Below, piece after piece: positions 1 through 64,000 of a DNA stretch of 64,000 nucleotides (its first letter is position 1; every line of letters begins with the position of its first letter). The position numbers and the translations under genes are program-made. The notes under the pieces are model-generated. The model was not told where the DNA came from and searched no databases. It worked only from the letters and a program-made list of their open reading frames with translations. This DNA comes from Streptomyces sp. RKAG293. Its GTDB lineage: Bacteria; Actinomycetota; Actinomycetes; Streptomycetales; Streptomycetaceae. The stretch spans positions 8,727,001 through 8,791,000 of the forward strand of contig NZ_JAJOZB010000001.1 of NCBI RefSeq assembly GCF_023701745.1, in the 5' to 3' direction.

Positions 1-1
1 C

Positions 2-280
2 GACCTGCTCCGCGGTCCGCACTGGACGCTCCTGGCCTTCGACGCACCCGACGCCGATCTCCCACCGGCGACCCCGGACCTGCACATCCACCACATCGTC
101 CGCCCGGACGCGCCGTCCGCTCCAGCCGCGCTCATCGACACCGCCGGCCACGCCCACGCCGCATACGACGTCACCACCCCGACCCTCTTCCTGATACGCC
201 CGGACAACTACCTCGGAACCATCACCACCCCCTCCGGAACCCCCAACCTCCCTGCGTACCTGCAGCACGCGGCGGGCTGA
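2..280 (+). CDS. C-terminal part of a PheA/TfdB-type FAD monooxygenase (5' end outside window)
   Basis: An open frame enters from the left edge and ends at TGA 278-280, giving about 92 residues. The reading includes LRGPHWTLLAF and, near the end, LIRPDNYLG. This is the pattern of the thioredoxin-like C-terminal domain that closes PheA/TfdB-type flavin hydroxylases; compare LVRPDGYLA at the end of the complete monooxygenase at 46916-48406. The FAD-binding Rossmann part would lie before the window, so substrate and start cannot be judged. Family call is inference from the tail only. Confidence 0.6.
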   Translation, partial: DLLRGPHWTLLAFDAPDADLPPATPDLHIHHIVRPDAPSAPAALIDTAGHAHAAYDVTTPTLFLIRPDNYLGTITTPSGTPNLPAYLQHAAG

Positions 281-459
281 CCGAGCTGGTGCCGGGAGTA
301 CCGTCGCGGGCGAGCCATTCGGTGCAGTGCATGGCGTCATCATGCCGACGCCGTACGAAGGACCGCAGCCGGCCGCTCACAGCGGCAAGCTGAGCGCCCG
401 TTCCGGCTATTGGAGCGATCGTTGGAACGTTTGTCAGGAAGCGTCGAGGAGGCCGGCGC

Positions 460-1569
460 TCAGTAGCCGTCCGCCGCCAGTCGGCCCGCTTCCTCCCAGG
501 ACATCAACGGCCCAAGGCCCGTGAAGTAGGGCGCCGCCTCGGCCGGCTCGAGCACTGCTTCCAGCGTGAGCTTGCCAGGCACGCGCGGCAGGAAGCGTAC
601 GGCCTGGTAGTGGTGCTGGAGGACCGGCGGGTCCAGGACGAGTCGGCGCGCGCCGCCGATCACGGGAATTCGGTCAGGAGTCGTCGCGCTCCATATCCAA
701 CGGCCTGAAGGCTCGGCGAAGTTGAAGCACTCCACGGCGCTCGGCAGCTCTTCTAGGCGGTCCATGTCGATTGGGGCGGTGGCACTCAGTGCGACAGCCT
801 CGGCACTGGGGGCATCCCCGGGTAGGTGCCCGCCGCCGATGAGGGATCCGGCCAGCAGGGTCTGGAGCTGGTAGTTGTCGGCGATCCCGCTCATCCGCAT
901 ACGGAAGGCCCGTCCGGAAGCGCGGTCCAGAACCAACAGCGGCTCGTCGTCGAGGAGCAGGAGCGCGCGCTGGGCGCACTGCAGATCACCGATGTGCGGT
1001 TCGAGCCTGCGGGTCAGCGACACCAGCGTGTCCCGGTCGGCGGGTCCGTCCGGGGCGTCCAGACCCGCCCGAACCCGGGGATCCGCCAGGACGGCGACTG
1101 CGGCGCTCTCCCATCGGTGCACGGTGAGCCAGCCGAAGTACGGGGCGTGCCACACCTGCGCGTAGTCGGCCCCAAAGGCCTTTTGCTGTTCCGGGGTCGG
1201 CACGCCCGACGGATTCGGAAGCTCCTGCTCCTCACCGTAGTGCTCGCGCCAGAGCTCGGTGAACTCAAGGGCCTGCTCCATACTCGCCCGCAGGGCCGAG
1301 AGGACGGGGCGCGCGCAGGCGACCGCGTCGGCGTTCCACTCGACCAGGGCGCCCACGAACACGCCGTAGACGGCCGCATGCCACTGTGGCATCTCGCCCA
1401 GCTGCCCCGCGAGGTGCGGCCCCAGCTCCCGGGATTGCTCCGCCAGAGTGTCCCGGGGGAGCGCAGCGAGGGTCTGGTACGCCGCCTCCAGCTGGGAGAC
1501 GCTCCGCTCCGCAATCGCGGCGTCGAAGGACTCCACGGCGGAGCGGACGGCTGTGTCGGATGTGATCAT
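460..1569 (-). CDS. Hypothetical protein, 369 aa
   Basis: A long minus-strand frame with streptomycete codon bias and a clean ATG start (MITSDTAVRS). It has no signal peptide or membrane segment and looks cytoplasmic and acidic. The N-terminal third is alpha-helical in character (AAIAERSVSQLEAAYQTL) and the C-terminal half is mixed. I recognise no catalytic motif or family. It is tail-to-tail with the monooxygenase fragment and shares no operon with the SDR that follows on the same strand after about 130 bp. Function unknown; that it is a real gene is likely from length and codon use. Confidence 0.7.
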   Translation of the reverse strand: MITSDTAVRSAVESFDAAIAERSVSQLEAAYQTLAALPRDTLAEQSRELGPHLAGQLGEMPQWHAAVYGVFVGALVEWNADAVACARPVLSALRASMEQALEFTELWREHYGEEQELPNPSGVPTPEQQKAFGADYAQVWHAPYFGWLTVHRWESAAVAVLADPRVRAGLDAPDGPADRDTLVSLTRRLEPHIGDLQCAQRALLLLDDEPLLVLDRASGRAFRMRMSGIADNYQLQTLLAGSLIGGGHLPGDAPSAEAVALSATAPIDMDRLEELPSAVECFNFAEPSGRWIWSATTPDRIPVIGGARRLVLDPPVLQHHYQAVRFLPRVPGKLTLEAVLEPAEAAPYFTGLGPLMSWEEAGRLAADGY

Positions 1570-1698
1570 CGCCGCAGTCTAGAAGCCGGCTAGACGGAAG
1601 CGATGGCCAGGTCAGGCCCGCGGATAACCGAAGCGCGCAGGAGCGTCCATCGGATCCTGCCCGACCTGAGCCGTCCGGCACGATCCGCGTCAGACGTG

Positions 1699-2430
1699 CT
1701 AGCTCTGGGCGGTGGGGCGAACGACGATGTCACCCACGTCGACACCGTCCGGCTGCTCGATGGCGAAGGCGATGGCTCGGGACACCGCCTCCGGCGGGAG
1801 GGCGATCTCCATCAACTTGTCGATCTGGACCTTCGCAGCCGGGTCCATGCGGTCGGAGAAGTCCGTGCGGACGGCGCCGGGGGAGACGACGGTCACGCGC
1901 AGGCTGTCGCCGGCCTCCTGGCGCAGGCCCTCGGAGATGGTGCGCACGGCGTTCTTCGTGCCGGCGTACACCGACTGGAGCGGCACGACACGGAGTCCGG
2001 AGGTGGACACGGTATTGACGAAGTGTCCGAAGCCCTGCTCCCGGAAGACGGGAAGGGCTGCGGCGATCCCGTACAGGACGCCCTTGAGGTTGACGTCGAT
2101 CATCTCGACCCAGTCCTCGACGCGGAGGTCGTCGAGGGGGGAGATCAGACCGACTCCGGCGTTGCTGATGAGGACGTCGAGCTGGCCGTACCGTTCGCGG
2201 GCCAGCTTGACGAGGCCGTCGAGGTCCTCGCGTCGCGTCACATCCGTGCGGGTCCAGGCGGCTTCGCCGCCGGCCGCCGCGATGCGGGCGGCCAGAGCCT
2301 CGAGGCGCTCCGGACGGCGTGCACCGAGGACGACTTTCGCACCGCGCTCGGCGAGCAGGAGCGCGGTCGCTTCACCGATGCCGCTGCTGGCGCCGGTGAT
2401 CGCCACGACTTTGCCTTCGATTCCCGACAT
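1699..2430 (-). CDS. SDR family oxidoreductase, 243 aa
   Basis: Classical short-chain dehydrogenase/reductase. TGASSGIG at residues 12-19 is the cofactor-binding glycine motif, SNAGVG near 89-94 is the NAG motif, and the catalytic Ser142/Tyr155/Lys159 set includes YAGTK. Length is normal for the classical family; substrate unknown. The frame stays open upstream, but the ATG at 2430 is chosen because AAGGA lies just before it and the SDR fold begins there. It is divergent from a TetR gene at 2568, and the two share an intergenic region holding two operator-like palindromes, so the SDR is probably the regulated target. Confidence 0.88.
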   Translation of the reverse strand: MSGIEGKVVAITGASSGIGEATALLLAERGAKVVLGARRPERLEALAARIAAAGGEAAWTRTDVTRREDLDGLVKLARERYGQLDVLISNAGVGLISPLDDLRVEDWVEMIDVNLKGVLYGIAAALPVFREQGFGHFVNTVSTSGLRVVPLQSVYAGTKNAVRTISEGLRQEAGDSLRVTVVSPGAVRTDFSDRMDPAAKVQIDKLMEIALPPEAVSRAIAFAIEQPDGVDVGDIVVRPTAQS

Positions 2431-2488
2431 GATCGGACAGTCCTTCCAGGAGGAGAGCGAGGGCAGGCCGTACTCATGCCCTACAGTG

Positions 2489-2508
2489 AAGTGGAGGCGC
2501 CGCCACTT
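2489..2508. promoter_or_regulatory. TetR operator-like palindrome, copy 1
   Basis: A 20-bp imperfect palindrome, AAGTGGAGGCGCCGCCACTT, with one mismatched pair. Its reverse complement differs from copy 2 at one base. It lies 59 bp upstream of the SDR start and faces the divergent TetR gene. Likely operator by position and symmetry; binding is inferred. Confidence 0.65.
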
Positions 2509-2518
2509 AAGCCACACT

Positions 2519-2538
2519 AAGTGGCGGTGCCTCCACTT
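2519..2538. promoter_or_regulatory. TetR operator-like palindrome, copy 2
   Basis: A second 20-bp site, AAGTGGCGGTGCCTCCACTT, in opposite orientation to copy 1 and with its centre 30 bp away, about three helical turns. It ends 29 bp before the TetR start at 2568. Both sites together would allow the regulator to repress itself and the SDR. Confidence 0.65.
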
Positions 2539-2567
2539 AGCAAATGGCGATGAGGGGAGAGCGGCCG

Positions 2568-3158
2568 ATGGCCCGAGATGCAGGACGCCCGCTGAGGGCT
2601 GACGCACAGCGCAACCGGGACAAGATCCTGGCCGCCGCGGTGCGCGTCTTCACCGAGGAGGGACTCGACGCGCACTTCGAGCGCATCGCCAAGGAAGCGG
2701 GTGTGGGAACCGGCACCCTCTACCGCAACTTCCCGACCCGGGAGGCCCTGATCGAGGCGGCGTACCGCAACGAAGTGGCCCGGCTGTGCGACGCCGTCCC
2801 CGGCCTTCTCGCGGCGATGTCGCCGCCCGAGGCCCTGCGTGCGTGGACTCGCCGCTTCATCGACTACGCGACTGCCAAGTTCGGCATGGCGGACGCCCTG
2901 CGAGCCGTCGTCGCCTCGGGAACCAATCCCTACGCCGACAGTCACGAGATGATTCAAGCCGCCCTGACCTCCCTCATGGACGCCGGCACCGCTGCCGGAA
3001 CGATCCGGTCCGACATCAGCCCGACCGACATGTTCGCCGCCCTTGCCGGGATCGCCCTCACCTCGGCCAAGCCCGAGCAGCGAGAGCAGGCCGAACGCCT
3101 CCTCGACCTCACCCTGGACGGACTGAAACCCGTGCACTCGACGTCCCGCGAGAGCTGA
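2568..3158 (+). CDS. TetR family transcriptional regulator, 196 aa
   Basis: N-terminal TetR helix-turn-helix at about residues 15-55 (ADAQRNRDKILAAAVRVF, then GVGTGTLYRNFPTREAL), followed by a helical ligand-binding domain of usual size. Two earlier ATGs exist (2544, 2553), but the one at 2568 has GAGGGGAGAG six bases upstream and gives the normal MARDAGR-type start. Divergent from the SDR at 1699-2430. The twin palindromes between them suggest local autoregulation with a small ligand related to the SDR substrate (inference). Confidence 0.88.
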   Translation: MARDAGRPLRADAQRNRDKILAAAVRVFTEEGLDAHFERIAKEAGVGTGTLYRNFPTREALIEAAYRNEVARLCDAVPGLLAAMSPPEALRAWTRRFIDYATAKFGMADALRAVVASGTNPYADSHEMIQAALTSLMDAGTAAGTIRSDISPTDMFAALAGIALTSAKPEQREQAERLLDLTLDGLKPVHSTSRES

Positions 3159-3324
3159 CGGAGGAGCCGGGCAGCGTCGCCGAGGCGGGTGCTCGTCGGC
3201 CTGTTACCGCAGTACGCGTGCGGTGTCCTCGTCGTGCCCGGGGGTCGCAGGGGCACGCCGTCGTGTGAGCGCATTTGCACAGGGTTGCTGGACGCGCCGC
3301 GCCGGGCGCCGCTCCGATGCGCCG

Positions 3325-3357
3325 CCACAACCTTAAGGAAAGTTAAGGAAGTTGTGG
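3325..3357. promoter_or_regulatory. Direct repeat nested in an inverted repeat upstream of a secreted-protein gene
   Basis: CCACAAC (3325-3331) and GTTGTGG (3351-3357) form perfect 7-bp arms. Between them TTAAGGAA occurs twice with a 10-bp period (3333-3340, 3343-3350). A 10-bp direct repeat is the usual form of an OmpR-type response-regulator box, and the flanking arms add dyad symmetry. It lies 75-107 bp before the GTG at 3432, a position suited to activation. No regulator can be named. Confidence 0.4.
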
Positions 3358-3431
3358 TGAGTCGGCTGAGAAGAACCGGAACCGCCCCTCGTACTTAGCG
3401 ACACACGGAACCGACCCCACAGGAGTCCCAC

Positions 3432-4106
3432 GTGTCACGCAAGAAGACGCTCACCACGAAGAAGAAGATCGCTCTGCTCGTCGGAACCGCCGTAGCGATC
3501 GGCGGTACGGCAGTGGTGATGACCGGCACCAGCCAGGCATCAGGTGTCTGCGACGGGCTGACCACCGCTCTGCAGAACAACGAGCAGTTCATCGCAGGCC
3601 AGCGCGCCGAGCCCGACGCCCAGTCCGAGGCACGTATCGCCAACCGGCAGGCCGTCATCGAGCAGATCAAGCGAATGCAGGCCGCCTCCGGATGCCAGGT
3701 CGCAGGCGGGGGGGACGTGGCCGCGCCGCCTGCCCAGGTCCAGCCGCCGGCCGATGTTCAGCCGCCGGCCGAGGCGCAGCCCCCGGCCGCGGATGCGCCG
3801 CCCGCCGAGGAACAGCCTTCCGGCGCCGACCAGGTCGGTGGCGACCGGGCCAACGTGGGTGACGTCGTCTGCGCCGGCTCGACGGTGACCCTTTCCGGCG
3901 AGGGCGGCGCCCCCGCCGCATCCAGCAATCAGTTCCCGATCGGCACCACGCTCAAGGTGACCAACCTCGACAACCAGAAGTCGACGACCGTGAAGGTCGC
4001 CTCCACGTCGGGCAGTTGTGCCCTCCTGAACAACGCGGCCTTCGAGCAGGTCCGCGAGCCGGGCAAGTTCCTCATCCGCAAGGCCCGCATCGAGCGCATC
4101 GGCTGA
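3432..4106 (+). CDS. Secreted protein with Pro/Ala-rich linker, 224 aa
   Basis: Starts at GTG 3432 with AGGAG at 3421. It opens with a basic stretch (RKKTLTTKKK) and a hydrophobic signal sequence to about residue 37 (ALLVGTAVAIGGTAVVM). A helical section with a Cys pair is followed by a PPAxxQPPA-type linker (residues about 100-135). The C-terminal domain of about 80 residues has two cysteines and the pattern GTTLKVTNLDNQKSTTVKV, resembling a double-psi beta-barrel (RlpA/expansin-like) domain. The fold call is tentative. Probably exported and acting at the cell surface. Confidence 0.7.
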   Translation: MSRKKTLTTKKKIALLVGTAVAIGGTAVVMTGTSQASGVCDGLTTALQNNEQFIAGQRAEPDAQSEARIANRQAVIEQIKRMQAASGCQVAGGGDVAAPPAQVQPPADVQPPAEAQPPAADAPPAEEQPSGADQVGGDRANVGDVVCAGSTVTLSGEGGAPAASSNQFPIGTTLKVTNLDNQKSTTVKVASTSGSCALLNNAAFEQVREPGKFLIRKARIERIG

Positions 4107-4284
4107 CCTGACGGGCTGCACGTCAGTCATGGTTGCGCATCTGGCGGGCAGGCTCCAACCGCTGGAGGTCCGTGTGGGCAAGGGGTCGATTCACGGGTGT
4201 GAGTTTGCCCGGTGAGGCGACTGCGGTCACACGGAGCTCTAGAGTGCAGGGATCGCCGATTTTATGCAGGAAAGGGGTATTTCG

Positions 4285-5160
4285 ATGAGCATCGTGGTCA
4301 CCACACCGACCGGACACGTGGGATCGCGCGTGGTCCGGTTACTACTCCAGGCGGGCGTTCGTCCGCGCGTTCTGGTCCGTGACCCTGCCCGCCTGGATGA
4401 GGAGACCCGCGCGCGGGTCGACGTGCGCCAGGGTGATCTGACGGACGCCGGGTTCGTCCGTGAGGCGGTGGCGGGGGCGCGTTCCGTGTTGTGGGTGGAC
4501 CCCACTCCGCCTGCGGTGGAGGATCCGATCGAGGCTTCGCTGCGGACCGCGGCGCCGTTGGTGGAGGCCGCCCGAGTGGGTGATGTGGGGCGGGTGGTGC
4601 TGTTGAGCAGTATCGGGGCGGAGAAGCGGCACGGGGTCGGCCACATCGATGCCCTGGCCGGGATCGAGGAACAACTCGATACCACCGGAGCGGATGTGCT
4701 GCATCTGCGGTGCGCGTACTTCTTCACCAACCTGCTGCTCGATCTCGAAGGGCTCTCGAAGGGAGTTCTGACCACGACCTTCGATCCCGACCACCCGATG
4801 CCGTGGGTCGATCCGCGCGACATCGGCGACGTGATCGCGGCCCGGCTGCTCGCCGACACCTGGCAGGGCCGGGTGGTGCAGGCCGTCCACGGGCCGGAGG
4901 ATCTCAGCTTCCACCAGGTGGCACAGATCCTCACCGAGGCGCTCGGGCAGCCGGTCCACGTCAACGCCGTCACCGACGACGCGGCGCGGGACGCGATGCG
5001 CGCGGCAGGACTGCCCCCGTCGGCGGTGGAGAGCATCGTGGGGATGGCCTCCGGATCGCGCGATCTGGTACCTGAGCAGCCCCGTGACGTGCTCACCACG
5101 ACCCCCACCCAGCTCAGCGGTTGGGCTCATTCCCAGCTGCGTCCGCTGCTGGAAGGGTGA
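4285..5160 (+). CDS. NmrA-like NAD(P)-binding protein, 291 aa
   Basis: Atypical SDR of the NmrA/NAD(P)H-binding group: an N-terminal glycine motif TGHVGSRVV directly after the first strand (VVTTP), then VLLSSIGAEK and a C-terminal region with no YxxxK dyad. Such proteins act as redox sensors or as reductases on small carbonyls; which applies is not visible. ATG 4285 is preferred over 4264 because AGGAAAGGGG sits seven bases before it. It is followed 80 bp later by the Nudix gene on the same strand, possibly cotranscribed. Confidence 0.82.
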   Translation: MSIVVTTPTGHVGSRVVRLLLQAGVRPRVLVRDPARLDEETRARVDVRQGDLTDAGFVREAVAGARSVLWVDPTPPAVEDPIEASLRTAAPLVEAARVGDVGRVVLLSSIGAEKRHGVGHIDALAGIEEQLDTTGADVLHLRCAYFFTNLLLDLEGLSKGVLTTTFDPDHPMPWVDPRDIGDVIAARLLADTWQGRVVQAVHGPEDLSFHQVAQILTEALGQPVHVNAVTDDAARDAMRAAGLPPSAVESIVGMASGSRDLVPEQPRDVLTTTPTQLSGWAHSQLRPLLEG

Positions 5161-5240
5161 AGAACGCCAACACGGTCGAGCAGGACGGTGGAACGATGCG
5201 CGAAGCAGGACTGCCTGGCAGGAGGTGAAGGAGGTGAGAA

Positions 5241-5810
5241 GTGAGCGCGGGCGAGCGGCACACCGAGCCACTCGACGTCCATCTGATCCTGCGCCGTGAC
5301 AGGGAATGCGGGCCGGAGGTGCTGCTGTCCCGCAGGGCCGGCACGGTGTACGCGGCCGGACTGTGGCACCTCCCGTCAGGCCACCTGGACGGCCCGCACG
5401 AGGACGTCGTCACCGCGCTGCTCCGCGAGTCGGAGGAAGAGACCGGTGTGCTCATCGACGCTGTCGACGTCCGAGCCGCTGTCACCGTGCACCACCGCAG
5501 CCCCGGCGGGAGCGCCCGTATCGGCGTCTTCTTCGAAGTCCGGCGTTGGCAAGGAACACCCCAGGTCAGGGAACCTGCCGTCTGTGATGCGATGGGCTGG
5601 TATCCGCTCGATGCCCTGCCGGCGCCGATGGTGGCCTACTGCCGGGCCGGCCTCGACGCCTATCGGATGGGCGGCGGACTCGCCGTCCACTTCCAGCAGC
5701 CAGGCGACCCGATCGCATACGACGCGGCGGCCGACCGGCTGCACTTGATCCCCCGGGTCAGTCGGACGACTTCCGGTGCTCGACCATCGTGCAAGGACCG
5801 GGGGTCATGA
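5241..5810 (+). CDS. Nudix hydrolase, 189 aa
   Basis: Nudix box readable at about residues 46-70: GHLDGPHED, then LLRESEEETGV, so the catalytic REsxEE core is intact. The spacing between the first Gly and the following Glu is one residue longer than the GX5E consensus. GTG 5241 follows AGGTGAAGGAGGTGA. Family members hydrolyse nucleoside diphosphates linked to another group; the substrate here is unknown. The last 17 or so codons overlap the 3' end of a DUF1918-like frame on the other strand, so the natural C-terminus may once have been shorter. Confidence 0.85.
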   Translation: MSAGERHTEPLDVHLILRRDRECGPEVLLSRRAGTVYAAGLWHLPSGHLDGPHEDVVTALLRESEEETGVLIDAVDVRAAVTVHHRSPGGSARIGVFFEVRRWQGTPQVREPAVCDAMGWYPLDALPAPMVAYCRAGLDAYRMGGGLAVHFQQPGDPIAYDAAADRLHLIPRVSRTTSGARPSCKDRGS

Positions 5811-5922
5811 TGGTTTCGTGGCCGTCTTCGGCCCTCACCCGGTAAGGCGGCGTTCCATCCGGGCCGAGGACCTCGACGATTTCGACCACCCGGTCGTGCT
5901 TGCTACGACGCGCCCGTTGCAC
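5758..5922 (-). pseudogene. DUF1918-like remnant, about 54 aa
   Basis: The minus-strand frame reads VVEIVEVLGPDGTPPYRVR, then EDGHETIMTPGPC and TMVEH, which is the core and end of DUF1918 proteins. The usual N-terminal VGD-type beginning is absent, and the only candidate start is a GTG at 5922 without an obvious ribosome site. It overlaps the 3' end of the Nudix gene tail-to-tail by 53 bp. Either a 5'-truncated remnant or a short functional variant; I favour a remnant. Confidence 0.5.
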
Positions 5923-6014
5923 GGCTTTGTGCGCGGGAGGGCTCGCCTGCGGAGAGCTTCGAAACCCTGCCCTCCGAGCCGCCGGGACCCGGTCCGCGTG
6001 TCCCGGAGGCGCGT

Positions 6015-6869
6015 TCACACGTCGCGGTGTCCCACCACGGTCACCGCGAGGACGACCGCGATCAGTGGCCAGAGCGCGTACACGATCCAGGAACCGGGGA
6101 CCGTGGCGGTGTACGCGAGGGAGTGCGGATCCGGGGGCCAGTTCTGGACCAGGCGCTTCCAGGCGGTGACCGGCATCGCGTGGCTGACGGCGGCGGACCA
6201 GTGCGCGCTCTGCGAGAAGATCGGAGGCAGCATCAGGAGCGTGAAGACGCTGGTGACCATGGTGGCGGCGCTGTGCCGGATCAGGGCGCCGAAGCCGAGG
6301 CCGGTCAGTGCGCAGACCGGGGCCAGCAGCGCGGACGCGGCCAGCGCCCGGAACACTCCGGGGTGGGTGAGCGGGACCCCGGCGTGGTTCGCGTTCAGGA
6401 CGGCTTGGGAGACCAGGAAACAACCGACGGAGATGACCGTACCCACCGCGCTCCAGAGCGCGGCGGTGACGACCGCCTTGGCCAGCACCACCGTGCCGCG
6501 GGCGGGTACGGCCATGGTGGTGGTGCGGATGAGGCCGCTGCTGTATTCGCTCACGACGGCGAGAGCACCGATGCTTCCCGCGACAAGCATCAGCGTCATG
6601 TAGCCGGCCGGCGGAAAGGCGTCGAACACCATGAACCCCTGGCCGGTCCTGGCCGCCGGGCTCATTTTCGCCAGGTTGTCGTTCTCCGCCAGGGCGGCGA
6701 CGGCGGCGGATCCGATGACGAACAGGGTGGTGAGGGCGAGCGTCCACGGGGTCGAGCGCAGCGACCGTATCTTGATCCACTCGGAGGCGAGCAGGTCGCG
6801 GAAGTGGGCGGGCGGCTCGGCTCGGGGTGCGGCCGACGTGGTCGGGGGGACGGTGGTCAGTGTGGTCAT
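6015..6869 (-). CDS. ABC-2 type transporter permease, 284 aa
   Basis: Hydrophobic protein with about six membrane segments after a cytoplasmic N-terminus (FRDLLASEWIKIRSLRSTPW is the usual ABC-2 entry). The segment VVSEYSSGLIRTTT is characteristic of these permeases. The ATG at 6869 overlaps the ATPase stop as ATGA, giving translational coupling. Together with 6866-7822 it should form a heterodimeric or homodimeric exporter in the plasma membrane. Divergent from a histidine kinase/response regulator pair, a layout typical of drug- or lipid-responsive exporters. Confidence 0.9.
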   Translation of the reverse strand: MTTLTTVPPTTSAAPRAEPPAHFRDLLASEWIKIRSLRSTPWTLALTTLFVIGSAAVAALAENDNLAKMSPAARTGQGFMVFDAFPPAGYMTLMLVAGSIGALAVVSEYSSGLIRTTTMAVPARGTVVLAKAVVTAALWSAVGTVISVGCFLVSQAVLNANHAGVPLTHPGVFRALAASALLAPVCALTGLGFGALIRHSAATMVTSVFTLLMLPPIFSQSAHWSAAVSHAMPVTAWKRLVQNWPPDPHSLAYTATVPGSWIVYALWPLIAVVLAVTVVGHRDV

Positions 6870-7822
6870 CGGGGCTGTCCTGCCAGGTATTCGACGCTGT
6901 CGGCGGTGAGTTCCATGAAGGCCTCCTCCAGGGAGGCGGTCCGGCTGGTCAGTTCGTTCAGCGGAATCCGGTTTTCGAAGGCGAGCGCGCCGATCCGGTC
7001 CGCCGGAAGCCCGGTCACGGCGAGCTTGTCGGCGCCCGGCGCGCCCGCCACCTCGACCGATGCGCCCGCAGCGGTCAGTACCGCCGCCAGCTCGGCGGTG
7101 TGCGGGGTGCTCACCACGACGCTGAGGCGGGTGCTGCGGGCCGCGAAGTCCCGTACCGACTCGGCGGCGATGAGCCGGCCCCGGCCGATGACGACGAGCT
7201 GGTCGGCGGTGTTCTCCATCTCCGACATCAGGTGGCTGGAGAGGAAGACCGTGCGCCCTTCGGCGGCCAGGTGCCGGAAGAGGCGGCGCATCCAGAGCAC
7301 ACCCTCCGGGTCCATGCCGTTGACCGGCTCGTCGAACATCAGAACGGGCGGGTCGCCGAGAAGCGCCGTGGCGACGCCCAGCCGCTGCTTCATCCCGAGG
7401 GAGAACCCGCCGATGCGGCGGGTCGCCGCATCGGCCAGCCCCACCTCCTGCAGTACGTCGTCCACCCGGCGCAGCGGGATGCCGTTGCTGCGGGCGATGG
7501 CGGACAGATGGGCCACCGCGCTGCGTCCGCCGTGGACCTGGCCGGCGTCGAGGAGGGCGCCGACGTGCCGCAGTCCGCGCGGGTGGCTGCGGAAGGGGAC
7601 GCCGCTGACGGTGGCGGTGCCGCTGGTCGGCGCGTCCAGGCCGAGGATGATCCGCAGGGTGCTGCTCTTGCCGGCTCCGTTGGGGCCGAGAAACCCGGTC
7701 ACCTGACCCGGCCGCACGGTGAAGGACAGTTGGTCGACGGCGGTCGTGCCGCCGTAGCGCTTGGTGAGTTCGTTGACTTCGATCACAGGAGCAACCCTGC
7801 CGGGACGTTCGCGTCCGGTCAT
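6866..7822 (-). CDS. ABC transporter ATP-binding protein, 318 aa
   Basis: Walker A GPNGAGKS at residues 46-53, signature FSLGMKQRL, Walker B VLMFDEP, and an H-loop in LSSHLMSEME. A DUF4162-like C-terminal region follows, as in DrrA/CcmA-type exporter ATPases. ATG 7822 is the longest start; GTG 7786 (VIEVNELTKRY) would also give a full domain. It energises the overlapping permease. Substrate not deducible; drug or lipid export is the usual role of this family. Confidence 0.92.
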   Translation of the reverse strand: MTGRERPGRVAPVIEVNELTKRYGGTTAVDQLSFTVRPGQVTGFLGPNGAGKSSTLRIILGLDAPTSGTATVSGVPFRSHPRGLRHVGALLDAGQVHGGRSAVAHLSAIARSNGIPLRRVDDVLQEVGLADAATRRIGGFSLGMKQRLGVATALLGDPPVLMFDEPVNGMDPEGVLWMRRLFRHLAAEGRTVFLSSHLMSEMENTADQLVVIGRGRLIAAESVRDFAARSTRLSVVVSTPHTAELAAVLTAAGASVEVAGAPGADKLAVTGLPADRIGALAFENRIPLNELTSRTASLEEAFMELTADSVEYLAGQPR

Positions 7823-7993
7823 GCGGCCATGGACGGCAATCGTGCGGTCGGTTCAACCCGTGGACGTACGTCCTTGGGCCAATGTCGCGCGGGCACCGAC
7901 AGGTTAATCTCGCGGCATGGACGCCACACTGACCATCCTGTTGTCCGCGTGCCTCGCGCATCGCGGTCTCCCTGTGGAAAGAGCACACCGCCG

Positions 7994-9169
7994 ATGACGA
8001 GAACCACGGCCATGGCCTGGGCGGGGGGCGCCCTCTACCTCCTGATGGTGGGTCTGCTGATCGGGGGCGCGAATCAGGCTTCGGGCACCGTCCACGCTGT
8101 CGGTGCGATGCTGGCCGTGAGCCTGCTCGTCGGGGTGCTGCGACGGATGCCGCTGCTGGCTCTGGCCATGGCGCTCGTCGGATCCACCGCCGTGGTGGTG
8201 GGCACTCCCGGCTCCGTCCAGGTGAACCGGGCCGTGGGGTATCAGGCCCAGTTCCTGTCGTATCTGGCGGTGGACCTCGTCCTGGGCTTCATCGTCGCCA
8301 CCTGCACGCGCCGGGCGTCGATCGCCGCCGTGGCCGTGTCTTTCGCCGTGCAACTCCTGGTCGTGGGCGGCTTCGCCCACGGGGACGACGTGACCGTCAA
8401 CATCGTGATCGCCCTGCTGGCGATGGCCGCATCCTGCACGGTCGGGCTGCTCAGTCGCGAGCGCCGCGAGCACGCGGTGGCGCTGCGTTCGCAGGAGGTG
8501 GCCGAGGCGGTGACGGCCGAACGGCTGCGGATCGCACGGGAACTGCACGACATGGTCGCGCACAGCATCGCCATCATCGCCATCCAGGCCGGGGCGGGGA
8601 GCCAGGTCATCACGACCCGTCCTGAGGAGGCAGGTGAGGCACTGCGGGCCATCGAGGCCACCAGCAGAGAGACCTTGTCGGGCCTTCGGCGCACGCTGGT
8701 GGCGCTCCGTCAGGCCGACGCGGACGCGGCGGCCCCGGGGCAGGCACCGCTCGCGCCCTCGCAGGGGCTGGCGGACATCGAACGGCTGGCAGCGGCAACG
8801 GCCGAGGCGGGGGTGCGAGTCGACGTGCGCCGCAGTGGGGCGCAGCGGTCCCTGCCGGCCGACATCGACCTGTCCGCCTACCGTATCGTCCAGGAGTCGC
8901 TGACCAACGTGGTCCGTCACGCGGGCATCGGGCGGTGTCGGGTGCTCATCGACTACGGGGATGCGGAGCTGTCCGTGGAGGTCGTCGACGACGGGCACGG
9001 CATCGCGGCGAACGGCTCGGCCCAGGGCTTCGGCATCGTGGGCATGCGAGAACGGGCCGGCCTGCTGCGCGGTCACCTCAGCGCCGGGCCGCGTCCCGAA
9101 GGCGGCTTCCGGGTGACGGCCCGGCTGCCGCTGCCCGAACCCGTCGCAGTCCCGGTGGAGGCCCGATGA
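7994..9169 (+). CDS. Sensor histidine kinase (HisKA_3 / NarL-partner type), 391 aa
   Basis: The N-terminal part has about five hydrophobic segments (residues 8-155). A HisKA_3 dimerisation domain follows with the phosphoacceptor His185 in ARELHDMVAHS, then an HATPase domain (NVVRHAG N-box, VVDDGHGI). ATG 7994 is chosen because the membrane part begins there. It phosphorylates the response regulator encoded by the ATGA-overlapping next gene. Likely regulates the divergent ABC exporter (inference from adjacency); a membrane stimulus such as an antibiotic or lipid perturbation is plausible. Confidence 0.92.
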   Translation: MTRTTAMAWAGGALYLLMVGLLIGGANQASGTVHAVGAMLAVSLLVGVLRRMPLLALAMALVGSTAVVVGTPGSVQVNRAVGYQAQFLSYLAVDLVLGFIVATCTRRASIAAVAVSFAVQLLVVGGFAHGDDVTVNIVIALLAMAASCTVGLLSRERREHAVALRSQEVAEAVTAERLRIARELHDMVAHSIAIIAIQAGAGSQVITTRPEEAGEALRAIEATSRETLSGLRRTLVALRQADADAAAPGQAPLAPSQGLADIERLAAATAEAGVRVDVRRSGAQRSLPADIDLSAYRIVQESLTNVVRHAGIGRCRVLIDYGDAELSVEVVDDGHGIAANGSAQGFGIVGMRERAGLLRGHLSAGPRPEGGFRVTARLPLPEPVAVPVEAR

Positions 9170-9828
9170 CCATCCGCGTCGTACTCGTCGACGACCAGCC
9201 GCTGGTGCGGTCCGGCCTGCGCATGATCATGGCCGATCACATCGACCTGGAAGTCGTCGGTGAGGCCGCCACCGGCATCGAGGCGGTCCAACTGGTCCGG
9301 GACATCGGTCCCGACGTCGTGGTGATGGACATCCGGATGCCGGGCATGGACGGGATCGAGGCAACTCGCCTGATCACCGCAGGGCCGGCGACGACCCGTG
9401 TCCTCGTCCTGACCACCTTCGACGAGGACGACCTCGTGTACGGCGCCCTCCGGGCCGGCGCGAGCGGCTTCGTGGTCAAGGACATGGCGCTGAACGACAT
9501 CCTCGCGGCGATCCGCGTGGTCGCCGTCGGCGATGCGCTGATCGCGCCAGGTGTGACGCGCCGGCTGATCGCCGATTTCGTCGGGCGCCCCGGTACCGTC
9601 CCGAAGCGCTCCCCACGCCCGGTCGAGGGCATCACCGAGCGGGAGCGGGAGGTCCTGACCCTCATCGGGCTCGGCCGGACGAACTCCGAGATCGCGGACG
9701 ATCTCTTCATCACGGTGGCCACCGCGAAGTCGCATGTGTCACGTCTGATGGCCAAGCTGGGCGCCCGGGACCGGGTTCAACTCGTGATCACCGCGTACGA
9801 GATGGAGCTCGTCACGCTGTCTCACTGA
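9166..9828 (+). CDS. NarL/LuxR-type response regulator, 220 aa
   Basis: Receiver domain with acidic pocket D9/D10, phosphoacceptor Asp55 in VVVMDIRMPG, a Thr switch in VLTTF and the conserved Lys in FVVKD. The C-terminal LuxR helix-turn-helix begins at TEREREVLTLIGLG and includes NSEIADDLF and TAKSHVSRL. The start ATG overlaps the kinase stop. Expected to bind promoters locally, most likely that of the ABC exporter reading the other way from 7822. Confidence 0.95.
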   Translation: MTIRVVLVDDQPLVRSGLRMIMADHIDLEVVGEAATGIEAVQLVRDIGPDVVVMDIRMPGMDGIEATRLITAGPATTRVLVLTTFDEDDLVYGALRAGASGFVVKDMALNDILAAIRVVAVGDALIAPGVTRRLIADFVGRPGTVPKRSPRPVEGITEREREVLTLIGLGRTNSEIADDLFITVATAKSHVSRLMAKLGARDRVQLVITAYEMELVTLSH

Positions 9829-10088
9829 GCGCGTCCCCTGGGCATCGGGCGGGTTCCGATTTCTGCATTTCGTCGGGCGCGCGAATTCGATTCCTTCCGG
9901 CCGCACGCCGCAATGCCATTTCCGGTCGAAGCGATTGTGGCCGGTATCTCTGCGGTCGAATTCCGGGCGGTTGTCCTCGGCCGGTTCTCGCTCTGTTCAG
10001 CAAGGCCCCGGAGGTGCTGGCATGTACACGGCCTTCACCGGAGGCTCACCCGGCCTCCACGACGTGAACACGGCCGATTGGAGAATTC

Positions 10089-10748
10089 ATGTCCGGATTC
10101 CTTGCCGCGGGCGGAGCCATCGTGGCGCTCATGGCCGCGACCGTCTCTCCCCAGCAGGCGTCGGCAGCGGAACCGCCGCCCGACAAGATCGTGATCAAGG
10201 TCGCGACCGTCAACGGCTCGGGCTGTCGTGAAGGGACGGCCGCCATCGCCGTCTCCCCCGACAACACCGCCTTCACCGTCACCTACAGCGACTACCTCGC
10301 CCAGGTGGGCGCCGGGGCCCTGCCGACCGACTTCCGCAAGAACTGCCAGCTCAACCTGCGGGTCTTCGTACCCCAGGGCTTCACCTACGCGATCGCCCAG
10401 GCCGACTACCGCGGCTTCGCGTCCCTGGAGCGCGGGGCCAGCAGCGAGGAACGGGCCGGCTACTACTTCCAGGGCTCGTCGCAGACGGACCGCAAGGTCC
10501 ACTCGTTCCGCGGCCCGTACAGCGACAACTGGCAGACCTCGGACGTGACCGAAGTCGGCGCCCTGGTCTGGGCCCCCTGCGGGGAGATCCGCAACTTCAA
10601 CATCAACACCGAGTTGCGCGTCAATCTCGGAAGCTCGGACAAGAAAACCACGAGTTTCATGACGATGGACTCGACGGACGGCAGTGTCAACACCATCTAC
10701 CGCCTCGCCTGGAAGGAATGCCCGGACAATCCGAACCCGTGGCCGTAA
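10089..10748 (+). CDS. DUF4360 secreted protein, 219 aa
   Basis: Signal peptide to about residue 27 (FLAAGGAIVALMAATVS, then ASA-AE), followed by the DUF4360 pattern: a VNGSGC start, AFTVTYSDY, the C-x-LNLRV segment, and paired cysteines at APCGE and WKECPD. DUF4360 proteins are small secreted proteins of actinobacteria and fungi with no settled function. ATG 10089 has GGAGA upstream. It stands alone between the response regulator and a strong hairpin terminator. Confidence 0.85.
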   Translation: MSGFLAAGGAIVALMAATVSPQQASAAEPPPDKIVIKVATVNGSGCREGTAAIAVSPDNTAFTVTYSDYLAQVGAGALPTDFRKNCQLNLRVFVPQGFTYAIAQADYRGFASLERGASSEERAGYYFQGSSQTDRKVHSFRGPYSDNWQTSDVTEVGALVWAPCGEIRNFNINTELRVNLGSSDKKTTSFMTMDSTDGSVNTIYRLAWKECPDNPNPWP

Positions 10749-10809
10749 CCGGCCCGCGCGACGGCTGACACCCCCGTTCACGCCCTCGCGGATGCCTTTC
10801 CGCTCACAG

Positions 10810-10862
10810 TCAGGCCCCGGATCCGCTCGCGGACGCACTCCGCCCGTGGGTCCGGGGCCTGA
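10810..10862 (+). terminator. Hairpin terminator after the DUF4360 gene
   Basis: Arms TCAGGCCCCGGATCC (10810-10824) and GGGTCCGGGGCCTGA (10848-10862) pair over 15 bp with one mismatch around a 23-nt loop. No U-tract, as is common in streptomycetes. It lies about 60 bp after the stop at 10748 and before a convergent gene, so it may serve both. Confidence 0.7.
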
Positions 10863-10926
10863 CGGCGCTGCTGCTGCCTCTCAACTCCCCTGCGGGCGCC
10901 GCCTGTTCCACGCGCTACGGTTCGGG

Positions 10927-12078
10927 TCAGACGTCCTGGGCCGACCCTTGGCCCGTGGACAGGCCGAGGGCGGCACGGACCTGGACCGCTTCGGGATGGG
11001 CCATGTGGTCTTCGGCCCGGTGGACATGGGTCCTGAACTGCGTTGCGTCCGACGCCGTCGCCGCGTCCTCCCAGGCACCAGCGCTGATCTTGATCTCGGC
11101 CAGCATGTCGGCCACCGGCTGCTTCGCCTTCGCCGGCCAGGTCCGTGCCGTGAGTTGTGCGGACTCGTCGTGCAGCGCTTCGGCCATACGGGCGGCGAAG
11201 TCGCGGCAGGTCACCAGGTCCTTCACCGCTTCGGTGTCAGGGGCCTTGGCATCGGTCGCGTTCAACTTGGTGACGGCCTTGAGATACGCCACCTGGTCCG
11301 GGCTCAGCACCGTGGCGTCGGCACGCAGTGGCCGGGTCAGCTTCGCCGCGTCGCTGGCGAGGAAGCAGACGATCTGCCGGTTTCCCACCGCCCAGCTGCT
11401 TCTGGACGGCAGGAAGTAGTAGGCGCTCACCGAGTCCGGCAGTGCCCAGGTGTCCATGGCGTAGCCGTCCACCAGGGGATCGCACTTGTTCTCCGCCACC
11501 GTGGAGATCTGATCATCGCCCGGGTAGCGGGAGTCGCTGTCGGCGTCGAAGTGCCAGGTGCCCGCGACTTCGGCATCGTGCTCGACAGTGCAGGGCACTG
11601 TCGTCGTCCTGCTCGCCGACCTCGAGTAGGTGGTCTCACCGGGTTCGACCTTCTGCAGCGTGCCGTCCTGCAGCGTGAAACACTCCCCAACCGTCAGGCG
11701 TGCGGCACCGGGCAGGGGATCGGAGTGGGCACCGCGCCCGTGCTGTGCTCCGGTCAGGCCCCCCGCGATCAGGCCCACCACCAGCAGACCCGACCGCAGC
11801 GAGTCGATCGTGATCCCCGCGATGGCGAGCCCCCGGCCCCGCTCGCCGCTCCGCCGGATCTTGGACAGCGCGACCAGACCGGTGATGAGACCCACCAGAG
11901 GCAGGCACAGCAGCGCCAGTACCAGTGAGGCGATGGCTGCGCCGTTGGTCGTTGGCGCGGGTACGGGAAATGCGGGTGCCCACTGCTGGGGATACGGGTG
12001 GTTCACGGGCTGCGAAGCGTACGGATCCTGTGACTCAGGAGCCGGTGGCGGCGGTGGCGGCGTGGGCAGGTCGTTCAC
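10927..12078 (-). CDS. DUF4190 membrane protein with septum-formation-like extracellular domain, 383 aa
   Basis: A Pro-rich cytoplasmic N-terminus is followed by a DUF4190 two-helix membrane unit (ASLVLALLCLPLVGLITGLV and a second helix after RGLAIAGI). The outside domain begins with LTVGECFTL, as in septum-formation (Septum_form) family proteins, and contains Cys residues typical of exported domains. GTG 12078 is chosen over the longer frame because AAGGAGA lies nine bases before it. Role in the envelope is inferred; no enzymatic motif is visible. Confidence 0.75.
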   Translation of the reverse strand: MNDLPTPPPPPPAPESQDPYASQPVNHPYPQQWAPAFPVPAPTTNGAAIASLVLALLCLPLVGLITGLVALSKIRRSGERGRGLAIAGITIDSLRSGLLVVGLIAGGLTGAQHGRGAHSDPLPGAARLTVGECFTLQDGTLQKVEPGETTYSRSASRTTTVPCTVEHDAEVAGTWHFDADSDSRYPGDDQISTVAENKCDPLVDGYAMDTWALPDSVSAYYFLPSRSSWAVGNRQIVCFLASDAAKLTRPLRADATVLSPDQVAYLKAVTKLNATDAKAPDTEAVKDLVTCRDFAARMAEALHDESAQLTARTWPAKAKQPVADMLAEIKISAGAWEDAATASDATQFRTHVHRAEDHMAHPEAVQVRAALGLSTGQGSAQDV

Positions 12079-12711
12079 GGTGGAGCTGGTCTCCTTGGGG
12101 CGGGTCGACGTTCGGGACATGCGAGGGGGCCCACAGGTCGGTCGTTGCGGGGGTCCTCGATCCCTTTGCGGCCGCGAGGCGGCCACACTGCTCACCCACG
12201 AGATTTCCCCTGCTGTTGCGGAAGGCGACGTTGTGCGGTCGCGGCAACGCTTCTGTGGGTTCCCCCCCACGGCGTTCGGACGACACTACCTGGCGGCCCG
12301 CGTGCTCGAACGCCTGGACGACAGTCGTTGCAGAAGAGTGATCACCGGGCGGGTGGCAAGGGGAACCGCGGTCGGCTCACCTCACATCGGTGGGTGCTGT
12401 GCCGTCATAGAGACATGAACACGGGGTGACGCACGATCACTTTGGCCCCGGCGCAGGGCATGGCCACGGCCATGACCGGCGGCGGTCAGCTGCCGATCGG
12501 GCCCGGGCCCCGAGGCGGCCAGACCTTCGACGCATGGCTCGCCGAGCACGTCGCCGAGCACGTCGCCCAGGGGGGATGACGACGCCGTGCCCACCCCACG
12601 ATCGAGGTACCGCTGGCCTGGATGACCCGGGTCGCCTGCCGGATCTGCCTCGACCAGCTCGCCTCGGCCGCCGTTCGCCGAGATCGCCGAGACGGTGGGC
12701 CGCACCCTGAG
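12079..12711. other. 633-bp gap with no intact gene
   Basis: Lies between the start of the DUF4190 gene and the end of the lipase gene. It contains the decayed sigma-factor fragment described separately (12595-12705). Just before it is a short frame ending FDAWLAEHVAEHVAQGG at about 12580, which has no recognisable family. The part next to 12079 presumably carries the DUF4190 promoter. Confidence 0.6.
12595..12705 (+). pseudogene. ECF sigma factor remnant (region 2 fused to region 4, frameshifted)
   Basis: One frame reads EVPLAWMTRVACRICLDQLA and continues SAAVRRDR, which matches the end of ECF region 2 (the AWLTRVVTRLCLDQLRSA pattern). In the next frame, starting at 12671, it reads PFAEIAETVGRT, which is the start of region 4 helix-turn-helix in the same family. 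About 70 residues that should separate them are missing. The pieces match a SigJ-like ECF factor. Clearly non-functional; assignment is by eye. Confidence 0.5.
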
Positions 12712-13980
12712 TCAGTCGACGAACTCCATCGCCGGGTACCGGTCCGACGGCCCGTCCAGCAGCCGGCCGCTCCGCCCACGCAACCAGTGGTCGAAGTACG
12801 CCGCCACGTAGGCCTCATTGGTACGGATCGCCGTGGCCGGCTCGATGGTTCCGATGTCCTGCGTCCGGGTGGCAGGGGGCAGGCCCAGCTGCGGGAGCAG
12901 CGCTTCCGCGTCCGTGAACGACGCGTGCTCAGAACCGCGCAGCGTGAGCTGGCGGGTCCAGCCGGGTGTGTGGGCGCGGAACGCCTGCCAGCCGGGGCCG
13001 GTGTCCGTCATCCCGTCCTTGCCCATCAGCAGGAACGGCCGGGCGAGTCCGTGCTCGGCCACGGGCATGAGCGTGCCGTCGAAGTCGGTCAGGTTGCCGT
13101 CCATGTTGATGCCGGCGCGGATCCGCGGGTCGGCGTCCATGGCCGTGGCCGCGGCGGTGCCGCCCAGTGAGTGGCCGAACATGCCGACCCTGGACAGGTC
13201 GAGCGCTCCGGCGAGGCCGTTCGGCAGGCGCCGGCCGTCCGCGTCAGGGTTCCGGCCGGTGTTCAGCAGGCCCAACTGGTCGAGTACGAAACCGGTGTCG
13301 GCGGTCCGGACGGCGAGGGACTTCTGAATGAACGCGTTGGGATCCGTCGGCGTGACCATGGTGGCCAGCGATCCGTTGGGGAACTGGACTTCCGGGGCTT
13401 CGTAGGTGTTGTCGATGGTGACCACGATGTAGCCCCGGCTGGCGAGATCCGCCACCAGGGTGGTGCCCCAGGTCCGGGGTTCACCCAGTCCGGGGGAGTA
13501 GATCAGCACCGGCCTCTTCCCGTCTCCGCCGGCAACGGGAGCTCCCTCGGCTACGTGCGTGACCGTGGCCGCCCAGTCGATCCGCCCGGTCGGCAGGGTC
13601 ATCCCGAGGTAGTCGTTGGCGGTCACCGAGTCGAAGTGCTCCGCCGCACGGGGAAGCATGTACGGCGGTGCGGGGTGGTGCGCCGCATGAGCTGTGGGGT
13701 AGTAAACGGTGGCCATCAGTTCGCGGTAGTTCTGGCCGGTCTGCCACGGGTCGGGCCGGGAGTGGTCGACGAGGTGCACAGCCACCTCGCTGACCTGGAA
13801 CCTGCCCGTAGGGACGGGCAGCCCCGGGCGGGCCGGGTGCGCGGTTGTGGCACCGGTCGTGGCGGCCTCGGCGGGCAGGACGGCGGTCAGAGCGCCGATC
13901 GTGAGGACCGAGAAGGCGACCGCGGCCCACGGCCCGCGACGCCGGGTGGTTCGTTGCCTGAGCGGCTGTTCCTTCGTCAT
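12712..13980 (-). CDS. Secreted lipase/PAF-acetylhydrolase-like alpha/beta hydrolase, 422 aa
   Basis: Twin-basic signal sequence (TTRRRGPWAAVAFSVLTIG), then an alpha/beta-hydrolase core. Residues counted from the TTG three codons upstream: oxyanion region YSPGLGEPRTWG, nucleophile Ser274 in FGHSLGG, Asp297 in NMDGN, His355 in SEHASF. The order and spacing fit plasma-type PAF acetylhydrolases and related secreted lipases. ATG 13980 is preferred over TTG/GTG just upstream because of AGGA spacing. Exported and likely acting on short-chain or oxidised lipids (family knowledge). Confidence 0.85.
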   Translation of the reverse strand: MTKEQPLRQRTTRRRGPWAAVAFSVLTIGALTAVLPAEAATTGATTAHPARPGLPVPTGRFQVSEVAVHLVDHSRPDPWQTGQNYRELMATVYYPTAHAAHHPAPPYMLPRAAEHFDSVTANDYLGMTLPTGRIDWAATVTHVAEGAPVAGGDGKRPVLIYSPGLGEPRTWGTTLVADLASRGYIVVTIDNTYEAPEVQFPNGSLATMVTPTDPNAFIQKSLAVRTADTGFVLDQLGLLNTGRNPDADGRRLPNGLAGALDLSRVGMFGHSLGGTAAATAMDADPRIRAGINMDGNLTDFDGTLMPVAEHGLARPFLLMGKDGMTDTGPGWQAFRAHTPGWTRQLTLRGSEHASFTDAEALLPQLGLPPATRTQDIGTIEPATAIRTNEAYVAAYFDHWLRGRSGRLLDGPSDRYPAMEFVD

Positions 13981-14218
13981 GTGCACCAATCCTGCAGGCC
14001 ACGAGCTGTCGGCACCATCGGGATAACCCCCCGCACCACCGACCCGCTACCCCGGCCGGCGATCCGCCGCACACTCCCGCTCCCGTCGTCATCGCCGCGC
14101 TGCCGACCGGTCTCAGCCCTCCCTCCGAGCTGCCTGCGCCCCGCGAGAACCGAACGCCAACTCCCGTGCGTGATAACGGAGTACACGTTTGCGGGCAGAC
14201 GAATACGGGGGAACACGG

Positions 14219-17200
14219 ATGGGATCCACATCAAGGGCGAGAACGGCGGCGCTCGCTGCCGCGGTGGCCGGGACGCTGATCACGGGGACGGCGTCGGCCG
14301 GCACGCAGCCGGCGCGGGCCGCCGGCTCCACCGCACAGGACGGCACGACGGCGACGGCGAAGGCGTCGGCCGCCGGAACCGCGACCGTGACGCTGATCAC
14401 CGGCGACCGCGTCGTCGTCGGTGGTAACGGCCGCGTCGTCCAGCTCATGCGCGGCAAGGGCCGCCAGGGGACCGTCTTCTCGGTGCGGCGCGAGGGCGAG
14501 CACACATACGTCATCCCGCAGGATGCCCTCCACATGATCGGCGACGGCGTCCTCGACCGGCGGCTGTTCGACGTTGCCCAGCTCGTCAAGGACGAGTACG
14601 ACGACGCGCACCGCACCACGCTGCCCCTGATCGTCGGCTATCGGCGGGACGCCGCCGCAGCGGGGGCTTTGACCGCCGCAAGCGACGCGTTCGCCGGGGT
14701 CGCGCACGAGCGCCGGCCGCTGCCCGCCGTCGACGGCGAGGCGTTCAACGCGCCCAAGTCCGACGCCACGGCCCTGTGGTCGGTGGTCAGCGGCGGCACG
14801 AACGCCCGTACGGCGGGAGCCGCGCCCGTGGCACCCATCGCCCACCTGTGGCTGGACGCGAAGGTCCGCGCGGCCCTCGACACGAGTGTGCCGCAGATCG
14901 GCGCGCCCACCATGTGGCAGGCGGGCTACACCGGAAAGGGCGTCAAGGTGGCGGTCCTGGACTCGGGGGTCGACCAGAACCACCCCGACCTCAAGGGCGT
15001 CGAGACGGCGGAGAAGAACTTCAGCTCATCGCCCGACTCGAAGGACCGCTTCGGGCACGGCACGCATGTGGCGTCCATCTTCGCCGGGTCGGGCGCGCAA
15101 TCGGGAGGCCGCTACAAGGGCGTGGCGCCCGGCGTGCAGCTCCTGGACGGCAAGGTCCTGGACGACAGCGGCTTCGGCGACTCCTCAAGCATCGTCAGCG
15201 GCATGCAGTGGGCCGTCGACCAGGGCGCGAAAGTCGTCAACATGAGTATCGGGGGCGGCGACGACCTGGACATCGATCCGATGGAGGAGGCGATCGCCCG
15301 ACTCTCCGGCAAGGCCCTGTTCGTGGTGAGCGCGGGCAACACGGGCAACGGGGCCCACACGATCAACTCGCCCGGCAGCGCTCCCGCGGCGCTCACCGTC
15401 GGCGCGGTCGACAAGCAGGACCAGTTCGCGCCGTTCTCCAGCTGCGGCCCGACGGCCACCGGGGAGTCCAAGCCGGACCTCACCGCCCCGGGCGTCGACA
15501 TCACCGCGGCTTTGACCACGGAGAACACCGAGCCCTCGGGCAACGGCTACACCACCATGTCCGGGACCTCGATGTCCGCCCCGCACGCCGCGGGCGCCGC
15601 CGCCCTGCTGTTCCAGCAGCACCCGACCTGGAGCGGTGCCCAGATCAAGGCGCTGCTGACCGGATCGGCGAAGCCCAACCCGGCGCTCAACGCGTACCAG
15701 CAGGGCGCGGGCCGGGTCGACCTGACACGGGCCGCCACGGCGGTCGTCGTCTCCGAGCCCGGCTCGCTCGCCTTCGGCACGCAGCTCTGGCCGCACGCCG
15801 ACGACAAGCCGGTCGCGAAGTCGCTCACCTACCGCAACTACGGCGCCAAAGCCGTCACCTTGCGGCTGAGCGCGGCCGGGACCGACCCGGCGGGCCACCC
15901 GGCTCCGGCCGGGATGTTCACCGTCAAGGACGCCGTGCTGACCGTCCCCGCCGGTGGCAGCGCGACGACCACCGTCACCGTCGACACCCGTAAGGGCACG
16001 GTCGACGGTGCGTTCGGTGGCGGTGTGCTGGCCGCCGGGGACGGCCAGTCGGTACGCACCGGCCTCGCGGTCGTCCGCGAGGTGGAGTCGTACGAACTCA
16101 CCCTGCGGCACACGGACGTCAACGGCGCGGCTCCGCTGAGCTTCTACACCACGGTCACCGCGGTCGGCGGGGATCTGCCGGCACGCATTGATTTCCCGAA
16201 CAACCCGACGGGCGTCATCACCCAGCGGCTGCCCAAGGGCGACTACCAGCTGGAGAGCTTCGTCTACAGCCCGGACGACCGGATGGCCATCTTCGTCCAG
16301 CCGGTGTTGAAGCTGAGCGCGAAGACCACGATCACGCTCGATTCCCGTAAGGCCAAGCCGTTCACCGTCACCGCCCCGGATCCGGCCGCACGGCTGGTGA
16401 GCGCTACCGTCGGATACGAGGACCTGGCAGCGGGAGTGAGCAACTCCTGGGTCACGGACGGGCAGACGCAGATCCTCACCGCCGCGCTCGGGCCGGCCGG
16501 TGCTCAGCTGCACGCGCAGTACAGCGGCGTGTGGAAGACCCCCGGCGCGGCCGGCAAGAACGTCGACTACCGGCTGGTCTTCCCCCGAAAGGGCAGCTGG
16601 TTCACCGGTCTCACCCGCAAGGTCACCCCGGCGGAGGTCGCCGAGGTGAAACTCGGCTTCGGTGCATCCGTCTCCGGGGCGAAGGGTCTGGTCTGGGTGA
16701 ATCCGACGGACGAGAACGACTACGGCGTCGCCGTGCAGGACCCGGACCCGCAGAGTCTGCCGCTGGCCACCACGCAGTACGTCAGTGCCGCCGGGCTGCG
16801 CTGGTCCTGGAGCGCGTTGCAGGTCAACGCCCAAGGCGAAGGGCGCATCGCGTACAACGAGGGCCCGGTGGCCTACCAGCCGGCCACGCGCCACACGCTG
16901 AACTTCAACACCGGCGTGGTCGGGCCCGAGCTGGAGGCGGGGAACGATCAGGGCGCCCTCCGGTCCGGCGACTCCATCGACACCAGGATCCAGCTGTTCA
17001 ACGACGGCAGCGGTCACTCGGGCTCGTCCGTCGTCACCGAGGGCTTCACCCGGCTGGAGTCCGGCGGCCGGGTCATCGCCGAGGGGTCGGCCACCGACTG
17101 GCTGAGCGCCGAGGTTCCTGCCGCCTCCGCGGTGTACCGCCTGAGCATGGAGGCGAGCCGATCCGCCGAGGACACCTCCACCAGCACGAAGGTCGCCGCA

Positions 17201-17578
17201 GCCTGGACGTTCACCTCGGGCCGGCCGCCCGCGGACCGGACGGTCGAACTGCCGCTGTCGACGGTGCGGTTCTCGCCGAACCTGAGCCTGAGCGGCACGG
17301 CGCCCGGGGGCGGCACGCTGAAGGTGCCGCTGCGGTTGGGCGGCACGGCCGCCGCGGCCGGGCAGGTCGCCGCACTGACCGTCAGGGTCTCCTTCGACGG
17401 GGGTACGACCTGGAAGCCGCTCACGGTGACGACCGACGCGACGGGGGATCGCTCGGTGAGCGTGCGGCACCCGGCGACGGCCAGGACCGTGTCCCTCCAG
17501 GTGGACCTGAAGGACAAGGCCGGCAACACCGTCCGGGAGACGATCACGAACGCCTACCGGCTCGCCGCCGTGAGGTGA
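14219..17578 (+). CDS. Secreted subtilisin-family (S8) serine protease, 1119 aa
   Basis: GTG-free start at ATG 14219 after GGGGGAA. It has an Ala-rich signal peptide, then a propeptide (GTATVTLITGDRVVV to about 215). The S8 domain carries Asp248 in AVLDSGV, His280 in GHGTHVAS, the oxyanion Asn374 in SAGNTG and Ser451 in GTSMSAPHAAG. About 600 residues of beta-rich C-terminal domains follow, as in large streptomycete S8 proteases. Extracellular proteolysis is the likely role. Stands alone between two divergent or convergent neighbours, with a very strong terminator 40 bp after the stop. Confidence 0.95.
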   Translation: MGSTSRARTAALAAAVAGTLITGTASAGTQPARAAGSTAQDGTTATAKASAAGTATVTLITGDRVVVGGNGRVVQLMRGKGRQGTVFSVRREGEHTYVIPQDALHMIGDGVLDRRLFDVAQLVKDEYDDAHRTTLPLIVGYRRDAAAAGALTAASDAFAGVAHERRPLPAVDGEAFNAPKSDATALWSVVSGGTNARTAGAAPVAPIAHLWLDAKVRAALDTSVPQIGAPTMWQAGYTGKGVKVAVLDSGVDQNHPDLKGVETAEKNFSSSPDSKDRFGHGTHVASIFAGSGAQSGGRYKGVAPGVQLLDGKVLDDSGFGDSSSIVSGMQWAVDQGAKVVNMSIGGGDDLDIDPMEEAIARLSGKALFVVSAGNTGNGAHTINSPGSAPAALTVGAVDKQDQFAPFSSCGPTATGESKPDLTAPGVDITAALTTENTEPSGNGYTTMSGTSMSAPHAAGAAALLFQQHPTWSGAQIKALLTGSAKPNPALNAYQQGAGRVDLTRAATAVVVSEPGSLAFGTQLWPHADDKPVAKSLTYRNYGAKAVTLRLSAAGTDPAGHPAPAGMFTVKDAVLTVPAGGSATTTVTVDTRKGTVDGAFGGGVLAAGDGQSVRTGLAVVREVESYELTLRHTDVNGAAPLSFYTTVTAVGGDLPARIDFPNNPTGVITQRLPKGDYQLESFVYSPDDRMAIFVQPVLKLSAKTTITLDSRKAKPFTVTAPDPAARLVSATVGYEDLAAGVSNSWVTDGQTQILTAALGPAGAQLHAQYSGVWKTPGAAGKNVDYRLVFPRKGSWFTGLTRKVTPAEVAEVKLGFGASVSGAKGLVWVNPTDENDYGVAVQDPDPQSLPLATTQYVSAAGLRWSWSALQVNAQGEGRIAYNEGPVAYQPATRHTLNFNTGVVGPELEAGNDQGALRSGDSIDTRIQLFNDGSGHSGSSVVTEGFTRLESGGRVIAEGSATDWLSAEVPAASAVYRLSMEASRSAEDTSTSTKVAAAWTFTSGRPPADRTVELPLSTVRFSPNLSLSGTAPGGGTLKVPLRLGGTAAAAGQVAALTVRVSFDGGTTWKPLTVTTDATGDRSVSVRHPATARTVSLQVDLKDKAGNTVRETITNAYRLAAVR

Positions 17579-17617
17579 CCGCACGACGGTGACCACCGCA
17601 TGGCGCCGACGAACGTT

Positions 17618-17652
17618 CCGGCCCGGCCCCGCACCTCGCGGGGCCGGGCCGG
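17618..17652 (+). terminator. Strong hairpin terminator of the protease gene
   Basis: A perfect 15-bp stem (CCGGCCCGGCCCCGC with GCGGGGCCGGGCCGG) and a 5-nt loop ACCTC. It lies 40 bp beyond the protease stop. It also shields the convergent nitroreductase gene. Confidence 0.85.
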
Positions 17653-17674
17653 ATGCGCGCCCCCGGAGGCGGCA

Positions 17675-17840
17675 CTAGGGTCTGTCGTCTGGATCTCCGT
17701 GGGGGAAGGAGCGGTGTCCGGTGCGTGCAGCTGTAAGGCGGAGGAGGGAGGCGACGCGGAGCGTCGTCGACCGACGACAACGCGGCAGATGTGCGTGCTG
17801 GACACCGCGACGCCGCGGAGATCCAGACGACAGGCCCTAG
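17675..17840. mobile_element. MITE-like element 1, 166 bp
   Basis: Both ends begin CTAGGG[T/C]CTGTCGTC when read inwards. The 28-bp terminal inverted repeats (17675-17702, 17813-17840) differ at two positions. CTAG at both ends fits the YTAR target of IS5-group transposases (family knowledge). There is no coding capacity for a transposase. The interior differs from elements 2 and 3, but the outer CTAGGGYCTGTC is shared, so it is a relative rather than a copy. Its right CTAG contains the stop codon of the nitroreductase gene. Confidence 0.75.
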
Positions 17841-18508
17841 CCGACCCGCGCGGTATTCCCCTGCGATCCGTACGACTCGTGGAAGACGTTGCGTTCCCGG
17901 TCCCGGCGGCCGGGATGGCGTCGTTCCTCCGCCGGATATCCGACGGACACGAGCAGCGCGATCGCCAGGTCGTCGCGATCACCGATGCCGATCGCCTGCT
18001 TCACCTGGAGCTCGTCCCAGCCGTTCATCGGGGAGGTGGCCAGCCCCATCTCGGTGGCGGCGAGCATGACGTAGGTGGCCGCGATCATGGCGTCCTTGAC
18101 CGCGTACTCACGCAGCAGGCCGCGTTCCTCGAGGTCCTCCTGGAACGCGTGTGCCGCCGCGGAGAACATCGTGGCGAACTCATCGCTCCACGCTCCGTTG
18201 CGGAGCGCCAGTTCATGGACGTCGCTGTGGTCGTCGCGCCAGGATGCGGGCTCGGCGACGAAGACCAGCATGAGGGGTGCCTCCTGCGGCTGGGGCTGAC
18301 CGCCGGTGGCCAGGGCCAGACCCTTCCGGACCTCGTCGCTGGTGACAGCGACGACCGATCGATCCTGGAGGTTCCAACTGGTGGGCGCTTCTACGGCGAG
18401 AGCGACCAGGCGGTCGAGGGCGGCGGCAGGGACGGGATCGGGCCGGTAGTGGCGGACGGTGCGGCGGGTGAGGATCGCTTCGGCAACGGACATGGTGGGA
18501 TGCGTCAT
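17837..18508 (-). CDS. Nitroreductase family protein, about 223 aa
   Basis: FMN-dependent nitroreductase fold: RRTVRHYRPDPVP at the N-terminus (phosphate-binding Arg pair), APTSWNLQDRS for FMN contact, AATYVMLAATEMGLATSPM in the centre, and LLVSVGYPAEE near the end. Reduces quinones, nitro compounds or similar with NAD(P)H (family knowledge). Start is unclear: ATG 18508 is used; TTG 18538 and ATG 18493 are alternatives and none has a strong ribosome site. Its TAG stop lies inside the CTAG of MITE-like element 1. Divergent from an HxlR regulator that probably controls it. Confidence 0.85.
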   Translation of the reverse strand: MTHPTMSVAEAILTRRTVRHYRPDPVPAAALDRLVALAVEAPTSWNLQDRSVVAVTSDEVRKGLALATGGQPQPQEAPLMLVFVAEPASWRDDHSDVHELALRNGAWSDEFATMFSAAAHAFQEDLEERGLLREYAVKDAMIAATYVMLAATEMGLATSPMNGWDELQVKQAIGIGDRDDLAIALLVSVGYPAEERRHPGRRDRERNVFHESYGSQGNTARVG

Positions 18509-18519
18509 GTGAGTCACTA

Positions 18520-18538
18520 TTGGAGAGCGGATCTCCAA
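18520..18538. promoter_or_regulatory. Inverted repeat between nitroreductase and HxlR genes
   Basis: TTGGAGA-gcgga-TCTCCAA: perfect 7-bp arms with a 5-bp spacer, 12 bp from the nitroreductase ATG. Either a second regulatory site or part of the 5' leader. Confidence 0.45.
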
Positions 18539-18546
18539 CGGGAAGA

Positions 18547-18564
18547 GGGCACTAATTAGTGCCC
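18547..18564. promoter_or_regulatory. Perfect 18-bp palindrome, likely HxlR operator
   Basis: GGGCACTAATTAGTGCCC is a perfect palindrome lying 13 bp before the HxlR ATG at 18577 and 39 bp from the nitroreductase start. Its ACT-AATT-AGT core fits the ACTnnnnAGT form known for HxlR/YodB-family operators. Autoregulation plus control of the nitroreductase is the simple reading. Confidence 0.7.
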
Positions 18565-18576
18565 TACTCTCCGTTC

Positions 18577-19101
18577 ATGAAGACCACCGTGGAGTCCTCA
18601 GGACTGCCGGCCGACGCTTTCTCGGCGAAGTGCCCGACCCGCCAGGTGCTCGACCACATCGCAGGCAAGTGGACGATCCTGGTCATGGACGCCCTCACCG
18701 AGGGCACCATGCGATACACCGAGCTCAGTCGGCGCATCGAGGGCGTCTCGCAGAAGATGCTGACTCAGACCCTGCGCAGTCTCGAGGCCGACGGGTTCGT
18801 CACCCGCACGATCCATCCCACCATCCCGCCCCGGGTCGACTACGACCTCACATCGCTCGGCCGCAGCCTGGCCGAGCCCATCAGTGCGCTCCGGCAGTGG
18901 ACGGAGCATCACATCAACGAGATCGAAGACGCGCGGCGACAGGCGCGTGGGGCTAGGGCCTGTCCGGCCGATCACGAACGGCCCCTTCGCCGCCTGGCAC
19001 GGCCCCTCGCGGCGTTGCCGAAACGCCCGAATACAACCGGTATGCGGGCGCTCCGGCGCCTTGCGAGGCACCGCACCAGACGACGCCTGGGCCGCCCATG
19101 A
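18577..19101 (+). CDS. HxlR family regulator with a MITE-encoded C-terminal tail, 174 aa
   Basis: Winged-helix HxlR domain: CPTRQVLDHIAGKWTILVMD, then RYTELSRRIEGVSQKMLTQT and DGFVTRTIHPTIPPRVDY, ending near EHHINEIEDARR at residue 122 or so. From residue about 127 on, the reading frame runs into MITE-like element 2 (18953 onward) and adds roughly 50 Arg/Ala-rich residues before TGA at 19101. The start at ATG 18577 is chosen because GTG 18559 would lie within the operator palindrome; no ribosome site is seen, so it may be leaderless. Divergent from and probably controlling the nitroreductase in response to an electrophile. Confidence 0.85.
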   Translation: MKTTVESSGLPADAFSAKCPTRQVLDHIAGKWTILVMDALTEGTMRYTELSRRIEGVSQKMLTQTLRSLEADGFVTRTIHPTIPPRVDYDLTSLGRSLAEPISALRQWTEHHINEIEDARRQARGARACPADHERPLRRLARPLAALPKRPNTTGMRALRRLARHRTRRRLGRP

Positions 19102-19120
19102 TCGACCGGACAGGCCCTAG
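18953..19120. mobile_element. MITE-like element 2, 168 bp
   Basis: Starts CTAGGGCCTGTCCGG and ends with its near-perfect inverse. The terminal inverted repeats match at 28 of 32 positions. CTAG flanks both ends. It is identical to element 3 (54919-55086) except one internal base (gaatac here, gaatgc there) and the first base of the left flank. It carries no transposase. It sits exactly between two convergent genes, giving one a tail and the other its stop codon. Confidence 0.85.
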
Positions 19121-19503
19121 CTGACGCCGAGGTCCCGGCGGAGCTCCGCCTGCCGGAGTTCTTCCTGGCCCATGACCAGGAACAACTCCAGGGCGCCGGT
19201 GATGGTCAGTACCCGCAGAACCGGGGTGCTGGGAGCCAGCAGGATCACGCTCCCGGAGCGTTCCAGCGCGTGGAGGCGGGCCTGCAGCAGGGTGCTGAGG
19301 AAGGTGGAGTCGCCGAAGCTCACGCCGGCCAGGTCGAGGACCAGATGGGGGTGATGGTCCAGGGCGCGATCCACCGCGTCCCGCACCGGACCGACCCCGT
19401 TCAGGTCCACTTCCCCGGCCACCGTAACGACACTGGGTTCGCCCAGAGCGAGGGAAACCGTCAGGCGGGCGCCCCGTGGAACGGGGGCGGACGTAGCTTC
19501 CAC
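19117..19503 (-). CDS. STAS-domain anti-sigma factor antagonist, 128 aa
   Basis: A STAS fold of usual length: VVTVAGEVDLNGVGPVRDAV, then HLVLDLAGVSFGDSTFLSTL, where Ser66 in GDS is the expected phosphoacceptor. The small residue usually following the Ser-Thr pair is Phe here. GTG 19503 is chosen since GGAG lies six bases before it and the domain begins at once. Antagonists of this type bind an HPK-like anti-sigma kinase; no kinase gene is nearby. The TAG stop is part of the right-hand CTAG of MITE-like element 2. Confidence 0.85.
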   Translation of the reverse strand: MEATSAPVPRGARLTVSLALGEPSVVTVAGEVDLNGVGPVRDAVDRALDHHPHLVLDLAGVSFGDSTFLSTLLQARLHALERSGSVILLAPSTPVLRVLTITGALELFLVMGQEELRQAELRRDLGVS

Positions 19504-19520
19504 GGTCGCTCCAAATGATC

Positions 19521-19538
19521 TGTTGTCGTAAGACAACA
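19521..19538. promoter_or_regulatory. Perfect palindrome upstream of the STAS gene
   Basis: TGTTGTC-gtaa-GACAACA, 7-bp arms around a 4-bp spacer, 18-35 bp before the GTG of the STAS gene on its own strand. The TTGTC/GACAA arms resemble GntR-type operators, but no such regulator is adjacent. Confidence 0.5.
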
Positions 19539-19555
19539 ATCTTGCCACAGCCTCG

Positions 19556-19705
19556 GCGTGATGCGAACAGCGCTGGGTCGTGGTCGACGATGTACGAGCC
19601 GAGTCGTACGACATGTTCCAGGCCGAGTCCGACGCCGGCGAGCGCGCTGCGCAGGTTGGCGACGGAGCGCTCGACCTGGGCGGCGAAGTCGCCGGGAGGG
19701 CGCAC
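19556..19705 (-). pseudogene. RidA/YjgF family gene fragment
   Basis: About 50 codons read GDFAAQVERSVANLRSALA, then GLEHVVRLGSYIVDHDPALF, which is the central helix and following strand of RidA-family proteins. The N-terminal part is cut by an in-frame stop, and after DPALF the frame loses similarity. Neither the substrate-binding Arg region nor the C-terminal trimer interface is present, so it is a remnant. Confidence 0.5.
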
Positions 19706-19944
19706 CCGGCTCGGGTTCCTTCATGGCGCGGGAGAGGCGACGGGGACGGCGAAGGTCCGCCCCTGGGTCCCCGCGCCGTCGCGGCCACCTGAGGGAAACC
19801 GCCGCACCGTTCGGTGTGCCGCGACGGCTGGGACATCGCCGCAGGTGACAGTGGTAACGGTCCCCATTGCAACCTTTGGTGGAAGCGGCATTGCTGCGGT
19901 TCACTTGACCCCAGCCGCACCCGTCCGCACACCTTGGAGGCCTT

Positions 19945-20973
19945 GTGAGTGACCACGAGCATGATCACGCCGCCGGACCCGGCGGTGGGGGCGGTCATGC
20001 GGGGCACTCGCACGGAGTCACCGCGGATGCGGACCGGCGGTGGCTGACGATCGCCCTGGTGCTGATCGCTGTGTTCATGTGCGCCGAGGTCGTCATCGGC
20101 GTGGCCGCGAACTCCCTCGCGCTGATCTCGGACGCCGCGCACATGCTCACCGATGTCGTCTCGATCGTGCTGGCACTCGTCGCGATGCGCCTGGCGGCCA
20201 GGCCGGCGAAGGGGCACTACACCTACGGTCTCAAGCGGGTGGAGATCCTGTCCGCGCAGGCCAACGGTCTGACTCTGCTGCTCCTGTCGGTGTGGCTCGG
20301 CTACGAGGCGGTCCACCGGCTGATCACCCCGACGGCCGTCACCGGCGGCCTGGTCCTGGCCACCGCCCTGGTCGGCGTCGCGGTCAACCTCGTCGCGACC
20401 TGGTCGATCTCCAAGGCCAACCGCACCTCGCTGAACGTCGAGGGCGCCTACCAGCACATCCTCACCGACCTGTTCGGCTTCATCGCCACCGCAGTCGCCG
20501 GAGCGATCGTGCTGACCACCGGTTTCGAGCGCGCGGACGCCATCGCCTCCCTTCTCGTCGTCGCGCTGATGCTCAAGGCCGGGTACGGACTGATCCGCGA
20601 CTCGGCACGGATCTTCCTCGAAGCCGCGCCCGTCGGCGTGGACCCCGACGCCCTCGGCGACCGGCTCGCCGCCCAGGACTCCGTCGTGGAGATCCATGAC
20701 CTGCACGTCTGGCAGATCACCTCCGGCCAGAACGCCCTGTCCGCCCACGTGCTGGTCCAGCCCGGCAAGGACTGCCACGCCGTACGCCGTACGCTGCGGC
20801 AGCTGTTGCAGGACGAGTACCGCATCGAGCACGCGACGCTGCAGGTCGACCACGTCGGCGAGGAGGACTCCTCGGACCTGTTGCAGATCACCGCACTGCC
20901 CGTCGGTGACCAGGACCCGCACTGCGACGACGCCCACGGACCCGTCCACCGCCCCGGCCCCCACGACCACTGA
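19945..20973 (+). CDS. CDF family cation efflux protein (CzcD-like), 342 aa
   Basis: Six membrane segments with the two metal-binding motifs D63-H66-D70 (SDAAHMLTD) and H171-D175 (HILTD). A cytoplasmic C-terminal domain follows (VVEIHDLHVWQITSGQNALS). His-rich stretches occur at the N-terminus (DHEHDHAA, HAGHSHG) and the C-terminus, as in zinc exporters. GTG 19945 follows TTGGAGG. Exports Zn2+ or a similar divalent ion in exchange for protons (family knowledge). No metal-responsive regulator lies next to it. Confidence 0.93.
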   Translation: MSDHEHDHAAGPGGGGGHAGHSHGVTADADRRWLTIALVLIAVFMCAEVVIGVAANSLALISDAAHMLTDVVSIVLALVAMRLAARPAKGHYTYGLKRVEILSAQANGLTLLLLSVWLGYEAVHRLITPTAVTGGLVLATALVGVAVNLVATWSISKANRTSLNVEGAYQHILTDLFGFIATAVAGAIVLTTGFERADAIASLLVVALMLKAGYGLIRDSARIFLEAAPVGVDPDALGDRLAAQDSVVEIHDLHVWQITSGQNALSAHVLVQPGKDCHAVRRTLRQLLQDEYRIEHATLQVDHVGEEDSSDLLQITALPVGDQDPHCDDAHGPVHRPGPHDH

Positions 20974-21074
20974 CCTTCCCGGCCTCCCGGGTTGCGGCCG
21001 GCGGCGCGTGCGGCACCGCGCAAGGCCCTGAGGACTAGGGTGAGGCGGTTGCTGTCGGTACCGTGGGAGATGTC

Positions 21075-21935
21075 GTGGATGTCGATTTGCGCAAGCTGCG
21101 CTACTTCGTGGCGGTGGCCGAGGAGTCACACTTCGGCCGTGCGGCGGAGCGGCTGCACATCACCCAGCCGGTGCTCTCGCGCCAGATCCGCGCCCTGGAG
21201 CACGAAGTGGGCGCACAGCTCTTCACCCGGGGCAGGCAGGCCACCGAGCTGACCGCCGCGGGCGGGCAACTGCTGGAGGACGCGCGGCCCCTGCTGGCCT
21301 CCGCGCAGGCGCTCGTTCTCCGGGTCCAGCAAGTCGGGCACGGGGCGGCGACCTTCACCGTCGGCTTCATGCCCGGGATCACCGTGACGCGGGCCGTGCG
21401 GGAGTTCACCGCCAGGCACCCCGAGCTGGACGTGCAGGTGGTGCGCACATCCTGGGACACCCAGGTGCAGTCGGTGCACGAGGGAATCCTCGACGTGAGC
21501 TTCGTACGCCTGCCCGTCGAGCACCGTGGCCTGACGCTGCGTCCGCTGTTCCACGAGCCGCGGGTCGCCGTCCTTCCCGCGCTCCACCGCCTGGCCGGCA
21601 AGCAGTCCCTCGTGATCGCGGACCTCGCCGCCGAGCAACTGCTCCAGGACCCCGACGCGGTCCCCGAGTGGCGCGACCTTCCCGGCCGCACCAGCGCGGG
21701 GGAGGCAGGATCGTGGCCTGTCTTCCGCACGGTCGAGGAGAAGCTGGAGCACGTCGCGACCTCGGGCGGCGTTCTGGTCCTCCCGCTGTCGACGGCGGCC
21801 TACTACACCCATACCGATGTCGCCCATGTGCCGATCGACGACATCGGCCCCAACGAGGTCTGCCTCGCCTGGAGTGCGGACCGGCGCTCTCCGCTGGTGC
21901 CCGAGTTCGCTGACATCGCTGCTGCGCAGCACTGA
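21075..21935 (+). CDS. LysR family transcriptional regulator, 286 aa
   Basis: Typical LysR helix-turn-helix at residues 1-60 (LRKLRYFVAVAEESHFGRAA, ERLHITQPVLSRQIRALE), then a substrate-binding domain starting ATFTVGFMPGI. GTG 21075 is preferred over GTG 21063 because GGGAG precedes it and the protein then starts DVDLRKLRYF. Followed after 130 bp by an epimerase-like gene on the same strand, which it may control. Inducer unknown. Confidence 0.9.
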   Translation: MDVDLRKLRYFVAVAEESHFGRAAERLHITQPVLSRQIRALEHEVGAQLFTRGRQATELTAAGGQLLEDARPLLASAQALVLRVQQVGHGAATFTVGFMPGITVTRAVREFTARHPELDVQVVRTSWDTQVQSVHEGILDVSFVRLPVEHRGLTLRPLFHEPRVAVLPALHRLAGKQSLVIADLAAEQLLQDPDAVPEWRDLPGRTSAGEAGSWPVFRTVEEKLEHVATSGGVLVLPLSTAAYYTHTDVAHVPIDDIGPNEVCLAWSADRRSPLVPEFADIAAAQH

Positions 21936-22064
21936 TGCCCTGAGGGCATCACAGCTGACAGAAAGGGCCTTGGACGCTCACGTCCGGTCGGCCGCAGGGT
22001 GGAGGAGCGGCGCACTTCCCACCGCATCAGACCCCCGACCCCGACACCCGACAGGACCGAAGCG

Positions 22065-22931
22065 ATGAAGGTCTTTCTCACCGGCGGCTCCGGCTACCTC
22101 GGCCGCTCCACCATCCAGGCACTGATCAGGAACGGCATCGAGGTGACGGCTCTTGCGCGCAGCGAACAGTCCGCGCGTACGGTCGCCGACCTGGGCGCCA
22201 CCCCCGTCGCGGGGGCGCTCACCGACACCGGCGTCCTGCGGGAGGCCGCCGCAGGCGCCGATGCGGTGATCCACCTCGGGGTGGACTACTCCGAGGGCAC
22301 CGCGGAGGTCGACCGCGCCGCGGCGGAGGCAATGCAGGACGGCGCAGGCAGCCGCCCGTACGTTCACACCGGCGGGGTGTGGGTCTACGGCGACACCGAC
22401 GGGGTCGTGGACGAGGACGCCCCGCTCGCCCCGCCGCAGATCACCGCTTGGCGGCTGCGGAACGAGAAGCGCGTGCTGGCACGAGCCGCCACCGGGGAGC
22501 ATCCGGTGGTGGTGATGCCCGGACTGGTCTACGGCCGATCCGGTGGACTGGCCCAGTCCTTCTTCGTCGAGCCGGGGCGCGCCGCCGGTGCCGTCCCTTG
22601 CATCGGGGACGGCTCCGCCCACTGGGCGCTGGTCCACGTCGACGACATCGCCGAGTTGTACGTCCGGGCCCTGAACGCCCCGGCGGGGTCCCGCTACGCC
22701 GGGGCGAGCGGACAGAACCTCCCGCTGGCGGACATCACCACCGCCCTCAGCCGAGCCGCCGGATGCCCCGGCCGGATCCGTTCGCTGAGCTTGGACGAGG
22801 CACTGCGGCAGATGGGTCCGATCGCGGAAGCGTTCGCACTCGAGCAGCGGTTCACCGGCGCCCGCGCCCGACGCGAGCTCGGCTGGACCCCCACCCGGCT
22901 CGATGCCCTGGCCGAACTCTCGCAGAGCTGA
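22065..22931 (+). CDS. NAD-dependent epimerase/dehydratase family protein (extended SDR), 288 aa
   Basis: Begins MKVFLTGGSGYLGRSTIQAL with the TGxxGxxG motif of extended SDRs. Later segments include VIHLGVDYSEG, MPGLVYGRSGGL and WALVHVDDIAELYVRAL. The usual catalytic YxxxK is not clear (VWVYGDTDG sits where it is expected, without Lys), so it may be a reductase-like or atypical member. ATG 22065 has AGGAC seven bases upstream. Downstream of LysR on the same strand. Confidence 0.82.
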   Translation: MKVFLTGGSGYLGRSTIQALIRNGIEVTALARSEQSARTVADLGATPVAGALTDTGVLREAAAGADAVIHLGVDYSEGTAEVDRAAAEAMQDGAGSRPYVHTGGVWVYGDTDGVVDEDAPLAPPQITAWRLRNEKRVLARAATGEHPVVVMPGLVYGRSGGLAQSFFVEPGRAAGAVPCIGDGSAHWALVHVDDIAELYVRALNAPAGSRYAGASGQNLPLADITTALSRAAGCPGRIRSLSLDEALRQMGPIAEAFALEQRFTGARARRELGWTPTRLDALAELSQS

Positions 22932-22964
22932 GCCGACCGCTCCCTCCTGCGGATGCTCCGATCG

Positions 22965-24122
22965 TCAGTGCCTCCGGTGGGTGTTGAGACGGGCTGCCTG
23001 GCGGGTGAGGTGGTCGCGCTCGGCGAGGTTGGGGGCCTTCTGCGCTGCCTCGGCGTACAGTCGTGCCGCCGTCGTCAGGTCGCCCTCGCGTTCGTGGAGG
23101 TACGCCGCCACCGCGGTGTGGCGGGGCAGCGATTCGTCCAGTGCGACGAGGGCCGTCAGCCCGGCGCGCGGTCCGTCCGCTTCGCCGACGGCCACCGCGC
23201 GATTGAGCTGGACGATCGGGTTGTCGGTCAGGAGGGTGAGTTCGTCGTACCACTCGACGATCTGCACCCAGTCGGTCTCCTCGGCGGTGAGCGCGTCGGC
23301 GTGGAGTGCCGCGATGGCGGCCTGGGCCTGGAACTCGCCCAGCCGGTCGCGGGCGAGCGCCGCCTGCAGGATCTCGACGCCCTCGGCGATCGACCGGGTG
23401 TCCCACCGGCCGCGGTCCTGTTCGGCGAGCGGCACCAGGCTGCCGTCGGGCGCGGTCCGGGCGGCCCGCCGGGCGTGGTGGAGCAGCATGAGGGCGAGCA
23501 GCCCCGCCACCTCGGGGTGGTCGATCGCGGCCGCGAGCTGCCGGGTGAGCCGGATGGCCTCCGCGGCGAGGTCGACGTCTCCGGAGTAGCCCTCGTTGAA
23601 GACCAGGTACAGGACGCGCAGCACGGTGGCGACGTCGCCGGGCTGGTCGAAGCGCACGCCGGAGACGGTGCGCTTGGCCCGGCTGATGCGCTGCGCCATC
23701 GTCGCCTCGGGCACCAGGTAGGCCAGCGCGATCTGCCGGGTGGTGAGCCCGCCGACGGCGCGCAGCGTGAGCGCGACCGCGGACGACGGTGTCAGCGACG
23801 GGTGGGCGCACAGGAAGTAGAGCTGGAGCGTGTCGTCCACCGATGGCGCGGGTCCCGGCGCCGGTTCCTCGTCGACGACGTCCTCACGCCGCCGGCGGGC
23901 GGCATCCGCCCGGGTCGCGTCGAGGAACCGGTGCCAGGCCGCGGTGATCAGCCAGCCCTTCGGGTCCCGCGGCGGGTCGGCCGGCCAGACGCTCATGGCC
24001 TTGACCAGCGCGTCCTGCACGGCGTCCTCGGCCGCCGCGAAATCGGCTCCGCGGCGGACGAGGATCCCGAGCACGCTCGGTGTGAGGCTCCGTAGCAGGG
24101 CCTCATCCATCGATGTGGTCAC
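22965..24122 (-). CDS. ECF42-type RNA polymerase sigma factor, 385 aa
   Basis: Sigma region 2 (FAAAEDAVQDALVKAMSVW, GWLITAAWHRFLDATRADAA) and region 4 (VGGLTTRQIALAYLVPEATM) are followed by a long TPR-like C-terminal extension (PIVQLNRAVAVGEADGP). This architecture defines ECF42 factors. The GTG start at 24122 overlaps the stop of the YCII gene as GTGA, so the two are translationally coupled. ECF42 factors use the C-terminal extension instead of an anti-sigma factor and typically direct transcription of their DGPF/YCII partner (family knowledge). Confidence 0.92.
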   Translation of the reverse strand: MTTSMDEALLRSLTPSVLGILVRRGADFAAAEDAVQDALVKAMSVWPADPPRDPKGWLITAAWHRFLDATRADAARRRREDVVDEEPAPGPAPSVDDTLQLYFLCAHPSLTPSSAVALTLRAVGGLTTRQIALAYLVPEATMAQRISRAKRTVSGVRFDQPGDVATVLRVLYLVFNEGYSGDVDLAAEAIRLTRQLAAAIDHPEVAGLLALMLLHHARRAARTAPDGSLVPLAEQDRGRWDTRSIAEGVEILQAALARDRLGEFQAQAAIAALHADALTAEETDWVQIVEWYDELTLLTDNPIVQLNRAVAVGEADGPRAGLTALVALDESLPRHTAVAAYLHEREGDLTTAARLYAEAAQKAPNLAERDHLTRQAARLNTHRRH

Positions 24123-24526
24123 TCCGTGATGGTGTGCTGCGCGCCCAGGAACGGGCGCAGCTCCAGCCACTCGTGGATCGGCTTCCCGCCCGCCCCGGGC
24201 CCGGCCGACAGTTCCCCGGCCAGTTCGACGGCACGCTCGTAGCTGTCGACGTCGATCACCATCCACCCCGCGATGAGGTCCTTCGTCTCGGCGAACGGGC
24301 CGTCGGTGACCGGCGGGCGCCCCTCACGGTCGTAGCGGACCCACACCCCGTCGGGGGCGAGCGCCTGGCTGTCGACGAACTCGCCGGTCTTCACCAGCCG
24401 GGCCGCGAAGTCGTTCATGTACTGCACGTGCGCCGTGACCTCCTCCGGCGTCCACTTCTCCATGGGCACGTCGTTGACCGGAGCCGGGGCGCCTCGGTAG
24501 TGCTTCAGCAGCAGGTACTTGGCCAT
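24119..24526 (-). CDS. YCII-related DGPF-domain protein, 135 aa
   Basis: A small alpha/beta protein with the hallmark VTDGPFAETKDLIAGWMVID segment, the DGPF motif of YCII-related proteins that accompany ECF42 sigma factors. Start ATG 24526 is preceded by CCGAGGAGAACC. It is the first gene of the two-gene operon, and its stop overlaps the sigma gene start. The biochemical role of DGPF proteins is not settled. Confidence 0.92.
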   Translation of the reverse strand: MAKYLLLKHYRGAPAPVNDVPMEKWTPEEVTAHVQYMNDFAARLVKTGEFVDSQALAPDGVWVRYDREGRPPVTDGPFAETKDLIAGWMVIDVDSYERAVELAGELSAGPGAGGKPIHEWLELRPFLGAQHTITE

Positions 24527-24851
24527 CGTGGTTCTCCTCGGTACTGGTGCGACCCATTGTGGTCGCCTTCACCGCGGGGACGGAGCCGGACACAGGTTCT
24601 CGACATCGCGGGCCGATCTTTTTTTGCCACGGGGCCGCGGGTGTCCGCCGAACGGAGGACCGAGCCGAGTGTCCTGACTGATGTGGCATGGATCGTCCGC
24701 ACATAGTGCGGCATGAGACGCACGGGAGTCGCAGGAGGGCCATCAAGGCCGGGGCGGCCGGACTCCAGAAGTCCCAGGGCGATGAGTTTCGCAGTGATCG
24801 CCGGTCTGTATTCCCAGCACGTCATCAACAGCGGCACCTGAGGAGAGCATC
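24527..24851. other. 325-bp intergenic region, no gene seen
   Basis: Divergent promoter region between the YCII/sigma operon and the DHFR-like gene. Short frames on both strands lack codon bias and recognisable motifs. GAGGAGAG just before 24852 is the ribosome site of the next gene. Confidence 0.55.
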
Positions 24852-25430
24852 ATGACCGCCACCTACACATTCGACGTCTTTTCCAGCCTCGACGGCTTCG
24901 GCGGCGCCAGTGGCGACTGGACCGGCTACTGGGGCAAGCAAGGCCCCGAGCTCCTCGATCACCGCCTGGGCCTGTACGCCGAGGAGCAGCGGATGGTCTT
25001 CGGGGCCAACACATATCGGTTGTTCGCGCAGATGCTGGCCGCGAGCACCGAGGACTCCGATGTGCGTGACCCCTGGGTCACGCGGATGAGGAGCCTGCCG
25101 ACAACGGTGGTGTCGACCACGCTGGAAGGCCCCCTCGACTGGCCGGAGGGGAACATCGTGAGCGGCGATGCCGTCGACGTCGTCGCCCGGCTCAAGGAGG
25201 AGTCCGAGGTGCCGTTGCGCTCGCACGGCAGCCTGTCGATGAACCGGGCGCTGATGGCCGCCGGTCTGGTCGACCGCGTCCAGGTGACGCTCTTCCCTGT
25301 GATCACCGGTAAGAACGGTCTGGATCCGATCTTCCAGGGCGCGGCCGACTTCGACCTCGAGTTGATCGAGAGCCGCACGCTCGACGCCCACATCCAGGAG
25401 CTCACCTACCGGCCCACCCTGCACGCCTGA
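24852..25430 (+). CDS. Dihydrofolate reductase-like (RibD C-terminal) protein, 192 aa
   Basis: Starts YTFDVFSSLDGFGG, the usual first strand and loop of RibD_C/DHFR-like proteins of actinobacteria. It continues with MVFGANTYRLFAQML, TTVVSTTLEGPLDWP, and VPLRSHGSLSMNRALMAAGL followed by VDRVQVTLFPVITG, the conserved NADPH-binding and core segments. Probably an NADPH-dependent reductase; true folate or riboflavin activity is not implied. A ribosome site GAGGAGAG precedes the ATG. Confidence 0.87.
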   Translation: MTATYTFDVFSSLDGFGGASGDWTGYWGKQGPELLDHRLGLYAEEQRMVFGANTYRLFAQMLAASTEDSDVRDPWVTRMRSLPTTVVSTTLEGPLDWPEGNIVSGDAVDVVARLKEESEVPLRSHGSLSMNRALMAAGLVDRVQVTLFPVITGKNGLDPIFQGAADFDLELIESRTLDAHIQELTYRPTLHA

Positions 25431-25466
25431 GCCGACCCCCGCACCCACCCCGGAAAACGGCCGAAC

Positions 25467-25661
25467 GACGAGCTGTGCAACAGGCCCTTGGACCGCGCGA
25501 TCCTGGGGGCCTTCACCGAGGTCGTCGGTGAGAGCGGGGGCGGTCGGGTCGCGGACCTGGGGTGCGGGCCCGGCCATGTCTCCGCACATCTCGCCGAGTT
25601 GGGGCCGGCGGTGTTCGGCATCGACGCGTCGCCCCGCACAACCGAGCCGGCGACTCTCTGA
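25467..25661 (+). pseudogene. SAM-dependent methyltransferase N-terminal fragment
   Basis: The frame reads DELCNRPLDRAILGAFTEVV, then GRVADLGCGPGHVSAHLAEL and FGIDASP, which is the pre-motif, motif I (DLGCGPG) and acidic loop (GID) of class I methyltransferases. After DASP it breaks and stops at TGA 25659. No start codon with a ribosome site precedes it and motifs II-IV are lost. A remnant truncated at both ends. Confidence 0.6.
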
Positions 25662-25697
25662 CCGAGGCGACGACGATCCTGCGAGGAGAGCCGCACT

Positions 25698-26447
25698 TCA
25701 CCCGGTGCCGGAATCCGCCGGTGGGGCGTCGAGGAGCTGCGGCCCGTTGTTGCGGACGCTGTTGACCGCGGTGGACACCGCCCGGGTGTCGAGATGTCCG
25801 TCGGCGGGAGTGGCCAGCAGTGCCCGGAGGTCGTGCGGGTCCTGGTGGGTCGGGTCGAGCCAGGCGTCGTGGTCGGCCGGGGCGATGGCCAGCGGCATGC
25901 GCGGGTGGATCCGGCCGGCCAGGTCGGTGGCCTCGGTGGTGATGATGGTGCAGGTCATCCACCACGCCGCCGGGTCATCGTCCTCGGCGATCTCCGGGTC
26001 GCGCCAGAACTCGTACAGTCCCGCCATCGCCATCACCGCCCCGTCCTCGGGGCTGATGAAGTACGGCTGCTTGTGCGCCTTCGCGCTGTCCGTCGCCGGG
26101 ACGGCCTGCCACTCGTAGAAGCCGTCCGCCGGCAGCAGGCAGCGCCGCTTGGCGAACGCGCGACGGTAGGCGGGCTTCTCGTGCACCGTCTCCACCCTGG
26201 CGTTGATCATCTTCGCGCCGACGCCCAGGCTCTTGGCCCAGGACGGCACCAGGCCCCACCGCAGTGGCCTCAGCTGTCGCACCAGCTCGCCGCTCTCGTG
26301 GTCGGCGCGCTCCAGCACCGCCCACACGTCATCCGTCGGAGCGACGTTCCAACTCGGCGCGAGGATCTGTTCGGGATGCCGAGCGGTGACCTGGAACAGG
26401 GGAGCCAGGTCCTGCGGGGTACGGGTGGAGACGTATCGGCCACACAT
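25698..26447 (-). CDS. SRAP/HMCES family protein (SOS response-associated, YedK-like), 249 aa
   Basis: Starts MCGRYVS; Cys2 becomes the catalytic N-terminal residue after Met removal and links covalently to abasic sites in single-stranded DNA (family knowledge). Other conserved points are NVAPTD, RWGLVPSWAK, INARVETV, CLLPADGFYEW, and IHPRMPLAI with the active-site His. The frame is open upstream, but ATG 26447 must be the start because Cys2 must be second. Monocistronic and facing the methyltransferase fragment. Confidence 0.93.
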   Translation of the reverse strand: MCGRYVSTRTPQDLAPLFQVTARHPEQILAPSWNVAPTDDVWAVLERADHESGELVRQLRPLRWGLVPSWAKSLGVGAKMINARVETVHEKPAYRRAFAKRRCLLPADGFYEWQAVPATDSAKAHKQPYFISPEDGAVMAMAGLYEFWRDPEIAEDDDPAAWWMTCTIITTEATDLAGRIHPRMPLAIAPADHDAWLDPTHQDPHDLRALLATPADGHLDTRAVSTAVNSVRNNGPQLLDAPPADSGTG

Positions 26448-26590
26448 GTCACCTACCCTGCCACGCCCGCGGACCCTCACCCGGCATTCCGTCACCACGT
26501 TCACGTCGGCCGCCGACCGGGGAGGATCCCAGGGCGGCCGTCGACTGCTGCCGAGGCACCGCGCGGGCGCCCTGATCCCAGCGGAGGCCC

Positions 26591-27448
26591 TTACCCGATG
26601 CCTTCCAGGAACGGGATGACCGCATCGATGAAGTGCTCGTTCCGATCGCCGGCCACCATGTGCCCCGCGCCGGCCACATCGACGCGCCGTGCGGTGGGAA
26701 CCCTGTCGCAGAACTCGTCGGCGATGTCCTCGCGCACCACGTCGCTGACCCCGCCGCGGACGAGCAGGATCGGCACGTCGGCGTGGCGCGCGGCGTCGAG
26801 GAGACGGTCCGCCATGCCGGGCGGATCCGTCCGGCCCTCGAAGCTGTCCAGCATCCGGGGGTCCCAGTGCCAGACCCAGCGACCGTCGTGGCGTCGCAGG
26901 TTGTTCCGTATCCCCTCGGGGTCGTCCGGACGCTGGCGATGCGGCAGATGGGCGGCGACCGCCGCGGCCGCTTCCCCGACGCTGGCGAATCCGTCGGGCT
27001 CGCGGCGCATGAACTCGACGATGCGGCGAACCCCGCGGGGGTCCGGTCGATGGGCGACGTCGACGAGCACCAGCGCGCGAATCGCCGACCTGGGTGCCTC
27101 TCCGGCGGCGAGCAGCGAACTGAGGCCGCCGAGCGAGGCACCGACGAGCACCGGCCGGTCGCCGACTTCGGCGACGAGCGCCCGGACGTCCCCGGCGAAC
27201 AGGCCGAGGTCGTAGTCACCATCGGCCGACCATCCGCTGGTGCCGTGCCCGCGCAGATCCGGGGCGATGACCCGCCACCCGAGTGCGGCCAGTCGAGGGC
27301 CGGTCCGATCCCAGGCGTGGCGCGTCTGGCCGCCGCCGTGCAGCAGGACAAGAGGCGGCGAGGACGCCTCACCCCACACACTCGCCGTGAGCAGGATCCC
27401 GCCGCGGCCCACGAAAATCCGGGGCCGCGGCAGTGCGCCGGCCGTCAT
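26591..27448 (-). CDS. Alpha/beta hydrolase, 285 aa
   Basis: Canonical fold: oxyanion region LVLLHGGGQTRHAWD, nucleophile Ser in VGASLGGLSS, an acidic residue in the VRGGVSDVV region and a catalytic His in AGAGHMVAGD. Close in pattern to epoxide hydrolase/haloperoxidase-like and lactonase enzymes; substrate unknown. ATG 27448 overlaps the stop of the upstream TetR gene as ATGA, so regulator and enzyme are one operon. Confidence 0.9.
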   Translation of the reverse strand: MTAGALPRPRIFVGRGGILLTASVWGEASSPPLVLLHGGGQTRHAWDRTGPRLAALGWRVIAPDLRGHGTSGWSADGDYDLGLFAGDVRALVAEVGDRPVLVGASLGGLSSLLAAGEAPRSAIRALVLVDVAHRPDPRGVRRIVEFMRREPDGFASVGEAAAAVAAHLPHRQRPDDPEGIRNNLRRHDGRWVWHWDPRMLDSFEGRTDPPGMADRLLDAARHADVPILLVRGGVSDVVREDIADEFCDRVPTARRVDVAGAGHMVAGDRNEHFIDAVIPFLEGIG

Positions 27449-28068
27449 ACCGCGCTCCGGGTGCGCAGCGGCGCCAGGAGTCGGTCGCGGTAGGCATCCG
27501 CGGCCGCCGCGGCGAGCGCGACGTCCAGCGCGAACAGAGCACGCGCGAGGAACCGGTCGTCATCGATCAGGCCGGCGACCCATTGATGCAGCGCACCCAC
27601 GCACGCGGTGGCGACGGCGGCGGCCAAGGCGTCCGCGTCGATGTCGGCGCGCAGGAGGCCTCGGGTCCGGGCGTCCACCATCGCCTGACGGAGCTGGGTG
27701 AGCGGGCTGCGGTCGAGCACGAGCCCGCTTTCCTCCCACTCACGCACCATGCGACGCGACACGACCGGGTCGTCCACGAACAGTTGGACGGTCGACCTGA
27801 CGACCTCCCGCGGGTCACCGGCTCCGAGCGCCGCCAGGCGGCGCTCGAGTTCGTCCATGAACCCGGTGGCGAGCGCCTCCCAGATCTTGTCGCGCGGTCC
27901 GATCAGGTTGTACACGGTGGCTGGAGCGACCTGCGCTCGCTCGGCGATCCGCTCGGTACTGATCACCGCCTCCGGGCCGTCCCGCAGGAGCTCGCGCGTC
28001 GCGTCGAGGATCCGGAGCCTTCGCTGGGCCTTGTGCTGCTCACGCAGCCCGCCTTCGACCGTCTGCAT
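27445..28068 (-). CDS. TetR family transcriptional regulator, 207 aa
   Basis: The HTH is readable as RRLRILDATRELLRDGPEAV, then TERIAERAQVAPATVYNLIG and PRDKIWEALATGF. The ligand domain is of ordinary length. It is the first gene of a two-gene operon with the hydrolase. Two TTAGAG-based palindromes 25-58 bp upstream of its ATG look like its operators, so it probably represses itself and the hydrolase. It also faces the SDR/XRE operon, whose 3' end lies beyond those sites. Confidence 0.9.
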   Translation of the reverse strand: MQTVEGGLREQHKAQRRLRILDATRELLRDGPEAVISTERIAERAQVAPATVYNLIGPRDKIWEALATGFMDELERRLAALGAGDPREVVRSTVQLFVDDPVVSRRMVREWEESGLVLDRSPLTQLRQAMVDARTRGLLRADIDADALAAAVATACVGALHQWVAGLIDDDRFLARALFALDVALAAAAADAYRDRLLAPLRTRSAV

Positions 28069-28092
28069 ACGCCCACACCCCTTCGCTTCAAC

Positions 28093-28108
28093 TTAGAGAA
28101 TACTCTAA
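28093..28108. promoter_or_regulatory. TetR operator-like palindrome A
   Basis: TTAGAG-aata-CTCTAA, perfect 6-bp arms, in an AT-rich patch unlike its surroundings. It lies 25 bp upstream of the TetR ATG at 28068 and likely overlaps the promoter. Confidence 0.65.
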
Positions 28109-28110
28109 AA

Positions 28111-28126
28111 TTAGAGAGGCCTCTGG
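28111..28126. promoter_or_regulatory. TetR operator-like palindrome B
   Basis: TTAGAG-aggc-CTCTGG, the same left arm as site A and a right arm with two changes. Its centre is 18 bp from that of site A. Adjacent paired sites are common for cooperative TetR binding. Confidence 0.5.
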
Positions 28127-28161
28127 ATTCAGTCAAGCAACTGGGCGAGACGCTTCTGCGG

Positions 28162-28899
28162 TCAGCGCTGGCGGGTCGGCCGGATGACGATCTCGTTGAC
28201 GTCGACCTCCGGGGGTTGGCCGATCGCGTACGAGACGGCATCGGCGATGCTGCTCGCCGGAATGGCGTCGGCCCGGTACGTGCGCATCGCCTCGCGGGCC
28301 CGGGGGTCGCTGATGGAGTCGGCCAGTTCGGATTCCACTACGCCGGGGGAGAGGGTGGTGACACGGATGGCAGGCTCGAGTTCGAGGCGCAGCCCCTCGG
28401 TGACGGCCCATGCGGCGTACTTCGTCGCGCAGTAGACGGCCGCGGTGGGTACGACCTGGTGGGCTCCTATCGAGGCGACGGTCACGAAGTGGCCGCTGTG
28501 CTGCCGCTGGAAGTGCGGCAGCGCGGCGGCGATTCCATGGAGCAGGCCGCGGACGTTGACGTCGATCATGCGATCCCACTCATCGGTGAGCAGGGCGTCG
28601 AGGCGCGACAGCGGCATCACCCCGGCGTTGCTGACCAGGACGTCGATGCGGCCGTGGCGCTCGACGGCCGTGTCGACGAACGCGGCCACCGACGCACGGT
28701 CGCTCACGTCGAGGCGGCATGCCTCGGCCGTGCCGCCGGTGGCCGCGATCTCGTCGACGACCTCGGCGAGCCGCTCCTGGCGGCGGGCGCCGAGCACCAC
28801 TCGGTGTCCTTCGCGGGCAAGCCGCAGCGCGGTTGCCCGGCCGATGCCGCTGCTGGCGCCGGTGATCAGGACGACCTTGGAAGGTGCGGGGGTGCTCAT
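28162..28899 (-). CDS. SDR family oxidoreductase, 245 aa
   Basis: Classical SDR: LITGASSGIGRATAL near the N-terminus, VSNAGVMPL, and the catalytic set with Ser in VASIGAHQ, Tyr and Lys in YCATK. It ends EIVIRPTRQR. Similar in design to the SDR at 1699-2430 (both end IVRPT or VIRPT), so they are probably paralogues. ATG 28899 overlaps the stop of the XRE regulator gene as ATGA, so it is second in a regulator-enzyme operon. Confidence 0.9.
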   Translation of the reverse strand: MSTPAPSKVVLITGASSGIGRATALRLAREGHRVVLGARRQERLAEVVDEIAATGGTAEACRLDVSDRASVAAFVDTAVERHGRIDVLVSNAGVMPLSRLDALLTDEWDRMIDVNVRGLLHGIAAALPHFQRQHSGHFVTVASIGAHQVVPTAAVYCATKYAAWAVTEGLRLELEPAIRVTTLSPGVVESELADSISDPRAREAMRTYRADAIPASSIADAVSYAIGQPPEVDVNEIVIRPTRQR

Positions 28900-29846
28900 G
28901 CAGACTCCGTTTCGGGGTCGGTGGGGTGGTCGGCGCCAGGGGTGACCCCGCGCCGGGTGTCGAACTCGGTTCCGAGCGGCAGCGGTTCGCGTTCGGGCCG
29001 TCGAGGTACGCCGGCCTGCCCGGTGGCGCTGTAGCTGCCGAGCAACGCGAGGGCTTCCTCGGAGGGGCTGCCCGGATCGGTGTGGTAGACGACGAGCTGC
29101 TGTCCCGGAGCGCTGTTCACGGAGAACGTCTCGTAGTGCAAGGTCAGCTCACCCACCACCGGGTGGTGGAACCGCTTGCTCTCGTGGGTCTTCCGACGGA
29201 AGTCGTGGCGCGCCCACAGCGTGCGGAACGCCTCACTTCTGACGGACAGCTCCCCGACGACCTCCAGGAGTTGAGGATCGTCGTACTCGGTTCCGACGGC
29301 GGCCCGCAGGCCGGCGACGGTGCTGACCGCAACCTGCTCCCAGTCCGGGTAGAAGGTACGCGCGTCGGGGTCCAGGAACACCAGCCGGACGAGGTCACCG
29401 CTGTAGGTGTGGCCCGCGAACAGTGCCTGGCCCAGGCAGTTGGCGGCGACCACCGACAGGCAGTGGTCCAGGACCACCGCGGGGGTCTGCGGCCATGCCG
29501 TCATCATGCGCGTCAGCTGCGGACCGACGGTCCGGGACCGGCCACCCCCATGCCTGCCCGTCGGCCGGGGAAGGGCGAGCCGGTGAAGGTGGGCGCGCTC
29601 GTCGTCGTCCAGGCGCAGGGCCCGGGCCAGGGCGTCCACGACCTGGGCCGAGGGGTGGCGCTCGCGGCCCTGTTCGAGGCGAATGTAGTAGTCGGTGCTG
29701 ACACCGGCCCGCCGAGCGACCTCCTCGCGGCGGAGCCCGCGTACCCGGCGCCTGGTCGAGTCGAGCAGTCCGGCGTCCTCCGGCCTGAGCACCTCGCGCC
29801 TGGCCCTGAGGTACTGGCCGAGCATGTTGCCCGTGTTGATCTCCAT
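28896..29846 (-). CDS. XRE-type regulator with MmyB-like ligand domain, 316 aa
   Basis: N-terminal HTH (LGQYLRARREVLRPEDAGLL, then GLRREEVARRAGVSTDYYIR and LEQGRERHPS) followed by the MmyB-like domain: PAVVLDHCLSVVAANCLGQA, LVRLVFLDPDARTFYPDWE and HPVVGELTLHYETF. Such proteins of actinobacteria regulate an adjacent oxidoreductase and bind a small hydrophobic ligand (family knowledge). It precedes and overlaps the SDR gene by four bases. Confidence 0.92.
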   Translation of the reverse strand: MEINTGNMLGQYLRARREVLRPEDAGLLDSTRRRVRGLRREEVARRAGVSTDYYIRLEQGRERHPSAQVVDALARALRLDDDERAHLHRLALPRPTGRHGGGRSRTVGPQLTRMMTAWPQTPAVVLDHCLSVVAANCLGQALFAGHTYSGDLVRLVFLDPDARTFYPDWEQVAVSTVAGLRAAVGTEYDDPQLLEVVGELSVRSEAFRTLWARHDFRRKTHESKRFHHPVVGELTLHYETFSVNSAPGQQLVVYHTDPGSPSEEALALLGSYSATGQAGVPRRPEREPLPLGTEFDTRRGVTPGADHPTDPETESA

Positions 29847-30007
29847 GACGTCGAGGCTATGGCCGCGTCGTCGGCGAAACGAGCGCCGAAGGGGGGTGCG
29901 CTGCCCCCACCCGAGCCGGAGTCCGTGGCGGCGGGAGGCAAGGGCCGTGTGCTACCGCGGCGGCGTGCCCCATCCCCGGGGGACCTCATGGCTCAGCTCA
30001 ATACGGG

Positions 30008-31429
30008 CTATCCCCGTCCCGCACCCACCTCGGACGCGCTGCCCCGCACCGCGTCCATCACCGCCCCTGCCACCGCGCTCACGCGGTGCTTGCGGAGGTC
30101 CAGGACGGGGGTCGGGTTCGACAGGCCGTCGGAGGCGAGCAGGTTCATCAGGGCCCAGATCACATCGGGGCGGCCCGTGACGGGGAGTTCGTGGCCGTCG
30201 GGGGTGATGACCGTGGCCGCGGTGGTGCCGGCGAGGAGGTTGGTGCGGGCCCAGTCGACGACGAACGACCTGCCCTTCGGGTCGGCGTACAGGACGACCT
30301 CCCGGGTGCGGTGCAGGACGGCGAGGTAGTTCATCGGCACCGTCAGCCGCCGGGCGGCGTCGAACGCGGGTGTGCCGTCGGAGGGATGGATGCGCAGCAC
30401 CGTGTCGAGGACCGGCCCGTGGGTCTGGAAGGTGTGGGTGGCGGTCATCTGCAGGAACCGCGCCCGCACCAGCACGCCACCGCGGCGTGACCACCGGCGG
30501 CCGACGGAACCGAACCCGGCCCTCTCACCCGGAAGGCCGTCCACGAGCCACCGGGACTCCTCGCCCGGCTCGGTCGCCGGCGCCCGGTCCTCGGGGGTGG
30601 CGCGGTCCTGGTCGGCCACGGCGGTGTAGCGCGCCGCGACGGCCGGGTCCAGGTGCCGCAGATCGATCGTGTCGCCGGCCATCACGATGCCCCCGGCCTC
30701 CCGGGAGATCCGCATCTGGCGCAACTGGCGCACGGGGTGCCGGGTCACCTCGGTCAGCCGGCCGTCGAGGCCGATCAATCGGCAGGTTCTCGTGCCCGCC
30801 AGCAGGGCGCTCTGCGGCCAGAGCGGGGTGACCCGGCCGGGGACCCGCGGATCGGCCGGGTTTGCAGGACGGTCTGGATCGACGAGCACGGCCAGCCGGC
30901 CCGCGGTGACCGCCGACAGGCACAGGGACGGCACCCGCCACTCGCCCGTGGTCTCGAACCGGTCGGAGACCTCGGTCTCGTCGCCGTCGTGCACGCGCAG
31001 CCGCATCCTGAGCAGCGGCGTGAACTCGTCGGGGGCGAGCCCGCCGCCGTAGGTGGTGAACCCCGCCCCGCCCTCGGGGTCGTAGCGCACGAGCGACGCC
31101 TCCAGGACGTCCGCCCGCACCAACCGCGCCTGTGCCGAGCTCCGTTCCGGCCGAGGAGCCAACAGCACGAAGGTGTCGTCCCCGTAGGGGACGCTTCGGT
31201 CCTTCAGCCGGTCCCTGCGCGTGATCCGGGGGAATGTGCTGCGTGTGTACCGGAGTGTCGGCAGAGGAATCGCAAGCAGGCCGACTCCTCCGATGGCGAG
31301 CGCGATCCAGGCCCAGTCCTCGCCCGCACGCCAGGCGCCAAGTCCCACGATGAGGGCAAGTGGAACCGGAAAACACAGGAGCACGGCGCAGCCGAGTTTG
31401 CCGATCACCACACGGCCGTAGCTGCGCAT
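30008..31429 (-). CDS. Hypothetical membrane protein, 473 aa
   Basis: Two adjacent membrane helices lie near the N-terminus (AVLLCFPVPLALIVGLGAW and WIALAIGGVGLLAIPLPTL), then a cytoplasmic domain of about 400 residues rich in beta strands (DTFVLLAPRPERSSAQARLV, TVPMNYLAVLHRTREVVLYA). No motif known to me. ATG 31429 (MRSYGRVVIGK) is preferred because GAGGGGGG lies just upstream and the longer frame adds low-quality sequence. Large streptomycete-type protein of unknown role. Confidence 0.72.
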   Translation of the reverse strand: MRSYGRVVIGKLGCAVLLCFPVPLALIVGLGAWRAGEDWAWIALAIGGVGLLAIPLPTLRYTRSTFPRITRRDRLKDRSVPYGDDTFVLLAPRPERSSAQARLVRADVLEASLVRYDPEGGAGFTTYGGGLAPDEFTPLLRMRLRVHDGDETEVSDRFETTGEWRVPSLCLSAVTAGRLAVLVDPDRPANPADPRVPGRVTPLWPQSALLAGTRTCRLIGLDGRLTEVTRHPVRQLRQMRISREAGGIVMAGDTIDLRHLDPAVAARYTAVADQDRATPEDRAPATEPGEESRWLVDGLPGERAGFGSVGRRWSRRGGVLVRARFLQMTATHTFQTHGPVLDTVLRIHPSDGTPAFDAARRLTVPMNYLAVLHRTREVVLYADPKGRSFVVDWARTNLLAGTTAATVITPDGHELPVTGRPDVIWALMNLLASDGLSNPTPVLDLRKHRVSAVAGAVMDAVRGSASEVGAGRG

Positions 31430-31657
31430 GACCCCCCTCACGTTCGTCCCTGTACCCGCGGCATGGATCGTGGGCCAGGGGATACCGCCCGTTCCCCATC
31501 GTCCCGTCGCCCTGACCCCAGCGCCACCCTCCCGGGAGAACAGATCCACTCCCGGAGCGGGATGGTGGGAGAGATCGGCTATGGTCAAGAGAAGATCAAA
31601 TCAGGCTTATTCTGTGGTGACATTCTCAGACTTTTCTCATAAAAGTAGGTTCACCAG

Positions 31658-32584
31658 ATGAAGCTGGCCCGCATTTCGGCGATCGTCGCCGCGGCCGCGA
31701 TAGCACCGGCCGTGCTCTTCTCCTCTCCGGCGGTCGCCGCCGAAGGCGCGCAGCCGGTCACCACCTCGACGCCCGACACGGCCCCGGACACGAAGCCGGC
31801 CGGTCCCGCCCAGGGTTCGGACTCCTCCGTGGACGACGACCGGGTCGCGATCCTCAGGATGCTCGCCGACAAGAACACCGGCCGGGCCGTGCGGGAAGCG
31901 GCGCAGAAGGCGCTCGACGGTACTCCGGAGGACCTGCGGTCCTTCCTCGAGGTCGGCCAGTATCAGGCTCGCCTTCACGACGACCGGGTCCGGATCGCCC
32001 GGATCATCAGCGACGGCGGCCCCGGACTGCAGGAGGCCGGCGAAGCCGCGCTGACCGCCAACACTCCCGAAGCCATCAAGTACTTCCTCGAGGTCGGCCA
32101 GTATCAGGCCCGCCTTCAGGACGACCGGGTCCGGGTCGCCCGGATCGTCAACTCCGGCGGCCCCGCGGTGCGTGAGGCCGGCATCGCCGCACTGCGCAGC
32201 GGCACACCCGAAAGCATCAAGTACTTCCTCGAAGTAGGCCAGTACGAGGCCCGCGCCAAGGACAAGGCTGCCGAGGACGCGGCCAAGAACAAGCCCACCC
32301 CGACGCCCGGCACGGGCGGCAAGCCGAAGCCGGGAACCGGGACCACCGGCAAGCCGACCACCGGTGGCCAGCCGAAGCCGGGAACGGAGACCAGTGGCAA
32401 GCCCGCTGCCGTCGTGGCGTCCCAGCCGAACGCCGCCGCCCCCGCGGGGAACAGCGGCACCGAGCTGGCCTCCACCGGCGCCGGGGACACCCCGCAGTGG
32501 GCCGTCGGCGGTGCCGTCGTCGCCCTCGGCGCGGGCGCCGGTCTGGTTCTCGTGAACCGCCGCCGCCCGTTCACCGGCCGCTGA
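31658..32584 (+). CDS. ALF-repeat surface protein with LAXTG sortase signal, 308 aa
   Basis: Signal peptide to about residue 28 (VAA-EGA). Three ALF repeats of 47-48 residues start at Asp61, Asp109 and Asp156; each reads DDRVRxARI, a G-rich turn, and IKYFLEVGQYQARLQD. A Gly/Pro/Thr/Lys-rich spacer (210-250) follows. The cell-wall sorting signal LASTG at residues 270-274 is followed by a hydrophobic helix and RRR. LAXTG is the class E sortase motif of streptomycetes, so the product should be linked to peptidoglycan. No sortase gene lies in the window. Confidence 0.9.
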   Translation: MKLARISAIVAAAAIAPAVLFSSPAVAAEGAQPVTTSTPDTAPDTKPAGPAQGSDSSVDDDRVAILRMLADKNTGRAVREAAQKALDGTPEDLRSFLEVGQYQARLHDDRVRIARIISDGGPGLQEAGEAALTANTPEAIKYFLEVGQYQARLQDDRVRVARIVNSGGPAVREAGIAALRSGTPESIKYFLEVGQYEARAKDKAAEDAAKNKPTPTPGTGGKPKPGTGTTGKPTTGGQPKPGTETSGKPAAVVASQPNAAAPAGNSGTELASTGAGDTPQWAVGGAVVALGAGAGLVLVNRRRPFTGR

Positions 32585-32589
32585 GCCAG

Positions 32590-32665
32590 GACTCCGAGTC
32601 AGTAGTCCGAGTCAGTAGTCCGAGGTAGGACTCCGAGTCAGGAGTCCGAGTCAGGACTCCTGGTC
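32590..32665. repeat. 13-bp tandem repeat, five copies plus a partial
   Basis: Units at 32590, 32603, 32616, 32629 and 32642 follow the pattern kAGTCCGAGTCAG or GACTCCGAGTCAG, with a partial sixth copy at 32655. Each unit holds the near-palindrome GACTCcGAGTC. It begins six bases after the stop of the ALF-repeat gene. It can fold into several small hairpins, so it may act as a terminator or RNA-stability element, or be a variable-number repeat. Confidence 0.85.
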
Positions 32666-32739
32666 TGGATGCGGAGTCGAGCCGTTCCTCGGAGCCCGGG
32701 CAGGGGAGGACCGCGGTCCGGGCTGTCGAGTGTGCTGGC

Positions 32740-33186
32740 TCATCCGTGGTGCACGGTGATCGTGTCGCCGATCTCGAGCTGCTGGTAGAGCCATTGGGCG
32801 TACTCGCTCAGCGGCACTTCGATCTGGCCGTCGCGTGGCGACTTGAACGGCCACGCGAGCAGCAGGACGGGCGCACCGTCGTCCGACGTCAGCTCCACCA
32901 CCCACTGGGCCCGGTAGTCGTACTGTTCGCCGGGGCCGACCGCGGGCGCGGGCACGCTGCGCTCGGCGGACTTGGACACCACGGTCAGCCGCTCCGCCGG
33001 CGAGGAGCTCCGCACGGCCACCGGGATCGACCGGACCTGGTGTCCGCCCCGGTCGACGGTGACCCGCTGCCGGCTCAGATCGAGGGACACCGTCGCCCGC
33101 CCGGTCCGGGAAGGGCTCGGGTCCTGACGCGGGGCGGGTGGTGCCGACGCGGCGGGCGGGGCCGGCGGCTGGTGCGACGGGAGCAA
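32740..33186 (-). CDS. YkuD-like domain protein lacking the catalytic Cys (start uncertain)
   Basis: The frame reads RATVSLDLSRQRVTVDRGGH, then IPVAVRSSS and ends EVPLSEYAQWLYQQLEIGDT-ITVHHG. Strand order and the closing GDTITVHHG resemble L,D-transpeptidase (YkuD) domains, but where SHGC should be there is RDGQIEVP, so no catalytic Cys. There is no ATG or GTG at the N-terminus; TTG 33186 is a guess, and an upstream signal-like stretch (VALAAVGAAPAVAAVAG) lies in another frame. Possibly a frameshifted secreted protein; about 150 residues seem genuine. Confidence 0.45.
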   Translation of the reverse strand: MLPSHQPPAPPAASAPPAPRQDPSPSRTGRATVSLDLSRQRVTVDRGGHQVRSIPVAVRSSSPAERLTVVSKSAERSVPAPAVGPGEQYDYRAQWVVELTSDDGAPVLLLAWPFKSPRDGQIEVPLSEYAQWLYQQLEIGDTITVHHG

Positions 33187-33321
33187 CCGCGGTGCCGCCA
33201 GCGCGGCAGTCGCGCGCCGCAGCGGAGCGCAGGGGGCCCGCCACCGCGGCCACCGCGGGCGCCGCGCCGACCGCGGCCAAGGCCACGCAGGCCCGGCCGT
33301 CCCGGGCCGCCCTCGACCGCC

Positions 33322-33594
33322 TACCTCGGGCGGTACAACTACGCCGTCCACCTCACGACGTCGGGGACCTACCTCCACGAGAACCCCAAGGCCAACACGT
33401 ACGGCGGCCACCGCAACGTCACCCACGGCTGCATCGGCCTCGCCGACGACGGAACGGCGCGCCGCTTCTTCGAGCAGGTCATCCCCGGCGACATCGTCCG
33501 CGTCACCGGATCGAAGGACCAGGTCGTCGCCGGCAACGGCTACGGCGACTGGAACGTCCCGTGGTCCGCGTGGCTGGGCCTCAGCGCCCTCTGA
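33322..33594 (+). pseudogene. C-terminal half of an L,D-transpeptidase (YkuD)
   Basis: Reads YAVHLTTSGTYLHENP, then THGCIGLADDGTARRFFEQV and GDWNVPWSAWLGL to TGA 33594. The HGCIGL catalytic Cys motif and the closing sequence are intact. The N-terminal signal, the Ig-like domains and the first half of the catalytic domain are absent, and the preceding plus-strand sequence has no homologous start. It appears 5'-truncated next to another YkuD-like sequence on the opposite strand. Confidence 0.7.
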
Positions 33595-33819
33595 CCCGTC
33601 GCTGTCGGTGCGGGGGCGCCCGTCTGTGCGCCCGGGCGCCTCCGTGCGCCCCCGCGGGAGGGGTGACCGTGCACCGGAACCCCCCAGACCATGAACTGCT
33701 GCCATCGACCGGGCCGCCGCGACCGCGTGCGACCACGACTCCGTGGGAGCGGTGACGGCATGTCGGTCACTGCGGGGCGCCACGATCATCCGGAACAACT
33801 CAGTCTTGACGGGGGAACG

Positions 33820-34653
33820 ATGGGACGACGCTGGCTGGTCACGGGATGCTCCTCCGGCCTCGGGTACGCCCTGGCCACGGCCGCGGCCAGGGCCGGGGAC
33901 GAACTGGCGGTCACCGCCCGCAAGACCGCCGACCTGGAGGAACTGGCGGCCGCCTGGCGCGGCCGTATCACCCCCATCCCCCTCGAGTTACGTGACGCCG
34001 CCTCGTGCGACGAGGCCGTCCGTATCGCGGTGGACCGCCTCGGCGGTATCGACATCCTCGTCAACAACGCCGGCGTCGGATTGTTCGGCGCGGTCGAGGA
34101 AGTCTCGGACGCCGAACTGCGCGACCAGCTGGAGGCCCTGCTCGTCGGCCCCTGGCGGCTCACCCGCCTCGTCCTGCCGTTGATGCGGGCCCAGGGGCAC
34201 GGTCACATCCTCAACGTCTCCTCCGTGGTCGGCCGGATGGCCTTCCCGGGCCTGGCCGCCTACGTCGCCGGAAAGCACGCCCTCGAAGGCATGAGCCAGG
34301 CACTGGCCATCGAGGCCGCCCCGCACAACATCCGCGTCACCGTGCTCGAACCGGGCATGTTCGCCACGCGCTACGGCACGTCCATGACCGAAGCGGGCCA
34401 TCGGGTCCCCGCCTACGACGGGACGAACCGCGAGATGCTCGAAGGCTCCCGCGGCCTCGCCGACAACCCGGAGACCGGCCGCCCCGAGGACTTCGCGGCA
34501 CGGGTCCTCGACATCGTCGCCACCGCCGCGCCCACGCCCCTGCGGATCCCCGTCGGCGACGACGCGTACGGCTATCTGGACCTGGCCGAACAGGAAGCCC
34601 GCGAGGAATTGGCCGCAGCCCGAATCCTCGCGCAGGGCCCACCTCCCGCCTAG
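33820..34653 (+). CDS. SDR family NAD(P)-dependent oxidoreductase, 277 aa
   Basis: Starts MGRRWLVTGCSSGLGYALAT (TGCSSGLG cofactor motif), has VNNAGVGLFGAVEE, Ser in NVSSVVGRMAFPG and YVAGK as the Tyr/Lys pair. This is the pattern of the group often annotated as retinol dehydrogenase-like or oxidoreductase of unknown substrate. ATG 33820 follows ACGGGGGAACG. No regulator adjoins it; it is convergent with the DUF6082 gene. Confidence 0.9.
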   Translation: MGRRWLVTGCSSGLGYALATAAARAGDELAVTARKTADLEELAAAWRGRITPIPLELRDAASCDEAVRIAVDRLGGIDILVNNAGVGLFGAVEEVSDAELRDQLEALLVGPWRLTRLVLPLMRAQGHGHILNVSSVVGRMAFPGLAAYVAGKHALEGMSQALAIEAAPHNIRVTVLEPGMFATRYGTSMTEAGHRVPAYDGTNREMLEGSRGLADNPETGRPEDFAARVLDIVATAAPTPLRIPVGDDAYGYLDLAEQEAREELAAARILAQGPPPA

Positions 34654-34697
34654 CGGCGGCACCCCCTGCCTAGCGGCGGCCGGACGATCGTCCTCCG

Positions 34698-35345
34698 CTA
34701 CTGAGCGAAATAGTCATCGCCGGCTACCGCCGCACCCGCGGCAACTGCCGCTTGAAAGCACTCCTCGGCGATCACCGCGAAGCTGTGGGCGCGGCGGTCC
34801 CTCGCTTCTTCCGCGAGTTCGAGCCACCCGGTCCGGGCCTGGCTCCAGTGGGTGCGTGCGGGGCCGCCCCTGAAGTGTCCTGTGAGCATGAGGCGCAGTT
34901 GGACATCGGTGAGTGAGCCGAGGCGGTATGCGTTCTCCCAGCCGCTCAGGATCAGATTCGTGAAGGCGATGCGCTCCCATTCCGCGGTGGTCATGGCGAC
35001 TACCGGCGGTTCCCAGCACTGCCGGAGTTCGGGCTTGGAGATGGCCAGCAACACCAGTTCGCGGTGGCTGCTCCGGTTGGTTTCCGCCTGGGCGATACGC
35101 GTCTGCCTCGCCTGGTACGCCAGGGATGCGATGACGCCGGCGAGCGCGACCATCGACAGGGGAACCGATACGGCACCGTACGTCTGACTGATCTCGCTCA
35201 GTTTCGCCCAGTCGGTTCCCGACGGTCCGACCGCTCGGAGGAAGAACGGGGTGATGAGAATGAGTCCCAGGAAAAGGAGACCGCTCACGGCCAAGTAGGC
35301 CGTGGCCGTCCCGATTTCCCTCCTGGTCCTTGTCGTTCCTAACAC
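34698..35345 (-). CDS. DUF6082 family membrane protein, 215 aa
   Basis: Two membrane helices (AYLAVSGLLFLGLILITPFF and VPLSMVALAGVIASLAY) are followed by a soluble helical domain with ISKPELRQCWEPPV and FTNLILSGWENAYRLG, the pattern of DUF6082 proteins common in streptomycetes. GTG 35345 lies after AGGTGGG. Function of the family is unknown. Stands alone. Confidence 0.75.
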   Translation of the reverse strand: MLGTTRTRREIGTATAYLAVSGLLFLGLILITPFFLRAVGPSGTDWAKLSEISQTYGAVSVPLSMVALAGVIASLAYQARQTRIAQAETNRSSHRELVLLAISKPELRQCWEPPVVAMTTAEWERIAFTNLILSGWENAYRLGSLTDVQLRLMLTGHFRGGPARTHWSQARTGWLELAEEARDRRAHSFAVIAEECFQAAVAAGAAVAGDDYFAQ

Positions 35346-35599
35346 CTGGACCCACCTCTGCTCGGAAACCGTCCTTGACCTTATCGACGCGGAGCTACCC
35401 CCAAGCCGTTCCGGGGGGAACCGGTGACAAGGGGCACGGCGGCGCTGATGGTGCGCACCGCGACCGACCGCGAGCCGGCTGCGCCGTGTGTCGAGGGCCC
35501 CGGACGTTCCGCCTGCGGATGCACGGCGTTCAGCTGTGATACCCCATCGCTCTCTACGTTCAGGGGGTCAAGAGATAGTCAAGTGTCTATGGAGGTTCC

Positions 35600-36886
35600 G
35601 TGAGCGGGCGGTTGCATAATGCACGACGTTGGGGTGCGCCCCTGGTGGCGGCGGTGGCCGCGGCGTCGGTGACCATGGTGATCAGCCCGACGATGGGTGC
35701 CTCCGCCACCGCGCCGAGCGCGCAGGCGAGGACCCAGGCGAAGAACGTCATCTTCATCAACGGTGACGGCATGGGGGCCGCGGCCCGCGAGGCGGCCCGG
35801 CTGCACCTGGCCGGCCTGGACGGGCAGCTGGCGATGGACAAGCTCACCGCGTCCGGTCAGCTGACCACCACGCCGCACGACCCGAAGTCCGTGGTGACGG
35901 ACTCCGCGGCGGCCGCGACGGCGTGGGCCACCGGGGAGAAGACGTACAACGGCGCGATCAGCGTCGACGTCGACGGCAACCCGCTGGCGACGCTGGGCCA
36001 GCAGGCCAAGGCGGCCGGAAAGTCCACCGGTCTGGTCACCACCGCACAGGTCACGGACGCTTCCCCGGCCGCGTTCTTCGCCAACACCGCGAACCGGTCG
36101 GCGCAGGACGAGATCGCCCGCCAGTACCTCGACGTCAGCAAGCCGGACGTCATCCTCGGCGGCGGCGAGGACTGGTGGCTGCCCAAGGGCACCCCCGGCG
36201 CGTTCCAGGACAAGCCCGCCGAGGACCCGACCGAGGGCAGCCTCGGCACCAAGGGCAACCTCATCAACAAGGCCCAGCGGGCCGGCTACACGTACGTCTC
36301 CAGCGCCAAGCAGCTGGACAAGGCCAAGGGCGGCAAGCTCCTCGGCCTGTTCAGCAACGAGGAGATGTTCCAGCAGCGGCCCGAGGGCCAGGGCGATGTC
36401 TACAGCCCGGTGGTCGATCTCGCGACCATGACCACCAAGGCCCTGACGACGCTGGACAAGAACAGGAAGGGCTTCTTCCTGTTCGTCGAGGAAGAGGGCA
36501 CCGACGAGTTCGCGCACGCCAACAACGGTGCCCGTCTCCTGCAGTCGATGCAGCAGCTGGAGAAGACGGTCGCGGTCGCCCGCGCCTACGTCGCCACCCA
36601 CCCCGACACCCTGCTGGTCGTCACCGGTGACCACGAGACCGGTGGTCTGGCGGTGGAGGAGAACGACCCCAACGACGAGTCCGGAACCGCCATCTCCGCG
36701 GAGGACGGCCCGTTCACCATCGCGGGCAGCAGCAGGACGTTCACCCTGGACTGGACGACGTCGGGTCACACCAGCGTGGACGTGCCGGTGACGGCCAGCG
36801 GTCCGCTGTCCGACCGCTTCTCCGGCAAGCACCCCAACACCTACGTGCACGACGTGCTCGCCCAGGTGCTGGCACCCCGCCGCTGA
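35600..36886 (+). CDS. Secreted alkaline phosphatase, 428 aa
   Basis: GTG 35600 after GGAGG. Signal peptide with an Arg pair (residues 9-10) and hydrophobic core to about 43. Metal-binding and catalytic motifs in order: FINGDGMG (Asp56), the nucleophile Ser102 in VVTDSAAAATAW, EEEGTDEFAH, VVTGDHETGG and SGHTSVDVPV. These match the PhoA-type alkaline phosphatase fold. Hydrolyses phosphomonoesters outside the cell with Zn2+/Mg2+. A convincing PHO box was not found upstream. Strong terminator 16 bp after the stop. Confidence 0.95.
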   Translation: MSGRLHNARRWGAPLVAAVAAASVTMVISPTMGASATAPSAQARTQAKNVIFINGDGMGAAAREAARLHLAGLDGQLAMDKLTASGQLTTTPHDPKSVVTDSAAAATAWATGEKTYNGAISVDVDGNPLATLGQQAKAAGKSTGLVTTAQVTDASPAAFFANTANRSAQDEIARQYLDVSKPDVILGGGEDWWLPKGTPGAFQDKPAEDPTEGSLGTKGNLINKAQRAGYTYVSSAKQLDKAKGGKLLGLFSNEEMFQQRPEGQGDVYSPVVDLATMTTKALTTLDKNRKGFFLFVEEEGTDEFAHANNGARLLQSMQQLEKTVAVARAYVATHPDTLLVVTGDHETGGLAVEENDPNDESGTAISAEDGPFTIAGSSRTFTLDWTTSGHTSVDVPVTASGPLSDRFSGKHPNTYVHDVLAQVLAPRR

Positions 36887-36901
36887 ACGACCCATCGCAC
36901 A

Positions 36902-36940
36902 AGGCCGGGCCCCGCGGAGAGGATCTGCGGGGCCCGGCCT
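36902..36940 (+). terminator. Terminator of the alkaline phosphatase gene
   Basis: A perfect 14-bp stem AGGCCGGGCCCCGC / GCGGGGCCCGGCCT with an 11-nt loop. It lies between convergent genes and probably serves both strands. Confidence 0.85.
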
Positions 36941-36978
36941 CGTGTGCGTGAACGGCCGGCAGCCCTGAAGGGCAGCCT

Positions 36979-37683
36979 TCACGGGATCCGGCGGTGGACG
37001 TCCTCCAGCAGGTTCCGCATGGCCATGCGGAAGATCTCGGCCTGCTGGTCGCCCAGGAACGCGGTGTGCCCGAACACCTCCAGGACGACCAGGCCGTGCA
37101 GATGTCCCCACGCGCTCAGCAGCAGAGCGGTCGCGGGGGGCGGCAGGTATCCCAGACCGTAGTGCGGGAGCTGTTCCAGGTACGTGCGCAGTGAGGGCGA
37201 GAGCGCGGGGGCGTCGGCCGCGGCGAGTTGCGCTGCGGTGAAACCCGCGAACATCTCGCGCTCGAAGATCGAGCTCATCCGGCGCGTCGCCTGGGTGGTC
37301 GGGCCGTCGGTGGGTGCCGCGTAGTCCCGCAGCGGCGTTCCGTACAGGAGTTGGAAGCGCTCGGGATGGGCGATGGCCCACCGGCGGTAGCCCTCGGCGG
37401 CGACCACCAGGCGCGGCAGAGCCGAGTCGTCCGCCACGGTGTCGACGGCAGCCTGCACGGCATCGGCCAGGTCGTCGTACGCCTTGGTGACGAGCACCGT
37501 GACGAGAGCGTCCCGGCTCGGAAAGTAGTGGTAGAGCGCCTGCACCGTCATGCCGAGGCTGCGGGCGACCGCTCGCAGGGACAGGGCCGCGGGTCCGTGT
37601 TCGGTGATGTGATGCTCCGCGGCGTCCAGGATCTCCTGGGTGGCGGCGGCCCGGCGGCGCTCGCGCAGGGTTGGCGGGGCCAT
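36979..37683 (-). CDS. TetR family regulator with WHG-type C-terminal domain, 234 aa
   Basis: HTH at residues 10-55 (TQEILDAAEHHITEHGPAAL, then RAVARSLGMTVQALYHYFPS and RDALVT). The C-terminal domain has WAIAHPERFQLLYGTPL and LLLSAWGHLHGLVVLEVFGH, the TetR_C_13/WHG type. ATG 37683 is chosen for AGAGGAA seven bases before it. Divergent from the MMPL transporter gene at 37945, which it most likely represses, through the inverted repeat in between. Confidence 0.92.
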   Translation of the reverse strand: MAPPTLRERRRAAATQEILDAAEHHITEHGPAALSLRAVARSLGMTVQALYHYFPSRDALVTVLVTKAYDDLADAVQAAVDTVADDSALPRLVVAAEGYRRWAIAHPERFQLLYGTPLRDYAAPTDGPTTQATRRMSSIFEREMFAGFTAAQLAAADAPALSPSLRTYLEQLPHYGLGYLPPPATALLLSAWGHLHGLVVLEVFGHTAFLGDQQAEIFRMAMRNLLEDVHRRIP

Positions 37684-37757
37684 GGCGTGTTCCTCTACGG
37701 CAGGCGGCGACCTACGACGGTCGCCCCGGTGGGCCACCCGAACCAGCGGGGTGTGAA

Positions 37758-37782
37758 GAAAATCTAACACTGCCAAATTTTC
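37758..37782. promoter_or_regulatory. Inverted repeat in TetR/MMPL intergenic region
   Basis: GAAAAT (37758-37763) and ATTTTC (37777-37782) with a 13-bp spacer, in an AT-rich patch between divergent genes. Candidate operator or overlapping promoter elements. Confidence 0.4.
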
Positions 37783-37944
37783 CGCCGCCTCACTAACGTC
37801 GCTCATGGCGACGAAGAGTGCGACACGCACCTGCTTCCGACGGGGGTGAACCGACTCCGCGGAGCACCGCGCGCCCGGCCCCCGTGGGTCGACTCCGGCC
37901 GCTTCGCGTCGTTTTCACCGTAGGGACACCAAAGGAGAGCGTTC

Positions 37945-40182
37945 GTGTTTGAACACATAGCCGAACTGGCGATTCGCCGGTCCCGGCTGATCCTCATCGT
38001 CGCCGTCGTGGCTGTGGCCCTGATGGGTGTCCTGGGCACCGGCGCGTTCGGCACGTTGCTGGGCGGCGGCTACGACGACCCGGCCTCCCCTTCCACCCGG
38101 GCCGGGAAGGTCATCGACGAGAAGTTCGGCGGGGAGACGAACCTGGTCCTGCTGGTCCGCGCCTCCGAAGGGCGCGTCGACACCCCGGCCGCCCAGCAGA
38201 GCGGCCGCGCCCTGGTGGCCGACCTCAAGAAGAACCAGAACCTGGAGAACGTCATCTCCTACTGGGACACCGCCGGCCCCGACCTCCTGTCCAAGGACGG
38301 CCGCGAAGCCATGGTGCTCGCCCATGTGAAGGGTGACGACACGGAGCGGGGGGAGAACGCCAAGAGCGTCATCGACGCCTACACCGGACCGTACGAGGGC
38401 GCGCTCACCGTCCAGGCCGGCGGCGGCGCCGCCGTGACCAGCGAGATGGGGACCCAGTCGGGCGAGGATCTCGTCCTGGCCGAGGGCATCGCCGTGCCGC
38501 TCACGCTCATACTGCTCCTGCTCGTCTTCGGCAGCGTGGTCTCAGCCCTCCTGCCCCTGGTGATCGGCACCATCGCCATCGTGGGCACGTTCGCGGAGCT
38601 CTACGTCCTCGGCAGCGTCACCGACGTCTCCATCTTCGCGATCAATCTGACCACTGCCCTGGGGCTCGGCCTGGGCATCGACTACGCCCTGCTCATGGTC
38701 AGCCGCTTCCGGGAGCAACTCGCGGCAGGGGCCGGCGTGGACGACGCCGTCCGGCGGACGGTGAGCACCGCGGGCCGCACGGTGGCGTTCTCCGCCGCCA
38801 CGGTGGCGGCCGCACTCGGAGCACTCCTGGTGTTCCCCCAGTACTTCCTGCGCTCGTTCGGCTACGCCGGGATCGGCGTCGTCGCCATCGCGGCCCTCAG
38901 CACCCTGTTCGTCATGCCGGCCCTGTTCGTCGTCCTGGGCCACCGGGTCAACAGCGGGCGGCTGCCGTGGGCGAAGCCCGGGCGCTCCGACACCCGGGCC
39001 CCGTTCTGGGGACGGCTGGCCGGCACCGTCATGCGGCGGCCCGCACTCACCGCACTGCCGGTGCTCGCGGTCCTGCTGCTGGCGGCGAGCCCGCTGCTGG
39101 GCATCACCTTCGGCACACCGGATGAACGCGTGCTGCCCGACGACGCCGCGAGCCGCCAGGTCTCGTCGGTCCTGCGGGAGAAGTTCAACGGCAGCGACGA
39201 CGCGGCCCTCCACGTCGTCATCGACCAACCTGTGAGCAAGGCCCCACTGGAGTCGTACGCGGTCGAACTGTCCGGACTCAAGGGCGTCGTCCGCGTCGAG
39301 ACCAGCACAGGAATGTACGCCGGCGGACGGTCCACGGCGACCGACCCGGGCAACACCGCCCTCGGCCGCCCCGACGCACAGCAGATCAACGTGGTGAGCA
39401 GCCTGTCACCGAAGTCGGGGGAGGCCCAGAGCCTCGTCGAGGAGGTGAGGGCGGTCGCCCCGCCCGCCGGAACACACTCCCTGGTCGGCGGAGTCGACGC
39501 CGCACTGGTCGACTCCAAGGCCTCGATCGCCGACCGGCTCCCGCTCGCCGTGGCCCTGGTCGCCCTCACCACCTTCCTCCTGCTGTTCCTGTTCACCGGC
39601 AGCGTCGTGCAGCCGCTGCGTGCGCTGCTCCTCAACATGATCAGCCTGGGAGCGACCCTCGGCGTCATGACCTGGATCTTCCAGGACGGCCACCTCTCCT
39701 CTCTGCTCGGTTTCACCGCGCAGCCCATGGAGGTGTCCATGACCGTGCTGATGTTCTGCATCGCCTTCGCACTGTCGATGGACTACGAGGTGTTCGTCAC
39801 CAGCCGCATCAAGGAACTGCACGACCTGGGCGAGGACAACGCGTCCGCCGTGACCAACGGCCTCGGGCACACCGGACGCATCGTCACCGCGGCGGCCTGC
39901 CTGCTCGCGGTGAGCTTCTTCGCCTTCGGGACGGCCGAACTCAGCTTCATGCAGATGTTCGGCCTGGGCAGCGGACTGGCCGTGCTCATCGACGCCGTCG
40001 CCGTACGCGGCATCCTCGTACCCGCCGCGATGCGGCTGCTCGGCCGCCATGCCTGGTACGCGCCCGGCTTCCTGCGCACGTTCCACGGGCGATTCGGCCT
40101 CAGCGAAGGCGGCCCGGTGCATGAGCCCACGGCGGAACTCGTCGTCGAGTCGCCGTACACGAAGAACTCGACGCACGTCTGA
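37945..40182 (+). CDS. MMPL (RND superfamily) transporter, 745 aa
   Basis: GTG 37945 after AAAGGAGAG. Twelve membrane segments in two halves: TM1 at LILIVAVVAVALMGV, an outside loop to about 185, a five-helix block with GLGLGIDYALLMVSRFREQL, then a repeat of the design with a second loop and FALSMDYEVFVTSRIKEL. These two Asp/Tyr motifs are the proton-relay region of MmpL proteins. Exports lipids or hydrophobic drugs using proton force. Under likely control of the divergent TetR. Confidence 0.95.
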   Translation: MFEHIAELAIRRSRLILIVAVVAVALMGVLGTGAFGTLLGGGYDDPASPSTRAGKVIDEKFGGETNLVLLVRASEGRVDTPAAQQSGRALVADLKKNQNLENVISYWDTAGPDLLSKDGREAMVLAHVKGDDTERGENAKSVIDAYTGPYEGALTVQAGGGAAVTSEMGTQSGEDLVLAEGIAVPLTLILLLLVFGSVVSALLPLVIGTIAIVGTFAELYVLGSVTDVSIFAINLTTALGLGLGIDYALLMVSRFREQLAAGAGVDDAVRRTVSTAGRTVAFSAATVAAALGALLVFPQYFLRSFGYAGIGVVAIAALSTLFVMPALFVVLGHRVNSGRLPWAKPGRSDTRAPFWGRLAGTVMRRPALTALPVLAVLLLAASPLLGITFGTPDERVLPDDAASRQVSSVLREKFNGSDDAALHVVIDQPVSKAPLESYAVELSGLKGVVRVETSTGMYAGGRSTATDPGNTALGRPDAQQINVVSSLSPKSGEAQSLVEEVRAVAPPAGTHSLVGGVDAALVDSKASIADRLPLAVALVALTTFLLLFLFTGSVVQPLRALLLNMISLGATLGVMTWIFQDGHLSSLLGFTAQPMEVSMTVLMFCIAFALSMDYEVFVTSRIKELHDLGEDNASAVTNGLGHTGRIVTAAACLLAVSFFAFGTAELSFMQMFGLGSGLAVLIDAVAVRGILVPAAMRLLGRHAWYAPGFLRTFHGRFGLSEGGPVHEPTAELVVESPYTKNSTHV

Positions 40183-40207
40183 CGACACATCAGTGCGCCA
40201 AGGCTCT

Positions 40208-40234
40208 GCCCGCCTCCATCACCCGGAGGCGGGC
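40208..40234 (+). terminator. Terminator after the MMPL gene
   Basis: A perfect 10-bp stem GCCCGCCTCC / GGAGGCGGGC with a 7-nt loop, 26 bp beyond the stop. Confidence 0.8.
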
Positions 40235-40400
40235 ACAGCTGTCGGCTGTCGGCTGCCGACCGCGCTCCCTCGCGCTCCGGGGGCAGGAGCTCGCCCTTGA
40301 GCGCTTGGCTGTGATGCAACCGGGTGACGTGGGATGTATGCCGTCGGACGTTCGGTCGGCGGAGGGCGGGGATCCGGTACATGTGGTCTCTTGTTCCTGA

Positions 40401-40850
<450 letters not shown>

Positions 40851-40915
40851 GCCACCCAAACCCACCGCGGCGGTGACCGTCGACTCTCGCGGCCGGGGCC
40901 GTTGCCACGCCCGGC

Positions 40916-41698
40916 TCATCCGGACGGCTCCTCCACTGCGGCGATGTCCGGGAGACTCCGGGTGCTTTCCTCCAGCAGCCGGCGGGCGGCCTCCAGCCTG
41001 GCGGACTCCACGTAAGCGGCCGGAGTGGTGGCGGCGCGCCGGCGGAACGGCCGGGAGAAGTGACGGACGCTCAGGTGCAGTCTCATGGCGAGGGTTTCGG
41101 CGGAGAGGTCCTCAGCCAGGTGCTCGGCGATCCACACCCGCAGCTCGTCGATCCGGTCGCCCGCGGACGCCTGGACGGAGAGCGGCACGCTGAACTGGCT
41201 CTGCCCGCCGGAGCGTTTCACATACATGACCATCATCCGGGCGGTGGTCAGCGCGAGCGCCTGACGCTGGTCCTCGGCGACCATCGCCAGCGCCATGTCC
41301 ATCCCCGACGTGACACCGGCACAGGTCCACACGCTCCCGGAGCCGTTCCCGGAGCTGTTCTCGGAGTCGTTCCCCGATCGGATGAAGATCGGATCGGGGT
41401 CGACCGCGACCCGCGGGTGCTCGGCGGCCGGTCGGGCGGCGGTGAGCCAGTGGGTCGTGGCGGGCCTGCCGTCGAGCAGCCCCGCCGCGGCCAGCAGGTG
41501 CGCACCCGCGCAGATCGACCCGACCCGGCCGGCCCGGGCCACCGGGCCGCCGTCGGCCGTCGCGATCCGCACGGCGTAGCCGGGTCGGTCGGGTCCGGCG
41601 ACCCGGGTGGCGACCGAGAACACCTCGGCAGGTCCGGTGACGTCCAGCAACTCGACGCCGGGGAAGGCGACGACGACTCTGTGGGGTGGCTGGGGCAT
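40916..41698 (-). pseudogene. GlxA/AraC-type regulator with internal deletion and missing C-terminus
   Basis: The N-terminus is a DJ-1/PfpI start (HRVVVAFPGVELLDVTGPAE). It then jumps from TADGGPVARAG straight to RVGSICAGAHLLAAAGLLDG, omitting roughly 50 residues that normally hold the core of the domain. The AraC domain begins (LSAETLAMRLHLSVRHFSRP), but the frame ends AAVEEPSG before the second helix-turn-helix. A low-complexity insert (SGNDSENSSGNGSGS) caused by a 12-bp repeat interrupts the middle. Probably non-functional. Confidence 0.6.
41339..41374. repeat. 12-bp tandem repeat, three copies
   Basis: GGAGCCGTTCCC, GGAGCTGTTCTC, GGAGTCGTTCCC back to back at 41339, 41351 and 41363, in frame within the damaged GlxA-like gene. 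It adds four-residue Ser/Asn/Gly units to the translation. A sign of slippage expansion. Confidence 0.85.
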
Positions 41699-41815
41699 GC
41701 CCTGATGATGTCGTCCGGCCTTGGACGGCCGCAATGACGAGGTTCTGGCGGATCCGGCCATGGGGCCGTCCGGCCGGTACAGCATGTTCCCGCAGCGCTG
41801 CCCGGCTGTCCGCCC

Positions 41816-42223
41816 TCAGGCCAGGAGTTTGGTCTTGGCCAGCTCGAATTCCTTGTCCGTGATGTCGCCGTGGTTCTTGAGTTCGGCGAGCCTGGCGAGC
41901 TCGTCGGTGGTGCTGCTGGTGCCGGCGGCGGCACGTACGTAGGTCTGGAACTCGTCCTGATGGCGTTTGGCCTGGTGCACGTCTCGCTCGTGCATGCCGC
42001 TGCCTCGCACGATCAGGTACACGAAGACGCCCAGGAACGGCAGGATCAGAACGAAGAACGCCCAGAAGGCCTTCATCCAGCCGTTCAGTTCGTGGTCACG
42101 GAAGATGTCCGCGATGACACGGAAGAGCAGCATGAACCACAGCACCCACAGAAAGATGACCGCTATGGTCCAGAACAGGTTCAGCAACGGATAGTCCGAT
42201 GCCAGGTTCACCGATTGGTTCAT
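41816..42223 (-). CDS. PLDc_N and SHOCT domain membrane protein, 135 aa
   Basis: Two N-terminal helices (LFWTIAVIFLWVLWFMLLFR and WAFFVLILPFLGVFVYLIV) form a PLDc_N-type anchor. The C-terminus has the SHOCT motif DELARLAELKNHGDITDKEF followed by KTKLLA. SHOCT segments are protein-interaction tails on many bacterial membrane proteins. Same strand as the DUF7144 gene but 140 bp apart. Confidence 0.88.
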   Translation of the reverse strand: MNQSVNLASDYPLLNLFWTIAVIFLWVLWFMLLFRVIADIFRDHELNGWMKAFWAFFVLILPFLGVFVYLIVRGSGMHERDVHQAKRHQDEFQTYVRAAAGTSSTTDELARLAELKNHGDITDKEFELAKTKLLA

Positions 42224-42366
42224 GGTCTTCTCCGTCGGTCGCGGTTTTCAGGCCGGACTTGCCCCACGGTGTGATGACTTCCGGCCAGGCGCCTCACCCT
42301 GTCCGGGTGACGTGGCCGGGCCTGCGGCTACGGCCCGGCACGGGCGATGCCGAACACACCGGTCGG

Positions 42367-42813
42367 TCAGGAATGGCTTGCTGATGTCCCGGAGCGTGCG
42401 GGGGTGCACAGCGCGTAGATGACGAAGATGTCGATGGCGATCAGGACGATCGCCCAGAACGGGTTGTAGGGCACCCACATGAAGTTGGCGATCAGGCTCA
42501 GTCCGACGAGGATGACGCCGACGGCGCGCGCCCACACCGCTCCGGAGAACAGGGCGCAGCCCGCGAGAAGCACGATGATGCCGAGGATGAGATGGATCCA
42601 GCCCCAGCTGGTCAGGTTGAACTGGAACGTGTAGTTCGTGGTTCTGACGAACAGGTCGTCCTTGGCGATGGCGGAGATCCCCTCGAGGATGGCCATGGCC
42701 CCGCTGAAGATCATCATGATCGCTGCGAACATGATCCAGCCGGACTGTGCCGTGAACGATGAACCGCCGGTACGGGTGCCCGCGGCCTGCGGCTGGTTGA
42801 CGTTGCTGGCCAT
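42367..42813 (-). CDS. DUF7144 family membrane protein, 148 aa
   Basis: Four membrane segments, starting WIMFAAIMMIFSGAMAILEG and then WGWIHLILGIIVLLAGCALF, with a last segment FWAIVLIAIDIFVIYALC. This is the DUF7144/four-helix protein that is frequent in actinobacteria. ATG 42813 is used; upstream sequence adds only an unlikely extension. Function unknown. Confidence 0.8.
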   Translation of the reverse strand: MASNVNQPQAAGTRTGGSSFTAQSGWIMFAAIMMIFSGAMAILEGISAIAKDDLFVRTTNYTFQFNLTSWGWIHLILGIIVLLAGCALFSGAVWARAVGVILVGLSLIANFMWVPYNPFWAIVLIAIDIFVIYALCTPARSGTSASHS

Positions 42814-43223
42814 AGGTGCCTCCGTGATCAGGGGAGTCGCGCGGAGCGGCCCTCTGAGCAGGCCGGTCGGCAGCTCCTCTTCCAGAGTTCCACGACAATG
42901 CCGATCTCGCTCACTGTGCCCGTCGGGATGATGACAGTGGGTGCTGGCGCGGCTACCTGGGGCGACGCTGCCCGTCGGGCGCCTTGGTGAACAGCGCCCT
43001 GCCGGAGGAGGCATTCACGGCGAATGCGGCCGCGCTGAACGGAGGAGCCGCGCGAGGGGGCGGGTTGCCCGCGGATGGCCGCGGGCGAGACACCGGCTTC
43101 GCACGAGGAGCTTCCTCACACAAGGGACCTCCTCGCATAAGGGACTTCATTGCGTAGTGGACTTCCGCCCCCGGACTCCGGGATCGGACACCAGGGTCCG
43201 GGCTCCTCAAGTATCGTGCTCCG
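42814..43223. other. 410-bp gap with imperfect 17-bp repeats
   Basis: Divergent promoter region between the DUF7144 gene and the kinase-MFS fusion. Near the fusion start, 43120-43170 holds three degenerate 17-bp units of form ayAAGGGACttCatyGC. A partial relative precedes them. No gene is recognised. The repeats end 54 bp before the fusion's start and could be a regulatory array. Confidence 0.5.
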
Positions 43224-45824
43224 GTGGACCAGTTGATCACCGAAGACCCGACTCATATCGGCCCGTACCGCCTGATAGCCCGCCTGGGGGCGGGCGGGAT
43301 GGGCCTGGTCTACCTGGGCCGCTCGGAGGCCGGACGGACCGTGGCCGTGAAGGTGGTACAGGCCGAGCACGCCCAGCACCCCGAATTCCGCAAGCGGTTC
43401 GCGCGTGAGGTAGCGGCCGCCCGTCGGGTGGGCGGGGCCTGGACGGCGGACGTGCTCGACGCCGATACCGAGGCGGCCGTGCCCTGGGTGGCGACCCAGT
43501 ACATCCCGGGGCCCGACCTGCACACCGTGGTCGCCAAGGACTTCGGACCGCTGCCCGAGCACTCGGTCCGCACCCTCGCCAACCGTCTCGCCCTCGCGCT
43601 GCAGGCTGTCCACGAGGTGGGCCTGATCCACCGCGACCTGAAGCCGTCCAACGTCCTCGTCACCGTCGACGGCCCCCGCGTCATCGACTTCGGCATCGCC
43701 CGGGCGATGGACAGCCTCGCCGGGGACAGCCTGCGCACCCGCACCGGCATGCTGATCGGCTCCCCGGGGTTCATGTCGCCGGAGCAGGTGCGAGGCCTTG
43801 AACTCACCCCCGCCAGCGATGTCTTCTGCCTGGGCGCCGTCCTCGTCTACGCCGCGACCGGGCGCCTCCTCTTCGGCGCCACGGACACCGGTCTCAACGC
43901 CCATCTCTTCCGGATCGCCGAGGAGGAGGCGGACCTGGCCGGCGTACCGGAGACGCTGGTCGATCTCGTACGCGCCTGTCTGCAGAAGAACCCGGCCGAG
44001 CGGCCCGCACTGCAGCAGATCGCCGCGCAGACCGGGGCCGACGGGAACGGCGAATGGCTGCCCGGCCCGGTGCTGGCCCAACTCGGTCGGCACGCCGCCC
44101 AGTTGTTGGACTACGCCCCTGCGACGCGGACCGCTCCACCGGCCCCGGCTCCCCTCGTCCCCGTTCAGCCGCTGCCCCCCATGCCCGTGTACACCCCGAC
44201 GTCCCCGGCGGACTTCCGCCCGGCGCCGGGCTTCGGCCCGCCGCCGGGCCCGTACCCCGGCGCCTGGCCCGCGCCCCCCGTCCCGGCGGACGTCCACGGA
44301 CCGCATCGCCGGCGCTGGTGGGGTCTGGTGGTGATCACGCTGGCGCAGCTGCTGGTGCTGATCAATGCGTCGTATCTGGGCATGATCGGGCCGTCCCTCA
44401 TGGCCGATCTGCAGATCCCCCATGCCGACCTTGGTTCGCTGTACCTTGCCTATCCGCTCGCCTTCGGTGGTCTGCTCTTCCTCGGCGGTCGCCTCGCGGA
44501 TCTCATGGGCCGCAAACGGGCGCTGGTCATCGGTCTGGCCGGCTTCGCGGTGGCCTCCGCGCTCGGCGGCGCGGCCGCGGGCGGCGACATGCTGATCTGG
44601 GCCATGGCGCTGCAGGGTGTCTTCGCCGCGCTGCTGTGGCCGTCGGCGCTGTCCCTGCTGGCCACCTCTTTCGCCGACCCGAAGGAGCGCGGCAGGGCCT
44701 TCGGGGTCTTCGGCGTCATTGCCGGCGGCGGCTCGGCGATCGGCCTGCTCGTGGGCGGCTGGCTGGTCACGAGACTGGACTGGCGCCTCGGCCTGTACAT
44801 CAACGTCCTGATCGCATTGGTCGCCGTGATCGGCGCGGCCACCCTGGTGCACGACCGTCCGGGCCGCACCACGGCGGGCCTGGACGTGCTCGGCGCGGTG
44901 CTCGGCACCGGCGGGTTCTTCGCCCTCACCTTCGGCTTCGACAAGGCGGGGACGTGGGGCTGGACCGACCCCCGGATCGGGGCCCTGCTGGTGGGTGGCG
45001 TCCTGCTGCTCGCGGCCTTCGTGTGGTGGCAGACCCAGGCGTCGAGCCCGTTCCTGCCGCCCTACGTCTTCAGGGACCGGGGCCGCCTCGGCGCCTTCCT
45101 CACGATGGTCCTGGCGGGCATGGGCCTTGTCGCGCTGTTCCTGACCCAGACCTTCTACCTCCAGGATGTCCTCGGCTACGATCCGTTCCGTTCCGGTGTG
45201 GCCTTCCTTCCGACGCTCGGCGCGATGGTCATCGGTTCCACCCAGGTCTCCGCCCGTCTGCTGCACCGCGTCGGCCCCCGCACCTTGATGGTGCCGGGCC
45301 TGGCACTCGTGGCCGTCGGTGTTCTGCTCCTGACGCGCCTCACGCTCGACAGCACCTACACCGCCCAGGTACTGCCGAGCATGCTCCTCAGCGGCCTCGG
45401 AACGGGGATGGCGCTGATGCCGCTCTTCGCCATCGCGACGGCCGGCACCACCCCGCAGGACTCCGGTGTGACCTCGGCAACGGTGAACACCGCCCAGCAG
45501 TTGGGGGGTCTGATCGGAGCGGTGGGGTTCAGCGGCATCCTCGGCTCGGCCATCGTCGCCCGAGTGCGCGATCTGTCCGGGCTTCCGCCAGGCGTTGACG
45601 CGCTTGCCCGGAGCGGGCGCGCCATCAGCCAGCGTGGACTCCCGACGTCGCTGTCGAAGCCGCTCGCCGAAGCGACCATGAGCGGATACATCCACACCCT
45701 CTGGTGGGTGGCCGGCATCCTGCTGCTCGCGGCTCTGGTCGCGGGCCTGATGATCCCGTCCACCGCCCCCGCGACCGGGCCGACACCTCTTTACGGCCAG
45801 GGCGGCCGCCTCGGAGGTTCATGA
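43224..45824 (+). CDS. Ser/Thr protein kinase - MFS transporter fusion, 866 aa
   Basis: One uninterrupted frame joins two complete domains. Residues 14-265 are a Hanks-type kinase of AfsK-like sequence: G-loop GAGGMG (22-27), Lys43, catalytic loop HRDLKPSN with Asp138, DFG 155-157, SPEQ in place of APE. Residues 300-362 are a Pro/Ala-rich linker. From 366 on is a drug:H+ antiporter-like MFS domain of DHA2 (14-helix) type with motif A GGRLADLMGRKRA (421-433) and FVWWQTQASSPFLP later. Start: GTG 43224. The kinase is presumably cytosolic and could phosphorylate its own transporter. Confidence 0.93.
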   Translation: MDQLITEDPTHIGPYRLIARLGAGGMGLVYLGRSEAGRTVAVKVVQAEHAQHPEFRKRFAREVAAARRVGGAWTADVLDADTEAAVPWVATQYIPGPDLHTVVAKDFGPLPEHSVRTLANRLALALQAVHEVGLIHRDLKPSNVLVTVDGPRVIDFGIARAMDSLAGDSLRTRTGMLIGSPGFMSPEQVRGLELTPASDVFCLGAVLVYAATGRLLFGATDTGLNAHLFRIAEEEADLAGVPETLVDLVRACLQKNPAERPALQQIAAQTGADGNGEWLPGPVLAQLGRHAAQLLDYAPATRTAPPAPAPLVPVQPLPPMPVYTPTSPADFRPAPGFGPPPGPYPGAWPAPPVPADVHGPHRRRWWGLVVITLAQLLVLINASYLGMIGPSLMADLQIPHADLGSLYLAYPLAFGGLLFLGGRLADLMGRKRALVIGLAGFAVASALGGAAAGGDMLIWAMALQGVFAALLWPSALSLLATSFADPKERGRAFGVFGVIAGGGSAIGLLVGGWLVTRLDWRLGLYINVLIALVAVIGAATLVHDRPGRTTAGLDVLGAVLGTGGFFALTFGFDKAGTWGWTDPRIGALLVGGVLLLAAFVWWQTQASSPFLPPYVFRDRGRLGAFLTMVLAGMGLVALFLTQTFYLQDVLGYDPFRSGVAFLPTLGAMVIGSTQVSARLLHRVGPRTLMVPGLALVAVGVLLLTRLTLDSTYTAQVLPSMLLSGLGTGMALMPLFAIATAGTTPQDSGVTSATVNTAQQLGGLIGAVGFSGILGSAIVARVRDLSGLPPGVDALARSGRAISQRGLPTSLSKPLAEATMSGYIHTLWWVAGILLLAALVAGLMIPSTAPATGPTPLYGQGGRLGGS

Positions 45825-45927
45825 CGCGTGAGCTGAAGGTGAGCGACGCGGGGGAGCTCAACTCCCGCACGGAGTGAGCCGCGTAGAGCGTCATGATCAA
45901 GGGCAGGCGTGACGAGATGCCGGCTCG

Positions 45928-45954
45928 GCCTGCCACTTCGTCGAGGTGGCAGGC
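45928..45954 (+). terminator. Hairpin after the kinase-MFS gene
   Basis: GCCTGCCAC / GTGGCAGGC, a perfect 9-bp stem with a 9-nt loop followed by TTG. About 100 bp after the fusion's stop. Likely terminator. Confidence 0.65.
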
Positions 45955-46168
45955 TTGTCCAGGACGGGTCTAGGCCGGACGTGGACTCGGGGCCATTTCC
46001 CGCCGAGGCGGTTGAGCATGGCCGGATCGGTTACGGCGAATACGCGAAGCCGACCTCGTAGTAGCGTCCGCGGGAATCAGCCCCGACATGTTCGAACGCG
46101 GTGCCGTTGGCGGGCCCGCGTTGGTGGGCCTGGGCCGTCGGGGGTCCACCCCCGCATGCCGATAACGG

Positions 46169-46186
46169 GAACAGCCGTTTTCGTTT
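46169..46186. promoter_or_regulatory. TetR operator-like site upstream of its own gene
   Basis: GAACAGCCGTTTTCGTTT shares 14 of 18 positions with the site at 48468. It ends 11 bp before the TetR ATG, so binding would block its own expression. Confidence 0.55.
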
Positions 46187-46197
46187 AGGGTGAGAGG

Positions 46198-46806
46198 ATG
46201 CCTCGCTTGACCGACGAGCGCCGTGAAGAACGGCGCCGCCACATCCTGACCAGCGCCTGGACCTGTTTCTCCGGGAACGGCTTCCATGCCACGTCGATGG
46301 ACGATGTGATCGCCGCGACCGGCATGTCCTCCAGCGCCGTCTACCGGTATTTCCGGAGCAAGGACGACCTCATCGACGCGGCCGCCGACGAGGCCCTGGC
46401 TCTGGTCCGGAGCCTGTTCGACGGATTGCTGGAGCAGCGGCCCACCGCGTCGCCCGCCGAGGTGGTGGCGGCGATGGTGGGTGAGGTCCGGGACCGTGAC
46501 TCCCGGTCGGAGTACGACCTCACGCGGATCGCCATCCAGTCGTGGGGGGAGGCTTTGCGCAGGCCGGGCATGGAGGAACGCATCCGTGCCTTCTATCTCG
46601 GTGTGCAGAGTCAGCTGGCGGAACTGGCGCTGCGGTGGCGCGAGGAGGGCCACGTCGCGGCGGATGCCGATCCCCGGGGGATCGCCATGGTGCTGATGAC
46701 GCTCATGCCGGGGCTCCTCGTCGGCCGGCACCTGGTGGCACCCGTGTCCGCCGAGCACCTCATCGAGGGGCTGTCGTCCCTCGGTTCGGCGTCCTGGAAC
46801 GCCTGA
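46198..46806 (+). CDS. TetR family transcriptional regulator, 202 aa
   Basis: HTH residues 12-55: RRRHILTSAWTCFSGNGFHA, then SMDDVIAATGMSSSAVYRYF and RSKDDLIDAA. A TetR_C ligand domain follows. Convergent with the FAD monooxygenase gene, with only 109 bp between stops. Sites of similar sequence lie before both genes, so this regulator probably controls itself and the monooxygenase (inference). Confidence 0.9.
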   Translation: MPRLTDERREERRRHILTSAWTCFSGNGFHATSMDDVIAATGMSSSAVYRYFRSKDDLIDAAADEALALVRSLFDGLLEQRPTASPAEVVAAMVGEVRDRDSRSEYDLTRIAIQSWGEALRRPGMEERIRAFYLGVQSQLAELALRWREEGHVAADADPRGIAMVLMTLMPGLLVGRHLVAPVSAEHLIEGLSSLGSASWNA

Positions 46807-46915
46807 CGCACCGGTCGGGCGTCAGGAGCCGTCAAAGGTGGCGACGTTGCGGATGAGGGTGGGGACGGACGTGGAGGCGGAAGTCGACACGACCTTGTCT
46901 CCTTGAAACGCGGGG

Positions 46916-48406
46916 TCATCGCGTGGAGTGAAGGGGCAGGTGTTCGGCCAGTTGCCGGAGCACTTCGGCCGGCTCGGCCGGGACTCCGTCTGCGGCCAGG
47001 TAGCCGTCTGGGCGGACCAGCAGGGCGGTGCGCAGTCCGGGCACGTGGCGCACGGCCAGGACGCCCCGCTGCCCGTCGTGCTGTGACGGTTCCGATGGAG
47101 TGGGCTCGCCGCGGGTGGGGAGGGCCAGCGTCCAGCGCAGGCCCGCCTGCGGAACGGTCAGCGGCGAGACCCGGTCTCCGATGCGGGGGAAGCCGTGGTC
47201 GGGCTCCTGGGCGTAGCCGACGTCCAGTTGGGCGAGCTTGCGCGTGAGCCACGCGGTGATGCCCGCAGTGGTCGCGGCGGCGACGAGCAGGTCGTTGCGG
47301 AGCCGGCCCGCAGCCGGGTCGCGCAGGGTGGCCATCCTCGCGAACTGGCTGGTGAAGGCGACCAGTTCGGAGGCGATCGGGTGCCGCTCGCGGTGGTAGC
47401 TGTCCAGCAGTTCGGCGGGGGCGCTGCCGGTGAGGACGGCGTGCAGTTTCCAGGCCAGGTTGCCGGCGTCCTGGATGCCGGTGTTCATGCCTTGGGCGCC
47501 GGCCGGGCTGTGGGTGTGGGCGGCGTCGCCTGCGAGGAAGACCGGCCCGGCCCGGAACCGCTCGGCCACCCGCTCCTGGATGCGGAACATGGAGGCAGCC
47601 ACCACCTCCGCCACCCGGATGCCTCCCCCCACCGGTCCACGTTCGGCCACCAGCCGTTCCAGTTCCCAGGCCGACGGCGCGGCCGACCCCGGAGCGGCGG
47701 GAATCACGATGCGGTGCAGGCCGCCGGCGAGCGGCGAGAGGAGCAGCATGCCCGCGGGGGAGAGGAAGAAGGTGGTGTCGTCCTCCGCGGGGCCGTCGGC
47801 TCCCGCGGTCAGGCGGACGTCGGCGAGGGCGAACAACTGCTCGGGAGCCTCGCCGGGGAAGCCGATTCCGGCGGCTGTACGGACCGCACTGTGCAGCCCG
47901 TCGCAGCCCACGAGGTAGCGCGCGGAGACCGAGCGCAGCAGGCCTTCCGGATCGGCGATCACCGCCGTGATCCCGGGGAAGTCGGGGGTGAAGCCGAGGA
48001 ACCGGTGTCCCCGGTGCAGTTTGCCGCCGAGCTCCCGCAGACGTCGGAGCAGGTGCTCCTCCGTGGTCTGCTGGGACGCGAGCAGGACGTAGGGGTAGGG
48101 CGTGTCCAGGTCGGCGTAGGAAGCGCGCAGCAGGGTCCGCTCCCGGTCGTGGACGCGAAACCCCCGGGCCCGCTCACCCGCCGCCACCAGGTGCTCGGCG
48201 ACGCCGATCCGGTCCAGGTATTCGAGGGAGCGCGGCTGGAGCGCCGCCGCCCTGCTGCCGGTCCGGATGTCGGCGGCCCGGTCGATCAGAAGGTGGTCCA
48301 CGCCCAGCTGCCGAAGGCTCGCGGCCAGGGTCGACCCGGCGGGGCCCCCGCCGACGATCAGGACGTCGGTGTGCGCGGGAAGGGCGGTGGTGGGCGACGT
48401 AGACAT
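46916..48406 (-). CDS. PheA/TfdB-family FAD-dependent monooxygenase, 496 aa
   Basis: FAD-binding VLIVGGGPAGSTLAASLRQL at the N-terminus, the DG motif in VGCDGLHSAVR, and the GD motif in FLAGDAAHTHSPAGAQGMNT followed by GIQDAGNLAWKLHAV. A thioredoxin-like C-terminal domain ends ALLVRPDGYLAADG. This is the layout of aromatic hydroxylases and of rifampicin-type drug-inactivating monooxygenases. Substrate unknown. Two operator-like sites lie 60-130 bp upstream of its ATG. Probably induced by an aromatic compound sensed by the neighbouring TetR. Confidence 0.9.
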   Translation of the reverse strand: MSTSPTTALPAHTDVLIVGGGPAGSTLAASLRQLGVDHLLIDRAADIRTGSRAAALQPRSLEYLDRIGVAEHLVAAGERARGFRVHDRERTLLRASYADLDTPYPYVLLASQQTTEEHLLRRLRELGGKLHRGHRFLGFTPDFPGITAVIADPEGLLRSVSARYLVGCDGLHSAVRTAAGIGFPGEAPEQLFALADVRLTAGADGPAEDDTTFFLSPAGMLLLSPLAGGLHRIVIPAAPGSAAPSAWELERLVAERGPVGGGIRVAEVVAASMFRIQERVAERFRAGPVFLAGDAAHTHSPAGAQGMNTGIQDAGNLAWKLHAVLTGSAPAELLDSYHRERHPIASELVAFTSQFARMATLRDPAAGRLRNDLLVAAATTAGITAWLTRKLAQLDVGYAQEPDHGFPRIGDRVSPLTVPQAGLRWTLALPTRGEPTPSEPSQHDGQRGVLAVRHVPGLRTALLVRPDGYLAADGVPAEPAEVLRQLAEHLPLHSTR

Positions 48407-48466
48407 GACGCCTCCTCGTCGTGCGGGACCTCACGCGGTCGGAGGGAAGCCCCGTCACTTCATGGC

Positions 48467-48486
48467 GAAACGAGCGTTTTCGTTTC
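48467..48486. promoter_or_regulatory. Operator-like palindrome 1 upstream of the FAD monooxygenase
   Basis: GAAACGA-gcgttt-TCGTTTC, perfect 7-bp arms. Resembles the site before the TetR gene at 46169. Confidence 0.65.
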
Positions 48487-48520
48487 ATCGTGAAGCTAGC
48501 ACTTGCGGAACGCTTAACGT

Positions 48521-48538
48521 AAACGAACGTTCTTGTTT
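48521..48538. promoter_or_regulatory. Operator-like palindrome 2 upstream of the FAD monooxygenase
   Basis: AAACGAACGTTCTTGTTT, the same layout as palindrome 1 with one arm mismatch, 53 bp farther upstream. The paired sites, five helical turns apart, could allow looping or tandem occupancy. Confidence 0.55.
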
Positions 48539-48586
48539 GGTGTCGTGTCGGGAGGTGTGTCAGCGGTGGGCCTCATGAGCGGATGA

Positions 48587-48775
48587 TCATCGTTTGAGAG
48601 CTCGGTACCGCTTGAGCAGTGCCGTGATCTTCGCAGGGTCGGCGGCGCCGTTCAGTTCGGTGAGGAGGTCGTCGGGGCACAGCTCGTAGTGCTCCCCCCA
48701 CCATCGGCGTCCTGTGTTGTCCCAGATCCGATAGCCGCCCGGGACTCCCCTTGCCACGTACCGCCTCTTGCTCAC
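48587..48775 (-). CDS. Small hypothetical protein, 62 aa
   Basis: Starts at GTG 48775 after GGGGGCG with SKRRYVARGVPGGYRIWDNT and contains RRWWGEHYELCPDDLLTELN before a basic helical end (LLKRYRALKR). Strong codon bias and a convincing ribosome site suggest a real gene. Small basic protein of unknown role; I do not recognise the family. Confidence 0.65.
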   Translation of the reverse strand: MSKRRYVARGVPGGYRIWDNTGRRWWGEHYELCPDDLLTELNGAADPAKITALLKRYRALKR

Positions 48776-48895
48776 TGTGCCGCCCCCAGGTTCGCTACGG
48801 TTCGGTCCAGGGTATGGCCGCCACACGGCGGCCCCGGCCGCCTCAGCTGAGCTGCTCGGCCGGACCGACGACGATGCCTTCGGATCCCGGCCTGT

Positions 48896-49447
48896 TCACC
48901 TCGGCGGATCCTCGCCCGTCAGACCGTCGACGGATTCGCGGATGAGGTCGGCATGACCGACGTGGCGGGCGTACTCCTCGATGAGGTCCAGGAGAATGCG
49001 GCGGAGGTTGGGACGTTCGCCGCTGCGGGTGACATAGGCGCCGAACTGATCCAGGCCGCCCGCGCTGAGCGCTGTGTCGACAAGGGCGCGCGAGCGCGCG
49101 ACCGATTCCTGCCAGAGAGTGCGCAGGTGCTCGGGAGAGTCCTCGGCGGCCGAGCGGTAGTCCCAGTCGGGGACGCTGTCCCAGTCGACGGTGTCCCAGG
49201 GGGCGCCGACCGGAGAGCCGAGCCACAGCCGGGCGAAATGGCTGTCCTCCACGTGCGCCAGATGCTTGAGCAGGCCGCCCAGAGTGACGCTGGATGCGCC
49301 GACCGTGGTCCGCAGGCCGGCCGCGTCCAGGCCGGAGCACTTCCAGGCGAGCGTGGCCCGCTGGCGTTCGAGAGCGCCGACGACGGCCGCCGCCTCGGTA
49401 CCGGCGAGTGGGGGTTCGGGCCACGATTCCGCAGTGATCTCAGTCAT
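48896..49447 (-). CDS. DinB family protein, 183 aa
   Basis: A four-helix DinB/DUF664 protein. Metal-binding histidines are placed as expected: the first His in LLKHLAHVEDSHFARLWL and the last pair in LLDLIEEYARHVGHADLIRE. Such proteins include thiol-dependent transferases (mycothiol S-transferases in actinobacteria); substrate unknown. ATG 49447 is chosen since the fold begins there. A paralogue is at 57365-57949. Confidence 0.9.
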   Translation of the reverse strand: MTEITAESWPEPPLAGTEAAAVVGALERQRATLAWKCSGLDAAGLRTTVGASSVTLGGLLKHLAHVEDSHFARLWLGSPVGAPWDTVDWDSVPDWDYRSAAEDSPEHLRTLWQESVARSRALVDTALSAGGLDQFGAYVTRSGERPNLRRILLDLIEEYARHVGHADLIRESVDGLTGEDPPR

Positions 49448-49766
49448 GGCCGCAGACTCTAGCGAACGGCTCCGACAGCGCGGCCTCCTTCGGGCGGTGC
49501 CGCAGCCAGGCGCGCCATCGTCCACGTGTGAGGACGAGTACGACGACGACCGCGAGGACGGCGGTGCCGGCCAGTTCTGCGATCAGCCAGGGAAACCTAC
49601 GACGCGCCCGCTGCCGCGGTGGACGGGGTCCGCCCCGGCCGCCGGGCCTGATGACACGAGGTGAACGGCGAATGCTGGCAGACTGCGATCACGGCGATGC
49701 GCCCGCCATCAGCGCAAGCGCACCAGCGCATCAGCGCACCGGTCGACGGAAGAGGAGAGCGAGATC
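49448..49766. other. 319-bp gap between divergent genes
   Basis: Separates the DinB and molybdopterin-domain genes. A minus-strand frame with one possible membrane helix lies here but has no start codon (see rejected list). Otherwise nothing is seen apart from the presumed promoters and the GGAGAG ribosome site before 49767. Confidence 0.5.
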
Positions 49767-50345
49767 GTGGGAGCAGGGGAACTTCCTCCCGGTCAGCGTC
49801 TGACCAAGGGCTGGCCGGTCGCGCACTACGGGCCCGTGCCGAAGTTCCGACCTGATCGCTGGAACCTGCAGGTGTTCGGCGCCACCGCCACCGGGGCCCA
49901 GTACAGCTGGACCTTCGAGGAGGTCTCCGCTCTGGCCGGCATCACGATCGAGACGGACATGCACTGCGCCTCGGGCCCGACCTCCACCGGTCACGAGTTC
50001 TTCGGCGTGCCGGCCGCCACCCTGCTGGAACTGGCGCCGCCGGCCCCCCGGGTGACCCACGTGATGGCCTGGGCCGAATACGGCTACAGCGCCAACCTCC
50101 GCCTCAGCGACTTCGACTCGGCTCGGACCCTGCTGGCCACCCACCACAACGGTGAGCAGCTCACCGCTGAACACGGCTTCCCGCTGCGCCTCGTGGTCCC
50201 TCACCTGTACGGCTACAAGGGCCCGAAATGGCTTCGCGCCATCGAGTACATGACGCAGGACCGCCGAGGATTCTGGGAAGAGCGCGGATACCACAACATC
50301 GGTGACCCCTGGACGGAGCAACGCCACTCCTACCAGGAGGAGTAG
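49767..50345 (+). CDS. Sulfite oxidase-fold molybdopterin-dependent oxidoreductase, 192 aa
   Basis: Contains the molybdopterin domain of sulfite oxidase/YedY-type enzymes: QRLTKGWPVAHYGPVPKF at the start, WNLQVFGAT, the cofactor-ligand Cys66 in ETDMHCASG, then PLRLVVPHLYGYKGPKWLRA, IEYM and FWEERGYHNIGDPW at the end. Length (192) is right for stand-alone members. GTG 49767 follows GGAGAG. No signal peptide, so probably cytosolic. The pocket HCASGPTSTG differs from the common HCVTRWS form, so the substrate may be different. Confidence 0.88.
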   Translation: MGAGELPPGQRLTKGWPVAHYGPVPKFRPDRWNLQVFGATATGAQYSWTFEEVSALAGITIETDMHCASGPTSTGHEFFGVPAATLLELAPPAPRVTHVMAWAEYGYSANLRLSDFDSARTLLATHHNGEQLTAEHGFPLRLVVPHLYGYKGPKWLRAIEYMTQDRRGFWEERGYHNIGDPWTEQRHSYQEE

Positions 50346-50439
50346 GGCTCACGTACCGGCGCCGCTGCTCCTGCCGGCCGGATGAACCGGTGCAACGACC
50401 GGACGGCGGCGTTCAGAGATCATCAACGGGCACTTCGGG

Positions 50440-50736
50440 CTAGGTGTCGCCGCCGTCCGGTTCGGCGTAGAAGCAGAGCCGGTCCCCGTCGAGGCGCCAC
50501 CTGGCGGTGAGTCCGTCGGCGTCCCGCTCGCCGGGCGGGGCGAGCGTCGCGAGGGGCTCGCCGTCGAGTTCGCCGTCGTTGTACTCGGCCAGCCACCACC
50601 GGTACGACGGCGCGAGCGAGCCCATGGCCGACTCCGTCGAGCGGATCCACACCTCCGGCGCACCCGACCCGGGCCGGGTGGTGATCGCAGGCGATGTGTC
50701 GATCAAGATGCGAAGCAGGGCGAGGTCGGGGAGCAC
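50440..50736 (-). CDS. Hypothetical protein, 98 aa
   Basis: Frame with good codon bias from GTG 50736 (LPDLALLRILIDTS). It reads WWLAEYNDGELDGEPLATL and ends RWRLDGDRLCFYAEPDGGDT. No motif recognised. Downstream neighbour of the hydrolase remnant on the same strand. The start is a guess, with no clear ribosome site. Confidence 0.5.
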   Translation of the reverse strand: MLPDLALLRILIDTSPAITTRPGSGAPEVWIRSTESAMGSLAPSYRWWLAEYNDGELDGEPLATLAPPGERDADGLTARWRLDGDRLCFYAEPDGGDT

Positions 50737-50799
50737 GGCCGCGGGTTTGTCACAGGCGCCGACGCGACCCCGGTACCCCCTTGGTGCCGGCGCCGGTGG

Positions 50800-51070
50800 T
50801 TAGCTGGTGGCCTTGACAGCGGATTCGATCAGGCGGGTGTGGTCGTCGCCGGGTGGCTGTTCCAGCTGGAGGCGTCGGCGAAGCCGGCGTGCACCAGCAC
50901 GATCGTCGGCTTGGCCCCGGGCGTGCCGTGGCCGGCGGCCGCGGCCGTGGAGCTGCCCGGGGTGACGAAGGCCGCTGTCGCGGCAGTGGCCGCTCCGGTG
51001 GCGATCACTCTTCGGCGGGTGAACGTACGGCGTTCGGGCTTGCGGAAACGCCTGAAGGGTGGGCTGGGAT
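50800..51070 (-). pseudogene. Alpha/beta hydrolase remnant
   Basis: The N-terminal part shows a Tat-like leader (RRRVIATGAATAATAAFVTP) and the first core strand with oxyanion loop (KPTIVLVHAGFADASSWN). The frame then breaks and, one base shifted, continues LIESAVKATS to TAA at 50800, the usual C-terminus of such enzymes. About 200 internal residues are missing. Its pieces match the intact hydrolase at 51206-51904 (NIVLVHGGFVDGSGWQ), so it is a decayed exported paralogue. No good start codon is seen. Confidence 0.6.
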
Positions 51071-51205
51071 GAGCGTGTCCCGTCCGGGCAGTGGTCCCGC
51101 CCGGACGGGACGGTGCTGCGATGTGGTGGCGCCCGCGGTCGCCAGGGAGTGTCGTCGAAGCCGCGTCGTCCGCCCGGAGGCCAGACGGGACTGCGACGAC
51201 ACGAA

Positions 51206-51904
51206 CTAGGGCCGGCCGTTGGGGCCTTCGGCCGCCTGGATGATGACGGCGGCGACCGTGGCCGGGCGGGACACGTAGACGGCGTGGCTTCCCGGGGTCT
51301 CGGTGACGGTCGCGCCGGCCCGCTCGGACATGACCCGCTGGGCGGGCGGCGGGATCATCCGGTCGTCGGCGGCGACCAGGTACCAGGACGGCTTGGCCCG
51401 CCAGGCCGGTTCCGAGACCGCCCCGCCGAGCGCGTCGACGCCCCACGGGACCTGTGAGTCGGCCATGAACGCCGCCTGCGCCGCGGGCACATCGGCGGCG
51501 AACGACGCCGCGAACTCGTCCCGTTCCAGGAACAGGAACCCGTCCTGGGGCGGCAGGATCGGCGGGACCGGTGCGCCCGGCGGCGGGTCGGCGATGAGGG
51601 AGCTGACGGACTCGCCCTTGTCCGGGGCGAACGCGGCGATGTAGGCGAGTGCCGCGACGTTGGGGTGGTTGCCGGCTTCGGTGATGACGACGCCGCCGTA
51701 GGAGTGGCCGACCAGAACGGCCGGCCCGTCGAGGCCGTCGAGGACCAGGTGGGTGGCGGCGACGTCACCGGCCAGCGACAGGGTCGGGTTCTGCACGACG
51801 GCCACCCGGTAGCCGTCGGCGGTCAACTGCTCGTAGACGCTCTGCCAGCCCGAACCGTCCACGAAACCACCGTGCACGAGCACGATGTTCCTGATTGCCG
51901 CCAT
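51206..51904 (-). CDS. Alpha/beta hydrolase, 232 aa
   Basis: IVLVHGGFVDGSGW at the N-terminus, nucleophile Ser in VLVGHSYGG, a C-terminal acid in LVAADDRMIPPPAQ and His in TPGSHAVYVSRP. This is the well-spread short-type hydrolase group of streptomycetes (esterase/lactonase-like); substrate unknown. ATG 51904 is chosen because AGGAG is five bases before it; the GTG two codons earlier is too close. Confidence 0.9.
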   Translation of the reverse strand: MAAIRNIVLVHGGFVDGSGWQSVYEQLTADGYRVAVVQNPTLSLAGDVAATHLVLDGLDGPAVLVGHSYGGVVITEAGNHPNVAALAYIAAFAPDKGESVSSLIADPPPGAPVPPILPPQDGFLFLERDEFAASFAADVPAAQAAFMADSQVPWGVDALGGAVSEPAWRAKPSWYLVAADDRMIPPPAQRVMSERAGATVTETPGSHAVYVSRPATVAAVIIQAAEGPNGRP

Positions 51905-52027
51905 GGTCACTCCTGACGCGATGGACAGGCCCAGCGCCCGTCCGGTGCAGCCAAGTCAAGGCGCGGGGAAGCGGCCGGACCATGCAGAACAGCACGCAGA
52001 ACTGCTGCGCACCTCGGCGTAGGCGGA

Positions 52028-54421
52028 TCAGGGTGCGGCGGTCGCCAGGGCGTGGCAGTGGCTGTGCGCCACGGCGTCGCCGATCGCCTCGAACACCTGC
52101 GCCGCACGCTCGTAGGCTCGGCGGCTCTCGCCGGTCCGGCCATCCTCGGCCAGCAGGGCCGCGAGGGTCTGCAGAGCGAGAGCCTGCATGGAGTTGGAAT
52201 TCAGCGGCTCCATCACCGCGGTCGCCTCGGTGAGCGTGGTGATCGCTTCGCCGCGGCGGCCCAGCAGCCCCAGACACCGGCCGACATCAGCCAGTGCGTA
52301 CGGCCGGAGGTGCTGCGCGATGCTCGGTGTCATTCCGGATGCGTCGTCGCTCACCAGGGTGAGCGCTTCGCGGTACCGCTCCAGCGCTTCGTCGTGGCGC
52401 CCGTTGTCACGAAGGCAGTGGCCGAGGCTGCTGATGCAGGCGTAGTAGGAATCGATGTCCCCGAGGGACTCGAACATCGCCGTCGCCTGGGACGCCGACG
52501 CAATGGCTTCATCGCTCCTCCCGAGCTTCCGCAGCGAAATGGCGGAGTAGTGGTGCGACCAGGCGATCTGCACAGGGGTGTCGCCGCGGATGGCGAGGTC
52601 CAATGCCTCGGCCGCGTACCGCAGTCCGGTCTCCGGGTCGTTCAGCGGAATCCCGTGCACCCAGGCCAGATAGTTCAGCTGGGTCGCGTGCTGCGCCGGA
52701 TCATTCAGGGCGTCGGCTGCCTGCGCGCCGAGGGTGAAGACGTCGTGCCAGTGCGGGCCGTGGATCCACCGGTCGGAGAACCAGTGCATCGACTCGGCGC
52801 AGTCGAGGACGGCGGCGTGCTGACCGTCGCCCGCCCCGATCCGCAGCGCACCCAGCCAGTTGTCCACGTTCACGCGCAGCCACACTTCGGCCTGCTCCGG
52901 CGCGTGCAGGACGGCGAGGTCGGCATCCGGGCGGTCGGGACGTCCGTAGGCCGGTTCGAACCACCGTCCGGCCGTCGTGGCCATCCGCAGCAGCCACGAC
53001 GTCGTCCTCTCGGCGAGCGCGTCGCGTTCGGCCGAGGTCTCCTCCTGCTGCAGTCGGTCGCGGCCGAAGAGCCTTACCAGGTCGTGGAACCGGTACCGGC
53101 CCGAGGTGCTGTCCTGCAGCAGGCCCAGGTCGACGAGTTCGTCGAGCGCGTTCCAGGCGTCCTCGATCGAGGTGCCGCCGGCCACCGCCGCCAGGGTGGC
53201 GTCGAAGTCCCGGCCGGGCGCCACGGCGAGCCGGCGGAAGACCCGCCGGGCGGAAGGTGCCAGTTGCTCGTAGGACATCCCGAAAGCATTGGCGATCTTG
53301 AGGTCGCCGGCCGTGAACTGATCGAGGCGGCGTTCCTCGTCCGACAGGCGGGCGGCGAGTTCGACGGCGCTCCATCCGGGCCGGCTGGCCAACCGGTTGC
53401 CGATGATCCGCAGTGCCAGGGGCAGCCCTCCGCACAGCTGCGCGAGCCGGGCGAGCGCCGGTTCACCGTCCGAAGCGGAACGCTCGCCGACGATCCCGGT
53501 CAACAGTTCCGTGGCCTCCGTCAACTGCAGGGGACCCAGGATGAGCCGGCGCACGCCCTCCACACCGGCCAGCAGTCGCCGGCTGGTGACCAGCACCCTG
53601 CCGAAGCCCTCTCCCGGTAACAGCGGGCGGACCTGCTCCTCGGACGCGGCGTTGTCGAGCACGACCAGGACGCGCCGGTCCCGCAGCAGCGAGCGGTACA
53701 AGGAGCTACGCCCTTGGGTGTCGGTCGGCATGTGCTGATCCGCGACGCCGAGGGCGCCCAGCACCAGCACCAGGGCGTCGTCGACGGCGAGAGGGTGCTG
53801 GGACATACCGAACAGATCGAGGAAGAACACTCCGCCGGGAAAGCCCGATCGCAGGGTGTGGGCCGAGCGGACGGCGAAGGTCGTCTTGCCCGCCCCCGCG
53901 GAGCCGGTGATGAGCGCCACCACGGGGGCGCCGGGGGAGTGGTCGGCAACGAGGCGATCGATCCAGGCCAGTTCCGCGGCGCGGCCGGTGAAGTCGTCCA
54001 CGGACCGGGGCAGCTCACACAGGCCGGTCGGACGCGTCCAGTGATCCCGCAGGCGGCCATCGCGCGCCAGCTCGACGAGCTGCTTGCGGCCGTCGTTCTC
54101 CAACGCGAGCGCGTCCGCCAGCGCGGCGACGGTCCGCTGCTGGGGCCCCTTGCTCCGTCCGCGCTCCAGGTCGGACAAGGTCCGTGCGCTGACCCCAGAG
54201 GCCGCGGCGAGCTGCTCCAACGTCAAGCGGGCCGCGCGCCGATGCCGGCGCAGCAGCTCCGCGAAGGTCGGATGCCCGGCGATGGGGCCACTCCCTCTCA
54301 GGGACAGAAGCTTTGGATCTCCTGCGAACAGATGAAGCCTAATCAGAGAGCCGCAGCGCGTGGGCAGTTCCCCGCACGCCGCCGCGACCGCCGTCCGCCC
54401 CGGCCGATACGCCGCAAGCAC
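52028..54421 (-). CDS. XRE-NB-ARC-TPR (STAND) transcriptional regulator, up to 797 aa
   Basis: HTH at residues about 53-105 (FAELLRRHRRAARLTLEQLA, then SGVSARTLSDLERG), NB-ARC ATPase with P-loop GSAGAGKT (173-180), Walker B RRVLVVLDNA (249-258), a GLPLAL segment (CGGLPLALRI) and a FHDLVRLF motif. TPR repeats follow from about 580 to the end. STAND proteins of this build act as signal-triggered regulators with a switch on nucleotide exchange (family knowledge). GTG 54421 is the longest start and may be too long by up to 40 residues. It lies upstream of the hydrolase on the same strand. Confidence 0.88.
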   Translation of the reverse strand: MLAAYRPGRTAVAAACGELPTRCGSLIRLHLFAGDPKLLSLRGSGPIAGHPTFAELLRRHRRAARLTLEQLAAASGVSARTLSDLERGRSKGPQQRTVAALADALALENDGRKQLVELARDGRLRDHWTRPTGLCELPRSVDDFTGRAAELAWIDRLVADHSPGAPVVALITGSAGAGKTTFAVRSAHTLRSGFPGGVFFLDLFGMSQHPLAVDDALVLVLGALGVADQHMPTDTQGRSSLYRSLLRDRRVLVVLDNAASEEQVRPLLPGEGFGRVLVTSRRLLAGVEGVRRLILGPLQLTEATELLTGIVGERSASDGEPALARLAQLCGGLPLALRIIGNRLASRPGWSAVELAARLSDEERRLDQFTAGDLKIANAFGMSYEQLAPSARRVFRRLAVAPGRDFDATLAAVAGGTSIEDAWNALDELVDLGLLQDSTSGRYRFHDLVRLFGRDRLQQEETSAERDALAERTTSWLLRMATTAGRWFEPAYGRPDRPDADLAVLHAPEQAEVWLRVNVDNWLGALRIGAGDGQHAAVLDCAESMHWFSDRWIHGPHWHDVFTLGAQAADALNDPAQHATQLNYLAWVHGIPLNDPETGLRYAAEALDLAIRGDTPVQIAWSHHYSAISLRKLGRSDEAIASASQATAMFESLGDIDSYYACISSLGHCLRDNGRHDEALERYREALTLVSDDASGMTPSIAQHLRPYALADVGRCLGLLGRRGEAITTLTEATAVMEPLNSNSMQALALQTLAALLAEDGRTGESRRAYERAAQVFEAIGDAVAHSHCHALATAAP

Positions 54422-54560
54422 GGTAGACCATCAGGGGCTGCACTCCGCGAGTGCCGCAACCCCCTTGTTCAAGCCGAGCCGCCCCGATGAGGACGATGGT
54501 GTGAGGCGGGCGATGGTGTGGTGTCACCACGTCCGATCGCCGTCCTGGCAGGATGGCGGC

Positions 54561-54914
54561 ATGGAACGTGTGCTGGGAATCGGTGGGTACTTCATGCGGG
54601 CCGCGGACCCTGCGGCTCTGGGCGCCTGGTATCGCGACTGCCTGGGTCTGGACGCCGATGAGAACGGTCTGTGGCGTCCGGGAGCCGGGCCGACGGTGTT
54701 CGCGACGTTCGAGTCCGAGACCGACTACTTCGGGTCCCGCGCCCAGCAGAGCATGCTCAACTTCCGGGTGGCCGACCTGGACGCGATGCTCGCGCAGCTG
54801 CGCGCCAAGGGAGCGGACGTGGCTCAGGAGACGCAGGACATGGCGGGTGTCGGCCGGTTCGGCTGGGTCACCGATCCTGAGGGCAATCGTGTCGAGCTGT
54901 GGCAGCCCGCCTGA
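54561..54914 (+). CDS. VOC family (glyoxalase-like) protein, 117 aa
   Basis: ATG 54561 after GGCAGGATGG. Reads GIGGYFMRAADPAALGAWYR, then LGLDADENGLWRPGAG and GRFGWVTDPEGNRVELWQPA, the VOC beta-alpha-beta pattern with the final GNRVELWQP metal-ligand Glu. Metal-dependent lyase, dioxygenase or binding protein; substrate unknown. Its stop codon is five bases before MITE-like element 3. Confidence 0.9.
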   Translation: MERVLGIGGYFMRAADPAALGAWYRDCLGLDADENGLWRPGAGPTVFATFESETDYFGSRAQQSMLNFRVADLDAMLAQLRAKGADVAQETQDMAGVGRFGWVTDPEGNRVELWQPA

Positions 54915-54918
54915 GCGC

Positions 54919-55086
54919 TTAGGGCCTGTCCGGCCGATCACGAACGGCCCCTTCGCCGCCTGGCACGGCCCCTCGCGGCGTTGCCGAAACGCCCGAATGC
55001 AACCGGTATGCGGGCGCTCCGGCGCCTTGCGAGGCACCGCACCAGACGACGCCTGGGCCGCCCATGATCGACCGGACAGGCCCTAG
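54919..55086. mobile_element. MITE-like element 3, 168 bp
   Basis: TTAGGGCCTGTCCGG at the left and its near-inverse ending CTAG at the right. Apart from the first base (TTAG here against CTAG) it differs from element 2 only at one internal base. Both flanks fit YTAR. No transposase. Just downstream of the VOC gene stop. Confidence 0.85.
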
Positions 55087-55458
55087 GCGGCGGGCTCTGC
55101 TGAGAAGCATCAGCGCCGGCGAACCGGGCCACCTCACCGTCGGTCGGCCTGAGGGCCTCGTACGGAACCACCAACCGCGGTGATCGCCGCCGGACTCAGG
55201 GCGATCGATCCGCCCGTGAGGTGACAACCATGCCGTGAACGGGCAGGTCGTGAGTGATGGGTCGGTTCACGGCACACCTACCGCCAGCACTCGCCTCGGC
55301 AGCCGTCAGGATCCTGTGGGTCTCCTGAGGTCTGTGTTGCGTGTGTGACGGCATAGGATTGCTGGTGTCGGCTACGTCACAGGCTGCCGGGGTGCGCACG
55401 GGGTTCCGGGAGCCGATGATTGCTCTTCCGGGACGGGGGCCGGACCAGGGAGGCGAGG
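55087..55458. other. 372-bp gap before the SpoIIE gene
   Basis: No recognisable gene on either strand; frames here lack codon bias. The 3' end carries GGGAGGCGAGG, the ribosome site of the following gene. Confidence 0.5.
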
Positions 55459-56826
55459 GTGCGTTCCACAGCAGCGGGCACCGGCCCGGGCGAAGGTGAG
55501 ACGGTGCTTGCATCGGCCTTCGACGACGCCGATGCCCTGCGGGCTCTGCTGGCCGACCGGACGCGGCTGGCGCTGCTGAACGAGGCCACGGAGCAGATCG
55601 GGACCAGCCTGGACCTGGATGTCACCTGCGCGGAACTGGCACGCTTCGCCGTCCCGCGCTTCGCCGATCTGGCGAGCGTGGAGATCCTGCCCCCCGAGTC
55701 GCTCCCGGCCGGGCTGACCGTCGGGACCGGCTCGCTGCGGGTGCGGCGCACCGCTTTGGAGGCGGTTCCGGGACTGCGCCACGGCGTGGAGCCCCCTTCG
55801 CCGACTGCCGCGTGGGTGCGGCACCGGCCCGGGTGCCCGACCGCGCAGTGCCTGGAGACCGGCCAGGCCTTCCTGAGCCATAAAGGGTCCGGCGGGCAGG
55901 GTGACGGGGCAGGCGAGGACTGGTCCTGCGAGCTCGGCAGCGGCACCGGTGGCGCGTCGGCGCTCGTCGTCCCGCTGCGGGCCGGTGGCCGGCTCATCGG
56001 CGTCCTGTCGCTGCTCCGATCCATACCCGGTACCGCCTTCGACGACGACGCCGCCCTGGTGCAGGCGGTCGCGGACCGGGCGGCCCGGAGCATCGACAAC
56101 GCTCGGCGCTACGCCCTGGCGCAGGACCTGACGATGGAGCTGCAGGGGGCGCTGCTGGCCGATCCCGGCAGCCCACACGCGAACCTGGAGCTGGCCTCCC
56201 GGTATCTGCCCTGCGGCACTTCCGCGATGGTGGGCGGCGACTGGTTCGAGACCATCCGCCTGTCCTTCGGCCGCACCCTGCTGGTCATCGGCGATGTCAT
56301 GGGCCACGGGGTGGAGGCGGCCGTCGACATGAACGCCTACCGCATGCTGCTGCGCTACGTGGCGGCCACCGACCTGCCGCCGCACCGCATCCTGCGGCAA
56401 CTCGACCACCTCACCTCGCAGAGCGACGCCACCCGCCCCGCAACCTGCCTGCTCGCCCTGGTGGAACCGGCGCGTCACCGGTGCACCTTCGCCAGCGCCG
56501 GGCATCCGCCGCCCACCCTGCTCCGCCCGGACGGGCCGGCGGAACTGCTGGACGTCCCCACCGGCCCACCGCTGGGAACGGGCCTGGGCGACTACCAGGC
56601 GGTGGTCCACTCCCTGGACCCCGAGCAGGTGTTGCTGCTGTACACCGACGGTCTGGTCGAGCGGCGCACCGAGGACATCGACGCCTCCCTGGCCAGACTC
56701 ACCCGTCTGCGCCGCCCGCGGCCGGGCGAGTCCCTGGAAGACCTGCTGGACCACGTCCTGGCCACGGTCACACCCGCTACGCCCGACGACGACATCGCTG
56801 TCCTCGCCGCACGCGTCATCGACTGA
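55459..56826 (+). CDS. GAF - SpoIIE-type PP2C phosphatase, 455 aa
   Basis: A GAF-like sensor domain comes first (RLALLNEATEQIGTSLDLDV to about residue 200, SALVVPLRAGGRLIGVLSLL). The PP2C-type SpoIIE phosphatase domain follows with MVGGDWFETI, VIGDVMGHGVEA, FASAGHPPPTLL, YTDGLVERR and DDDIAVLAARV. The metal-binding acidic residues are all present. GTG 55459 is chosen for the GGGAGG upstream. Such phosphatases dephosphorylate STAS antagonists to release sigma factors; a STAS gene lies 36 kb away, but a link is only inferred. Confidence 0.92.
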   Translation: MRSTAAGTGPGEGETVLASAFDDADALRALLADRTRLALLNEATEQIGTSLDLDVTCAELARFAVPRFADLASVEILPPESLPAGLTVGTGSLRVRRTALEAVPGLRHGVEPPSPTAAWVRHRPGCPTAQCLETGQAFLSHKGSGGQGDGAGEDWSCELGSGTGGASALVVPLRAGGRLIGVLSLLRSIPGTAFDDDAALVQAVADRAARSIDNARRYALAQDLTMELQGALLADPGSPHANLELASRYLPCGTSAMVGGDWFETIRLSFGRTLLVIGDVMGHGVEAAVDMNAYRMLLRYVAATDLPPHRILRQLDHLTSQSDATRPATCLLALVEPARHRCTFASAGHPPPTLLRPDGPAELLDVPTGPPLGTGLGDYQAVVHSLDPEQVLLLYTDGLVERRTEDIDASLARLTRLRRPRPGESLEDLLDHVLATVTPATPDDDIAVLAARVID

Positions 56827-56979
56827 CGCGGACCGAGGTCCGGGCGGGGCGCCCCGCGCTCAGCCCCAGCCCCCGGTCTTCAGGAATCCCCTCACCACGC
56901 ACAGGAATCGCCGTCGTCACGGCCAGATGTTACGAGGGTGGGGTAGCGGTGCCGAGGGCGAACGGTTGAGGATGTGGGC

Positions 56980-57363
56980 ATGGCATCTGCGCGACGCGCT
57001 CTGGAAGACCTGATGACATGGCCGGGTCTCTCCGCGGCCCCTGCCCGGTGCGGTACCGGGACGGCTGTGCTGGCCGACGGGGCGGAGATCGTCCATTTCC
57101 ATTCCGAGCGGCAGGCCGACCTGTACCTGGGCCGACCTGCGATCGAGCGCCTGCACGAGGAACTGGGGCACTCCACCGCGGTACGCCTGATCCAGGGCTC
57201 GGGGTGGGTGAGCGTGGTGCTGGGGGGCGACAACGACGCTGACCTGTTGATCACCCTGGCCAGCGTCGCGTTGCGCGCCCAGACCCACCGCACGGCCGAC
57301 GCCGCGGCCGGGGTCTGCAATCTCGGCCACATCTCGATCATCCCAACGGGACACCTGGCATAG
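56980..57363 (+). CDS. DUF5519/luciferase-family protein, 127 aa
   Basis: Reads GAEIVHFHSERQADLYLGRP, then HEELGHSTAVRLIQGSGWVS and DADLLITLASVALRAQ. This is the pattern of the small proteins called luciferase family (DUF5519), with an E-HFH signature. ATG 56980 is preferred over GTG 56974 for the GAGG spacing. Function is unknown and light emission is not implied. Convergent with the DinB gene, stops one base apart. Confidence 0.75.
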   Translation: MASARRALEDLMTWPGLSAAPARCGTGTAVLADGAEIVHFHSERQADLYLGRPAIERLHEELGHSTAVRLIQGSGWVSVVLGGDNDADLLITLASVALRAQTHRTADAAAGVCNLGHISIIPTGHLA

Positions 57364-57364
57364 G

Positions 57365-57949
57365 TCAGCTCGACTTCTGCCCGTCGAGCGTCTCGCGCAG
57401 GATGTCGGCGTGTCCGGCGTGCTGGGCGGTCTCGGCGATGAGGTGTGTCAGCACCCGGCGCACGCTGCGCACCGCCCCCGGCTCGTTCCAGGGCGCCTCG
57501 GGCAGCGGATGGGTGGCCGAAAGGTCCGGGACGGTGGTGATGATTTCCGCCGTCCGCGCGGCGACCTGCTCGTAGCGCGCGACGATCCCGGTGAGTGTCT
57601 CGCCGGGCAGCACCTGGAAGTCGTTCTGGTGGTCGATCGCCCACCGCGGGTACTCACGCGCGGTGCCTGCCGCCAAGTCGTCCCAGGTCACACCCTCGGG
57701 CAGGTCGTAGCGCATCGCCGACGGGCCCTCGGTCACGAAGCGCGTCCATGCGTCCTCCATGGAGGCGACGTGCTTGATCAGGCCGCCCAGGCACAGCGCG
57801 CCGGCCGTCGGGCACTCGCCCGCCTGCTCGTCGTTGAGTCCGCGCACGGTGGTGAGCAGGGCGGACCGCGCGGCCTCGAGCTGGTCGAGCAAATCGGCCC
57901 GCTCGGCGTCGAGGGGCGGGGAGGTCGAGGTGTTGGTGGTGGCGGTCAT
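57365..57949 (-). CDS. DinB family protein, 194 aa
   Basis: Starts MTATTNTSTSPPLDAERADL. DinB four-helix fold with the first His region in LCLGGLIKHVASMEDAW, a central His in WAIDHQNDFQ and the last pair in LIAETAQHAGHADILRE. Similar to the DinB protein at 48896 in pattern. ATG 57949 is preferred since GGAAGG lies before it. Divergent from the WYL regulator at 58044, which is the likely repressor or activator. Confidence 0.9.
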   Translation of the reverse strand: MTATTNTSTSPPLDAERADLLDQLEAARSALLTTVRGLNDEQAGECPTAGALCLGGLIKHVASMEDAWTRFVTEGPSAMRYDLPEGVTWDDLAAGTAREYPRWAIDHQNDFQVLPGETLTGIVARYEQVAARTAEIITTVPDLSATHPLPEAPWNEPGAVRSVRRVLTHLIAETAQHAGHADILRETLDGQKSS

Positions 57950-58043
57950 CGTCGTGACGTCCTTCCGGTTGCTCTCGGGTACGGGAGAACGATCGCAAGG
58001 GAAGCGGACAGGGTGTGGCCGCTTCTCAAGGCACCATGGGATC

Positions 58044-59081
58044 ATGCAGAAGACCTCATCGCGGCTGCTGGCACTGCTCTCACTGCTCCAGGCACGCCGG
58101 GACTGGCCCGGGGCGCTCCTGGCCGAGCGCCTCGACATCAGCCCGCGCACCGTCCGCCGTGATGTGGACCGCCTGCGCGAGCTCGGCTATCCCGTGGTGG
58201 CCTTCAAAGGACCCGACGGCGGATACCGTCTCGAGGCCGGCACGGCACTGCCCCCCTTGCTGTTCGACGACGAGCAGGCTGTCGCCCTCGCCGTCGCACT
58301 CCAGGTCGCCACCACCACCGGCGCCGGCATCGAGGAAGCCGCGGCACGCGCGCTGACCACCGTCCGGCAGGTCATGCCCGCCCGGCTGCGCCGCCGCATC
58401 GACACCCTCCAGGTCACCGCCGTCGAGCGGCCCGCGAACCGGCCGAATCCGCAGGTCGACAGCAGCGTCCTCATGGCACTCAGCGACGCCGTCCACGCCC
58501 GTGAAGTGCTGCGCTTCGACTACGCTCCCGCATCCCCGCCAGGAACCGCCGACGCCGACCGCGCCGAACTCCCGCCGCGTCGGGTGCAGCCCCATCACCT
58601 CGTCACCTGGGGCGGGCGCTGGTACGTCGTCGCCTGGGACCTCGACCGCGAGGACTGGCGCACCTTCCGCGCGGACCGGATCACCCCGCGCACCCCCACA
58701 GGGCCCCGCTTCACCCCGCGCGAACTGCCCGGCGGTGATGTGACCGCCTTCGTCACCGCCAGGTTCCAGGGCTCCGACAACCCTGCCGTTGCGGGCGGCA
58801 CCGGCGCCTGGCCGTGCCGCGGCGAAGTGATCCTCGATCTGCCCGCCGCCGTCGTGTCCCGCTACACCCGCGACGGAATCGTCGAGGAACTCGGCCCGAA
58901 CCGCTGCCGACTCGCCCTGGGCTCCTGGTCATGGCCCGGCCTGGCCGCCGCCATCGGCGGCTTCGACGCCGACATCGAGGTCATCGGCCCACCAGAACTC
59001 AAGGACGCCTTCGCTCTCCTGGCCCGTCGCTACGCCCACGCCGCGACCACCGCACCCACCAGGCCGCCTCCGATCCCATGA
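58044..59081 (+). CDS. WYL-domain transcriptional regulator, 345 aa
   Basis: DeoR-like winged helix at residues 1-60 (SRLLALLSLLQARRDWPGAL, then ISPRTVRRDVDRLRELGYPV), HTH_11 type. The WYL domain is around 150-235 (REVLRFDYAPAS, HHLVTWGGRWYVVAWDLDRE, DWRTFRADRI). A WCX C-terminal domain follows. WYL domains bind a nucleotide or nucleic-acid ligand. The ATG is 95 bp from the divergent DinB start, the typical YafY-family layout. Confidence 0.92.
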   Translation: MQKTSSRLLALLSLLQARRDWPGALLAERLDISPRTVRRDVDRLRELGYPVVAFKGPDGGYRLEAGTALPPLLFDDEQAVALAVALQVATTTGAGIEEAAARALTTVRQVMPARLRRRIDTLQVTAVERPANRPNPQVDSSVLMALSDAVHAREVLRFDYAPASPPGTADADRAELPPRRVQPHHLVTWGGRWYVVAWDLDREDWRTFRADRITPRTPTGPRFTPRELPGGDVTAFVTARFQGSDNPAVAGGTGAWPCRGEVILDLPAAVVSRYTRDGIVEELGPNRCRLALGSWSWPGLAAAIGGFDADIEVIGPPELKDAFALLARRYAHAATTAPTRPPPIP

Positions 59082-59147
59082 GCCCCGAGCGGACCGAGGT
59101 GGCCCGGGCTGCCTCCGCCCGGCGGTCCCGCAGCGAACCCGGGCTCC

Positions 59148-60017
59148 TCAGCCCCGGTCGTAGGTGTGGAACCCGCGGCCGCTCTTGCGGCCGAGCAGCC
59201 CTGCTTCCACCATGCGTTGGAGCAGCGGCGGCGGGGCGTACAGGGGTTCCTTGAACTCGTCGTAGAGCGATTGGGCGATGGCGGCGACCGTGTCCAGGCC
59301 GATCAGGTCGGCGAGCTTCAGCGGTCCCATCGGGTGCGCGCAGCCCAACTCCATGCCCGCGTCGACGTCGGCGGCCGTGGCGAACCCGGACTCCGCGATG
59401 CGGATCGCCGAGAGCAGATAGGGGATCAGCAGGGCGTTGACGACGAACCCTGCCCGGTCCTGGGAGCGGACGACCGTCTTGCCCAGGGTGTGTTCCGCGA
59501 AGTCGCACACGGTGGCGGCCACTTCCGCGGACGTGTGCAGGGAGGAGACGACTTCGACCAGCGGCAGGACGGGTACCGGGTTGAAGAAGTGCAGCCCCAG
59601 GACGCGGTCGGCGCGTCGGGTGGCCATTCCCAGGCGCATGACCGGGATGGAGGAGGTGTTCGTGGCGAGGATCGCCCCGGGGTCCTCGACGATCTTGTCG
59701 AGAGCGGCGAAGATCTCCGTCTTCGCCTGGGGGTTCTCGACGACGGCTTCGATGACGAGCTGGCGGTCGGCCAGGTCGTCGAGGCTGCTGGTGAACATCA
59801 TCCGGGCGAGCGCGTCCTCGGCCGTGATGCGCTCCAGCTTGCCGCGCTGGACGGTACGTTCGAGAGAAGCGGTCACACGCTCGCGTGCGGCGCGGGCAGC
59901 GTGGTTGTCCGCTTCGCAGATGACGGTGTCGAGTCCGGCGCGGGCGCAGACCTCGGCGATGCCGGCGCCCATCTGGCCGCCGCCCACCACACCGATCCGT
60001 CGGATGTCCGTGGTCAT
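59148..60017 (-). CDS. 3-hydroxybutyryl-CoA dehydrogenase, 289 aa
   Basis: NAD-binding GVVGGGQMGAGIAEVCARAG at the N-terminus, catalytic region LGLHFFNPVPVLPLVEVV with its His, DRAGFVVNALLIPYLLSAIR and MGPLKLADLIGLD, ending SGRGFHTYDRG. Oxidises (S)-3-hydroxybutyryl-CoA with NAD(P). The ATG at 60017 overlaps the malate synthase stop as ATGA, so it is third in the glyoxylate operon. Together they suit growth on acetate, fatty acids or poly-3-hydroxybutyrate. Confidence 0.92.
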   Translation of the reverse strand: MTTDIRRIGVVGGGQMGAGIAEVCARAGLDTVICEADNHAARAARERVTASLERTVQRGKLERITAEDALARMMFTSSLDDLADRQLVIEAVVENPQAKTEIFAALDKIVEDPGAILATNTSSIPVMRLGMATRRADRVLGLHFFNPVPVLPLVEVVSSLHTSAEVAATVCDFAEHTLGKTVVRSQDRAGFVVNALLIPYLLSAIRIAESGFATAADVDAGMELGCAHPMGPLKLADLIGLDTVAAIAQSLYDEFKEPLYAPPPLLQRMVEAGLLGRKSGRGFHTYDRG

Positions 60018-61633
60018 GAGATCTCCTCCGAGAGGTGCACGAGGTGCACGAGGTGGCGGGTGTAGGCGTCCGTCGTGAAGAAGGCCGGCAGTTCCCTTGC
60101 CAGGGCGTTGCGTTCGAAGACCGCACGGATGTCGTCGAGGGGCGCCCACGGGTACTCCGCCCCCAGGGCGGCGAGCTCGTCGTCCAACAGCTCCGACACG
60201 GTCGCGCGGTCGACGGCTCCCAGCCGCAGCCACTGCCAGATCTGGGCGCGGGCGATCTCGGCCGTGGCGGCGTCCTCCATCAGGCCGTACAGGGCCACGG
60301 CGCCCTGGCCGCGCAGCCATGCGGCGAAGTAGCGCAGGGCGACCGCGACGTTGGTGCGGACCCCTTCCGGGGTGGGCGGGGCACTGATGCGGCGCACCGC
60401 CAGCAGCTGTGCCGCCGTCACGTCGACGTCTTCCCGGGTGCGTTCCAACTGGTGCGGGCGGGTGCCGAGCACCCCGTCGAAGACCTCGCGGCAGACGGGG
60501 ACGAGGCCGGGGTGGGCGACCCAGGAGCCGTCGAATCCGTCCTCGGCCTCACGCTCCTTGTCGAGCCGTACCTTGGCGAGTGCCGCCTGGTGGGCGTCGG
60601 CGTCCTTGCCGGGCACATGGGCCGACATTCCGCCGATGGCGTGGGCACCCCGCCGGTGGCAGGTGCGGACCAGGAGTTCGGTGTAGGCGCGCAGGAAGGG
60701 GGCGGTCATGGTGACCTGGACCCGGTCGGGCAGCAGGAAGTCGGTGCGGTGTCCGAAGGTCTTGATGAGGCTGAAGAGGTAGTCCCAGCGCCCCGCGTTG
60801 AGTCCTGAACTGTGCTCGCGCAGCTCGTGGAGGATCTCCTCCATCGCGACGGCCGCCGTGATGGTCTCGATCAGGACGGTGGCCCGAATCGTGCCGCGGG
60901 GGATGCCGAGGAGTTCCTGGGCGAGGACGAACACGTCGTTCCACAGCCGTGCCTCGTCGCGGCTCTCCAGCTTCGGGAGATAGAAGTACGGGCCGCTTCC
61001 CGCGTCGATCTGCCGCTGGGCGCAGTGGAAGAAGTACAGGCCGAAGTCCACCAGGGCCGCGGGCGCGGGCCGGCCGTCGATGATCAGGTGCTCTTCGAGC
61101 AGGTGCCAGCCCCGGGGGCGGACGACGATGGTCGCCACTTCCTCGGCGAGCCGGTACTGCTTGCCCTCCGGCGTGCTGAAGTCGATCCGGCGCTCGACGG
61201 CGTCCAGCAGCGTCAGCTGGCCACCGATGACGTTGGTCCAGGTGGGCGAGGTGGCGTCCTCGAAATCCGCCATCCACACCTGCGCGCCCGAGTTGAGCGC
61301 GTTGACCGTTATCCGGCGCTCCGGCGGACCGGTGATCTCCACACGGCGGTCGCGGAGCCCGGGTGCGGGGGGTGCCACCCGCCAGGAGTCGTCCGCACGG
61401 ATCGCCGCGGTCGCGATGGAGAAGTCGAACGGGGAGCCGGAAGCCAGCCGGTCTGCCACCCGCCTGCGCTCCTTGAGGATTTCCGGGCGGCGGTCCGCGA
61501 AGGCTTCGACGAGATGGCCGATGAACTCCAGGGCCTCGGGCGTAAGGATCTCGTCGTGACGGTCACCCGGCGTGCCGAGGGCCTGAACCTGGCTGGTCGG
61601 AGGAACCTGGCTGGTCGGAGCGGAGATGGGCAT
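60014..61633 (-). CDS. aceB: Malate synthase A, 539 aa
   Basis: Malate synthase A features: NALNSGAQVWMADFEDATSP, the GLNAGRWDYLFSLIK segment, VTMTAPFLRAYTELLV, then the SAHVPGKDADAHQ and FDGSWVAHPGLVPV regions that carry catalytic residues in this family. Condenses glyoxylate with acetyl-CoA to malate. ATG 61633 follows GAGGAGACCCGT. It lies 126 bp downstream of aceA and overlaps the dehydrogenase gene, so the three probably form one transcript. Confidence 0.95.
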   Translation of the reverse strand: MPISAPTSQVPPTSQVQALGTPGDRHDEILTPEALEFIGHLVEAFADRRPEILKERRRVADRLASGSPFDFSIATAAIRADDSWRVAPPAPGLRDRRVEITGPPERRITVNALNSGAQVWMADFEDATSPTWTNVIGGQLTLLDAVERRIDFSTPEGKQYRLAEEVATIVVRPRGWHLLEEHLIIDGRPAPAALVDFGLYFFHCAQRQIDAGSGPYFYLPKLESRDEARLWNDVFVLAQELLGIPRGTIRATVLIETITAAVAMEEILHELREHSSGLNAGRWDYLFSLIKTFGHRTDFLLPDRVQVTMTAPFLRAYTELLVRTCHRRGAHAIGGMSAHVPGKDADAHQAALAKVRLDKEREAEDGFDGSWVAHPGLVPVCREVFDGVLGTRPHQLERTREDVDVTAAQLLAVRRISAPPTPEGVRTNVAVALRYFAAWLRGQGAVALYGLMEDAATAEIARAQIWQWLRLGAVDRATVSELLDDELAALGAEYPWAPLDDIRAVFERNALARELPAFFTTDAYTRHLVHLVHLSEEIS

Positions 61634-61759
61634 ACGGGTCTCCTCAGCGGGAGTGGTCGGGGCCGGACGGAGACGGTCGTCCGGCCCCGACCTGGACACG
61701 GGGGGTGGCGGAGTGGGAGGGGTGATGAGCGGCCCGGGGTCCGGTCGCTCAGCAGCGGT

Positions 61760-63049
61760 CTAGTGGAACTGCTCTTCCTCGGTGGAACCGGCCAGTGCCG
61801 TGGTCGAGGAGGCCGGGTTGACGGCGGTGGAGACCTGGTCGAAGTAGCCGGTGCCGACCTCGCGCTGGTGCCTGACCGCGGTGAAGCCGTGTTCCTGAGC
61901 GGCGAACTCCCGCTCCTGCAGGCCGACATAGGCGGTCATGCCCTCGGCGGCGTAACCGCGTGCGAGGTCGAACATCGCGTGGTTGAGGGAGTGGAAGCCC
62001 GCCAGGGTGATGAACTGGAAGCGGTAGCCCATCGCGCCCAGCTCCTTCTGGAACGTGGCGATCCGGTCGTCGTCCAGTGCCGCCTTCCAGTTGAAGGAAG
62101 GCGAGCAGTTGTAGGCCAGCATCTGGTCCGGGTACTCCGCGTGGATCGCCTCGGCGAACTCGCGCGCCTGGGCGAGGTCCGGGGTACCGGTCTCCACCCA
62201 GATCAGGTCCGCGTACGGGGCGTAGGCCAGGCCGCGGGCGATGACCGGCGCCATGCCGTTGCGGACCCGGTAGAAGCCCTCGGCGGTGCGCTCACCGGTG
62301 CAGAACCGCCCGTCCCGCTCGTCGACGTCGCTGGTCAGCAGGTTCGCGGCGAGCGCGTCCGTACGCGCCACGATCAGGGTGGGGACATCGGCGATGTCGG
62401 CCGCGAGACGGGCCGCGTTGAGCGTGCGGATGTGCTGACCGGTCGGGACCAGGACCTTGCCGCCGAGGTGGCCGCACTTCTTCTCGGACGCGAGCTGGTC
62501 CTCGTAGTGGATGCCCGCCGCTCCGGCGGCGATCATCGCCTTCGTCAGCTCGAACGCGTTGAGCGGTCCGCCGAAGCCGGCCTCGGCGTCGGCGACGATC
62601 GGGGCGAGCCAGTCGGTGGTGTCGGTGCCGCCCTCGGCGGTGGCGATCTGGTCGGCGCGCAGCAGGGCGTTGTTGATCCGGCGGACCACCGTGGGAACGG
62701 AGTTGACCGGATACAGGCTCTGGTCGGGGTAGGTGTGGCCTGACTGGTTGGCATCGGCGGCCACCTGCCACCCGGACAGGTAGATCGCCTGCAGACCGGC
62801 CTTCACCTGCTGTACGGCCTGACCACCGGTCAGGGCGCCCAGCGCGTGGATGTAGTCCTGTGCGTGCAGCTGCCGCCACAACCGCTCGGCGCCGCGCCGG
62901 GCCAGTGTGTGCTCCTCACGGACACTGCCGGAGAGCCGGACCACGTCCTCGGCGGTGTAGGTCCGCTCGATCCCCTTCCACCGGGGATCGGTCTCCCACC
63001 GCTGAGCCAGCTCCCGGGCCGTCGCCGTCGTCGTCCCTGCTTGTGCCAT
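61760..63049 (-). CDS. aceA: Isocitrate lyase, 429 aa
   Basis: Catalytic KKCGH at residues 190-194 (Cys192) following [13 protein letters not shown], plus [12 protein letters not shown] and [11 protein letters not shown]. It has the common short length of bacterial AceA. Cleaves isocitrate to glyoxylate and succinate, the first step of the glyoxylate shunt. The ribosome site GGGAGACGG precedes the ATG. Divergent from a ScfR/RamB-like regulator gene; the shared motif at 63088 and 63264 suggests control by that regulator. Confidence 0.96.
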
Positions 63050-63087
63050 GACCGTCTCCCGGAGACTCGTGAACTCTGCGAATATCT

Positions 63088-63100
63088 GACACTGAGTGCC
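63088..63100 (-). promoter_or_regulatory. Shared motif copy A near the aceA promoter
   Basis: On the minus strand it reads GGCACTCAGTGTC. One base differs from copy B. It lies 39 bp upstream of the aceA ATG, a repressor-like position. Confidence 0.55.
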
Positions 63101-63263
63101 GCAATGACCTTGGGATGCGACCCGCCGATTCCCGGATGGGTGATCGGAACAAGGGGGTCGAGCTGAGCGAAGGGGCCGGGATCTCCGACGTCAGGGCATG
63201 AATCGCGCCCGGATTTCGCTCCGCCCGACGGGGTCCGGCGGGTCGCAGTACGACTGTGTCATC

Positions 63264-63276
63264 GGCACTCAGTGCC
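63264..63276 (+). promoter_or_regulatory. Shared motif copy B in the aceA/ScfR gap
   Basis: GGCACTCAGTGCC, a perfect 5-bp-arm palindrome with a 3-bp spacer (GGCAC-TCA-GTGCC). It lies 176 bp from copy A and 135 bp before the regulator start. Confidence 0.55.
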
Positions 63277-63410
63277 ATCAAGCAGGGAAAGCTGTTAAGT
63301 CCTGCGCATCTTTCCGCGGCGTTCTGCCAAGTCTGTTAATGCTGAGAACCGCGTTGGCATGGCTACCATCGCCATCAGTGCCGATGATCGTGACCGGGAG
63401 AGGAGCCGCG

Positions 63411-64000
63411 GTGAGCAAGACGTACGCGGGAGCGCGGCTGCGACGGCTGCGCGAGGAACGACGTATGAGCCAGGCGGACCTGGCCCGCGCCTTGGACATC
63501 TCGCCGAGCTATCTGAACCAGATGGAGCACGACTCCCGGCCCCTGACCGTGCCCGTGCTGCTGCGACTGACCGAGGCGTTCGGCGTCGATCCGGGCTTCT
63601 TCTCCGAGCGCGACGCCAGCCGGCTGGTGGCCGACCTGCGGGACGCGCTCACCGGCGAGGTCACGGCCGGCCGGGTGTCCACGTCCGACCTGTCGGACCT
63701 GGCGTCCCGGATGCCCGCCGTGGCCACGCTCCTGGTGGACCTCGGCCGGCGCAACCAGCACCTCACCGAACAGCTCTCCGAAACCGCGGAGGGACGTGGC
63801 CCGGCAACGGCCCTGCAGCCCCGCTCCCCGCACGAGGAGATCCGCGAGTTCTTCTACCGGCGGCAGAACTACCTCGACGACACCGACCTTGCCGCAGAAC
63901 AGCTCGCCGCCACGATCGGCGTACGACCCGGCGAGGTCGTGCGCGCGCTGTCCACGCGCCTCACCGAACACCACGGCGTGCGCCTCGCCACGGACTCCGA
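63411..64000 (+). CDS. ScfR/RamB-like XRE regulator (3' end outside window)
   Basis: GTG 63411 after GAGAGGAG opens a frame that runs off the right edge (196 codons seen). N-terminal HTH: ARLRRLREERRMSQADLARA, then LDISPSYLNQMEHDSRPLTV. FGVDPGFFSERDASRL and REFFYRRQNYLDDTDLAAEQ follow, as in short-chain fatty-acid regulators (ScfR) and the RamB regulator of glyoxylate genes. The C-terminal DUF2083 zinc-binding part lies beyond the window. Divergent from aceA; likely controls the glyoxylate operon according to acetate status. Confidence 0.9.
   Translation, partial: MSKTYAGARLRRLREERRMSQADLARALDISPSYLNQMEHDSRPLTVPVLLRLTEAFGVDPGFFSERDASRLVADLRDALTGEVTAGRVSTSDLSDLASRMPAVATLLVDLGRRNQHLTEQLSETAEGRGPATALQPRSPHEEIREFFYRRQNYLDDTDLAAEQLAATIGVRPGEVVRALSTRLTEHHGVRLATDS

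What the first reader, a model, noticed from the sequence alone, without database searches (positions are those of the whole stretch)
43224..45824. Ser/Thr kinase fused in frame to a 14-TM-type MFS transporter
A complete Hanks kinase (G-loop, Lys43, HRD, DFG) is followed by a Pro-rich linker and a complete DHA2-type MFS exporter in one 866-residue frame. In usual streptomycete kinases the catalytic domain is joined to extracellular sensor domains (PASTA, beta-propeller) or solute-binding folds. Here the sensor position is taken by the transporter itself. This could couple substrate transport directly to phosphorylation, either as a self-regulating pump or as a transporter-like receptor (transceptor). 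No separate regulator sits next to it.
Basis: partly seen in the sequence, partly recalled or inferred. Interest (0 to 1): 0.78.

Follow-up and report, generated by a model that had tools for sequence, protein, structure and literature searches.

The report
Kinase fused to a transporter-derived receptor
Some soil bacteria of the Streptomyces family carry a signalling kinase joined to what used to be a drug-export pump; the pump part seems to have been turned into an antenna whose outer face changes very fast while the kinase stays the same.

Summary
The fusion is real: one 866-codon frame with an intact Hanks kinase, a Pro-rich linker and a DHA2-derived MFS domain. It is widespread in its family: 32 of 394 sampled genomes (two copies frame-broken) and one plasmid. 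Each half forms one clade, so a single fusion fits. Nineteen checked kinase positions are invariant in 31 of 31 proteins. The MFS half has changed: the TM1 Asp and TM4 motif-B Arg, which pair in QacA, are kept in 9 and 19 of 33 fused proteins against 39 and 40 of 40 free-standing relatives; the window has Asn and Met. Motif A Asp stays in 33 of 33. Conservation is polarised, cytoplasmic side kept and outer side variable; free-standing relatives show none. Best reading: a transporter recruited as the sensor of a receptor kinase. A self-regulating pump is unlikely for this protein, though 12 of 33 relatives keep a charged pair. A passive anchor is not excluded. Ligand, target and phosphorylation are unknown.

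The parts
43224..45824 (+). fused gene: Hanks Ser/Thr kinase - Pro-rich linker - DHA2-derived MFS domain (866 aa)
   Evidence: orthologue in S. fildesensis
43266..44027 (+). kinase domain, residues 15-268 (Pkinase)
   Evidence: 19 checked positions (catalytic motifs and activation loop) invariant in 31 of 31 unbroken fused proteins
43287..43304 (+). glycine-rich loop, residues 22-27
   Evidence: Gly 22, 24, 27 in 31 of 31
43629..43637 (+). HRD motif, residues 136-138
   Evidence: 31 of 31
43686..43694 (+). DFG motif, residues 155-157
   Evidence: 31 of 31
43737..43745 (+). activation-loop T172 and T174 (candidate autophosphorylation sites)
   Evidence: Thr at both in 31 of 31; the role is inferred
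44055..44114 (+). conserved juxta-kinase segment WLPG...LLDY, residues 278-297
   Evidence: mean pairwise identity 0.83 over residues 277-299, against 0.45 in the linker
44121..44297 (+). Pro-rich linker, residues 300-358
   Evidence: mean pairwise identity 0.45
44190..44201 (+). YTPT linker motif, residues 323-326 (candidate phospho- or docking site)
   Evidence: Y.PT in 26 of 31 fused proteins; [YF].PT in 2 of 23 paralogous kinases and 1 of 2 sister kinases; no chance control for a Pro/Thr-rich linker was run
44328..45755 (+). MFS-derived membrane domain, residues 369-844
   Evidence: Pfam MFS_1 at 372-766; helix limits set by me from hydropathy, one helix (653-674) by position; agree with the helices of a low-confidence model
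44364..44366 (+). Asn381 where DHA2 transporters have the TM1 (motif D1) Asp
   Evidence: D in 39 of 40 free-standing, 9 of 33 fused
44487..44519 (+). motif A (GGRLADLMGRK), residues 422-432, retained
   Evidence: D426 in 33 of 33 fused and 40 of 40 free-standing; R430 in 28 of 33 and 37 of 40
44604..44606 (+). Met461 where DHA2 transporters have the TM4 (motif B) Arg
   Evidence: R in 40 of 40 free-standing, 19 of 33 fused

Best explanation
A receptor Ser/Thr kinase whose sensor is a recruited transporter. One ancestral AfsK-like kinase, whose nearest kin have a single TM helix and an extracellular part, gained a DHA2-type MFS domain in that position. The domain keeps its scaffold and the motif A gate but, in this protein, has lost the proton-coupling charges, so it probably no longer pumps. 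Proposed mechanism: an outside ligand or condition shifts the MFS domain between conformations; the conserved cytoplasmic face and juxtamembrane segment pass this to the kinase, which autophosphorylates (activation loop, possibly linker Y.PT) and phosphorylates targets encoded elsewhere. Shown: fusion, pattern of a single origin, conserved kinase, altered coupling residues, polarised conservation. Inferred: ligand binding, conformational coupling, phosphorylation, loss of transport.
For: Single fusion: 32 fused kinases one clade (SH-aLRT 99), 33 fused MFS domains one clade apart from 40 free-standing (100); most small subclades agree; pair identities of the two halves correlate, r 0.76 over 435 pairs. 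Kinase conserved: median pair identity 0.87 against 0.44 for the MFS; 19 checked positions invariant in 31 of 31. Coupling residues, fused against free-standing: D381 9/33 and 39/40, R461 19/33 and 40/40, W405 7/33 and 40/40, N527 3/33 and 38/40; motif A D426 33/33 and 40/40. In QacA the equivalent D34 pairs with R114, and D34 is essential for all substrate types (passages of PMC10425836). No D/E in approximate TM cores: 6 of 29 fused domains of full length (the window among them; one of the six, L137, is from a frame-broken copy), 0 of 40 free-standing. Polarity: fused rho -0.35 (0 of 5000 segment flips as low), free-standing -0.02 (1949 of 5000). Pooled dN/dS over 10 disjoint pairs: kinase 0.14, cytoplasmic side 0.61, outer side 1.02. 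Truncated sister pair L125/L126 keeps a constrained kinase (dN/dS 0.15). 68-258 nonsense changes expected over the fused MFS tree if neutral. No gene shared by the neighbourhoods of five or more of 35 loci.
Against: 12 of 33 fused proteins keep an acidic residue at 381 and a basic one at 461, so part of the family may still be proton-coupled. A protonation site can move: MdfA E26T/D34M, inactive for H+ exchange, works again with an acidic residue elsewhere (passages of PMC7054563). Mean D/E count in helix cores is not lower in fused proteins overall (1.86 against 1.82). Outer-side dN/dS near 1 can mean no constraint rather than diversification; NG86 is crude at high G+C. The polarity is weaker under a circular-shift null (20 of 423 shifts as low), and the fused-minus-free difference is weaker against the 21 closest free-standing relatives (rho -0.20 instead of -0.31). 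Helix limits are approximate, and the AF2 model failed (pLDDT 35). No ligand, target or phosphorylation is shown.
Confidence: 0.55

Rival explanations
1. Self-regulating pump or true transceptor: the MFS domain still exports a compound, and the attached kinase senses or regulates the transport.
For: MFS fold and motif A kept. 12 of 33 fused proteins keep acidic 381 and basic 461. Protonation sites can be relocated in MFS pumps (passages of PMC7054563). Transport and signalling coexist in the SLC5-histidine kinase CbrA (abstract of PMC13022988).
Against: The window has N381 and M461 and no acidic residue in any approximate helix core. Four of 33 fused copies have only about 6-9 helices' worth of MFS domain (L009, L117, L125, L126). 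MFS dN/dS is 0.29-1.17 in 16 fused pairs, against 0.07-0.26 in eight free-standing MFS pairs of one species pair.
Confidence: 0.17
2. Passive anchor: the MFS domain only holds the kinase at the membrane, and its outer half drifts without constraint.
For: Outer-side dN/dS about 1.0; shortened MFS domains are tolerated, including in the sister pair L125/L126.
Against: An anchor does not need a whole MFS domain, yet 27 of 33 fused copies keep an unbroken frame of 790 or more residues with 9-14 hydropathy segments after the kinase; motif A Asp is 33 of 33; conservation is focused on the cytoplasmic side.
Confidence: 0.2
3. A decaying gene: the fusion is no longer functional.
For: 2 of 32 genome copies are frame-broken (L137, L139), and the plasmid copy L009 is cut short, with what looks like a remnant of helix 7 downstream (my reading of the DNA).
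Against: Kinase dN/dS 0.07 between window and S. fildesensis; 19 checked kinase positions invariant in 31 of 31; 68-258 nonsense changes expected over the MFS tree if neutral, while 27 of 33 copies are unbroken and full length.
Confidence: 0.06
4. Assembly or reading-frame artefact joining two genes.
For: GC-rich genomes give long chance frames, as the antisense frame here shows.
Against: The same fusion is in 32 of 394 genomes and, in shortened form, one plasmid record; both halves track each other in trees.
Confidence: 0.01

Closest known systems
Ks-Amt5, ammonium transporter-histidine kinase fusion (PMC5764959: abstract, outline and section 7 read)
   Same: A whole transporter recruited as the sensory module of a kinase in one chain; it binds its ion but does not efficiently translocate it, which is the state proposed here.
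   Different: Amt domain (residues 1-408) followed by a histidine kinase; here a Hanks Ser/Thr kinase comes first and an MFS domain second. Ligand known there, unknown here.
CbrA and other SLC5-STAC histidine kinases (PMC13022988: abstract and outline; others seen in the listing)
   Same: Transporter and kinase in one polypeptide ('transceptor').
   Different: SLC5 domain that transports histidine, STAC linker, two-component signalling; none of these here.
AfsK-type Hanks kinases of Streptomyces
   Same: Closest kinase kin: the NCBIfam AfsK model matches residues 1-310; the nearest paralogues in the genome are 55-60% identical.
   Different: 280 bits against a 1300-bit cut-off; the sensor position holds an MFS domain.
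DHA2 MFS exporters (QacA, EfpA)
   Same: Fold and motif A; EfpA and QacA are the closest solved chains of the MFS part.
   Different: TM1 Asp, motif B Arg and TM2 Trp are lost; below the TIGR00711 cut-off.
Yeast Snf3/Rgt2 glucose sensors and bacterial UhpC (recalled, no call)
   Same: MFS proteins used as receptors.
   Different: Not fused to a kinase domain.

Membership tests
Hanks-type Ser/Thr kinase | G-loop, VAVK Lys, aC Glu, HRD, DFG, SPE | tested here: met
   Pfam Pkinase E 1.1e-37; invariant in 31 of 31 unbroken fused proteins
AfsK equivalog | full-length NCBIfam NF053615 score of at least 1300 bits | tested here: not met
   280.4 bits, residues 1-310 only
DHA2 MFS exporter (TIGR00711) | curated score cut-off 230.2 bits | tested here: not met
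   172 bits; Pfam MFS_1 is met at 152.7 against 33.4
DHA2 MFS exporter | 14 TM helices | tested here: inconclusive
   13 segments by hydropathy, 14 long helices in a low-confidence model
DHA2 MFS exporter | TM1 Asp (motif D1) and TM4 Arg (motif B) | tested here: not met
   Asn381 and Met461 in the window; 39/40 and 40/40 in free-standing relatives
DHA2 MFS exporter | motif A between TM2 and TM3 | tested here: met
   D426, G429, R430 kept
DHA2 MFS exporter | H+-coupled substrate export | not testable with these tools
   needs a transport assay
Transporter-kinase transceptors (Ks-Amt5, CbrA) | transporter fold and kinase in one polypeptide | tested here: met
Transporter-kinase transceptors (Ks-Amt5, CbrA) | histidine kinase output | tested here: not met
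   the kinase is Hanks-type
Transporter-kinase transceptors (Ks-Amt5, CbrA) | ligand-dependent kinase activity | not testable with these tools
   no biochemistry here

The most novel reading that the evidence does not exclude
A so far undescribed family of MFS-fold receptor Ser/Thr kinases in Streptomycetaceae: after one fusion, a proton-driven exporter was converted into a sensor whose outward face diversifies rapidly, as expected if it recognises varied or antagonistic small molecules or attackers, while its cytoplasmic face and the kinase stay fixed.
Probability: 0.4. Interest if true: 0.78.

Novelty: new variant of a known kind. Interest (0 to 1): 0.62.

Why it matters
The transporter-kinase fusions met in the papers here are histidine kinases with Amt or SLC5 domains. 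An MFS pseudo-transporter driving a Hanks kinase would add another major transporter fold to bacterial receptor kinases. It also gives a natural series of about 30 proteins in which coupling residues, helix number and outer surfaces vary while the kinase is nearly constant, so one can ask directly what a transporter must keep to be a receptor. It warns too that a gene of this kind can be labelled 'MFS transporter', as the plasmid record does, although its conserved part is the kinase.

Tried and rejected
Neighbourhood: blastp clustering of flanking frames (130 aa or more, E 1e-30) in 35 loci gave no gene shared by five or more loci. The clusters of four were either the close kin L127/L129/L131/L132 or frames at differing distances in L113, L118, L123, L138, L140 and L142, each with its shadow frame (a first version timed out). 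So no partner could be proposed.

Buried acidic residues as a family-wide marker: the mean count does not differ; only the zero class does.

Taxon spread: in 79 genomes of the class, 5 had a kinase match at E 1e-90, all in the family, and apart from the window's own none above 65% identity; the 74 genomes outside the family had none. A DNA search of 394 class genomes hit 3, all in the family; how many of the 394 lie outside the family is not shown. A fusion of another kinase or another MFS would be missed by these queries.

Rows dropped. L137 and L139 (frame-broken) from dN/dS, pair identity, linker and kinase-residue counts; L139 also from the kinase tree. Their MFS pieces (L137b, L139b) stayed in the MFS alignment, tree, polarity and acidic-residue counts. 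L009 was dropped from polarity and pair-identity counts. L009, L117, L125 and L126 were left out of the acidic-residue count of 29. L141 and L143 were not counted as fused. A free-standing MFS frame next to L142 was left out. L172, an MFS frame at a contig start 46% identical to the window's, may be a further fusion cut by the contig end; not counted. The match table was cut, so 32 of 394 is a lower bound; of the lower-ranked kinase matches I fetched only 12 loci, chosen from the list, all conventional. L140 counts as fused by hydropathy and by its place with L138 and L142 in the MFS tree; blastp with the window's MFS did not find it.
Full report
OBSERVATION. The frame at window:43224-45824 (+) is open for 866 codons. 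Pfam finds Pkinase at 15-268 and MFS_1 at 372-766, both far above their cut-offs. The NCBIfam AfsK model covers residues 1-310 with 280 bits against a cut-off of 1300; the DHA2 model TIGR00711 gives 172 against 230. The closest solved chains are EfpA, then QacA, for the MFS part and PknB/PknA for the kinase. The window lies at 8.73-8.79 Mb of a 9.1-Mb contig. The genome has one full-length match and many separate relatives of each half: best separate MFS 45%, best separate kinase 60% identical.

DISTRIBUTION. A pattern scan of genome contigs gave one orthologue, Streptomyces fildesensis L010, 91% identical over the full length. In the genus, 2 of 35 genomes had a match at E 1e-127: the window's and G025, which by its identical figures is apparently S. 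fildesensis. A DNA search of 394 genomes of the family, followed by reading 33 loci of up to 18 kb, shows the fusion in 32 of 394 genomes (the window's, G025 and 30 more). Two copies are frame-broken (L137, L139). In one (L140) the MFS part is too diverged for blastp but is multi-helical and groups with L138 and L142; Pfam still finds MFS_1 in L142 (E 6.8e-14, four proteins scanned). Two further loci with close kinases (L141, L143; 78%) have one TM segment and an extracellular part. Twelve lower-ranked kinase loci, chosen from the list, hold kinases 62-73% identical with 0-3 hydrophobic segments and no MFS match. A plasmid of Streptomyces sp. NBC_00212 carries a copy that stops after about six helices. 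Outside the family nothing was found: the 74 genomes outside it had no kinase match at E 1e-90; the 3 of 394 with a match are all in the family.

ONE FUSION, TWO SPEEDS. In quick maximum-likelihood trees (SH-aLRT only, no bootstrap, no AU test; the kinase tree carries warnings about long paralogue branches), the 32 fused kinases form one clade (99) next to L141/L143, and the 33 fused MFS domains one clade (100) apart from 40 free-standing DHA2 proteins. Small subclades agree, for example L120/L123/L119, L113/L114/L118/L133, L125/L126, L130/L135 and L138/L140/L142. Deeper placements do not all agree: L125/L126 join L130/L135 in the kinase tree only, and L117 and L009 group with the window in the MFS tree only. 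Median pair identity is 0.87 for the kinase and 0.44 for the MFS, and the two correlate (r 0.76, 435 pairs). For 16 close pairs (not all disjoint) NG86 dN/dS is 0.03-0.50 in the kinase and 0.29-1.17 in the MFS. As a control, eight free-standing MFS pairs between the window genome and G025 give 0.07-0.26 and five kinase pairs 0.06-0.17; the fused MFS of the same two species gives 0.29 (0.32 and 0.36 for its two parts). The control exists for this species pair only, covers loci already fetched, and NG86 is crude at high G+C.

WHAT CHANGED IN THE MFS DOMAIN. In a joint alignment of 33 fused and 40 free-standing domains: TM1 Asp (position 381) 9 of 33 against 39 of 40; TM4 motif-B Arg (461) 19 against 40; TM2 Trp (405) 7 against 40; Asn527 3 against 38; motif C Gly512 18 against 40. 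The window keeps Gly512 and Asn527. Kept in the family: motif A Asp426 33 of 33, Gly465 33 of 33, Gly507 30 of 33, Trp520 30 of the 30 with a letter. The five positions need 4-7 changes each on the tree. In QacA, D34 (TM1) interacts with R114 (TM4, motif B) and Y63, and D34 is essential for all substrate types (passages of PMC10425836). I equate D34 with position 381 and R114 with 461 by motif; the match to EfpA puts N381 opposite the EfpA TM1 Asp. In 12 of 33 fused proteins an acidic 381 and a basic 461 remain, counting Glu, so the family is mixed. A protonation site can also be relocated: in MdfA an E26T/D34M mutant lacking H+ exchange regains it with A150E (passages of PMC7054563). The window has no D/E in any approximate helix core, as have 6 of 29 fused domains (one of the six from a frame-broken copy) against 0 of 40 free-standing; the means are equal (1.86 and 1.82).

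POLARITY. With helices placed by hydropathy and the N-terminus inside, column identity in 32 fused domains (L009 left out) falls from the cytoplasmic to the outer side (rho -0.35; 0 of 5000 random flips of segments as low). The 40 free-standing domains show none (rho -0.02; 1949 of 5000); the difference has rho -0.31 (1 of 5000). Overall conservation is the same in both sets (0.433 and 0.438). A circular-shift null is weaker (20 of 423 as low), and the difference from the 21 closest free-standing relatives has rho -0.20. Pooled over ten disjoint pairs dN/dS is 0.14 in the kinase, 0.61 on the cytoplasmic side, 0.57 in the middle and 1.02 on the outer side. If the MFS domain were neutral, 68-258 nonsense changes would be expected over the fused tree under three mutation biases (23-86 on inner branches). 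Instead 27 of 33 copies have an unbroken frame of 790 or more residues from the kinase start. The exceptions are L009, L117, L125 and L126 (shortened) and L137 and L139 (broken). The sister pair L125/L126 ends near helix 9 in both members and keeps a constrained kinase (dN/dS 0.15).

KINASE AND LINKER. 19 checked kinase positions, T172 and T174 in the activation loop among them, are invariant in 31 of 31 unbroken fused proteins. The juxta-kinase segment WLPG...LLDY has mean identity 0.83, the linker 0.45. In the linker Y.PT occurs in 26 of 31 fused proteins; [YF].PT occurs in 2 of 23 paralogous kinases and 1 of 2 sister kinases. It is a candidate phosphosite or docking site; nothing shows its use, and no chance control for a Pro/Thr-rich linker was run.

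CONTEXT. No gene is shared by the neighbourhoods of five or more of 35 loci. The window and the G025 locus share flanking DNA on both sides, so these two copies are at the same chromosomal place.

MECHANISM AND STANDING. The best reading is a receptor kinase with a transporter-derived sensor. The nearest known case in kind is Ks-Amt5, an Amt-histidine kinase that binds ammonium but does not efficiently translocate it (abstract and section 7 of PMC5764959); CbrA is a histidine-transporting SLC5-histidine kinase (abstract of PMC13022988). A 2005 survey of bacterial Ser/Thr kinase architectures lists solute-binding and 'MalT-like ABC transporter' partners, and the terms MFS, major facilitator and permease do not occur in its main text (PMC1262709, passages). 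None of seven searches of the held library listed a paper on an MFS-Hanks kinase fusion (listings only apart from that survey). The library lacks most subscription papers, and UniRef/InterPro architectures could not be searched. The combination is therefore ranked as a new variant of a known kind, with the passive-anchor and true-pump readings kept open.

Noticed in passing
window:45832-48888: Compared with G025, apparently S. fildesensis (about 830 bases at L144:10470-11300), the window genome has about 3 kb here, holding a TetR-like regulator frame (46198-46806) and a FAD-monooxygenase-like frame (46916-48406); the names are my reading of the sequence, not a family search.
   Followed up: partly
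L144:5520-7798: G025 has about 2.3 kb upstream of the fusion where the window has about 240 bases.
   Followed up: no
L125, L126: Two sister fused proteins end near the ninth helix and keep both coupling charges; part of an MFS domain with a conserved kinase looks stable in this lineage.
   Followed up: partly
L138, L140, L142: A subclade whose MFS domain has diverged so far that blastp with the window's MFS misses L140; MFS dN/dS is 1.14 and 1.17 in the two pairs computed.
   Followed up: partly
L141, L143: The closest unfused kinases carry one TM segment and an extracellular part with two similar GSW-containing stretches, perhaps the ancestral layout.
   Followed up: no
L009:8001-9689: The plasmid copy in Streptomyces sp. 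NBC_00212 is annotated 'MFS transporter' although its intact part is the kinase.
   Followed up: yes
window:43116-45695 (-): An 859-aa antisense open frame shadows nearly the whole gene; it looks like a G+C artefact.
   Followed up: no
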